Below are positions 1-32,850 of a stretch of DNA of 32,850 bases, one piece after another. The position numbers and the translations under genes were made by a program. The notes under the pieces are model-generated. The model had not been told where the DNA came from and ran no database searches. It saw only the letters and a program-made list of their open reading frames with translations. Source of the stretch: a virus. Position 1 is the stretch's first letter, and every line of letters starts with the position of its first letter. The DNA lies in the IMG/VR virus record IMGVR_UViG_3300045965_000135, positions 1 through 32,850 of that record; one strand, given 5' to 3'.

Positions 1-127
1 GCGCGCGCTGATGGCCGACCACGCGAAGGCGTATGACTTCCGCGCGCGCGGCCCGTTCGAAGGGCAGTACGGCGCTTTTCTCCTCGAGTCGCCCGAGGCG
101 GGCTGGCGGCTCGCGCTCATCTGCGAC
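1..127. repeat. Terminal direct repeat, left copy (assembly overlap)
   Basis: Identical base for base to 32724-32850. A gene enters the repeat in frame from the right end and continues into the left end, so the two ends are the same place on a circle of about 32,723 bp. A length of exactly 127 equals a k-mer size commonly used as the maximum by short-read assemblers, which points to an assembly overlap rather than a biological terminal repeat. That last point is inference. Confidence 0.95.
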
Positions 128-427
128 GACGGCACGCACGCCGAGGTGCCCGAGTCGCTCGGCTGGGAACACGTCAGCGTGCATGCGTTCCGCAGCGACG
201 GGAAGCAGCGCACCCCGACGTGGAAGGAGATGAGCTACGTCAAGCGCCTGTGCTGGGACGCGGACGACTGCGTCGTGCAATACCATCCGCCGGAATCGGA
301 CTACGTGAACCTGCACCCGCACACGCTGCACCTCTGGTGCTCGCGCACGCAGGCCATGCCGCGGCCACCGGGCGCACCTGGTCGGGCCTCACGCCAGTTA
401 ACGGAATCACCGGTTATGCGACCTTGA
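1..427 (+). CDS. DUF7694-like small phage protein (continues from 32719)
   Basis: This is the larger part of a gene whose ATG lies at 32719, before the circular join. The whole protein is 143 residues and starts MLRALMADHAKAY. A local start at position 11 is also possible. Residues about 73-114 of the full protein hold a conserved block, TPTWKEM followed by VVQYHP and HPHTLHLW. I associate this with a small domain common in phage and prophage genomes (DUF7694) whose function is unknown. The last 25 residues are Pro/Arg-rich and look unconserved. The start overlaps the stop of the upstream gene (TAATG), so the two are probably co-translated. It belongs to the accessory operon that begins after attP. 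Confidence 0.75.
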   Translation, partial: RALMADHAKAYDFRARGPFEGQYGAFLLESPEAGWRLALICDDGTHAEVPESLGWEHVSVHAFRSDGKQRTPTWKEMSYVKRLCWDADDCVVQYHPPESDYVNLHPHTLHLWCSRTQAMPRPPGAPGRASRQLTESPVMRP

Positions 428-437
428 GGGCTGCCAA

Positions 438-504
438 TGGGCTGGGGTCGTTTCGAGCGGCGAAGCAGTAGACGGGATAAGCCGTGCCCGGTAGCCCCAG
501 CCCA
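438..504 (+). ncRNA. Candidate structured RNA leader
   Basis: In the gap between two accessory genes, a perfect 10-base inverted repeat (TGGGCTGGGG at 438-447, CCCCAGCCCA at 495-504) encloses 47 bases. That interior can form further small stems, for example ACGG 471-474 with CCGT 481-484, or CGGG 472-475 with CCCG 487-490, which are mutually exclusive. It ends 21 bases before the next ATG at 526. It could be a leader structure, a processed RNA or a weak terminator. There is no U tract, and I recognise no riboswitch class. Confidence 0.35.
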
Positions 505-525
505 CCCGTCACAGTGGGGAAGCCA

Positions 526-735
526 ATGATCGACGCTGAAGCACTGCTAGTGCAGATGAAAGGCACGACGCTCAACTGGATGCTGGAAGCTCTTGAAACC
601 TACGTTGAATGGAATGGCCCGTGCCATGACGAGGGCTGTCCAGCCGATGATACCTGCAACTGTTCCCAGAAGTGGGTCAACGACGGCGTAAATTCCGCGT
701 GCCGGTTTCTTCGGGCACTGGAGAAGAGGACGTGA
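526..735 (+). CDS. Small Cys-containing accessory protein, unknown
   Basis: A 69-residue protein. I chose the ATG at 526 over the GTG at 484 because a purine-rich GTGGGGA lies just upstream and because the 484 start would run through the inverted repeat at 438-504. Residues about 32-47 contain four cysteines (CHDEGC, then DDTCNC), which suggests a small metal-binding or disulfide knuckle. The N-terminal half is helical (AEALLVQMKGTTLNWMLEAL). I do not recognise a family. The stop overlaps the next start (GTGATG context), indicating translational coupling within the accessory operon. Confidence 0.6.
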   Translation: MIDAEALLVQMKGTTLNWMLEALETYVEWNGPCHDEGCPADDTCNCSQKWVNDGVNSACRFLRALEKRT

Positions 736-881
736 TGCGACCTGAAGCCATCTGCCAGTGTGGCGAACTGTCGCGCCCACAAATCAACGTGCTCCCGAAC
801 CAGCCCGTGTATTGCAGCCGGTGCGGGTGCCGTGTGCCTGACCAGCCGCAGCCGCCGGGCGCCGCCGAGGACCGCGCCTGA
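735..881 (+). CDS. Tiny zinc-ribbon-like protein
   Basis: A 48-residue protein whose ATG overlaps the preceding TGA. The cysteine pattern CQCG near residues 8-11 and CSRCGC near residues 27-32 resembles a small zinc ribbon or rubredoxin-like knuckle. The C-terminus (PPGAAEDRA) is encoded by a GC-rich repeat that recurs at the ends of the next two genes. The function is unknown. A metal-binding fold is inferred from the Cys spacing only. Confidence 0.6.
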   Translation: MRPEAICQCGELSRPQINVLPNQPVYCSRCGCRVPDQPQPPGAAEDRA

Positions 882-882
882 G
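851..882 (+). repeat. Gene-boundary repeat, copy A
   Basis: A GC-rich segment spanning the last codons and stop of the 735-881 gene. It matches 1097-1128 at about 28 of 32 positions. The shared core is GGGCGCCGCCGAGGACCG with small changes, followed by the stop. It has the same placement as copies B and C, at a 3' gene end. Confidence 0.7.
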
Positions 883-893
883 GATTCACGGTG

Positions 894-1127
894 ATGCGAC
901 GTAAGTCTGCTGTCGAGACAATTGACCTGCCACACGAGTATGCGGCGTTCGCCGACGCGCGCACCGACGACCTCGTCCGCCGCTGTTGTGCGGACCCGAA
1001 CATCATCGAGTCCATCGCGCGCAGTTGCTACCTGCAGGGCGTGTGGGACGGCGTGCAGGTCGCCATCGCGCATCCTGAACTGCTGACGGCGTTGCAGCCG
1101 CCGGGCGACGCCGATGACCGGCCCTGA
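894..1127 (+). CDS. Small accessory protein, unknown
   Basis: A 77-residue protein with ATG at 894 (GTG at 891 is the alternative). AGGA at about 881-884 is a plausible ribosome-binding site. The sequence is acidic and helical, with HEYAAFADARTDDLVRRCC in the first half and CYLQGVWDGVQVAIAHPELL in the second. No family is recognised. Its start context GTGATGCGAC repeats the one at 733-742, and its C-terminus PPGDADDRP comes from the boundary repeat. It overlaps the next gene by 14 bases. Confidence 0.6.
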   Translation: MRRKSAVETIDLPHEYAAFADARTDDLVRRCCADPNIIESIARSCYLQGVWDGVQVAIAHPELLTALQPPGDADDRP

Positions 1128-1128
1128 G
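1097..1128 (+). repeat. Gene-boundary repeat, copy B
   Basis: This copy lies across the stop of the 894-1127 gene. It contains the ATG (1114) of the following gene, so the repeat encodes both the end of one protein and the start of the next in different frames. Confidence 0.7.
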
Positions 1129-1314
1129 CGCGAGTCGCGTCTCCGCGCGATGTATTGCACCATGCGAACGCCTGAGTTGAAACTGCTGCAACAGGCCTTT
1201 CTCCTCGACCTGGAGCACGGCGCAGACCGAGAGTTCTGTCACAGCCGTCTCCGCTTGATCGATGCTGTGCTGTTCGAGCGCCGACAGACGGGCGCCGCCG
1301 ATGACCGGCCCTAG
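1114..1314 (+). CDS. Small accessory protein, unknown
   Basis: A 66-residue, charged, helical protein (central part LKLLQQAFLLDLEHGADREF, C-terminus GAADDRP). The start lies inside the preceding gene and is probably coupled to it. The ordered Leu/Arg helices resemble small phage regulators or structural peptides, but I recognise no family. It ends with TAG at 1312-1314. The convergent tail hub gene ends with TAG on the other strand at 1313-1311, so both stops share the palindrome CTAG. Confidence 0.6.
   Translation: MTGPERESRLRAMYCTMRTPELKLLQQAFLLDLEHGADREFCHSRLRLIDAVLFERRQTGAADDRP
1288..1314 (+). repeat. Gene-boundary repeat, copy C
   Basis: The third copy of the boundary repeat, sharing GGGCGCCGCCGATGACCGG with copy B. 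It sits at the end of the 1114-1314 gene, where the strand switches. As in copy B, the repeat offers an ATGACCGGCCCT start, but here it runs straight into TAG. Confidence 0.65.
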
Positions 1315-4300
1315 GGCGTGAGAATCTGCCGGAGTAAATCTTCAAACGACCACCGCACGCTCGAGGCCTCCACGGTAAACCGCGGGATGAGGCCCTTGCG
1401 GATCCCGAGCTGGTCAATCGTCACGGACTGAATCACGTAATTGCCGCTAATGGACTGGGACGGCAGGTTGATATTCACCGTCGTGCCGCTGCGTGATTTC
1501 CGGTCCCGGCAGGCGTACCGGATCGTTTCGATCGGCCTCGAGAAGAGACGCAGGTCCGCCGTGCCGGCCGCGTTCGCCTCTTTGTAGCCCCACCGCGAAT
1601 CACCGAAGGCGTACTCGTAAATCCCGGTGCCGCCGCCCTCGAGGGCGATCATCGCCTCCTGCGCCGGCACGTCGTTGACCGTCTCGAGCACGGTGGGCGC
1701 ATCGCCGCGGGCCAGGGCCGCGGGCAGCGTGGTACCCGTGAGGAGCGGCGCCGCGATCACTTCGGCGCCGGCCTCGAGCGGCGACACGAGCGACCCAGGC
1801 CCTGACGCGGGAATGCCCGTGAGCGTGCTTCCACTGATGCCGGTGTAGCGAATCACCTGGCTGCCGCTCGTGACCCAGCCGCCGGCGGATCGGAACGGCG
1901 ACGTACTCGCCACGTCGATCATCGTAGAGCCCGGCAACGCGCCGATCGTCGACACGGTGGGCGCCACGTCGCCGAGCTCTGTCTCCGCCAGGCTATCGAG
2001 ATACCCGGTCGTGATGTTGTCTTTCAGCTCCGCCACGAAGCGGTAGACGCCAAACGAGTCGCGCCGGTAGAGGCGCCGGGCCGTGATACTCGCCGGGCCC
2101 GTGGGAATGGACGATAGTTGCACACTCGAGGCGCCGGCCGTGGGCACGAGCGGCGGGGCCGCGCCGAGCTCCGCATCGATCACACTATCGGTGAAGGCTG
2201 TGCTCGTGTTGTCGTGCAATTCGCCGACGAAGAAATACGCCGTGCCGCCGCCTGTTTTCGTCCGGTAGATTTTCCTGGCGAGGGTGCCGGCCGGGCCCAC
2301 GTTCACTGTCAGCATCACGTTTTGTCCGCCGGCCGTGTTGACGAGCGGCACTGTTTCGCCGCCGAGCGCACTATCCGGTACGTTGTCGGTCCACGTCGTC
2401 GTGGTGTTCTCCGGCAATTCCACTAGCAGCTTGTATTCGCTGCCGCCGCCCACCGTGCGATAGAGGCGCCGGCCGAGGGTGCCGGTGGGCCCGACGGGTA
2501 CGCCGATCGTGTGTTGCTCGCCGTTGAGATTCTGTGTCGGGGCCGCTTTCGTCAGCGCACTATCCGGAATCACATCGGTATGCGTCGTGGCCGTGTTGTT
2601 CGGAATCTCGGCCACGAGAAATAGATAGGTGCCACCGGCTTTCGTGCGGTAGATGCGCCGCGCCACGGTGCCGGCGGGGCCCGTCGTGAATGAGAGCGCC
2701 GCTTTCTTCCCCATCGTGCCGGCCGCGGCCGTGGCCTTGATGCCGGTTTGCTGCGTGAATTCGCGCGCGCCGCTGCCGGTGTACACATCGGCCATCCGAT
2801 AGAACACGCCTGGGGAGCTGCCGGTATAGGAGCCGGACGAAAAGGCGATCCACCCGGTGGCATCCGACGGCATACCGGTGGGCGTGACGATCGGCGGGGC
2901 CCCGTGGTTTGTGTCCGTAGAGATCGAGCTCCATACGGACTCGCCCCACGGCGAGAGCCAGGCCACGCGCAGATCAATGCTGTTCGTCGTCCCGTCACCG
3001 GTAATCGAGGGCGCTTGCGCAGTCGTGGCCGTGATGGCCACCACGCCGGTCTGCGTACCGAGCGTTTCCCGTCCGTCTGCTGTCACGTACGCCACGGCCC
3101 AGCGGTACGTGCCGAGCAGCGGCCCATTATCCGGTGTGCTCGAGACGGTGGGGGCGGCCGGGGCCGTGAGCGCCGAGGCCGGCCGGGTGCCGTTCGTGCT
3201 CCCGGTCGTTTCCCCGTACTGCGTGAGGAACGTACACCGGTAGTTGTAGAGGCCAATCAAATAGCCGATGCCGCTGGCCAGGTTGACGGTGGGCGCACTC
3301 GGCGGACTCACGGCGGCCGGGCTGATGGGACTCGAGACCGGGCTGACGAGCGTTTCCCCTTGCGCCGTTTGGTACGTCGTGACGTATTGCAGATTGGTGC
3401 CGACGATGCGGCCGAGGCCCGCCGCAAACATCACAGTGGGGCCGACTACCGGCGGCGGGACGTTGGCGCCCGTGACGCTATTCGACGTGGGACTCGGCGC
3501 CGTTTCCCCGCTCGAATTCTTGAACGTGACCACGTAATCGGTGTTGCCGACGATGCCGCCGATCGTGCTCGAGAGGGCCGCCGTCGGCCCCGTGCTCGCC
3601 GTGTTCGTCATGCCGCGCACCGTCGAGCCGCTCCCGCCGACATACACGCCGGTGTGCGGAATCCGAATCGTGGCTACCGTGGCCACGCCGGCCCCGTCCG
3701 GCCGGAACGCGGACACGTCCTCGAGGGGAATCGTCGACACGCCGGCCGGTACATCGGTGAGCGTTTGACTTGAGGCCCCCGACACGAGCACGCGCGTGCG
3801 CGTCTGGCTCATGTCGGTCTGCTTCGTGACGGGCGGATCCTTCAGCAGCGTACTCGAGGGCGTGATCGGATCGGGGGCCCCGGTGAGCTCCGTCAGAAAC
3901 GCGTGAATGTCTTTCCCGTAGTCGACATACCAGTACCCGCCCACCGTCTGCATGATGCGCTTGAGGCACTGGCCCACGGGCTCATGGAGAAATTGGATGC
4001 CGCCCGTCACGGTGGGCAGACCGGCCGCCACGTTGCCCGTCGTGAAGCCGGGCGCGTACGTGGAAATGAGCGCGTTGATAATCGCCGTGGCGGATTGTTC
4101 GGAGAAATCCGTCAGCACCACGTACCGGTTGAGCGTGCGCCACCAATCGATACAGGACACGCGCCAGGCGAGATTGACGGGCGCGAGCTCATACGCCTGT
4201 TCGACGCCATCGATCGTACCGGCGAAAATCAGATCGGCCGTAGCCGTCCCGCCGAGGCCGACCTGCACGACGGCGCCGATCGGCGGGGCCGTGCCGTCGA

Positions 4301-5321
4301 TCGTGAACGTGCAGGTATTCGGCGCATCGTTGAGATTATCGTGAATCAGGAAACCACTGATGCGCGGGAACACGTTCACGCCGTTAATGAGAATGAAGCC
4401 CTTCGTGACGTCCGTGGTCGTGAACGACCACACCACGCCGGCCGTCGTGCCGCCGCTGTTCTTGGCAACGACCTTCCAGTAATAGAGCGTGCCGCCACCG
4501 AGGCCGGCCGGCGGCGTGTATGTCGTGCCGGTGATGTTGGAAGCGTAGAGCGGCGGATTCGGCAGCGTGCCGACATACAGATCGTAGGCCGTGGCATTGC
4601 TCGCCACGTTCCACGAAAAGGTCACGCTGAGCGAGACATCGACCGCGCCGTTCGGCGGAGTGAGATACGTGGGGACTCCCAGCACCCACGTCGTGAACGT
4701 CCATTGCGGCCCGGAGGTACTGCCGGCATTGTTCACGGCCGCCACGCGCCAGATGTAGACCGTGTTATTGGCGAGCGGCGGGCTCACCGGCAGCGTCGTG
4801 GACGGATGGCCGGCGATGACTTGCGGAGGCGGGCCGGGGGCCGGCCCAAAGAAAACGGTATACGTTAACCCCGGTTCCGGCTGGGGATGGGTCCACCCGA
4901 GCGAGAACGTATTCGGGACGCCCTGCTCATTGTTCGAGGGATACGGATTTCCCGGCGGGAGTGGTGATTGTGCGGTAAACGTCCAGATGGGGCCGGAGGT
5001 CGTGCCGAAATCGTTGCGGGCAACAATCTGCCAGTAGTACTGGACGGTCGGACTCAGCGGCGGGAGGTTGTAACTCGTCCCCGTTTGTGCGCTCGATACC
5101 AGCGGGGGTGTCGTGGACGTACCGAAATAGACATCAAAGTTTTTAGTCCCTGCGCCGGCCGTCCATTGCAGCAGGTACGGCCCCAGGTTGGCGCCATTGG
5201 CCGGCACCGGGGCACTGGGCGCAACGGGTGGGGCGAGAATCGCATTGAGCCGGAAGGCGTCGAGCCGGCCCTGATTCAGCCGGCAACTGGTGAGGGCGAT
5301 TTGACCAGGCCCCAGAGGCAT
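1311..5321 (-). CDS. Tail tip/baseplate hub protein with Fn3 domains and long repeat insert
   Basis: A 1336-residue tail protein, the last gene of the late cluster. AGGAGG lies 5 bases before the ATG and overlaps the stop of the previous gene. Domains: three fibronectin-type-III-like repeats (about residues 32-118, 119-211 and 212-303, each ending W-x-F-T); a hub-like segment (about 307-510) with GFILINGVNVFPRISGF and CIDWWRTLNRYVV, as in siphophage tail hub/Tal-type proteins; repeats of about 50 residues carrying Y-x-x-T-F/Y and GET (about 580-790); four tandem modules of 63-66 residues (about 880-1125) starting GP-x-x-T-x-x-R-R/K-I/L-Y-R and containing ELP-N-T and TD-x-x-x-DSAL; and a C-terminal segment (about 1190-1336) that looks like the missing half of the hub fold. 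The protein probably closes the tail tube and contacts the cell surface. The domain limits are my reading of the sequence. Confidence 0.85.
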   Translation of the reverse strand: MPLGPGQIALTSCRLNQGRLDAFRLNAILAPPVAPSAPVPANGANLGPYLLQWTAGAGTKNFDVYFGTSTTPPLVSSAQTGTSYNLPPLSPTVQYYWQIVARNDFGTTSGPIWTFTAQSPLPPGNPYPSNNEQGVPNTFSLGWTHPQPEPGLTYTVFFGPAPGPPPQVIAGHPSTTLPVSPPLANNTVYIWRVAAVNNAGSTSGPQWTFTTWVLGVPTYLTPPNGAVDVSLSVTFSWNVASNATAYDLYVGTLPNPPLYASNITGTTYTPPAGLGGGTLYYWKVVAKNSGGTTAGVVWSFTTTDVTKGFILINGVNVFPRISGFLIHDNLNDAPNTCTFTIDGTAPPIGAVVQVGLGGTATADLIFAGTIDGVEQAYELAPVNLAWRVSCIDWWRTLNRYVVLTDFSEQSATAIINALISTYAPGFTTGNVAAGLPTVTGGIQFLHEPVGQCLKRIMQTVGGYWYVDYGKDIHAFLTELTGAPDPITPSSTLLKDPPVTKQTDMSQTRTRVLVSGASSQTLTDVPAGVSTIPLEDVSAFRPDGAGVATVATIRIPHTGVYVGGSGSTVRGMTNTASTGPTAALSSTIGGIVGNTDYVVTFKNSSGETAPSPTSNSVTGANVPPPVVGPTVMFAAGLGRIVGTNLQYVTTYQTAQGETLVSPVSSPISPAAVSPPSAPTVNLASGIGYLIGLYNYRCTFLTQYGETTGSTNGTRPASALTAPAAPTVSSTPDNGPLLGTYRWAVAYVTADGRETLGTQTGVVAITATTAQAPSITGDGTTNSIDLRVAWLSPWGESVWSSISTDTNHGAPPIVTPTGMPSDATGWIAFSSGSYTGSSPGVFYRMADVYTGSGAREFTQQTGIKATAAAGTMGKKAALSFTTGPAGTVARRIYRTKAGGTYLFLVAEIPNNTATTHTDVIPDSALTKAAPTQNLNGEQHTIGVPVGPTGTLGRRLYRTVGGGSEYKLLVELPENTTTTWTDNVPDSALGGETVPLVNTAGGQNVMLTVNVGPAGTLARKIYRTKTGGGTAYFFVGELHDNTSTAFTDSVIDAELGAAPPLVPTAGASSVQLSSIPTGPASITARRLYRRDSFGVYRFVAELKDNITTGYLDSLAETELGDVAPTVSTIGALPGSTMIDVASTSPFRSAGGWVTSGSQVIRYTGISGSTLTGIPASGPGSLVSPLEAGAEVIAAPLLTGTTLPAALARGDAPTVLETVNDVPAQEAMIALEGGGTGIYEYAFGDSRWGYKEANAAGTADLRLFSRPIETIRYACRDRKSRSGTTVNINLPSQSISGNYVIQSVTIDQLGIRKGLIPRFTVEASSVRWSFEDLLRQILTP
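1945..2682 (-). repeat. Four tandem 63-66 residue modules in the tail hub gene
   Basis: Four copies begin near 2680, 2495, 2300 and 2103 on the minus strand. Each encodes GPxGTxARRIYRT-like starts, a short beta hairpin, a TD-x-x-DS-x-L segment and a linker. The copies have diverged at DNA level but align clearly at protein level. Such arrays are usually elongated, surface-exposed stalks. Confidence 0.8.
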
Positions 5322-5330
5322 CGGCGCCTC

Positions 5331-5561
5331 CTAGGCTGTCGTGGCCTCGACGAGACTGCAGGAGTCATCGATCAATCCGTAGGGCCGCGTCGGCGACAAG
5401 TCATACTGATTGGCCACTTCGGCCCAACACGCGGCCCGGTGTTTCCGGGCGAGCTCCAGCCGCGCCTGGGCGAGCGTGGCCATCGCCTGCGCGGCCTCGA
5501 GCTCCGCGGACAGGGCCCGCAATTTCCAGTAGAGCACCGGATCGATCGCCGTCGTGGTCAT
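5331..5561 (-). CDS. Small helical tail-module protein, unknown
   Basis: A 76-residue protein with ATG at 5561 sharing its A with the TGA of the upstream gene (TGATG). Most of it is one long charged helix (LYWKLRALSAELEAAQAMATLAQARLELARK), probably a coiled coil. It lies between a tail-module protein and the hub gene, so it is likely a tail structural or assembly component. This is inferred from position and helicity only. No family is recognised. Confidence 0.65.
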   Translation of the reverse strand: MTTTAIDPVLYWKLRALSAELEAAQAMATLAQARLELARKHRAACWAEVANQYDLSPTRPYGLIDDSCSLVEATTA

Positions 5562-5890
5562 CACACATCCGCGCCGCTGAGCGCATTCCAGAAGGTGGCA
5601 ATCTGCGAGAGGATGGCGGCATCGGTGGCGGTCGTGACCGGCCCGGCATCCTCCATCGTCACCGTGCCGATCAAGTTGGGCCCCCCCACAATCGTCACGG
5701 CCGCTTGCGGAGCGACCGCCGTGGGATTGTTGAGCACCACGCCGGCGTAGGCGTCCCGTTCGGCGTGGCCCGGCGTGGTGTCGGGTTCGCCATGCACCAC
5801 TCGCGCCTGCTGGGCCAGCAGGTACGCCAGGCGTGTGAGAAAGCTCGCATCCTTCGCCAACTGCATCTGGAGATAGGACTCAGACATCAT
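5561..5890 (-). CDS. Small tail-module protein, unknown
   Basis: A 109-residue protein starting MMSESYLQMQLAKD. The ATG at 5890 overlaps the TGA of the S74 fibre gene (ATGA), and ATG 5887 is an alternative. The first half (FLTRLAYLLAQQARVV, then EPDTTPGHAERDAYAGVVLNNP) resembles small proteins found beside tail genes of other siphophages. The second half is a small beta-rich tail ending FWNALSGADV. The function is unknown. The position between fibre and hub suggests a distal tail component or chaperone. Confidence 0.65.
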   Translation of the reverse strand: MMSESYLQMQLAKDASFLTRLAYLLAQQARVVHGEPDTTPGHAERDAYAGVVLNNPTAVAPQAAVTIVGGPNLIGTVTMEDAGPVTTATDAAILSQIATFWNALSGADV

Positions 5891-6843
5891 GGCCGGTTGC
5901 CTTCCTCGAGGGCCCGCACGCGGGCGGCTAATTCTTGAATCGCGGCGATGACTGGGGCCGTAAACGCCGCATAGTTCGTCCCGTACCCGTCGGTGTCGTT
6001 CCCGTACACAAAGTCGTTGGCCCCCAACGTCAAGAGATCCTGTGCCACGAGGCCGTAGTGGACGCGTTGCGTATCGTTGCCGGTGCGCCAGCGGTAGCGC
6101 ACGGGCCGCAACGCTTCGACAAACGCCAGGCCGCGATCGGTGGCGGCGATGTCGGTTTTCTGTCGGCCGTCGGACGTGTTGATCGTGCCGCTGGCGGCAT
6201 ACACGACGGCCCATCGGTGGCTCGTGTTCCCCAGGCTGTACGTCGCGTCCGAGTGCGGCACGAGATAGCCCGCTTGCGGCCAGATGTACAGATTGCCCTG
6301 GCATCCGAACACGCCATCGGAGGCACTGCCGGTGCCCGTGGCCGCCCGGGCGCCGAGAAACATGTTCTGCGTGCCGTTGTTGCTCGTTCGAATGACGGCC
6401 CCGTTCACGTGCGTCGAGTTGAACGTCCAGGCAATATCGATACTGCTGTTGAATTGCGCCGCGCCATTCCCGTCGATCGTCTGCAAGTCACTGCTGGAAC
6501 TGTTCTTCAGCCGGTAATAACTCGAGCCCGATCCGAATTGTTGATCGATGCCGCCCGGATTTGTCCCGTTCGAATTCCCGAACGCGGCGATGATCGCCCC
6601 TGTGCCGATCCCCGTCCCGCCAAAGATTCTGGCCTGCCCCGTCGCGACACTCCGCGCCAGACCGTAGTCCCCGGTAAAGATGATGTTCTGCCCGAGCGCA
6701 GACAGGTTCGGAATCGTCGCGAGGACGACATCGGTCGGATCGAGAATCACGCCGGCAATCTGCGCCTTGTTCCACGGCGTCCCCGTCGTGCCGCTGCCGT
6801 CATCATCAATCAACGCGTTAAAGGGCGTCCGGTCAATCGGCAT
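5887..6843 (-). CDS. Tail fibre with C-terminal peptidase S74 self-processing chaperone
   Basis: A 318-residue protein. The ATG at 6843 is 7 bases after the tape-measure stop, and earlier in-frame codons overlap the tape measure and look uncoded. Residues 1-200 are beta-rich (MPIDRTPFNALIDDDGSG, GLARSVATGQARIFGGTG, many Asn/Ser), typical of a trimeric fibre shaft. The C-terminal domain from about residue 220 has the S74 signature: TSDGRQKTDI with Ser224-Asp225 and Lys229, LRPVRYRWR, and HYGLVAQDL. In this family the domain trimerises the fibre and then cuts itself off at the Ser. The last helix, ELAARVRALEEG, is a coiled coil. It is short for a fibre and may be a modular receptor-binding protein. 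Confidence 0.9.
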   Translation of the reverse strand: MPIDRTPFNALIDDDGSGTTGTPWNKAQIAGVILDPTDVVLATIPNLSALGQNIIFTGDYGLARSVATGQARIFGGTGIGTGAIIAAFGNSNGTNPGGIDQQFGSGSSYYRLKNSSSSDLQTIDGNGAAQFNSSIDIAWTFNSTHVNGAVIRTSNNGTQNMFLGARAATGTGSASDGVFGCQGNLYIWPQAGYLVPHSDATYSLGNTSHRWAVVYAASGTINTSDGRQKTDIAATDRGLAFVEALRPVRYRWRTGNDTQRVHYGLVAQDLLTLGANDFVYGNDTDGYGTNYAAFTAPVIAAIQELAARVRALEEGNRP

Positions 6844-6850
6844 ACGGCCT

Positions 6851-7990
6851 CTACGAGCTGGGATGGTACTGGTGGCGCAGTGTCGGGCCGAGCGCCCGGT
6901 TGATCGTCTGCCGCAGCGAATCGAGCGCACTCGGATCCGTGCTCATCAGCATGCCGCTCATGTTGATCGTGACGGGGGCCGCGCCGGCGGTGGACGGGAA
7001 TCCAATCATCGGCGTTTGCTGGCCGCCCTCGCCGAACATCATGAGATTGCCGGGGGCCGCCGGGGCGTTGACTTTGCCCGTCGCCGGATCGAACGTCACC
7101 ACGTTTTGATTGAGCGGTTGCGAGACGCCGACGAAATCCTGATACTTCGTCGCCTCGAGCGCCTTGAGGGCTTCGGTGGCCTGGCGGTGCGCCTCGACCT
7201 CGGCACGCAGCATCGCGGCGTCGTTCTCCATCCAGCGGATCCCCTGCTCATTCTGATAGTCACGCCACGCCTTTTCGTCCTTCGCTTGCTGCTCGAGGGC
7301 GCGGGCGTGATCGGCAATCAGCCGTTCGTTGACGTAATTCTCAAACGCGCGATTCGCTTCGTTCGATTGCCGCGTGATGGCATCCTGCGTGGCCGTCCGT
7401 TCCTTGAACCGGGTCAGAAAGCGTTGTTGCAGCGCATCGGCGGCATCGGCCGCGCGTTCCTCATACCGCGCCAGGTCCGCCGCTTGCACGGCCGCGATGC
7501 GTGCGGCCTCGGCGTTGAGCTGCATGGCCACCGTAAGGTCGGTAATCTTCACGCCACTCCACGCCGTGGCCCGTGCGAGCTCGTCTTGGGCGGTACTGGC
7601 CACCTTCGTGCCCTGCGTCCAGCCAGCCGTTTGATACACGATGTCCGTGAGCTTCTCGTCCAGAGACGTATAGTCGCGCACGACTTCCGCCACCTTGAGC
7701 GTGGCGAACGCGGCCCCCACGGCGAGGGCCGCCGGGCCGAGGGTCGTCATCGCCTGACTGGTCGTCGTGATGATCGCCCCGAGCTCGTTGAACGCGCCGG
7801 CGAGCGGGCCCAAGCGCACGCCGGCCAGGGCCGCGATGCGATCGATACTCTGGAGACTCGTGCCGAGCGTGGTAAACGCACTCGTCGCCTTGATGGCGCC
7901 GGCCTCGAATTTCGCGAGCTCTGCGGCCGACACTTTCACCGCCTTGTCGAAATCGGAGAAATCGGCGGCGAGCGATCCCGTGATCGGCAT
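6851..7990 (-). CDS. Tail tape measure protein (short)
   Basis: A 379-residue protein directly after the tail chaperone genes, the canonical place for the tape measure. The start ATG 7990 shares its A with the chaperone stop (TGATG). The N-terminus is helical, a hydrophobic stretch follows at about 60-100 (LGAIITTTSQAMTTLGPAALAVGAAFATL), then long charged coiled coils (about 160-290) and a low-complexity C-terminus. The family sets tail length at about 1.5 angstrom per residue, so this one would give a short tail of the order of 55-60 nm. That estimate is inference. No lysozyme or peptidase domain is seen. Confidence 0.85.
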   Translation of the reverse strand: MPITGSLAADFSDFDKAVKVSAAELAKFEAGAIKATSAFTTLGTSLQSIDRIAALAGVRLGPLAGAFNELGAIITTTSQAMTTLGPAALAVGAAFATLKVAEVVRDYTSLDEKLTDIVYQTAGWTQGTKVASTAQDELARATAWSGVKITDLTVAMQLNAEAARIAAVQAADLARYEERAADAADALQQRFLTRFKERTATQDAITRQSNEANRAFENYVNERLIADHARALEQQAKDEKAWRDYQNEQGIRWMENDAAMLRAEVEAHRQATEALKALEATKYQDFVGVSQPLNQNVVTFDPATGKVNAPAAPGNLMMFGEGGQQTPMIGFPSTAGAAPVTINMSGMLMSTDPSALDSLRQTINRALGPTLRHQYHPSS

Positions 7991-8511
7991 CAGTGATCAC
8001 CGGCCCCGGGTGTCGGCGGCGAGGAGCTCATCGACGAGGATGGCGTAGACATCGGCATCCAATTGGCCGACCCATTCGTACCGCCATCCGCAGCGGATCG
8101 CGATGGCGAGATCGCTGACGATGGCGGCCCGGACATCAGGGTTTTTTTTTCGGCCTCCCGCTCTGCGTCCATGTCCGCCTGGTGACGGGTGATCGCGTGC
8201 ATGATCTCGAGGAACCTGGGATAGCCGAGCGCATTGAGCGTGGCCGTGAGTTGGTCGGCCGGCAGGCCACGAATGATCACTGGCTTGCCCTCGGCATCCG
8301 TCAACGACCAATCCACCAGATAGGCGAGGATCGGCGCGAGATCCATTTGCAGCGGATCGAGCTCTGCGGCTTCGCCGGCCCGTACGCGTTTGTACATCCG
8401 GGCGTAGAGCTGCCGCTGCTCGCCGGCGTTGAGTCGTTTCTTGACGAGGATCCAGTTATCCTCGGACAGACTCACGCGTACCGTTTCCGGGCTGACAAAC
8501 CACGATCCCAT
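7990..8511 (-). CDS. Tail assembly chaperone, frame-0 product (gpG-like)
   Basis: A 173-residue reading if no frameshift occurs. The ATG at 8511 has GGAG 6 bases upstream. Residues 1-123 (MGSWFVSPETVRVSLSED, then LVKKRLNAGEQRQLYARMY and LGYPRFLEIMHAITRHQADM) look like a genuine helical tail chaperone. After the A9 run at 8150-8142 the frame-0 reading becomes Ser/Pro-rich and unlike a conserved protein, although no stop occurs until 7990. The stop overlaps the tape-measure ATG. In lambda-type phages this protein and its frameshifted form coat the tape measure before tube assembly. Confidence 0.75.
   Translation of the reverse strand: MGSWFVSPETVRVSLSEDNWILVKKRLNAGEQRQLYARMYKRVRAGEAAELDPLQMDLAPILAYLVDWSLTDAEGKPVIIRGLPADQLTATLNALGYPRFLEIMHAITRHQADMDAEREAEKKTLMSGPPSSAISPSRSAADGGTNGSANWMPMSTPSSSMSSSPPTPGAGDH
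7997..8511 (-). CDS. Tail assembly chaperone, -1 frameshift product (gpGT-like)
   Basis: A 171-residue product made by reading frame 0 to the second AAA codon (ending 8143) and then slipping back one base, so that EKK continues as NPDVRAAIVSDLAIAIRC and on to WVGQLDADVYAILVDELL. The shifted tail is acidic, helical and protein-like, unlike the frame-0 tail. This matches the programmed -1 frameshift known from tail chaperone genes lying just upstream of tape measures. An alternative is a one-base homopolymer error in the assembly, in which case the fusion would be the only product. Confidence 0.75.
8142..8150 (-). promoter_or_regulatory. Slippery site A9 for -1 frameshift
   Basis: The minus strand reads GCC GAA AAA AAA ACC. 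Tandem AAA codons followed by A allow both tRNAs to re-pair after a -1 slip (A-AAA-AAA type). A homopolymer this long can also cause transcriptional slippage. It is the longest homopolymer I noticed in the window. Confidence 0.8.
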
Positions 8512-8773
8512 ACTGCTCCGGTGGCCCCAACCGGGCCGAGAGGTGGCCGCCGACAATCGTGTGCTCGAGCACGGGGAACGCGAGATCCCCGAACGGTTTC
8601 GTTGGCACAATAAACCGCAGCGGCCGCCGCGAGAGATTGAAGGCATCCGCCATCACGACGGCGCCGCGGACCTTCCACGTGTCGCCCTGGCCCGTCAGCG
8701 TGTAGCCGTTGATTGCCGCGGCCACGTAATAGCCCCACTCGAGCCGGGCCACGACGCCCTTCCACGTCACCAC
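8456..8773 (-). CDS. Small tail-module protein, unknown
   Basis: A 105-residue protein between the tail tube and the tail chaperone. No ATG fits. GTG at 8773 (or 8770) starts directly after the stop of the tube gene (8777-8775), consistent with re-initiation. The sequence is beta-rich (WGYYVAAAINGYTLTGQG, ALADAFNL-like NLSRRPLRFIVP, LEHTIVGGHLSARLGPPEQ). Its 3' end overlaps the chaperone start by 56 bases. No family is recognised. The position suggests a tail accessory or chaperone-associated factor. Confidence 0.65.
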   Translation of the reverse strand: MVTWKGVVARLEWGYYVAAAINGYTLTGQGDTWKVRGAVVMADAFNLSRRPLRFIVPTKPFGDLAFPVLEHTIVGGHLSARLGPPEQYGIVVCQPGNGTRESVRG

Positions 8774-8774
8774 G

Positions 8775-9182
8775 TCACGTCGTCTCGAGCGTAAAATCTC
8801 CGGCCGCCGCCCAATTGCCGCTGATACTCACGGCCCCATCGGCCGCGCATTCGATCGACGCATCGAGATAGGCCAGGCCGGTAAAGAGGAACGTGGGATC
8901 GGTGATGGACGGGATGAGCTCGAGCGTGACCGGCGTGGTCCCTTGCGCTACGGAGAACAGTTGCGGCGAGCTGGCCGAATTCCACCAGCCCCCGTACGTC
9001 CCGGTGGCATCGGGAAGGCCCAACACGTATTGAATGTTGGCATCGCCAAACGCCGTTACCGGGACCCGCTCTCGCGACATTTCGAGTGTCCAGGCGTTCA
9101 GGTCGGCCACCACCACCGTCGTGGAGCCGCCGGCCGGATCCATTTTGATCTGGCCCGTTGATCCGTGTCTGCGTCCGGCCAT
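8775..9182 (-). CDS. Major tail tube protein
   Basis: A 135-residue protein with GGAGG 5 bases before ATG 9182. The features are typical of siphophage tail tubes: a short flexible N-terminus, WTLEMSRERVPVTAFGD, YVLGLPDATGTYGGWWNS, and a beta-rich C-terminus ending in AAAGDFTLE. It forms the stacked hexameric rings of the tube. Its place between the tail completion and chaperone genes agrees with this. The strong ribosome-binding site fits a highly expressed structural protein. Confidence 0.85.
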   Translation of the reverse strand: MAGRRHGSTGQIKMDPAGGSTTVVVADLNAWTLEMSRERVPVTAFGDANIQYVLGLPDATGTYGGWWNSASSPQLFSVAQGTTPVTLELIPSITDPTFLFTGLAYLDASIECAADGAVSISGNWAAAGDFTLETT

Positions 9183-9194
9183 CGTTGCCTCCGT

Positions 9195-9611
9195 TTACGT
9201 ACTCATCACCACGCGGTAGTGCCCGCCGCGGTGGAACCAGCGGATCGTGGCGTCCACGTCGTCGACTTCAATGAAGCGGATCCGCGCCTCTCGGTACATG
9301 GCCATCGGCGAGTACCCGGTGGCCGTCAACGCCTGGTGATCGAGCAAGGCATCAATCCGCGCCGCGGCCGCCTTGATATTCGGATTCGCACTCGAGAGCC
9401 CCACCGCTTTCACGAGATACAGCCCATCCTCGTGTGAGCGCGCGTTGAAGCTGAAGGCGTCCGCTTCGCTGAGCAAGGACACGAGCACGTACCGCTGACT
9501 GTTCGGCGGGGCCTCGTCCATGAACACGCCATTCGGCAAGAGGCCTGTCAGCGTGGCATCGCCGGCCAGCTTCGCGACGAGGGCGGCGTCAATGTCGCTA
9601 CTGTCCGGCAT
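9195..9611 (-). CDS. Tail completion/terminator protein (DUF3168/gpU-like)
   Basis: A 138-residue protein. MPDSSDIDAALVAKLAGD and then DEAPPNSQRYVLVSLLSE, followed by KAAAARIDALLDHQALT and EVDDVDATIRWFHRGGHYRV, match the layout of small tail terminator proteins that cap the tube and join it to the head. In that family, conserved features are the start helix, the P-x-x-Q-x-x-P-type strand and a final RI-like strand. The ATG 9611 overlaps the end of the neck protein gene by 14 bases. The gene order neck, terminator, tube is the standard HK97-like order. Confidence 0.75.
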   Translation of the reverse strand: MPDSSDIDAALVAKLAGDATLTGLLPNGVFMDEAPPNSQRYVLVSLLSEADAFSFNARSHEDGLYLVKAVGLSSANPNIKAAAARIDALLDHQALTATGYSPMAMYREARIRFIEVDDVDATIRWFHRGGHYRVVMST

Positions 9612-10047
9612 CGCCTGATACTCGCAATCCGTGCCGCTCGAGCATTGCCCGCAGGGCCGCGTACATCTGGACGCGGGCCCTCTGCATTTCCGGAATGAAC
9701 ACTTTCACCGGCGGCGTCCGGCCCCACATCCGGCCCGTGCCGTGCGGGGCGCCGCGTTTCGAGGTGTAGTGCCGCGCCTCCGTGCCATATTCGAACAAGT
9801 GGGCATGGGGCGCATGCGCCGTCACCTTTGATCGGGCCGAGAGTGCCGAGGCCTCATGCACCACGTCCACCGACTCTTGGAGGTTGCCCGTCACCCGGTG
9901 TCGCCCGTAGCCGGTGCGGATCGCCACGGCCGCGGCGTTGCCGTGGTCCTCGATAATGTGCCCGCCCTCGCCGGCGAGCGCCATCGGCAGGCGCATGAGA
10001 TCCCGCCGCAATTCCGTGAGGCCGTGGAATGCCAGCTGTAATCTCAT
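9598..10047 (-). CDS. HK97 gp10-like neck/tail-joining protein
   Basis: A 149-residue protein. The centre holds the family signature: GYGRHRVTGNLQESVDV, APHAHLFEYGTEARHY, GRMWGRTPP, then PEMQRARVQMYAAL. HK97 gp10-type proteins sit at the head-tail interface. The ATG 10047 overlaps the end of the adaptor gene (ending 10044). Length and neighbours agree with the family. Confidence 0.85.
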   Translation of the reverse strand: MRLQLAFHGLTELRRDLMRLPMALAGEGGHIIEDHGNAAAVAIRTGYGRHRVTGNLQESVDVVHEASALSARSKVTAHAPHAHLFEYGTEARHYTSKRGAPHGTGRMWGRTPPVKVFIPEMQRARVQMYAALRAMLERHGLRVSGDAGQ

Positions 10048-10382
10048 GGCGCCGTCTGTTCCTCGCAGACGAGTTCGAGCGTGATGTTGCGTTCCTCGAG
10101 GTTGCGCACACTCGTCACATGCAGCGTGCGGCCGCGGAACGTGAGTTGCGTCTCCGTCGTGATGTCGGGCCGCCAGCGGCCGCGCACGATGTGACTGGCC
10201 GTCGTGATCACCGTGCCGGCCGATACCTGCTCGAGCTCACGTTGAGTCGCCGGATCGATCGAGCAATGCCACGTGGGCGGATCGAGTGGCGCCGGGCCGA
10301 TGGTGTACCCCCCGTCACCATCGGGCACCGGCGCCCCGAGGCCGGCCAGCGTCACGACATGCCGATAGGCCCCGATCGTCAT
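10044..10382 (-). CDS. Head-tail adaptor/stopper (SPP1 gp16-like)
   Basis: A 112-residue protein starting MTIGAYRHVVTLAGLG. The ATG 10382 forms ATGA with the upstream stop. The pattern is a small beta-barrel: YRHVVTL near the start, PTWHCSIDPATQRELEQ, VSAGTVITTASHIVRGRWRPDI, and TFRGRTLHVTSVRNLEERN near the end. This matches phage head closure/adaptor proteins that follow the gp6-like connector. Those proteins bind below the portal-connector and hold the DNA in. Confidence 0.8.
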   Translation of the reverse strand: MTIGAYRHVVTLAGLGAPVPDGDGGYTIGPAPLDPPTWHCSIDPATQRELEQVSAGTVITTASHIVRGRWRPDITTETQLTFRGRTLHVTSVRNLEERNITLELVCEEQTAP

Positions 10383-10687
10383 GCGATCACCGGATCGCGT
10401 ATCCGCATCAACAGTCGGCGGATCGCGTCCCACACGGCCTCGTCGACGGCATCGGGGGCCAGGTCCTCGCCGCGATGTTCGTAGAGCTGCGCCGTGAGGA
10501 GCAGAATCGCGGCCTGCACGCGGCCCGGTACCGTCGTCTCATCCCACGCCGGATCGGCCTTCGGGCCGAGATAATCCACGATGGCGTCCGTGGCCTGGTC
10601 CGCTTTCATCTGGACGTCCACGTCGTGATCGCTGTCCGTGATCCGGAGATGGGTCTTGGCCGTGGCGAGCGTGACGAGGGCGGCCAT
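10379..10687 (-). CDS. Head-tail connector (HK97 gp6-like)
   Basis: A 102-residue, mostly helical protein. MAALVTLATAKTHLRITDSDHD followed by KADQATDAIVDYLG, then VQAAILLLTAQLYEHRGED and VWDAIRRLLMRIRDPVIA. This is the classic HK97 gp6/gp15-type connector layout, which forms the ring under the portal. The ATG 10687 overlaps the TAA of the preceding gene (TAATG). The family and position agree. Confidence 0.85.
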   Translation of the reverse strand: MAALVTLATAKTHLRITDSDHDVDVQMKADQATDAIVDYLGPKADPAWDETTVPGRVQAAILLLTAQLYEHRGEDLAPDAVDEAVWDAIRRLLMRIRDPVIA

Positions 10688-11193
10688 TATTTCGGATCCT
10701 TCCCGTCCCGGCCATCGCGGCCGCGCATCACCATCAGTTGCCACGCCGCGGCCGCTTCGCCGGGCCGGGTGCCGGTAGTCGTCAGGCAACACCAGGCCGA
10801 GCGTTGATGCGTTACCACGTCGCCGGCATCATAGGTCCGGCCCTCGGTGTACGTGCCGCGGTAGAGCACCACGGGCAGCCGAAAACTGCGTTCCTCGAGG
10901 CGTTCCGCCGAGGCCCAGCGCAACGTAAACGTCCGTTCCCCGTCGTACGCCACGTCAAACTCTTTCACGCCGAGACCATCCACGCCGGGCGGCCCGGACG
11001 GCCCCGGCACGGGCGCGCGTGTCTCGAGCACGGCCACCCGCTCCCGCACCATGGCGAGCGTGCCGGCGAGCTCCGCGGCCGTGGCCTCGAGCCGGAGCCG
11101 GGCCTCATCGGCGGCCGCCACGCGCAGGCCGAGCGGCGCCAGGGCGGCCCGCATCGCGCGCGCCACGGCCTCGGCCAACACGTCAGGCCGCAT
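10687..11193 (-). CDS. Collagen-like protein with carbohydrate-binding-like module
   Basis: A 168-residue protein between portal and connector. Residues 1-60 form a long helix (AVARAMRAALAPLGLRVAAAD). A short collagen-like GPSGPPGVDG lies near residue 65. A beta segment (FDVAYDGERTFTLRWAS) follows, then a module resembling chitin/carbohydrate-binding domains of the CBM5/12 type (YRGTYTEGRTYDAGDVV, AWCCLTT, GEAAAAWQLMV), ending GRDGRDGKDPK, which also has collagen-like Gly spacing. It is probably a head decoration or surface-adhesion protein. The function is inferred from domain resemblance. Confidence 0.7.
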   Translation of the reverse strand: MRPDVLAEAVARAMRAALAPLGLRVAAADEARLRLEATAAELAGTLAMVRERVAVLETRAPVPGPSGPPGVDGLGVKEFDVAYDGERTFTLRWASAERLEERSFRLPVVLYRGTYTEGRTYDAGDVVTHQRSAWCCLTTTGTRPGEAAAAWQLMVMRGRDGRDGKDPK

Positions 11194-12562
11194 GCTCGAG
11201 CGCCTCCAGGGCGTTCGTCAGCAGGCCGGCAAACGCGGCCGCCTCGAGCTCGTCCGATTCGTCGTCATCGGGCATCGGCGCCGGGGGCATGGCCGGTGTC
11301 GGTTTGCTGAACGGTTGATCCGCGTCCCGTTCGGACAGTGCCTCGAGCGAGTAGTACTGCTGCTGCATGTATGGCGACTCGCCACCGGGCACCGGGCCGA
11401 GGTTGAAATACCGCTGTCGCGCCTCGTTCGGCGACACGCAGCCGGAGGCCACGCCATCGGCCGCCGCTTTCGTCGACGTCGCGGTATCCATGCGCAACAA
11501 ATCGGTCAAATCGAATTCGGTGCCGAAGGGTTTGGGGAGCTCGAGGCCTTCATCCAGGCAGAGCTCGATATTCTCAATCAGCGATTGCAGGCAGTCGGCG
11601 TAGTACTGCTGATTGAGGGATTCGATGTTGTTGTACGTGGGCAGCGGCCCGATGCCGACCTTGTAGGCCGGCATGTGGAAGGTGGTACACACCGTGAGCC
11701 CGGTCCAGTTCAGTTGTTCGATCAACTGCGCATCCACCGGGCGCATCGTCAGCGGTTCGTACTTCAGGCCGCCGGCGAGCACGGCAATCTGGCCGGCGTT
11801 GTCGCCGGTGAAGCCCGCGGTCCAGTCCGCCTTGAGCTTGTCGGCCTGTTCCTTTTTGATTTCGCCGGGGGCCGTCAGGATGCCGGACGGTTGCGCCCCG
11901 TTCGCGAAAAATTTGCTCGAGGCGTTCTGAATGTTGAGGCCCTGCATCGCCGCCAGGCCGCACGCGAAGATTGGCGACACGCCAATCAGCGGATGAAACA
12001 GCGGCACCATCAAATCGTGGATGATGTCGCGCGCCGGCACCGTGACCGGTTCTTGCGCCGGCAGGCTCGAGAGGTCGTCTCGATCGAGGCGATAGAACAC
12101 CGCCCCGTCCTCCGACACCAACACTTGCACCCGCAACGGGTGGAGCGGATAGAGCGCCGTCACCACGCCGCGATCGTCCCGCTGCTTCAGGATGTAGGCG
12201 TTGCCGTATAGCAGCTTGGACACGATCCACGATTCGAAAAACGTGATGCGCGTTTGATAGCGATTCGGTTTTCGGAGCACTGGCGAAAACGCGGGGGATT
12301 GCGTTTCCGTCCAGATGCCGTACTGATCCTGCGCGACGAGGCGCAGCCGGAGCTTGCCGATATCGGAGGCAATCAGTGTGACGCAGGCGTAGACGGCGGA
12401 ATAGGCCGTGACGGACTCGAGCGGCAGGGATTGATTGAGTTGCCAGGCGCCGGTGAACGGCTCACGGACAATCAGCGGCCACCACCCACCCCGGCCGCTG
12501 AGTGGCCGAAGTGGGGGCAGCAACGCCTTAACCCGTTCGACGAGGTACTGGCCGATCGTCAC
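11183..12562 (-). CDS. Portal protein (HK97 family)
   Basis: A 459-residue protein starting with GTG 12562, which overlaps the TGA of the capsid gene (GTGA). Signatures: SLPLESVTAYSAVYACVTLIAS near residue 45, KPNRYQTRITFFESWIVSKL with YGNAYIL near 100-125, GLAAMQGLNIQNASSKFFANG near 205-225, and a Glu/Asp/Ser-rich C-terminus (PMPDDDESDELEAAAF). Portal dodecamers form the DNA entry vertex. Length and gene order agree with the family. The TGA lies 11 bases inside the next gene. Confidence 0.92.
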   Translation of the reverse strand: MTIGQYLVERVKALLPPLRPLSGRGGWWPLIVREPFTGAWQLNQSLPLESVTAYSAVYACVTLIASDIGKLRLRLVAQDQYGIWTETQSPAFSPVLRKPNRYQTRITFFESWIVSKLLYGNAYILKQRDDRGVVTALYPLHPLRVQVLVSEDGAVFYRLDRDDLSSLPAQEPVTVPARDIIHDLMVPLFHPLIGVSPIFACGLAAMQGLNIQNASSKFFANGAQPSGILTAPGEIKKEQADKLKADWTAGFTGDNAGQIAVLAGGLKYEPLTMRPVDAQLIEQLNWTGLTVCTTFHMPAYKVGIGPLPTYNNIESLNQQYYADCLQSLIENIELCLDEGLELPKPFGTEFDLTDLLRMDTATSTKAAADGVASGCVSPNEARQRYFNLGPVPGGESPYMQQQYYSLEALSERDADQPFSKPTPAMPPAPMPDDDESDELEAAAFAGLLTNALEALEHAA

Positions 12563-13914
12563 GGGCCAACAGTGAAACGGGCCGGATACGTGGCGCCCGT
12601 CAGGTACATGACGGCATTGGCGTGTACGCGTTTCCAGTTAATGAATCGCTCGGCCCGCAATCCCACAGAATTCGTTTGCCAGAGACTCACGTACACGGTG
12701 GTGGCATCCGCAGGCGAAACCGGTGCGCTGTCCATTTGTAACGAGGCCTCGGCCGACATGTCGATGCTCACGCCTCCATCGTCCGCGTAGAGAATGCGCG
12801 ACGGTTGGAGGGCGATCACATTGGTGCCGGCCGCTTGACTCGTCACGACATTGATGCCCATGAACGATCCGCCGTTCACGGTGACACCGGGGAAGGCCGG
12901 CGATCCATCCGAGTTCTTCTGGAACGACAACGCCAGCGCGTTCGCCTCGGACATGATGATCGTGGCGCCGGCCGTCGGAATACCCGCAGCCGCAAAGCTC
13001 GAGATGAGCGCCAGGATGTCGGCAAGCGGATCCGTGGTGGCAGCTGCCGTGGGCGCACCATTGGTAATCGAGGCCGGATTGACGCCGGCCACTGCGGCCA
13101 CGGCCGGATCAATAAATTGCTGATCCAAGAACTGGGCGATCCCGGCGATCATGTCGTCACGACACAATTGCTCCGCGGAGGGATTCGACAACCGCATGAG
13201 TTCTTGCGTCAGCACGATGATGCCCGCAGCCTTCGTCACGCCTAGCGTTTCACTCGAGAATGCGAGCTTGGTTACGGGCTTGGGTTTGGTCTCGCCGACC
13301 CACCCGTACGTGCCGCCGGCCGTCTGGCTCGGCACCTTGACATTGAAGGGCACGGTTCGCAGGCCGGGAATCCGACCCAGGATCGTTTTCGGGCGCAGGA
13401 GCTCGAGAAAATCAGCCGAGATGATCGGGTTGACGAGCGGTCCCGCCCAATCGGCGCCCGTGGTCGTACCGGGAGCGACGGCGGCTTTCAGCTCTAAGGC
13501 GACTTCCGGCGTACTGGACTCCCACCGCTGTCGTGCGTATTCGGCCGCTTCGAGGCGATTGCCCCGGCACGTCACGAGTGCGCCCGCATAACGGGCCATC
13601 CGAATCCCCGGATCCACGGTCGCTCTGACGGAAATCACCGAGCCGCCACGAACCACGGCTGCGGCCGTGGAACTTGTGCCCGCTGTAGACGTGATCGGTG
13701 TGGCAGTCGCCGCTTGAAGCGTTTCGAATTCTTTCAGCCGGGCGACGTGCGTGTTGAGGTTGGTGACTTCCGTTTTCAGCGTCTCGTATTCCTCGGCTTG
13801 CGGGCCATCGAGTGTGGCGGCATCCTTGGCCGCGGCGGCCATGATCTCCGTCATCCGGGTTTGTTTGACGGCGCGGGTGTTTTCAAATTGCGTGATTTGT
13901 TCGGCCGTGGTCAT
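12559..13914 (-). CDS. Internal-start form: scaffold plus major capsid protein
   Basis: In-frame ATG at 13914 within the fusion gene, preceded by GGAGG at 13923-13919 (four bases between). It would give a 451-residue product starting MTTAEQITQFENTRAVK, which is the delta scaffold plus capsid without the protease. A capsid needs hundreds of copies but only tens of protease copies, so such a start would solve the stoichiometry of the fusion. Evidence is the sequence only. Proteolytic release from the fusion is the alternative route. Confidence 0.55.
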   Translation of the reverse strand: MTTAEQITQFENTRAVKQTRMTEIMAAAAKDAATLDGPQAEEYETLKTEVTNLNTHVARLKEFETLQAATATPITSTAGTSSTAAAVVRGGSVISVRATVDPGIRMARYAGALVTCRGNRLEAAEYARQRWESSTPEVALELKAAVAPGTTTGADWAGPLVNPIISADFLELLRPKTILGRIPGLRTVPFNVKVPSQTAGGTYGWVGETKPKPVTKLAFSSETLGVTKAAGIIVLTQELMRLSNPSAEQLCRDDMIAGIAQFLDQQFIDPAVAAVAGVNPASITNGAPTAAATTDPLADILALISSFAAAGIPTAGATIIMSEANALALSFQKNSDGSPAFPGVTVNGGSFMGINVVTSQAAGTNVIALQPSRILYADDGGVSIDMSAEASLQMDSAPVSPADATTVYVSLWQTNSVGLRAERFINWKRVHANAVMYLTGATYPARFTVGP

Positions 13915-14439
13915 ACGGCCTCCGTTCATGCGCGGGCCCGTGATGCCGGGCGAGTGAAGGCCTGACGCGGCCAGGTCGAACGCTTTCACGAGGCGAATCG
14001 TGGCCTGTTGATTCGCCGGAATCGTGACGAGCGACACTTCCAAGATTTCCGTCTTGGAAAACTTGATGGTGCCATTTTTCAGAAATTCAATCGCATCCCC
14101 AATCACGCGCCAGCCGATCGAGGCGCCGGTAATCAGGCCGGCCGCCACCGATTGCCACGCCTCATCCACCCGATCCTTGACGCGGCCCGGCGTCTCGAGC
14201 ACGGGCAACGTGGCTTCGAATGTGATGTCCCCGTTCTGCTTTTTCAGCGTGACGGAGCCCACCGGCTGCGTTTGATCGTGGTGGAGCAGGAGCGGTACGG
14301 GATTCGTGAACGTGACGCCGGCGGGATCGATGATGTGATCCTGGCGATCGAGGTCGGGTGTGGAAGCGATCCCGTGAATCGTCCGCGTGGCCGCGTCCAC
14401 GGCCTTGACGTTCAGCAGCATGTAGGCGTCTTGCCGCAT
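12559..14439 (-). CDS. Prohead protease-major capsid protein fusion
   Basis: A 626-residue protein. Residues 1-165 are an HK97-type prohead protease (VDAATRTIHGIASTPDLDRQDHI; LLLHHD with His53/54; GLITGASIGW with Ser107; EILEVSLVTIPAN with Glu134), giving the family's His-Ser-Glu pattern. Residues about 180-245 are a coiled-coil scaffold (delta) region. Residues about 270-626 are the HK97-fold capsid (GPLVNPIISADFLELLRP; RIPGLRTVPFNVKVP; WVGETKPKPVTKLAF; ADDGGVSIDMSAEASL; RAERFINWKRVHANAV). In most relatives the protease and capsid are separate genes. An internal start at 13914 may supply extra capsid chains. Confidence 0.92.
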   Translation of the reverse strand: MRQDAYMLLNVKAVDAATRTIHGIASTPDLDRQDHIIDPAGVTFTNPVPLLLHHDQTQPVGSVTLKKQNGDITFEATLPVLETPGRVKDRVDEAWQSVAAGLITGASIGWRVIGDAIEFLKNGTIKFSKTEILEVSLVTIPANQQATIRLVKAFDLAASGLHSPGITGPRMNGGRMTTAEQITQFENTRAVKQTRMTEIMAAAAKDAATLDGPQAEEYETLKTEVTNLNTHVARLKEFETLQAATATPITSTAGTSSTAAAVVRGGSVISVRATVDPGIRMARYAGALVTCRGNRLEAAEYARQRWESSTPEVALELKAAVAPGTTTGADWAGPLVNPIISADFLELLRPKTILGRIPGLRTVPFNVKVPSQTAGGTYGWVGETKPKPVTKLAFSSETLGVTKAAGIIVLTQELMRLSNPSAEQLCRDDMIAGIAQFLDQQFIDPAVAAVAGVNPASITNGAPTAAATTDPLADILALISSFAAAGIPTAGATIIMSEANALALSFQKNSDGSPAFPGVTVNGGSFMGINVVTSQAAGTNVIALQPSRILYADDGGVSIDMSAEASLQMDSAPVSPADATTVYVSLWQTNSVGLRAERFINWKRVHANAVMYLTGATYPARFTVGP

Positions 14440-14489
14440 GCCGCGATACGTTGCGACTGCAACCGGGCCGCTGTCGAGTTTTTAGATAT

Positions 14490-14663
14490 TTATTTGCCGA
14501 GCTGTTGCCGAATCACTTCCGGCACCGACACGCCTTGCTGGCGGGCTTTCTCGCAGTACACGTCGAATTGCCGTGATGGCAGCGTCACACAGACATGGAC
14601 GGACGTGTCCCGCACATCCACCGGCGGCCGGCCGGGGCGGCGCGGGGCCTCGTCGTCTTTCAT
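14490..14663 (-). CDS. Small ribbon-helix-helix-like DNA-binding protein
   Basis: A 57-residue protein with ATG 14663 overlapping the terminase stop (ATGA). The basic N-terminus (APRRPGRPP) contains an AT-hook-like GRPP. It is followed by a short strand SVHVCVTLPSRQFDVYCEK and a helix pair QQGVSVPEVIRQQLGK, the usual RHH/CopG layout. It may regulate late genes or act in packaging. The AT-rich stretch at about 14476-14496 immediately downstream could be an operator or promoter region for the capsid genes. Function inferred. Confidence 0.65.
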   Translation of the reverse strand: MKDDEAPRRPGRPPVDVRDTSVHVCVTLPSRQFDVYCEKARQQGVSVPEVIRQQLGK

Positions 14664-16285
14664 CGGCCGAGAAAGACTAACGAATACGACGGGGGCTCCG
14701 CCGGCGTCAAGGCGCCGGCCGCTACGGCATGCGTCCGGGCCACCCAGGACAACACGGCCGCCATGGCCAGATCGATCTTGTGCGGCGAGTCCGGGCGGTC
14801 CTTCTGAATCAACCAACACGGGGCCCCGTCATCGTCCCGTTCCCCGGGCAAGTCCCGGCGCCGGCTGTTCCCGATATGCCGCGTGAGCCGGGGATCGCCA
14901 TCGTGCGAGAGACTGCCATCCGCGATGGCGCTCTTGAATTGCTTGAGAGCCGCCGTCATCGGCCGCCGACGATTCGTCCACCATTCCACGATGCGTTCTG
15001 GGCCGAGCGTGGGATCGCCGGCCCAGAGCGCCAGCCACGATTGCCAGTACGGCGGATCGGCGTAGAGCCGCCAGACGGTGTACTCGCGGAACAGGCCGCG
15101 TACCACCTGATCGACGTCCTCGGCCGGCACCTGCCAGTTCTGTCGGTTCGGTGGACATTCCCACAAGCCGGCCACCCACTGATAGCCGGTCGGGACATGC
15201 GTGCAGACCAGGCCGGTGGCATCGTGGAACATCGCGCCATCCATGCCGATCGTGATGACGTCGCCGGGCCGGACGGGATTCGTCGCCGTGGCGAGCGAGT
15301 CCCACTGCATCACGTCGAACGCCTGCGAGCCGCCGCGCACCAGGCGATTGAGCCACACTCGCTCGAGGTACGCCGTATCCGCATCCGGATCCTGCCACTC
15401 GGCGGCAATCGACTCGATATCCGACCACTCGGCCGCCGCGCCGGAGGCTTCGACAATCGCCGCGCGTAATCCGTCCGGCGTGCTCACGTCATGCGCCGGG
15501 CCGGCCTCCCGGTGGAAGTAGAACAACCGGGCATCCTGCACCGTGCCGGCGTCGACCGCGCGCGCGTAGTCCATCGTGGCCTCTGCCACCGAGCCCGTCC
15601 CCGGCTCCGGCGCCGTCGTCGTCTCGAGCGTCCAGGCATCGGCGCCTCGGCGTTTCGGGATGTTGGCCAGCATCGTCCGATGCGCCCGTTGCAGCCGCGG
15701 CAACGTGAACCGGTGCGTTTCGTCGAAGTGTTGAAACGTGGTGCGCGCGCCGTCCCGCGCATCCGGCGCCGCGGCCAATGCCACGGCCTTCCCACCGCCG
15801 CGTTTTCTCAGGATGCGCTCGAGGCCGATATCGAAATCGTCGGCCAGCGTGGAGAGCTCGAGAATCACGCGTAACGCCGTGTACGCCAAATCGTCTGATT
15901 GTTCGGCCGTGTAGGCCACGAGCGGAATGTACGGATCGGTGACCGGGCCGCCGATGGGCTCGCCACCTGGCGTCCAGCCCACGCAGCGGACCGGCGCGTC
16001 CGGGTGGAGTTCACACGCCGCAATCCAGGCCGCGAGCTCCGTCTTGGCCGTGCCCTTTCGCAACGAGAGCCCCACGCGTTTGAAGCGTCGACGGCCGGCC
16101 CGTGGATGGCCCTGCGGAAACACTTCGTACATGCGGTAGATGAGCGCCTGTTTCTCGGCATCGAGCTGCACCGGTTGCCCGCGCAAATCGCCGGGGCCGA
16201 AGACCAAATTCTGTTCAATGAAATCGCAGACTTGCGGGCCGAGCGTGGGAAAGAGCGCTGCGTCTCGAGGGACCGTGAGAATCAT
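14660..16285 (-). CDS. Terminase large subunit
   Basis: A 541-residue DNA-packaging motor. The ATPase domain has a Walker A-like loop at residues 74-85 (LSLRKGTAKTEL) and Walker B at 184-189 ending in Asp188-Glu189 (TFQHFDETH). The C-terminal RNase H-type nuclease has the expected acids: Asp349 in TIGMDGAMF, Asp410 in WRLYADPPYW and Asp505 in HKIDLAMAAVLSW. The length is normal for phages of this type. The ATG 16285 overlaps the small-subunit stop (ATGA). The Walker A departs from the GKS/T consensus in the way common among HK97-like terminases. Confidence 0.93.
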   Translation of the reverse strand: MILTVPRDAALFPTLGPQVCDFIEQNLVFGPGDLRGQPVQLDAEKQALIYRMYEVFPQGHPRAGRRRFKRVGLSLRKGTAKTELAAWIAACELHPDAPVRCVGWTPGGEPIGGPVTDPYIPLVAYTAEQSDDLAYTALRVILELSTLADDFDIGLERILRKRGGGKAVALAAAPDARDGARTTFQHFDETHRFTLPRLQRAHRTMLANIPKRRGADAWTLETTTAPEPGTGSVAEATMDYARAVDAGTVQDARLFYFHREAGPAHDVSTPDGLRAAIVEASGAAAEWSDIESIAAEWQDPDADTAYLERVWLNRLVRGGSQAFDVMQWDSLATATNPVRPGDVITIGMDGAMFHDATGLVCTHVPTGYQWVAGLWECPPNRQNWQVPAEDVDQVVRGLFREYTVWRLYADPPYWQSWLALWAGDPTLGPERIVEWWTNRRRPMTAALKQFKSAIADGSLSHDGDPRLTRHIGNSRRRDLPGERDDDGAPCWLIQKDRPDSPHKIDLAMAAVLSWVARTHAVAAGALTPAEPPSYSLVFLGR

Positions 16286-16776
16286 TGAATCAACACGTTT
16301 CTCGGATCGAGCCGGGTTGAGGGGATCACCGGTTTGCGTGATTCCACTGGAGCGGCCGCCGGCGTCGGGTCCGCATCGGTCTGCCGCGCAATCAATCGCA
16401 ACTGTTTCACGATGCCTTGAAACCGCGCGATCGCGGTGAGCCGGCAGGCCGTGGTTTCGGTCGTATCGTGGGCGAGCGCCAGGGCCGTTTCTCCAAGCCT
16501 GACGAGCTCGTCATCAGAGGCATCGAGCGCAAACGTAGCCCGCACGGCTGCGCCCCACGTGGCCGGCTGCGGCGTGTCGTCCGTTGGGAGGACCGTGACG
16601 GCCGATCGATCCGGCGCTGTCCACCGTGTGTCTCGGAGCTTGCCCGCCGCCATCCACCGCTGCACCGTGCTCCGATTCACATCCAACCGCGTCGCGATCT
16701 GGAGCGGCGTCAATCCGAGCTCCGCGAGCCGCCGCGCTTCTTGCGCGACGTGCGTCCAGCGCCGTGTGCGTTGCAT
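16282..16776 (-). CDS. Terminase small subunit
   Basis: A 164-residue protein. ATG 16776 was chosen over upstream codons because GAGG lies 6 bases ahead. The N-terminal helix-turn-helix is clear: HVAQEARRLAELGLTPLQIATRLDVNRSTVQRWMAAGKL (residues about 9-48). The middle is helical (ALDASDDELVRLGETALALAHD and TAIARFQGIVKQLRLIARQ), suiting oligomerisation. It binds the packaging site and hands DNA to the large subunit. The gene is directly upstream of and overlaps the large-subunit gene. Confidence 0.8.
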   Translation of the reverse strand: MQRTRRWTHVAQEARRLAELGLTPLQIATRLDVNRSTVQRWMAAGKLRDTRWTAPDRSAVTVLPTDDTPQPATWGAAVRATFALDASDDELVRLGETALALAHDTTETTACRLTAIARFQGIVKQLRLIARQTDADPTPAAAPVESRKPVIPSTRLDPRNVLIQ

Positions 16777-16919
16777 GGTTGGCCTCGTGCAGGTCCGTGT
16801 AACCGCGTCAGATGTCAAGGAGTTACGGCGTGCATTCCTTATGCAGCCTGAAAAAGTTGACGCCGCAGGCCGGTTTCCCGACCTTCACTTGCAGACTTTT
16901 CGTGGCCCCCCACCTCACG
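16777..16919 (-). promoter_or_regulatory. Gap before terminase: possible late promoter/packaging-site region
   Basis: 143 bases without a gene, one of the few gaps in the minus-strand block. On the minus strand it contains a GNRA-capped hairpin at 16883-16868 (GGTCGG, loop GAAA, CCGGCC, with one G-T pair), a T5 run shortly downstream, and TTGACA nearer the terminase start, without a good -10. It may hold a late promoter, a weak terminator for upstream genes, or cos/pac elements. None can be proven by eye. Confidence 0.3.
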
Positions 16920-17525
16920 TCAAATCTCATGCCAACGTCCAACATCGCAGACATCACTCTGTCCAACGGGCGAGGTATCGAGCATCATCGCTTGTTCGTT
17001 TCCGTTCATGATGCGCCGCGCTTTGCGAATCAACGCGAGATAGTCCGCCAAGTAATTCACTTCGCCTTGAGGCACATGCATCAATGATGGGTAGCCATGC
17101 CGAAGAAAGCTCTTGCCACACGATGCCGAACAGAATTGCTTGAATTGCTTCTTGCTCTGGAGCTTGAACGACCATCGGCCACAATTCGGACAACACCTGA
17201 AATCCAACACAGATTTCCAACGCTGCCAGCTTTGTGCTTTCCATCGACATGTCGAAGAACAACACCCTCCTAATCGTCCTTTTGGTGAAGGCGTATAGAC
17301 AGCGCCACATTGTTCGCAAGTACGATCTGACCGAACGGGCCGAGGCTTCGGAGGTTTCGGAGTACGGCGCGGGAGTGGATGGCGTGTCTCGTCAGGATGG
17401 GAATCCTTCCAATGGGCAAATGCGCAGGCCCGACTGCAATAGTGAAAGGCATCATGCTTGCCACGAAAGCGGCGCACCACTGTTTCGCCACATCCGCGAC
17501 AGACCAGTGAGCGCAGGGAGGCCAT
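16920..17525 (-). CDS. Triple zinc-finger protein, unknown
   Basis: A 201-residue protein with ATG 17525 placed one base after the upstream TAG. Three Cys4 clusters are visible: Cys9/12/30/34, Cys70/73/88-89/93 and Cys111-112/115/132/136. Each has the C-x2-C, about 15 residues, C-x3-C spacing of treble-clef or MYND-like fingers. The linker is Pro/Arg-rich, and the C-terminus is helical (VNYLADYLALIRKARRIMNG). There is no HNH motif. The base composition looks less G+C-rich than its neighbours. It may be a DNA- or RNA-binding cofactor of packaging or a degenerate homing-endonuclease relative. Function unknown. Confidence 0.65.
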   Translation of the reverse strand: MASLRSLVCRGCGETVVRRFRGKHDAFHYCSRACAFAHWKDSHPDETRHPLPRRTPKPPKPRPVRSDRTCEQCGAVYTPSPKGRLGGCCSSTCRWKAQSWQRWKSVLDFRCCPNCGRWSFKLQSKKQFKQFCSASCGKSFLRHGYPSLMHVPQGEVNYLADYLALIRKARRIMNGNEQAMMLDTSPVGQSDVCDVGRWHEI

Positions 17526-17526
17526 G

Positions 17527-17859
17527 CTACTTCGCCACCTTGAGTTGCTCAGACAAAGTGACAATTTCAGCCGATTCCGGTAACAGCCCTGCTGACTTCG
17601 CAATCTCGAGGGTCTGTTGACCAGAGATGCCCGTTTGCCGAGCGGCCATCAGCATCATGCTAATCATGTTGTTGTGACTTGCACGCCACCGCGCGTAGGC
17701 ACCCACGGCACCGCAGGCAATCTGCACGCGGCGATACCGTTCCGGATCCTTCCCGCGATACGTCTCGAGGAATTCGCGAATCTCTTTTGCACCGGCTAAG
17801 GCCGCTTGGGCCAGGGCTTCATTCAGGACGTCGAATGTCGTTGCACTTGTTCGTGGCAT
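17527..17859 (-). CDS. Helical protein, unknown
   Basis: A 110-residue protein with GGAGGTG 7 bases before ATG 17859. It is all helical: LNEALAQAALAGAKEIREFLETYRG, then RYRRVQIACGAVGAYARWRASHNNMISMM, and a C-terminal segment (TGISGQQTLEIAKSAG) that could be a helix-turn-helix. Its position upstream of the terminase genes leaves room for a role in packaging or regulation. No family is recognised. Its start lies opposite the start of the plus-strand HicB-like gene. Confidence 0.6.
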   Translation of the reverse strand: MPRTSATTFDVLNEALAQAALAGAKEIREFLETYRGKDPERYRRVQIACGAVGAYARWRASHNNMISMMLMAARQTGISGQQTLEIAKSAGLLPESAEIVTLSEQLKVAK

Positions 17860-18065
17860 CGTTGCACCTCCAATTCCTGGAGTTCACGGCCGTCTATCAG
17901 AAAGTGCCTGAAGGCTTCATCGGATTCGTGGAGGAACTGCCGGGCGCCAATACCCAGGGCCGTACGCTCGAGGAGACCCGCGCGAATCTGCGTGAGGCCG
18001 CCGACCTGGTGCTCGAGGCGAACCGCGAGGCGGCCCAGGCTGCCCAGGGCGACGTCATCCGCTAG
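17835..18065 (+). CDS. HicB-like antitoxin without a partner toxin
   Basis: A protein of up to 76 residues on the opposite strand from its neighbours. FTAVYQKVPEGFIGFVEELPG followed by TQGRTLEETRANLREAADLVLEANRE is the HicB fold that mimics partial RNase H, and QGDVIR is a usual end for the short HicB group. The start is uncertain: ATG 17835 or, by homology of the N-terminus, TTG 17862. No HicA-like double-stranded-RNA-binding toxin lies on either side. It may be a solitary antitoxin that neutralises a host or rival toxin, or a repressor. Confidence 0.75.
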   Translation: MSLHLFVASLHLQFLEFTAVYQKVPEGFIGFVEELPGANTQGRTLEETRANLREAADLVLEANREAAQAAQGDVIR

Positions 18066-18069
18066 CCGC

Positions 18070-18192
18070 TTAATCATTCGGATCGTCGCGTTGCGTGATG
18101 ATGAACACGGCCCATCCGATCATCATGACGATCAGGAGGACGAAGACGAGGGCGAGAAGAATCTCGCGCAGCGTCCAGGCGTGAGGCGTCAC
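18070..18192 (-). CDS. Tiny single-span membrane protein
   Basis: A 40-residue protein starting at GTG 18192, which overlaps the TGA of the previous gene (GTGA). It is too short for most gene finders. One strong transmembrane helix is visible (EILLALVFVLLIVMMIGWAVFII), followed by a charged end QRDDPND. It pairs with the next entry. Such tandem tiny membrane proteins can be holin, antiholin or spanin parts. No lysis enzyme is adjacent, so that is only a suggestion. Confidence 0.6.
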   Translation of the reverse strand: MTPHAWTLREILLALVFVLLIVMMIGWAVFIITQRDDPND

Positions 18193-18317
18193 GGTACGAG
18201 TTCCGCCAGCACCCACAACGCCAGGCCCAGCGGCGTGAGCTGGACGCGGGACGCCACGCCGGCGGCCGCCATGACGAAACAGACGAGGGCAAGAATCCGC
18301 AGGATGAGCGCAATCAT
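18189..18317 (-). CDS. Tiny membrane protein, two possible helices
   Basis: A 42-residue protein with ATG 18317 overlapping the HNH stop (ATGA). Hydrophobic segments are at residues about 2-23 (MIALILRILALVCFVMAAAG) and 28-41 (LTPLGLALWVLAELV). It is coupled to the following 40-residue membrane protein. The pair lies between an HNH endonuclease and the terminase region. It is a candidate holin-like element or a membrane-acting exclusion peptide. Inferred from hydrophobicity only. Confidence 0.6.
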   Translation of the reverse strand: MIALILRILALVCFVMAAAGVASRVQLTPLGLALWVLAELVP

Positions 18318-18667
18318 CGGCGTGTCCTTCCTCGCGCCGCTTCTGCCTGGCTCTTGACGTCGTGACACGCCTTGCAGAGCGGTTGCGTGTTGGCTTCGGT
18401 ATCGGGGCCGCCTTCGGCGAGCGGCACCAGATGGTCGGCAATGGTGGCGATCGTGACACGGCCAGCCTCGAGGCACAGGACACACAGCGGCTGCTGGTCG
18501 AACAACCGGGCGCGTCTGGCCTGTAGTTGACGGCCACGGATACGAACGGGGGCGGGACGTGCGGGCCGATGCCAGGCCGGCCGGTTCGGTCGGACACCAT
18601 GCACCGGACACGGCTGCAACTGGGGACAGCGAGGCATGGCGCACGGTCGAGCTGGAGCGGTCGGCAT
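18314..18667 (-). CDS. HNH endonuclease (packaging-associated type)
   Basis: A 117-residue protein. A Cys-rich, Pro/Arg-rich N-terminus (Cys9, 14, 20) precedes the HNH domain: Cys62/Cys65 and Cys98/Cys101 bind structural zinc, with Asp78-His79 (IADHLVPLAEGG), Asn93 and His102 (CKACHDVKS) in the catalytic beta-beta-alpha motif. Small HNH proteins near terminase genes assist cos cleavage in HK97-like phages. Here two tiny membrane genes, HicB and two unknowns separate it from the terminase. ATG 18667 follows a TAG by 5 bases. Confidence 0.85.
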   Translation of the reverse strand: MPTAPARPCAMPRCPQLQPCPVHGVRPNRPAWHRPARPAPVRIRGRQLQARRARLFDQQPLCVLCLEAGRVTIATIADHLVPLAEGGPDTEANTQPLCKACHDVKSQAEAARGRTRR

Positions 18668-18672
18668 ATGTC

Positions 18673-18882
18673 CTACCCTAGCTCGTCCATTTCCGCACTC
18701 GGCGGGAGACGTTCGAGCAACACGGCAGAGACAGAAGACCATTCCCGAGGTCGGAGCACCTTTTGCGCCTCTCGGACCGCACGCGCGAAGCATGTGGCCG
18801 GTCCAGAAGCCGCAACCGTCCCTCTGTGAGTCAACGGGGCTCGGGTGTCGAATTCGAACGTGACGGCGTACCGCACGGTCAT
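18673..18882 (-). CDS. Small protein, unknown
   Basis: A 69-residue protein with ATG 18882 sharing its A with the RusA gene stop (TGATG). It begins with a beta strand (MTVRYAVTFEFDTRAP), followed by a helix (GPATCFARAVREAQKVL) and another strand (WSSVSAVLLERLPPS), an alpha/beta sandwich seen in many phage accessory proteins. No family is recognised. It is co-transcribed with RusA and HNH genes. Confidence 0.6.
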   Translation of the reverse strand: MTVRYAVTFEFDTRAPLTHRGTVAASGPATCFARAVREAQKVLRPREWSSVSAVLLERLPPSAEMDELG

Positions 18883-19343
18883 CAGAACAAGCCTTGCTGC
18901 TGAAACGGATTCGTCTCGACGACAGGTGCGATGGCATCCGGCTGCCAGATTTCAATCCGGGCCTCGGCGCGGCCGTCGGTGTAGACCTTCCACAAATCCC
19001 AATGGACGATCTGCGCATCAGACGCGAGGACGACATGCTCGAGCGAATCCCCGACAGCTCGCGCGAGCTTGTCAAGGTCGGGCGTCACCGTCGGAAACAC
19101 GCGGCGCTTCGGGACGCTCGCCGGTTTCGGCATCGCGAACCGGACCCGCACGGCCACGGGACCACGCAGCAACCCAGGATGTAGTCCCGTCACTTGCGCC
19201 TGCAACGCCGCCCGAATGTCCGCGCGCCAGGCCATCAACCGCTGCTGATTGCTGTAGCGCACGCCGCCGCGGCCATTGTTCGTCAGCGAGCCCTGCGGCG
19301 TTGCGTCGCCGTACACGGTGAACGCGCAGACGAGCGCCATCAT
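18882..19343 (-). CDS. rusA: RusA-like Holliday junction resolvase
   Basis: A 153-residue protein with ATG 19343 overlapping the upstream TGA. The RusA signature is present: FTVYGDATPQGS near the N-terminus, then TPDLDKLARAVGDSLEHVV with Asp89, Asp91 and Asp99, Asp109 in ASDAQIVHW, and Lys119. In RusA these acids bind magnesium and cut four-way junctions. Phages use it to resolve recombination intermediates before packaging. It works with the RecT and nuclease genes further upstream. The length is slightly above the E. coli protein. Confidence 0.88.
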   Translation of the reverse strand: MMALVCAFTVYGDATPQGSLTNNGRGGVRYSNQQRLMAWRADIRAALQAQVTGLHPGLLRGPVAVRVRFAMPKPASVPKRRVFPTVTPDLDKLARAVGDSLEHVVLASDAQIVHWDLWKVYTDGRAEARIEIWQPDAIAPVVETNPFQQQGLF

Positions 19344-19984
19344 CAGGGCACCGGGATCTTGTCGGCGATCCAGCCGGCCTGACTCGACCAGAGCGGCCGC
19401 CACGGATCGACGTTGACTTGGTAGATCACCAAGTTGCCATCGTTGTGCAGACGCGTCTCAACCTCCCCCTCTTTCGTGACCAAATAGCCCGCCGCGCCGG
19501 GCTCCATGGGCGGTGGGGGACCGACCGGGCCGGTGATGTTCGGCGCGAAGAAGTCCACCGTCGACCAAATGCCGACCGCAGACACAAAGAGCGCCTTGAC
19601 CTCGTCGCCATCCTGCGCGTCAATCGTCGCCTGCGGTTGCAGGCAGAACCGGATGCAGGGCACGCGCTGACCGGCCGGCCAGCCGGGCGGTTCTTCGTTG
19701 ACGAAGTCAATCGCCCAGTTCAGCGACCGGCGCGGGTAGTCCTGATCGTTCGGGTTGTCGGCGCCCGTCAGGATGTCGCCGGCGATCCGCACGATCATCC
19801 CGACCACGCCATCGGGGCAGTCGCTGTAGTCCTTCCCGAAGCGCCAGAGAATCTGATCCGGGTTCGGTACTTTGGCGTCCATCGCACCTTCGTCGTGCGC
19901 GCAGGCGTACAGCACCGCGTGCGCGAACTCGTGAATCAGATCGGCCGGGTCTTTCGCCCGGCGCACGTTGGAGTAGGGCTTCAT
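19343..19984 (-). CDS. Protein with HExxH motif, unknown
   Basis: A 213-residue protein with ATG 19984 overlapping the upstream stop (ATGA). Residues 14-26 read DLIHEFAHAVLYA, which contains HEFAH, a zinc-metallopeptidase-type HExxH inside a helix. Later parts include MIVRIAGDILTGADN, LNWAIDFVNEEPPGWPAGQRV, QDGDEVKALFVSAVGIW and a beta-rich C-terminus with WRPLWSSQAGW. I see no clear third zinc ligand or known peptidase family, so the motif may be fortuitous. The neighbourhood (DNA-binding protein, RusA) suggests a replication or recombination role instead. Confidence 0.55.
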   Translation of the reverse strand: MKPYSNVRRAKDPADLIHEFAHAVLYACAHDEGAMDAKVPNPDQILWRFGKDYSDCPDGVVGMIVRIAGDILTGADNPNDQDYPRRSLNWAIDFVNEEPPGWPAGQRVPCIRFCLQPQATIDAQDGDEVKALFVSAVGIWSTVDFFAPNITGPVGPPPPMEPGAAGYLVTKEGEVETRLHNDGNLVIYQVNVDPWRPLWSSQAGWIADKIPVP

Positions 19985-21126
19985 GTCGTTGCCTCCAATT
20001 CATCGTGGGGCGGGACCATGGGCAGGCTGCGAATGCGCCGCAACCGCGCCAACTCCTCGCGCCGCAGCTGCTGCCGGAAAGCCAGCGTGCAATCGGGACA
20101 GCGGGCCGGCAGGCCACGCCGCGGGACGACCTGTTTCCGCGTCGCGCACGGCGTGCGCGCGTCGACGCCCACGCAGGCGACGCGCTCAGGTATTACGGGC
20201 GGCTTGCCTCGTCCGCCCACGGCAGCCCCTCTGTGTCCGGCCTCGCGCGCGGTGTTGCGTGCACGACGCGCGCGTCCAGCGGGCTCTGACTGAACCCGCT
20301 CGCCAGTGCTGCTCCCCGTCCGGTGCTCCACCGCCTCGCGCATCATGCCCATGAACCACGCCTGGTCCACCCGATCGAGCCGAAAGCTCGATGGGTTCTG
20401 GAGCAGGAACGCGGCAACGTCGGCCTCCTGAAATTCATAGCGGTCATGCTCATGGGGATTCGTCAGATAGCGGCCCTTCAGCCGACCGCTACGCCACCAG
20501 GCGACGATCTGCCGGTGGTCCACGCCGAGCGCCTGTTCGAGCTGCCACATCGTCAGGCCGTTCGGCTGGATGCGCCGGCTGATCTGCAGGCGCTTCAAGC
20601 GCACGATGATCGCGGTGATCGTGCGCCGCCGCAGTTGCTTGGCCATCCAGTTCGGCGTATGCACACCGGCCCACTCGCGGAGGAACGCATCTTCGGCTTT
20701 CGTCCACGGCTGCTCTTTCGTGCGGCAGAGGCCGAGCAGCTGCGCCCGGTGACTGATGACCCACTTCTCCCAGCCCGGAAAGAACCGCTTCGCGATCGCC
20801 GTCGCGTTGTGGTTGTAGTGGTCGAGGAGAATCTGATCGCGCTCAGGGGTCCAGACGTACTTGCGGCGGCCGTCCCACAGTTTCTTGCCGCGAACGACCG
20901 GCCGGCACTTCGCGCAGTGCTTCGCGCCGACGTGCCCGATGAAATCCTGGCGGCAGTCGGGGTTCTTGCAGATGTGCGTCACCTTCGGATGCTTCTCGCT
21001 GGTGACCGTGAGCCGCAGGCTGCCGCAGCGACGACACTGCGCCGGCGCATGGCCGCGGATCCCGAGCGCCGAATTCTCCGACGTCGAGCGCCAGCCGCAG
21101 GCACAGGTCCAGACGAACTGGCTCAT
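19981..21126 (-). CDS. Zinc-ribbon and double SANT/Myb-like DNA-binding protein
   Basis: A 381-residue, multi-domain DNA-binding protein. Cys8/10/31/34 and Cys53/58/71/74 form two zinc ribbons. Residues 91-133 (VWTPERDQILLDHYNHNATAIAKRF) and 141-182 (WTKAEDAFLREWAGVHTPNWMAKQL) look like tandem SANT/Myb-type helix-turn-helix units. Residues 190-220 (LTMWQLEQALGVDHRQIVAWWRSGRLKG) look like a MerR/excisionase-type helix-turn-helix. A C-terminal Cys318/327/343/346 set may bind a third zinc. It is probably a transcription or replication regulator. The combination is unusual for a phage protein. Confidence 0.7.
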   Translation of the reverse strand: MSQFVWTCACGWRSTSENSALGIRGHAPAQCRRCGSLRLTVTSEKHPKVTHICKNPDCRQDFIGHVGAKHCAKCRPVVRGKKLWDGRRKYVWTPERDQILLDHYNHNATAIAKRFFPGWEKWVISHRAQLLGLCRTKEQPWTKAEDAFLREWAGVHTPNWMAKQLRRRTITAIIVRLKRLQISRRIQPNGLTMWQLEQALGVDHRQIVAWWRSGRLKGRYLTNPHEHDRYEFQEADVAAFLLQNPSSFRLDRVDQAWFMGMMREAVEHRTGSSTGERVQSEPAGRARRARNTAREAGHRGAAVGGRGKPPVIPERVACVGVDARTPCATRKQVVPRRGLPARCPDCTLAFRQQLRREELARLRRIRSLPMVPPHDELEATT

Positions 21127-22058
21127 GACGTGCGCGGCCGCACACCGCTTGGAGGTTCAAAGAGTGGGTTCTGGAGGTGGCGGCGAAACTGCGCGGACTC
21201 AATCGCCCTGCGCACGACGCTGCCGTTGTAGGCAAGATGCAGCCGGGCGCAGCGTTCCTTCGTCGCTTCGGCGAGTTCGCTGTCGGGCAGGCCCAAGGGC
21301 AGCAGCTCTTTGAGGACCAGCGCAGTAATCACCTCGACGTTGTCGTCCGGAGTCGCATTTTCCATAGCCGAGATCGGTCGCGGCGTCTGCGCCGCAGCAC
21401 TTTCATGGCGTGCTGTACCCATCAAGTGCTGCGGTGCAGACACCGCCATCCTTCCCTGAAGCTCTTCCTGATCTCCTGATACCTGATCTCTGGTACCTGG
21501 TACCTGATCCTGATCTACTGATGTGACCCAAGGGGCTTGGCAAGCCCCTTGGGAAGGGGCTTGGGAAGGGGCTTGGGAAGGGGCTTGGGAAGGGGCTTCA
21601 GATTTCCACAGGCCCCCACGGCGACGCGGTAACTGCAATTCCGCGTGATATCGTTCGAAAAAAGGCCCTAAGTGCGGATTCGCCGGCAGTGACTCGTAGA
21701 GCTTGACAGCCCCTAATCTTCGCTTGTCAGTCAGCGCAATTGGTGTGCCATTCAGTTGCAATCTGACCCGCGCCATCTCTCGGACCCACACGTATTCCGA
21801 CGCTAGGTCGTATGACGCAAAGCCCTCTTTCGCCATGAAAGCGATCACTTTTTTGATGGCGTTTCGTGATTTCAACACCGGCAGCGAGCGCAGGATCTTC
21901 GTAAACGAGAGCTCGTAGAGGCCGATCATGTTGGCGCTCGGATTGGCCATGAGGAAGGCGCCGAGGATGACGGTGTCCTTCCCGTGCGCCTGGAAGCGGC
22001 GGCCCGTCGGCCCGTCCCAGTACGAGGGCAGCAGGATCCCGTAGGCACTTTCAGACAT
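21123..22058 (-). CDS. Replication initiator-like protein with internal iteron DNA
   Basis: A 311-residue protein. Residues 1-140 (YWDGPTGRRFQAHGKD, LSFTKILRSLPVLKSRNAIKK) resemble N-terminal winged-helix domains of phage replisome organisers. Residues 155-178 are an APSQ repeat, followed by an Asp/Gln-rich linker (VDQDQVPGTRDQVSGDQEE), and residues 238-311 form a helical C-terminal domain (VEVITALVLKELLPLG). This N-domain, low-complexity hinge, C-domain plan with repeats inside the gene is like lambda O, which binds iterons within its own gene. The ATG 22058 overlaps the HNH stop. The initiator role is inference. Confidence 0.65.
   Translation of the reverse strand: MSESAYGILLPSYWDGPTGRRFQAHGKDTVILGAFLMANPSANMIGLYELSFTKILRSLPVLKSRNAIKKVIAFMAKEGFASYDLASEYVWVREMARVRLQLNGTPIALTDKRRLGAVKLYESLPANPHLGPFFERYHAELQLPRRRGGLWKSEAPSQAPSQAPSQAPSQGACQAPWVTSVDQDQVPGTRDQVSGDQEELQGRMAVSAPQHLMGTARHESAAAQTPRPISAMENATPDDNVEVITALVLKELLPLGLPDSELAEATKERCARLHLAYNGSVVRRAIESAQFRRHLQNPLFEPPSGVRPRTS
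21468..21598. other. Candidate replication origin: iterons, palindrome and CCTGAT-rich stretch
   Basis: Within the initiator-like gene, four perfect tandem 12-bp repeats (GGGAAGGGGCTT) occupy 21551-21598. Next to them is an inverted repeat, CCAAGGGGCTT (21528-21538) with AAGCCCCTTGG (21542-21552) and a 3-base centre, which reuses the same unit. From about 21468 to 21523 lies a more A+T-rich stretch with repeated CCTGAT/GATC words. Iterons, a hairpin and an easily melted stretch are the parts of an initiator-dependent origin. Function is not shown by sequence alone. Confidence 0.55.
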
Positions 22059-22633
22059 CAGCCCGCTCCGCGATCGATCGCGTCCTCGTCAGCCGCCTTC
22101 TCATATCGCCAGTTCCGGACGCAGCCCCCGACATACCCCAAGTTCTTGACGTAGCCACGTTCGAGCGCGAGATCCATGAAGTCCCGGATCTGTTCTTTCG
22201 GACACCAGGTGAGCGCGGATACGAGCCAGTGATAATCCAGGCGATGGATCGTTTCGAGATCCTCCTGCTTCGTCCAGCCGAGCTCTGATTTCCAATACCG
22301 GACGAGTTCCCAGGCCTCGTCTTCGCGACGCGCCCGCTCGGCCGCAAGGACGGCGTTGTATTCGCGCAGTTGTCGTTCGCGTTCCAGAATCTGGATGGCT
22401 TTGTCGTGCGGATCTTCACCCGTGATCTGAACTGCCAAGGGCACATCGGCCTTGCCGTGGTTGCAGTCCCAACAGGAGGTCCGCAGGTTGATGGGATCAT
22501 CCGTGCCGCCTTCGCACACCGGCACGATGTGATCGACTTCGAGCACCACATCTGGCGATTTCCTCCCGCAGTATTGGCACGTGAAATCGTCACGCTTGAA
22601 GACCTCGAATCTCGTTCGAACGCTGATAGCCAT
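22058..22633 (-). CDS. HNH endonuclease with long helical C-terminus
   Basis: A 191-residue protein. AGGAGG lies 7 bases before ATG 22633, one of the best ribosome-binding sites in the window. HNH domain: FKRDDFTCQYCGRKSPDVV with Cys19/Cys22, VDHIVPVCEGG with Asp34-His35, Asn49, and CWDCNHGK with Cys54/Cys57 and His59. Residues 75-191 are helical and charged with aromatic-rich parts (WELVRYWKSELGW, HRLDYHWLVSAL, VGGCVRNWRYEKAADED). It may be a homing-type or replication-linked nuclease. Its stop overlaps the initiator start (TGATG). Confidence 0.88.
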   Translation of the reverse strand: MAISVRTRFEVFKRDDFTCQYCGRKSPDVVLEVDHIVPVCEGGTDDPINLRTSCWDCNHGKADVPLAVQITGEDPHDKAIQILERERQLREYNAVLAAERARREDEAWELVRYWKSELGWTKQEDLETIHRLDYHWLVSALTWCPKEQIRDFMDLALERGYVKNLGYVGGCVRNWRYEKAADEDAIDRGAG

Positions 22634-22735
22634 CGCCCCACCTCCTGTGTGGGACTCCTGATGCCAATCGGCGGGCAGGCGCGCAGGAGACGCGCTCTTC
22701 GGGCTGCAGACCCTAGCCCGCCGATATCGCCTCAC
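22634..22735. promoter_or_regulatory. Intergenic inverted repeats upstream of HNH-initiator operon
   Basis: A 102-base gap. A perfect 10-base inverted repeat (ATCGGCGGGC 22667-22676, GCCCGCCGAT 22716-22725) encloses a region that overlaps a second stem (CGGGCT 22700-22705, AGCCCG 22715-22720). There is no T tract. It may be a terminator or attenuator after the nuclease gene, or a protein-binding site controlling the HNH-initiator genes. I see no good sigma70 promoter in it. Confidence 0.4.
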
Positions 22736-24526
22736 TTACTTTTTTGTGCGCCGCACCGGCGTTACCGTCTGATAGAACCGGAAGCCCGGCCACTGCAGCG
22801 TGTCGTGATCGGCGGCCGCGCGTTTCTTCAGCGCATCGGCATCGCCGGCGAACATGGTCGACGGGATGATCGGGAGTTCGATCGCGAGCGCCCGCAACTT
22901 GGCCGCGATCATGTGCGTCGCAGGGCTCTGGCCGCCCGCCACGGTGAGATCGCCGGCCTCGACCATTTGTGCTATCTCGCGAAAGATGTCGGGCCTGGCG
23001 GCCGCCAGCAGCGCGTCTTTCATGTCCGTGATTTCCCCGGCCCAGCCTTCGCGAGTGCCCAGGCCGGCCACCTCCGCGGCGGGCGCCTGCAGGGCCGCTG
23101 GGGCTTCGATAGGCACCGGGACGGGTTCGACCGCGCGCGCTTGCTCGATGAGGTCGGCTGCGGCCGCGGGGCGGCCCGCCTGGGCCGCCTTGGCGGCCTC
23201 GTCGGCCAGGCGTCGCCGTTCGGCCGCCGCCTCGAGCGCCGCCTTCTGCTCCGCTTCCCGTTGCCGCCGATCCGCCTCGAGCTTGGCCTGGCGATCGGCC
23301 TCCTCGAGCTCGCGCTTGCGGGTCGTGTAGCGCCGAGCCGCGATCTCCCCGCCAGTCTTCCAGCCCTGGACGACGCGCCGCCGTACTGCATAGACGCGGT
23401 CCAAGTACCCCCGCGGCTTCCGGATCGCCGGCTCGAACACCGCTTCAATCGCCGCTTCCTGTTCCTTCGCGAACAAGGATTGTTCGCCGAGCCAGGCCAG
23501 TTCTTTGGCCGTGACGATGGACGCCGCCTGCATCGCTGCGGCGAACTGCTGCGCCGCCGCTTCATACGGCGCCACGGCCGCCTCGAGCATCGCCAGGTAC
23601 GCGTCGATGTCGGGTGTAATGACGAGTTCGCGAATCGCCGGCGGGCCAGTTGGCTCGGGCGGCAGCACCTCGGCACGCGCCGCCGCCGGCGGCGGTGGCT
23701 CGTCGGGCAGATCGAACACCGAGATCGGCGGAACAGGCAGCGGCGGGCCGAGGTCGGGCAAATCGAACAGCGCCGCACCCGGTAGCGGATCCTCCTCGGG
23801 TAGTTCGATGGGAGGTTCAATGGGGCGATGTGAATCAGCCATCGGGATCCTCCAGTCCGCCGTCGGCGCGGCGTACGCGCGCTCGAGGACGTCACGAAAA
23901 TCACGGGCGTCGGTCGCATCGTCGCGAAAGACGTGGACGATGTACCGGCCGTCGGCGGTGAGCTGCACCGCCCAGCGTTCGATGTCGATCGCAATCAGCT
24001 GCGGATACTGCTGGTAGAGCGCATCGAGGTAGCCGAGTGTTTGCATCCGTGCCAGCTCCGGAATCCCGGTCTTGAGGTCGAGCAGCACAATCCGCCGCCG
24101 GTCGACGCGACAGAGGAAATCGAGCTTCCCGATGTAGGGCCGCCGGCGCCGTGGCGTCAGCCCGAGGTCGCGGGAACAGACGACGCTCTCGCAGAGGATC
24201 GGTTCCACCTGGCGACTCGCGCGAAACCATCGCCAGGCGGCAAAGGGCTGCTGCACGTCCTCAGCGACGGACGATTCAACGAGGTCGTGTTCGGCGTCGT
24301 AATGGGCCGCCGCATGCACGGCCGTCCCGATCTGCGCCTTCCGCTGCAGGACGTCAGGCGGCACGCCGGCGAACCGATTCGGATAGGCGAGATCGAGCGA
24401 CTGCGTGACGCTGGGCACGCGCCGGCGATCGAGGTGATGCCGCCGGCCGACCAGGTCATACTCAGCGCCCTCGAGCCACGAGGGATTCGGCATCAGCTGC
24501 AGCATCGCGGTAAACTGTCCCGTCAT
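22736..24526 (-). CDS. PD-(D/E)XK nuclease fused to coiled-coil region
   Basis: A 596-residue protein from ATG 24526, which has AGGTGG 6 bases upstream. ATG 24562 would add 12 residues but lacks a ribosome-binding site. The N-terminal RecB/Cas4-like nuclease has GTAVHAAAHYD (His71), YIGKLDFLC (Asp136), LLDLKTG (Asp150, Lys152) and MQTLGYLDALYQQYP. A Pro-rich linker (about 240-310) follows. Then comes a helical and coiled-coil region (about 310-480, with LEEADRQAKLEADRRQREAEQ) like small proteins usually encoded separately beside recT, and a C-terminus with THMIAAKLRALAIELP. It is likely the exonuclease that makes 3' single strands for RecT. The fusion is unusual. Confidence 0.82.
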   Translation of the reverse strand: MTGQFTAMLQLMPNPSWLEGAEYDLVGRRHHLDRRRVPSVTQSLDLAYPNRFAGVPPDVLQRKAQIGTAVHAAAHYDAEHDLVESSVAEDVQQPFAAWRWFRASRQVEPILCESVVCSRDLGLTPRRRRPYIGKLDFLCRVDRRRIVLLDLKTGIPELARMQTLGYLDALYQQYPQLIAIDIERWAVQLTADGRYIVHVFRDDATDARDFRDVLERAYAAPTADWRIPMADSHRPIEPPIELPEEDPLPGAALFDLPDLGPPLPVPPISVFDLPDEPPPPAAARAEVLPPEPTGPPAIRELVITPDIDAYLAMLEAAVAPYEAAAQQFAAAMQAASIVTAKELAWLGEQSLFAKEQEAAIEAVFEPAIRKPRGYLDRVYAVRRRVVQGWKTGGEIAARRYTTRKRELEEADRQAKLEADRRQREAEQKAALEAAAERRRLADEAAKAAQAGRPAAAADLIEQARAVEPVPVPIEAPAALQAPAAEVAGLGTREGWAGEITDMKDALLAAARPDIFREIAQMVEAGDLTVAGGQSPATHMIAAKLRALAIELPIIPSTMFAGDADALKKRAAADHDTLQWPGFRFYQTVTPVRRTKK

Positions 24527-24623
24527 GCTGTCCCACCTGTCGCCACGCCAACTCGACGCCATGATCTGGATCGGACTGGCCTTGATGCTGCTCGCCGCCG
24601 TCCTCTACGCATGGAAATCCTGA
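24525..24623 (+). CDS. Tiny membrane protein, plus strand
   Basis: A 32-residue ORF, MLSHLSPRQLDAMIWIGLAL then MLLAAVLYAWKS. It has one transmembrane helix near the C-terminus. Its ATG overlaps, on the other strand, the proposed ATG of the nuclease (CATG at 24524-24527), so the two start divergently from the same bases. No strong ribosome-binding site is seen. The only support is its hydrophobic pattern and the absence of any minus-strand gene from 24527 to 24729. Confidence 0.45.
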   Translation: MLSHLSPRQLDAMIWIGLALMLLAAVLYAWKS

Positions 24624-24733
24624 TCGGCGTTCTGGGACTCATCATTTCGATCCTCGGCCTCTTTTCCCGCACCGATCAGCTCCTGCGCGAGATTCGCGAC
24701 CTGCTGCGCGAGATTCGCGACCACCAGCGTTAA
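24611..24733 (+). CDS. Tiny membrane-anchored amphipathic-helix protein, plus strand
   Basis: A 40-residue ORF. The N-terminus is a hydrophobic helix (MEILIGVLGLIISILGLF), followed by an amphipathic heptad-like repeat (LLREIRDLLREIRD). The repeat comes from an 18-bp duplication (CTGCGCGAGATTCGCGAC at 24683 and 24704). It overlaps the preceding tiny ORF by 13 bases. Its TAA overlaps the TAA of the convergent gene at the palindrome TTAA (24730-24733). The layout resembles holin-like or membrane-tethered oligomers. Function unknown. Confidence 0.55.
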   Translation: MEILIGVLGLIISILGLFSRTDQLLREIRDLLREIRDHQR

Positions 24734-24951
24734 TCCGCCTGAATGGTGATGGCCAATTCCTCGCAGAGTTGTTCGACGGTCCAGCCCGCCTGCACGGCAT
24801 CGGTGACGACGTCATCGAAGGCGCCCGACTCGACGCCGAGCTCACACGTGAGGCCGTATTCGATGACGGCGAGCGCGTCATAGAGCCCACGCCCGGCCGA
24901 GAGCAGGTCGTGCACGCGCCGCGCGGCGTCCGCCGTCAGTGTCGTTTTCAT
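24730..24951 (-). CDS. Small helical protein, unknown
   Basis: A 73-residue protein, ATG 24951 overlapping the recT stop (ATGA). It is acidic and helical: MKTTLTADAARRVHDLLSAG, YDALAVIEYGLTCELGVE, and GWTVEQLCEELAITIQ at the end. It resembles small phage proteins in recombination or early modules that have no known role. Translation is probably coupled to RecT. Confidence 0.65.
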   Translation of the reverse strand: MKTTLTADAARRVHDLLSAGRGLYDALAVIEYGLTCELGVESGAFDDVVTDAVQAGWTVEQLCEELAITIQAD

Positions 24952-26069
24952 GATTCGAGCGCGGTGAGTTTCCGCCGGCCCTGCGTGTCGGCCGGGTCCG
25001 CGGTGATCGTGCGCAACTGCCCCTTCGCCGCCACGAGCTGTGCGCCGAGCGCGGCATCGCGGGTCCAGACGCGCAGGCCGCCCTGCGTGAACGCGGCCCA
25101 CCCAGTGCCTACCGGCGCGACATCCACGATGCGATCGATCACCGTGCCGGTCGCCGGCGGCGGCGGCTGGGATTGTTGTGATGATGATGATGATGATGAT
25201 GATGACGTCGCGACCGAGGCGCGTTGTGGCATCTCGATGACCTCGCCCGTCTCCTCGTCGATGCTGTCCCCCTCGAGCACCGCGGTGGCCTCGGCCTGCG
25301 GATCGGCGAGCAGCGCCAGATCCTGCGGCAACCCGGCCTCGGCGGCATCGTCCAGGCCAGCGGCTCGCTGGATCTCGACCGACATCGGCGCCAGCTTCAG
25401 CAGTTGCTTCAGGCTGGTCTTCTTCCACATCCACGCTTCATCGGTGAACCAGGGCGAATCCCGCTTGCCAAACTTGATGCCGGCCTGATAGGCCTGCGAG
25501 CGGTCCCGAATGGCGTAGACCTGGCGGCGATTCATGACGTTGAGGTCATAGCCGCCGTCTTTCAAGCGATAGAACGAATAGGCGTAGACCAGCGCGCCTG
25601 GATCCCCGTCGCCCTCGAACGGCACGTGGTCGACGCTGGGCGACAGGCCGCGAATCTGCTTGAACGCATCCCGCTCGTACACGGCATCGGCACCGATCGT
25701 CGACACCTCACCGGAGCGCCGCGCCAACGTGATCAGGCCCCGGTAGCCGATCTGGAATTGCGCCTCGAGGACGTTCTTTTTCTTGTTGTCGTACGGAATC
25801 AGATACGCCTGGCCGAGGAACCCATCGGGCACGAGGCCGAGCTGGGCGCACTGCAGGACGGCCCCGAGAAACGAGATGCTCGAGCACTGCGCCAGCTTCG
25901 GATTCCGCTGCACCGCCGTCAGCACCACGCGCATGAAATACGCCGGTGTGATGTGCCGCGGCAGGGCGGCGAGGATTTCGGCCTGCTTGTCCTGCAACAA
26001 ATGGCGCACCGTGTAGGGCTTCGCGGGGGCCGGCTCTGTTTTGGCGGGCACGGGGGCGGTAGGTGTCAT
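24948..26069 (-). CDS. recT: RecT single-strand annealing protein
   Basis: A 373-residue protein. The core matches the RecT family: LPRHITPAYFMRVVLTAVQRNP, SSISFLGAVLQCAQLGLVPDG, GQAYLIPYDN, QFQIGYRGLITLARRSG, then PWFTDEAWMWKKTSLKQLLKL. RecT coats single strands and anneals or invades homologous DNA. The partner nuclease is the fusion protein encoded further downstream. The C-terminal third is extended, with a run of nine TCA Ser codons, then QQ and PPPP, and a beta-rich domain that is not part of the usual family. Confidence 0.93.
   Translation of the reverse strand: MTPTAPVPAKTEPAPAKPYTVRHLLQDKQAEILAALPRHITPAYFMRVVLTAVQRNPKLAQCSSISFLGAVLQCAQLGLVPDGFLGQAYLIPYDNKKKNVLEAQFQIGYRGLITLARRSGEVSTIGADAVYERDAFKQIRGLSPSVDHVPFEGDGDPGALVYAYSFYRLKDGGYDLNVMNRRQVYAIRDRSQAYQAGIKFGKRDSPWFTDEAWMWKKTSLKQLLKLAPMSVEIQRAAGLDDAAEAGLPQDLALLADPQAEATAVLEGDSIDEETGEVIEMPQRASVATSSSSSSSSSQQSQPPPPATGTVIDRIVDVAPVGTGWAAFTQGGLRVWTRDAALGAQLVAAKGQLRTITADPADTQGRRKLTALES
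25179..25205. repeat. Trinucleotide microsatellite (TGA)9 within recT
   Basis: Nine perfect TGA units on the plus strand, read as TCA (Ser) codons in recT. It marks a flexible linker between the RecT core and its C-terminal extension. Its length could vary by slippage without shifting the frame. Confidence 0.9.
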
Positions 26070-26075
26070 TGCCGA

Positions 26076-26726
26076 TCACTCCTCAGGTAAATCGAAGGCG
26101 TAGAGATCAACACCCACGACTTGGGTGCGAGTCCTGGCGCCAACTTTGCTAGAGAGCGCTTCCGCCGTCCGTTTCCACTGATCCCTTTCCAGCCGCGCCA
26201 CGTGTGAAGCCAAACGTTCTTGCTCCAGTTCGGCGGCGAGAAACGCCTGCAGTGATGGATCGCGCTTCACATATTCCGACCACACAACTCGATCGGCGAT
26301 TCCGTCTGCGGGCTTCGTTTGTGCCTGATTCCACCAGTCAGCGAAACGCTGCCGATATGCCTCAATGGACAGCGTCTCAGCCTTCAGTAATCCCGCGTTT
26401 GGTTCAGAGAAAAAGACAGTCAGTTCTACGCTTTCCAGTCCTTCACACTGGCGTACAAGCCAGACGGTCGTGCGCGGTTGCCTGGCGAGATCGGACAGCG
26501 CCCACCATTGCCCGTTCGAACACTCCTCACGGGGACGTTTGAATTCTTGGAACAGAAATCGCCGCGATAGTCCGTCATGAGTGAGCGCACGGACCACTAG
26601 CCGATCGATGTCCGTAAAGGAGCTGCCGCGATGCCCGATGCCGGCGAGGACGCTATCAAACCAATTCGAAATCGGATCCAGATCGTAGTTACACTCCGGA
26701 CAATGGCTGCCTCGCAATTGCGTCAC
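26076..26726 (-). CDS. Small PD-(D/E)XK-like nuclease with zinc knuckle
   Basis: A 216-residue protein. The GTG start at 26726 forms GTGA with the methyltransferase stop, and GTG 26738 is possible. The N-terminus has CPEC (Cys9/12). Then SSFTDIDRLVV (Asp39/41) and FLFQEFKRPREE (Glu61-x-Lys63), followed by GQWWALSDLARQ, follow the D...E-x-K...Q order of PD-(D/E)XK nucleases such as the VRR type. The C-terminal half is helical. It is likely a recombination or host-DNA nuclease. The family assignment is inference from motif order. Confidence 0.6.
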   Translation of the reverse strand: MTQLRGSHCPECNYDLDPISNWFDSVLAGIGHRGSSFTDIDRLVVRALTHDGLSRRFLFQEFKRPREECSNGQWWALSDLARQPRTTVWLVRQCEGLESVELTVFFSEPNAGLLKAETLSIEAYRQRFADWWNQAQTKPADGIADRVVWSEYVKRDPSLQAFLAAELEQERLASHVARLERDQWKRTAEALSSKVGARTRTQVVGVDLYAFDLPEE

Positions 26727-27427
26727 GGCTTCACCCACACCACGCCAAACGGTTCAAACTCCCGCTGAAATGCTGCGATGTCCGTGCCGAGATAGAGCAC
26801 CGCCTGGCCCTGTAACGGCGCGGCGGTGTCCTTCTTCGGATGCCAGAAGCGAATGCGACCCTGCGGGAAGCACACGGCCGAGGCCACTTCCGCTAAGGCG
26901 CGGAACCAGACTGTTTCTGTCGCGTTGTTGACGAGCGCCAGCGCCGCGGGCACATCGCCCGTTTGCACACTAGCCGAGAGCTTTTCTGCGAATTGTTCGA
27001 TCAGCGGTTGCACGTACGGCGGGTTCATCCAGACGCGACCGGTCCAGACTTTCGTGAGCCCGTCATCTCTCGCGCTATAGAACCGTGTTGCCTTGATAAT
27101 GCGATTCGCCTCGGCCGTCGATGCGGGATCGAGATCGATCGCACCGAGCACGCGGCGAGCGGCCTCGATGTAGTCGCCAGGCGTGAACCATTCCGTCTCG
27201 CCGGCGTTCTGGCCAACATGTGCAATGGATTCGAATTCGAGGATCTTCGAATACTTCGCCATCGCCGCCGCATATGCCGCTTCAAACTGCTCCGGCTCAC
27301 CGAGCTTCTGCCGCCAGCGGGAGATTTCCATAAGACTCGTGCCTAATTGCCGCGCAATCTCTTCAGCCGTTCCTGAAAAAGAGATAACCGACCCGTTATC
27401 TCTTTTTGCCACGACCGCGCCTCCCAT
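26723..27427 (-). CDS. Phage DNA N6-adenine methyltransferase with N-terminal helix-turn-helix
   Basis: A 234-residue protein. Residues 15-45 (ISFSGTAEEIARQLGTSLMEISRWRQKLG) form a helix-turn-helix. Residues 79-234 match phage Dam-type methyltransferases: EWFTPGDYIEAARRVLG, IDLDPAST, the catalytic NPPY at 135-138 (VWMNPPYVQPLIEQF) and a final GVVWVKP. It would methylate adenine, with recognition site unknown, to mark or protect phage DNA. ATG 27427 lies inside the upstream gene's 3' end, a 32-base overlap. Confidence 0.85.
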   Translation of the reverse strand: MGGAVVAKRDNGSVISFSGTAEEIARQLGTSLMEISRWRQKLGEPEQFEAAYAAAMAKYSKILEFESIAHVGQNAGETEWFTPGDYIEAARRVLGAIDLDPASTAEANRIIKATRFYSARDDGLTKVWTGRVWMNPPYVQPLIEQFAEKLSASVQTGDVPAALALVNNATETVWFRALAEVASAVCFPQGRIRFWHPKKDTAAPLQGQAVLYLGTDIAAFQREFEPFGVVWVKP

Positions 27428-27647
27428 GATTGGTCCCCGGCCCCTGCGTATCCCACCAGGCCACGAATTCCGCTTGTGCCTCGAGTTTGGCGCGAATGGC
27501 TTTCTCGAGGCCGGTCGCATCCTTTGCACGGGCATAATGCTTTTCGATGCCTTCGAGCACGGCGATCGTCTTGACGCCCTTCTGCGGGTTGTACTTCGAG
27601 AGATCGCCTCGGGGCTGACGCATCGGATGTTGAGCGGGTTTTCTCAC
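27396..27647 (-). CDS. Small basic protein, unknown
   Basis: An 83-residue protein if started at GTG 27647, or 75 if at ATG 27623. Neither has a strong ribosome-binding site. The central RPRGDLSKYNPQ-like segment (QPRGDLSKYNPQKGVKTIAV) and EKHYARAKDATGLEKAIRAKLEAQAEF look conserved, and the tail is Arg/Lys-rich (GRRGRGKKR). It may bind nucleic acid. No family is recognised. It overlaps the methyltransferase start by 32 bases. Confidence 0.6.
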   Translation of the reverse strand: MRKPAQHPMRQPRGDLSKYNPQKGVKTIAVLEGIEKHYARAKDATGLEKAIRAKLEAQAEFVAWWDTQGPGTNHGRRGRGKKR

Positions 27648-27655
27648 TGGAGCGG

Positions 27656-27820
27656 TTACCAACAAATCAACCGGTACCGTCCGTCGTGCTTCTGCCGGAT
27701 AAACCGATGCCCCGTGCGCAGCCCACACCAGATCTGCCCGAGCCGCCGCGCCACACGCGCCCACCAGCCGAACGCCTGGCACGGCAGATAGGCACGGGCA
27801 TGGGTCGCACTCCTCAGCAC
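27656..27820 (-). CDS. Hidden small basic protein (GTG start), unknown
   Basis: A 54-residue ORF filling a gap of about 200 bases. GTG 27820 has AGGAG exactly 6 bases upstream, 15 bases after the previous stop. The product is basic and aromatic: YLPCQAFGWWARVARRLGQI, then GHRFIRQKHDGRYRLICW. The C-terminal HRF-x8-GRYRL pattern looks like a small beta hairpin seen in phage early proteins. Support comes from the ribosome-binding site, the operon fit and the protein-like composition. Confidence 0.55.
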   Translation of the reverse strand: MLRSATHARAYLPCQAFGWWARVARRLGQIWCGLRTGHRFIRQKHDGRYRLICW

Positions 27821-27835
27821 ACGCGACTCCTGGCG

Positions 27836-28144
27836 TCAGACGGTGGAATGATCGAGACGGTCGCCGCAGACCGAACACGGCAGCGTGGCGTAATGGCTCT
27901 CGGCGAACACCGGGCTGTGGCGCGGTGTCGGTTGCGTCGGCGCACAGGCTCGGCAATACAGCGCGCCGCCGTGCACCTGGCCCTTTTCGTACCAGCCGAC
28001 CTGCACGGCCGGCGCGATCGGTTCGGCGAAGCCGAGGCCCATCACCTCGCCGACGCGTTGCGTCCACCGGTCCTCGGCCGCGGCATCGGCATCCTCGCGC
28101 CGGCGCCGGCGGATGGCGGCGCGTTGGCGATCACTGAGCGTCAT
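27836..28144 (-). CDS. Small zinc-binding-like protein, unknown
   Basis: A 102-residue protein with ATG 28144 overlapping the upstream stop (ATGA). The first 35 residues are a charged helix (RQRAAIRRRRREDADAAAEDRW). The second half has CRAC and CSVC pairs separated by about 24 residues (YCRACAPTQPTP, LPCSVCGDRLD), suggesting one zinc site. It probably binds nucleic acid or a protein partner. No family is recognised. It is part of the early leftward operon. Confidence 0.6.
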   Translation of the reverse strand: MTLSDRQRAAIRRRRREDADAAAEDRWTQRVGEVMGLGFAEPIAPAVQVGWYEKGQVHGGALYCRACAPTQPTPRHSPVFAESHYATLPCSVCGDRLDHSTV

Positions 28145-28500
28145 CGGCGCCCTCGTGCGGATGCCTGCGCTCGGCCGGCGATATCGCGGCGCTGCGCCTC
28201 GAGGTGATCGTCAATCACACCCAGCCGCACCAACGTCGATGTGCCGCGTTTGATAATCGGAAGATCGTGCCGCTTGACGTAGCAGTACGCCGCGTTCGCT
28301 GGGTCGGGACTGTCGGACGCGGTATAGCGCAGATACTCGGCCAACTCCTTCATCGTCAGCAGGCGCGATCGTCGCTCGGCCTCGGCCCGCGCGATCGCCG
28401 GGTCGACAGGCGGCGTAGACCTGGCGGGTGCCGGCACGCTGCGGGGCCTCGTCGTGCGCAGCGGAGCCACGGCGACGGGAAAGCGGACGCGCGGTTTCAT
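28141..28500 (-). CDS. Excisionase/MerR-like helix-turn-helix protein
   Basis: A 119-residue protein with ATG 28500 overlapping the repressor stop (ATGA). The N-terminus is basic and Pro-rich (residues 1-45). Then LLTMKELAEYLRYTASDSPD, AAYCYVKRHDLPIIKRGTSTLVR resembles the helix-turn-helix-wing of excisionase-type proteins (HTH_17), in which the wing ends with a short strand and LV-R. It could be the excision factor for the integrase or an early regulator. It is the second gene from the leftward promoter. Confidence 0.65.
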   Translation of the reverse strand: MKPRVRFPVAVAPLRTTRPRSVPAPARSTPPVDPAIARAEAERRSRLLTMKELAEYLRYTASDSPDPANAAYCYVKRHDLPIIKRGTSTLVRLGVIDDHLEAQRRDIAGRAQASARGRR

Positions 28501-28703
28501 GGCGTGGCCTCATGATGGGTGACCGCGAGCAATTCTTCGGGCTCGAGATTGAGCGCCCGCGCCAGGCGCACGATGCTCGCGTACGAGGCGCTCGGCCGGA
28601 TGCCGCGTTCAAGGCGCGAAATGATCGTGGCGTGCACTCCAGACTTGCGAGCTAATTGTTCTTGCGTGAGGCCGGCGATTTTTCGATATTTCTTGAGTTC
28701 CAT
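28497..28703 (-). CDS. Cro/CI-type repressor
   Basis: A 68-residue protein, first gene of the leftward operon. ATG 28703 was chosen because it lies just downstream of the promoter. An upstream TTG (28757) would fall inside the -35 box. The Xre helix-turn-helix is complete: MELKKYRKIAGLTQEQLARKSG, VHATIISRLERGIRPS, then IVRLARALNLEPEELL. There is no C-terminal dimerisation or cleavage domain, so it is Cro-like in size. The palindrome over its own -10 is the likely operator, giving autoregulation. Confidence 0.82.
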   Translation of the reverse strand: MELKKYRKIAGLTQEQLARKSGVHATIISRLERGIRPSASYASIVRLARALNLEPEELLAVTHHEATP

Positions 28704-28726
28704 TGCCTGTGTCTCGTTCGGTACGG

Positions 28727-28757
28727 ACAATAATATTGTTCTATTGCGCTTTGTCAA
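28727..28757 (-). promoter_or_regulatory. Leftward early promoter with operator over the -10
   Basis: On the minus strand a perfect -35 TTGACA (28757-28752) is followed after 16 bases by TATTAT (28735-28730, five of six consensus bases). The 13-base palindrome ACAATA-A-TATTGT (28727-28739) covers the whole -10. The repressor ATG is at 28703, leaving a leader of about 20 bases. It should drive the repressor, excisionase-like and recombination genes. Confidence 0.8.
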
Positions 28758-28853
28758 GTCTTGCGCTACCGTGCTTGTGTGCGGCCTGATCAGAACTTCT
28801 TGACACCAGCGACGCGCGTTGACCCAGTCCTAGAACCTTTCGATAGTGAGGAC

Positions 28854-29414
28854 GTGCCGAAAGACAAGGCGCGTAAAGCCCTCCTCGCCCAAGGCAAAAA
28901 GATTCAAACCGCGCGGCAGGCCAAAGGCTGGACGCGGACCCACCTCGCCAAACGGGCCAAGGTCACGATCGCGACCATCCGTGGCTGCGAGACGGGCCGC
29001 TCTGTCACGCAGATCGAAAAACTCAAGGCGATCGTCGAGGCGCTCGGCCATAGCGTGAAATGGTTGGAGGCCGACGAGAGTGGCGATCCGCGGGTGCGGA
29101 ATTGGTGGGACGAGGATTACGTGATCGGCGCGTGGTACCACAACGCGCCGAGGCCACTCAAGAATCGTATCTGGGCGTTACAGGAGATCCCTATGGCCGC
29201 TGCCGCCATCCTTGATCCGCAATTTCTCGCATTGCTGGAAACGTGGCCCACGTTGACGACTGCACAAAAGAATTTCATCCTCAACAGCCTTGAGTACACG
29301 AGGCTTCATCCGCCGCCGGATTCCTTGTCAATAGCTACTGACTCGGAGAAACTCAGCGATGGATCCACACCGCCTCATCGACTTCATCCGCCTAGTCGTG
29401 GTTCTAAACGATGA
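28854..29414 (+). CDS. Xre-family regulator with C-terminal extension
   Basis: A 186-residue protein on the plus strand, divergent from the Cro-like gene. The start is uncertain: GTG 28854 (GAGG very close upstream) or TTG 28800. The helix-turn-helix (KKIQTARQAKGWTRTHLAKR, VTIATIRGCETGRSV, LKAIVEALGHSVKWLE) lies at residues about 12-75. The rest is an unrecognised domain with WWDEDYVIGAWYH, and a Pro/Ser-rich tail that overlaps the next gene. It is a candidate lysogeny (CI-like) repressor acting on the 28727 operator. It has no LexA-type peptidase motif. Confidence 0.7.
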   Translation: MPKDKARKALLAQGKKIQTARQAKGWTRTHLAKRAKVTIATIRGCETGRSVTQIEKLKAIVEALGHSVKWLEADESGDPRVRNWWDEDYVIGAWYHNAPRPLKNRIWALQEIPMAAAAILDPQFLALLETWPTLTTAQKNFILNSLEYTRLHPPPDSLSIATDSEKLSDGSTPPHRLHPPSRGSKR

Positions 29415-29718
29415 TGCCTTTACATATCTCGAACGGCAGGCCGAGGCGCTCAACGCCATGGGGCATGTGGTTCCACCCGCGGACCGTGAGAGGACACTTG
29501 CACTCGTGTTGAAGGCCTTCTGGGCAGTCGGACGCAAGATCGCGATGCTCCCCGCACCGCCGCGCCCCGCACCGTCGGATCCCGCGCGCGCGCTGAAGCT
29601 GGTCGCGGGAAGTCGGGTGCCGCCGCCGACGGATCCACCGCCGGTGGATGCGTGGATTGAACGGGAGATGGCGTTTCTCGACGCATGCACGAAGCTGACA
29701 CGTCATCAGCCTCGGTAA
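29359..29718 (+). CDS. Hypothetical protein before integrase
   Basis: A 119-residue protein overlapping the preceding gene by 56 bases. It is helical: DFIRLVVVLNDDAFTYLERQ, DRERTLALVLKAFWAVGRK, then a Pro-rich linker (PAPPRPAPSDPA, PPPTDPPPVD) and an acidic helix (WIEREMAFLDACTK). No family is recognised. It is co-oriented with the regulator and the integrase and may be part of the lysogeny operon. Confidence 0.6.
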   Translation: MDPHRLIDFIRLVVVLNDDAFTYLERQAEALNAMGHVVPPADRERTLALVLKAFWAVGRKIAMLPAPPRPAPSDPARALKLVAGSRVPPPTDPPPVDAWIEREMAFLDACTKLTRHQPR

Positions 29719-29767
29719 TCCCCACCCGTTTCCGTCATCTCACTTCCGCCGGAGGATTCCGACCCCC

Positions 29768-30862
29768 ATGGGCGTCTACACACGACCGAACTCCCCGTAT
29801 CTCTGTATCAAGTTGCCTGGTCGGAAGGGTGCCCGCTGGACGACTGATATCCCGAAGGACGGCGGCACGCCGAAACAGACGGCCGAGAATTGGAAGCTGG
29901 CGCAATCGATTTACAACGTCCGCATCGGCGACAACGAGCGGGTGCAATATGACCTGCCGCCGCGCGAACGCCCCACAGCACGCACGTTCAAACAGCAACG
30001 CGACTGGTACGCCGAGCATCACACCAGCAAGCACCGCGGGGCACTATCGGAAACGCGCAAGCTTGAGCGGCTGGGCACGTTCTTCGACAGCTATGCACTC
30101 GAAGCGATCACACCGCGGCTCTGGACGGAATACGAAACGGAGCGGATGACGACGGACAAGGTGGCGCGGAACACCGTCGGCCGCGAGCTCGCGATCATGA
30201 AGTGCGTCCTCAACAGCGCCGTTGGCGAATACATCGAGTTCCATCGACTCGGCCAGGTCAAGCGCACCACCACGAAGCTAGCCGCCAAGCGCACGATCAC
30301 CGCCGAGGAGGAGGAATCATTCCTCGCGGCCCTGCGGCGCATCGATCCGGAATTGGCGGATATGTATCTGGTCGGCGTTGGCACGCTGCTGCGGCAAGAG
30401 GCACTGGTGTACCTGCAGCGTAGTGAGTATCGCGGGGACCGCCTGGCGCTGCAGACGAAGACCGGCCCGCATCAACTCCTGCTGACCGGACCGACCGCAC
30501 TGCAGCGTCGCGCACACGAGGTGCTTAAGCGGCGATTGCCCACCAAACCAGACGGCTTTTTCTTCCCGCGCTGGAAGGCGACGTTTCTTCCCTATGACGA
30601 CCCGGGCCATCCCGGCGTGCTATTGCGGAAGAAAGTGCAACGGGCCGCGAAGGCCGCCGGGTTGCCATGGGGACTCAAGAACGGCGGCATCGTGTGGCAC
30701 ACGGCGACGCGCGCCAGCGGCGCGACGCGCATGATTCGCGAATACGGGATCGATGTGCGGACGGTGCAACTGATTGGCGGCTGGAAATCCCTCGATCAGA
30801 TGGCCGAGTACTTGGGCCTGGCACTGGACCTCGCGAACGTGGCCGGGAAGAGACCCGCGTGA
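29768..30862 (+). CDS. int: Tyrosine integrase
   Basis: A 364-residue protein. Residues 1-30 (MGVYTRPNSPYLCIKLPGRK) resemble the three-stranded arm-DNA-binding domain. A helical core-binding domain covers about 70-165. The catalytic domain has Arg209 (GTLLRQEAL), Lys231 (LQTKTG), His311 and Arg315 (WHTATRASGAT), Trp339 in the place of the second His (IGGWKS) and nucleophile Tyr348 (AEYLGL). The box between His311 and Arg315 is one residue longer than the usual H-x-x-R. A GGAGG lies 12 bases before the ATG. It should integrate the phage at the tRNA site whose attP lies 400 bases downstream. Confidence 0.9.
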   Translation: MGVYTRPNSPYLCIKLPGRKGARWTTDIPKDGGTPKQTAENWKLAQSIYNVRIGDNERVQYDLPPRERPTARTFKQQRDWYAEHHTSKHRGALSETRKLERLGTFFDSYALEAITPRLWTEYETERMTTDKVARNTVGRELAIMKCVLNSAVGEYIEFHRLGQVKRTTTKLAAKRTITAEEEESFLAALRRIDPELADMYLVGVGTLLRQEALVYLQRSEYRGDRLALQTKTGPHQLLLTGPTALQRRAHEVLKRRLPTKPDGFFFPRWKATFLPYDDPGHPGVLLRKKVQRAAKAAGLPWGLKNGGIVWHTATRASGATRMIREYGIDVRTVQLIGGWKSLDQMAEYLGLALDLANVAGKRPA

Positions 30863-30872
30863 CACCAGGCAG

Positions 30873-30897
30873 GGTTGACACCCCTGGGGTGTCAACC
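30873..30897. terminator. Perfect palindrome after integrase, possible terminator
   Basis: Two 12-base arms, GGTTGACACCCC and GGGGTGTCAACC, meet around a single T. It starts 11 bases after the integrase stop. As RNA it would fold into a very stable hairpin, but no U tract follows on either strand. It may be a factor-assisted bidirectional terminator or a protein-binding site of the recombination system. Confidence 0.5.
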
Positions 30898-30912
30898 TTA
30901 GACTATTCCTGA

Positions 30913-31164
30913 ATGCCATACATCGACAAACGCCAGCAAAACGCCGCTAAAACGCGCTCCCGCGCCAAGCAGATGGCCGAGGGCCGATGCATCCGCTGCG
31001 GCGACAGCAATGATCGCCCGACCGTGAATCGCCGGCTCTGTACGGCATGCGGCAGGAAGGACGCGCGGGAGAAGCACGCCGCCCGTGCACTCCAGACGCA
31101 GCAGCTCGCCGCCGCGATGCAGCTCTTTGCCAACCTCCAGAAAAGACGGAAGGGCGGAAAGTAA
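30913..31164 (+). CDS. Small zinc-finger protein between integrase and attP
   Basis: An 83-residue protein. It is basic, with a Cys4 motif CIRCGDSND at about 26-34 and LCTACGRKD at about 43-51, and a long basic helix after it (AREKHAARALQTQQLAAAMQLF). This type of small Cys4 protein with RCxxCG is common in phage genomes, with no proven role. Placed between int and attP, it may be a recombination cofactor or belong to the lysogeny module. The inference is positional. Confidence 0.65.
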   Translation: MPYIDKRQQNAAKTRSRAKQMAEGRCIRCGDSNDRPTVNRRLCTACGRKDAREKHAARALQTQQLAAAMQLFANLQKRRKGGK

Positions 31165-31165
31165 T

Positions 31166-31183
31166 GTGCAACATGTGTGCAAC
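31166..31183 (+). repeat. attP arm repeat, left (two GTGCAAC sites)
   Basis: GTGCAACATGTGTGCAAC: two direct GTGCAAC heptamers with ATGT between. Identical to 31361-31378. The two copies flank the tRNA-like core about 70-90 bases out, as arm-type integrase sites do. Confidence 0.7.
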
Positions 31184-31252
31184 ATCCACCCCTGTTTCTG
31201 CCTTGCGCTGAGGGGCGCTAAAAGCGAAAGCCAGCGAATTGCTTCGGAAAAG

Positions 31253-31301
31253 TGGCGTCCCCAAAGGGATTCGAACCCTTGTTTCAGCCTTGAAAGGGTA
31301 G
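31253..31301 (-). other. attP: attP core: 3' half of a tRNA-Glu-like gene
   Basis: The minus strand reads as the end of a tRNA. Anticodon loop CTTTCAA (31296-31290, anticodon TTC) is followed by GGCTG, then a T arm AAGGG-TTCGAAT-CCCTT, the acceptor 3' strand TGGGGAC, discriminator G and CCA (31255-31253). The expected 5' half is missing, and the 5' side of the anticodon stem pairs only at its two loop-proximal bases. This is what attP of a tRNA-integrating phage looks like, with crossover near the anticodon loop. The acceptor and T-arm match my memory of bacterial tRNA-Glu genes. An intact attP means the sequenced DNA was not integrated. Confidence 0.85.
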
Positions 31302-31360
31302 AAGTGGATCGCCGAATCGGCAATGAATACAAGCCGAAAATCACTTTCGCCTAGGGTTCT

Positions 31361-31378
31361 GTGCAACATGTGTGCAAC
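31361..31378 (+). repeat. attP arm repeat, right (two GTGCAAC sites)
   Basis: Second identical copy of GTGCAACATGTGTGCAAC, in the same orientation as the left copy, 60 bases beyond the tRNA-like core. Confidence 0.7.
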
Positions 31379-31420
31379 CGGCGGTGTGTATTCTTCCCTG
31401 GCTGGATGGGCCGCGCAGTG

Positions 31421-31591
31421 ATGAACGATTCTCAAGATGCCAATCAAGAACATGATGAGACGGCATCCATGCTCACAGCCGCGCAGCGTGATCTCCTCAG
31501 GCGCTATGCCGCGTTGAGCGCGGAGCAGCAAGCCCTCGTCGATGAGTTGATCCGCCATCTCGCTGATGTGATTCCGGACGAGGCCAAGTAA
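31421..31591 (+). CDS. Small helical protein after attP
   Basis: A 56-residue protein, ATG 31421 (GTG 31418 also possible). After a hydrophilic start (MNDSQDANQEHDETASM) comes TAAQRDLLRRYAALSAEQQALVDELIRHLADV, a helix-loop-helix found in many small proteins and at the C-termini of helix-turn-helix regulators. No independent DNA-binding motif is left. It is the first gene of the accessory operon on this side of attP. Confidence 0.6.
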   Translation: MNDSQDANQEHDETASMLTAAQRDLLRRYAALSAEQQALVDELIRHLADVIPDEAK

Positions 31592-31623
31592 TTTTGGAAT
31601 CACGCCATTTAGGCCACGCACAT

Positions 31624-31911
31624 ATGGATGACGTCGCGATCACACAACGGTTGGCCGTTGAACTGTCGTGGAAAGCACACGAACCGATGGAATGTGTGCT
31701 GCAGCCGCTCACCGTGCTGCAGCTCGTTGGCGCGCTCCAACTCGCGCAGCGCCATCCTCATTTTGCGGACCAAGAGACGGTCGCGGCCACCACCGAGCGG
31801 TTCATCGCTGCGGCGCGGGAGTACTTCTCGAATTGCCCCGCGGTGCTCGACGTCATCCGACGTGGCGACGATCCGGCGTGCGATGTCGTGAACGAAGGCC
31901 GTTCGCGATGA
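31624..31911 (+). CDS. Accessory protein, unknown
   Basis: A 95-residue protein with ATG 31624 (earlier start at 31594 lacks support). It is helical and acidic: VAITQRLAVELSWKAHEPME, LQPLTVLQLVGALQLAQRHP, then TERFIAAAREYFSNCPAVLDVI. The stop overlaps the next ATG (ATGA), so it is coupled to it. No family is recognised. Confidence 0.65.
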   Translation: MDDVAITQRLAVELSWKAHEPMECVLQPLTVLQLVGALQLAQRHPHFADQETVAATTERFIAAAREYFSNCPAVLDVIRRGDDPACDVVNEGRSR

Positions 31912-32234
31912 CGATGTGGCATCTGCTGACGGACGCGGAACGCGACACCCTGGTCGAGCGCGCGATCGCCGGCGTGGCCGAGTGCCATGTGCCGATGCAC
32001 CTGCGCGACGGGCTCGTGCGGTACTTCAGCGATGGCATCCTGCCGGGCAGCTTCCTGCAGGCGGTGCTCTGCAACGATTTGGCGCAGGCCATTCTGCGCG
32101 CGGCGCCGAATGGGCTCTCGGCCTTGCCGCCGCTGATTCTGTTTCTCCAACACTACGCACCGGCCAGCGCGTGGGGCTCGCGGGACCTCGTCCTGGCGTG
32201 GACCACGACGCCGGATCGATTGGAAATCCCATGA
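31908..32234 (+). CDS. Accessory protein, unknown (PGSFLQAVL-type)
   Basis: A 108-residue protein. The middle part, HLRDGLVRYFSDGILPGSF then LQAVLCNDLAQAILRA, follows a pattern I associate with small phage and prophage proteins near integrases: a circular-surface helix, I-x-PGSFL-x-AVL-x-NDL, and a second helix pair. The function is unknown. It ends with LAWTTTPDRLEIP and its TGA overlaps the next ATG. Confidence 0.65.
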   Translation: MTMWHLLTDAERDTLVERAIAGVAECHVPMHLRDGLVRYFSDGILPGSFLQAVLCNDLAQAILRAAPNGLSALPPLILFLQHYAPASAWGSRDLVLAWTTTPDRLEIP

Positions 32235-32425
32235 AGACAGCACCCGTTGTGCGGTGTCCGCATTGCGGCGCGAACCTCGCCGACGCCTTCAAGGCCGCGC
32301 GCCGACGGGAGGCCCAGCGGGCTGGATCACGTGGCGGGCCGGCTCGCGCGAAGGCCTTATCCGCGAAACGACGCAGCCAGATCGCGGCGATGGGCGGACG
32401 TGCCAAAGCGGCGAAAGGCCGATGA
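32231..32425 (+). CDS. Small Cys/basic protein, unknown
   Basis: A 64-residue protein, ATGA overlap with the previous gene. The N-terminal CPHCG (residues about 9-13) is a half zinc knuckle. The rest is basic and repeats Ala/Gly/Lys/Arg: SRGGPARAKALSAKRRSQIA followed by AMGGRAKAAKGR, a low-complexity tail seen in small DNA-binding phage proteins. It could act as a nucleic-acid-binding accessory protein. No family is recognised. Confidence 0.6.
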   Translation: MKTAPVVRCPHCGANLADAFKAARRREAQRAGSRGGPARAKALSAKRRSQIAAMGGRAKAAKGR

Positions 32426-32428
32426 CTG

Positions 32429-32719
32429 ATGGCTGACTTGTGGCTCGTGCAGTATCTCTGCCCGCAGCGGCACGCGCTCTGCGCGGCGCCGTATGAGCGG
32501 CCCGCCGACACGGCCGAGATCGAAGGGCGGCTGCTCGCGGACATGTACCGGCTCGGCCTGAACCCGTGGTGTGGTCTCTGCGGCAGCCGCGACCTGCGGT
32601 TCGAGCATCGACGATTGGCTTTCACCGACTGGGACGACGCGATGGCCGCACTCCGTCAGTGCCAGGCCGATCAGCTGCTCACGCGGCAGATGATCGAACA
32701 CAGTCGGACGAAGAACTAA
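32429..32719 (+). CDS. Small zinc-ribbon-like protein, unknown
   Basis: A 96-residue protein starting 4 bases after the previous stop. YLCPQRHALCAAPYE and later WCGLCGSRDLRFEHRR suggest a metal site built from Cys (and perhaps His) near residues 11, 18, 48 and 51. The C-terminal helix TDWDDAMAALRQCQADQLL is charged. Its TAA forms TAATG with the gene that crosses the circular join. No family is recognised. Confidence 0.65.
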   Translation: MADLWLVQYLCPQRHALCAAPYERPADTAEIEGRLLADMYRLGLNPWCGLCGSRDLRFEHRRLAFTDWDDAMAALRQCQADQLLTRQMIEHSRTKN

Positions 32720-32850
32720 TGCTGCGCGCGCTGATGGCCGACCACGCGAAGGCGTATGACTTCCGCGCGCGCGGCCCGTTCGAAGGGCAGTACGGCGCTT
32801 TTCTCCTCGAGTCGCCCGAGGCGGGCTGGCGGCTCGCGCTCATCTGCGAC
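32719..32850 (+). CDS. Start of the DUF7694-like gene (continues at position 1)
   Basis: ATG at 32719 opens MLRALMADHAKAYDF, which continues in frame into position 1 of the window once the 127-base repeat is merged. See the 1-427 entry for its content. Confidence 0.75.
   Translation, partial: MLRALMADHAKAYDFRARGPFEGQYGAFLLESPEAGWRLALICD
32724..32850. repeat. Terminal direct repeat, right copy (assembly overlap)
   Basis: Exact copy of 1-127. Remove one copy to obtain the circular unit. Confidence 0.95.

Follow-up and report, generated by a model that had tools for sequence, protein, structure and literature searches.

Some integrases are known to cross over in the anticodon loop of tRNAs (PMC8371274; PMC3706429), and the 7-bp anticodon loop together with its stem resembles the overlap and core sites of phage lambda (PMC8371274). 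A core that starts in the anticodon loop and extends to the tRNA 3' end is a standard phage arrangement. In the mycobacteriophages of cluster J (Omega/BAKA) such a core, 44 bp long, lies within an attP downstream of int, and two pairs of 10-bp direct repeats with the consensus TGCATAC..., regarded as putative arm sites, flank it (PMC3706429). Paired putative arm sites likewise flank the core in cluster K phages, L5 and Giles; in cluster K1 they are 11 bp long, while the pairs of L5 and Giles are in direct orientation (PMC3203893).

The locus described here shares the position downstream of int, the core running from anticodon loop to 3' end, the two flanking pairs of repeats and their direct orientation. 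It was found in an IMG/VR virus record, IMGVR_UViG_3300045965_000135, whose 32,850 nucleotides were analysed over their whole length (hereafter the window). The first and last 127 nt of the window are identical (1-127 and 32724-32850), and this exact terminal repeat implies that the record is circular, with a length of about 32.7 kb; a repeat of 127 nt may correspond to an assembly k-mer length. Since the contig is circular and both arms surround one core on a single molecule, the site is an attP rather than an attL or attR, and the DNA is the excised or replicating form of the phage, as had been proposed from the sequence alone when it was read as not integrated.

We consider it very probable that the DNA is the circular excised or replicating form of a temperate, siphovirus-like phage and that this site is its complete attP, at which a lambda-type integrase would act in concert with a host tRNA-Glu(UUC) gene. 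We reach this view because relatives keep the paired-arm geometry, because a scan for that geometry across the collection led to attP-like sites beside tyrosine integrases, and because the integrase has an arm-binding type of N-terminal fold. The attP assignment made in the sequence-only reading is thus supported.

Paired repeats around a tRNA-derived core

Table 1. Features of the putative attachment locus and neighbouring genes, in window coordinates
Feature	Position	Strand	Basis or remark
Left arm block (putative), TGTGCAACATGTGTGCAAC	31165..31183	+	two GTGCAAC 11 bp apart
Right arm block (putative), TGTGCAACATGTGTGCAAC	31360..31378	+	identical to left block
attP core, tRNA-Glu(UUC) 3' half, anticodon loop to CCA	31253..31298	-	sequence, blastn, Rfam
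Anticodon loop CTTTCAA, probable 7-bp overlap (crossover) region	31290..31296	-	sequence and analogy with known integrases
Tyrosine integrase, 364 aa	29768..30862	+	PHROG integrase E 1e-23; PF00589 E 9e-5, below Pfam gathering score
Integrase domains: arm-binding-like N-terminus (residues about 1-65), core-binding, catalytic
HTH_17 protein, 119 aa, candidate recombination directionality factor (RDF)	28141..28500	-	PF12728 E 1e-4, below gathering score
Cys-rich ORF, 83 aa, zinc-ribbon-like CxxC pairs	30913..31164	+	ORF list; between int and attP

The heptamer GTGCAAC occurs on the plus strand at 31166, 31177, 31361 and 31372, forming two pairs in direct orientation, each with an 11-bp step, on either side of the core (Table 1). 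A quartet of identical k-mers at i, i+11, j and j+11 was found at this single place in the whole window, and when the window was dinucleotide-shuffled 100 times over its full length, no quartet of such geometry arose for k = 6, 7 or 8. The heptamer by itself is mildly enriched in the window (10 copies against 4.6 expected), so that the signal lies in the geometry rather than in the heptamer count; two further copies, at 30635 and 30764, fall inside int and are unpaired. The first arm begins 303 bp downstream of the integrase stop (30862). The sequence-only reading had described four heptamers around one core some 300 bases past the integrase, which this analysis bears out, and two identical flanking blocks with two GTGCAAC each, which are indeed present with a length of 19 bp in place of the 18 bp originally given. 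The exact 19-bp block is absent from IMG/VR, and a literature search that covered little older work returned no recognisable report of GTGCAAC or TGCAAC as arm sites.

On the basis of their arrangement, we regard the heptamers as putative integrase arm sites. Were they instead regulatory or replication repeats (iterons) that flank a tRNA fragment by chance, their mild enrichment in the window would be accounted for, yet the quartet adjoins int in relatives and in most of the IMG/VR matches and is absent elsewhere in the window genome, leaving this explanation with a negligible probability.

The core between the putative arms comprises 46 nt of the minus strand, 31298-31253 (CCCTTTCAAGGCTGAAACAAGGGTTCGAATCCCTTTGGGGACGCCA), which read in order through an anticodon loop (CTTTCAA, anticodon UUC), a T arm and CCA. 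The anticodon-stem pairing expected of a tRNA ends upstream of 31298, and no complete tRNA was called by ARAGORN. Against the Rfam tRNA family RF00005, the core scores 30.1 bits as a 5'-truncated match (E 2e-5; gathering score 29), and blastn against records of bacteria and the phage collection gave matches of about 87-88% over 46-49 nt, several of them annotated as tRNA-Glu. Both the position of the core and its earlier identification as a tRNA-Glu(UUC) 3' half therefore hold.

A search for a bacterial tRNA gene matching the core had been proposed earlier as a check: the likeness to tRNA-Glu was recovered by blastn, and the 45-nt core had no exact match in the contigs of 84,980 GTDB species genomes. 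A 29-nt portion of the core was likewise absent from IMG/VR, and the GTDB and IMG/VR searches found no host genome, attB, attL or attR. Given the missing exact match in GTDB, the host probably lies outside the sampled species, or its tRNA differs slightly from the core. From the identity of the core, the insertion gene is predicted to be the tRNA-Glu(UUC) gene of that host.

The integrase and its relatives

The integrase carries the catalytic residues R209, K231, H311/R315, W339 and Y348, with the histidine and arginine set in the box WHTATRA (residues 307-316, window 30686-30715), an HxxxR motif where tyrosine recombinases usually have HxxR. Because of this box, and because the PF00589 match falls below the gathering score, activity of the enzyme is not guaranteed. 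WHTATRA is invariant in all five aligned members of the family (window, L002, L009, L010 and L011). An AlphaFold2 model of the protein, built from nine aligned integrases (pLDDT 83), opens with a beta-beta-beta-alpha fold (strands 2-5, 11-15 and 23-29, helix 35-60), followed by a helical core-binding domain and a catalytic domain, and its top PDB matches in Foldseek are full-length lambda Int (1z1b, E 3e-8). As modelled, the protein thus has the three domains of a lambda-type (bivalent) integrase, and the resemblance of its N-terminus to an arm-binding domain, suggested earlier from the sequence, is backed by both the fold and the best structural match. The integrase had no tblastn match among phages and plasmids, and its catalytic domain had no relative in GTDB contigs.

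The unusual active-site motif, taken with the missing exact host match, would fit a tRNA fragment that is a captured remnant, or a site that no longer functions, in a phage that uses another site or does without integration. The tRNA 3' half is nevertheless intact, the arm blocks are identical and the int ORF is uninterrupted, and the invariance of HxxxR across five family members implies selection; we therefore hold a remnant to be highly improbable.

If the site is a working attP, the N-terminal domain of the integrase would bind the paired GTGCAAC arms while the central and catalytic domains bind the tRNA-derived core. Strand exchange with the host tRNA-Glu(UUC) gene would then take place in the 7-bp anticodon-loop segment, joining the host 5' half to the phage 3' half, so that an intact tRNA would be expressed from the host promoter, and after integration attL and attR would each hold part of the attP arms. 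For an uncultured phage, this amounts to a clear prediction of its integration site and mechanism.

In the interval between int and the attachment site, the Cys-rich ORF ends just before the left arm and possibly encodes a small DNA-binding protein; it had no match in Pfam or PHROG and is absent from the relatives. Elsewhere in the window we noted a Dam-type methyltransferase (26723-27535) and a RecT-like annealing protein with exonuclease genes (22736-26069).

The integrase of one relative, G001 (locus L002), is 59% identical to that of the window. Its attP-like region (L002:6086-6320) contains five GTGCAAC at 11-bp steps: a group of three immediately follows int, a group of two lies 196 bp beyond, and the core they surround has no recognisable tRNA (no Rfam match) and no plasmid match. 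The two genomes have int and three HTH genes in common, and the head, packaging and recombination genes tested had no match in G001. Between G001 and the window, the integration site has apparently changed while the arm code was kept. Other relatives carry other arms: G005 (IMGVR_UViG_3300020202_000071, L009:4485-4730) has TGACACG pairs with an 11-bp step, 216 bp apart, and both G006 and G008 have CAATCACGTG pairs with the same step, 199 bp apart. In these relatives the pairs surround halves of a tRNA-Arg(UCU): G006 carries the 3' half (RF00005 36.6 bits) and G005 the 5' half, which alone scores 15.6 bits; when the G005 5' half was joined in silico to the G006 3' half, ARAGORN called a full tRNA-Arg(tct). 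The two phages look as if they carry opposite halves of one tRNA. With G005 integrated, the tRNA would have to be transcribed out of the phage genome, which is reported to be rare in bacteria (PMC8371274).

Identity to the window integrase in the N-terminal domain is 61% for G001, which has the same arms, and 39-45% for G005 and G006, which have other arms, whereas the catalytic domain is evenly conserved across these relatives at 61-66%. N-terminal identity thus follows the arm sequence, as predicted if this domain recognises the arms. Among the relatives, arm code, core (and with it the target gene) and polarity vary independently, a pattern open to direct test.

This covariation has to be weighed against a reading in which the core is an attP and the 11-bp-spaced GTGCAAC repeats are bound by an excisionase (RDF) instead of the integrase. 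At attachment sites, RDFs bind direct repeats spaced by 10-11 bp, one helical turn (186 Apl and others; PMC7498355), and the HTH_17 protein, which may serve as the RDF, has a homologue 70% identical over 80 aa in G001, where the same heptamers occur; since this candidate is shared with G001, covariation of the arms with int alone is compatible with RDF binding. The arrangement of the repeats nevertheless speaks for the integrase: identical pairs stand on both sides of the core, as predicted for the integrase arms of cluster J and K phages, and the geometry recurs beside many unrelated integrases. The RDF sites of lambda-type systems are found mostly to one side of the core. We consider binding by an RDF in place of the integrase very unlikely.

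Breadth of the paired-arm design

A 28-base pattern of the GTGCAAC quartet matched four IMG/VR contigs, in all of which it lies beside an integrase. A looser TGCAAC quartet with 11-bp pairs matched 24 IMG/VR contigs, 18 of which have a nearby integrase as detected with a small HMM; with the window included, the quartet adjoins an integrase in 19 of 25 cases, and all ten of the integrases checked belong to PF00589. Among the loci so recovered (L033-L052) are attP-like sites from diverse phages with a G+C of 0.34-0.68. Cores made of tRNA or tmRNA 3' ends were seen at L005, L043 and L045 (tmRNA-like at L045). The sites at L038, L039 and L045 may be attP, and the L038 core resembles that of L050. 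Not every TGCAAC quartet is an attP: those of L037 and L040 belong to repeats of another kind, and that of L041 to a coding repeat.

When the quartet scan was repeated with one control hexamer of the same composition, no match was found, and by comparison with this single control TGCAAC would seem to be over-represented as an arm code. Of eight named phages, six have a quartet of at least seven bases beside int, with varied sequences; in one of the six, Listeria phage PSA, the quartet brackets the annotated tRNA-Arg attP. This variety argues that arms paired at one-turn spacing are a general design, of which GTGCAAC is one of several codes. The integrases at TGCAAC sites differ in their N-terminal families (Arm-DNA-bind_3, Arm-DNA-bind_4-like, or no family assigned), and the G+C of their phages is very different. 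We propose tentatively, at somewhat less than even odds, that TGCAAC pairs at 11 bp may be a recurrent arm-site code of highly diverged integrases, one that would have been conserved or gained several times over whatever the target core. In practical terms, the 11-bp paired-arm geometry can locate attP in metagenomic phage contigs without knowledge of the host.

Comparison with known attachment sites

The window attP differs from that of cluster J in its target, tRNA-Glu rather than tRNA-Leu, as well as in arm sequence and host (PMC3706429). In cluster K1, the arms are inverted between the two sides and the target is a tmRNA, and L5 has extra arm sites (PMC3203893). Listeria phage PSA (AJ312240) also has paired arm-like repeats that bracket a tRNA-Arg core beside int; its repeats, TTTGTGGTA, have a 12-bp step and lie 195 bp apart, with 15 bp of tRNA annotated, another arm sequence and a Gram-positive host. 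Compared with lambda, the window integrase shares the three domains, with 1z1b as its best structural match at about 16% sequence identity, whereas the attachment sites differ in the number, order and sequence of the arms and in the tRNA-derived core of the window, in which no IHF or Xis sites were identified. As paired direct arms around a core from anticodon loop to tRNA 3' end are already found in mycobacteriophages, the window attP belongs to a known type. It is built like the sites of well-known phages, of which it is a clear but essentially ordinary example.
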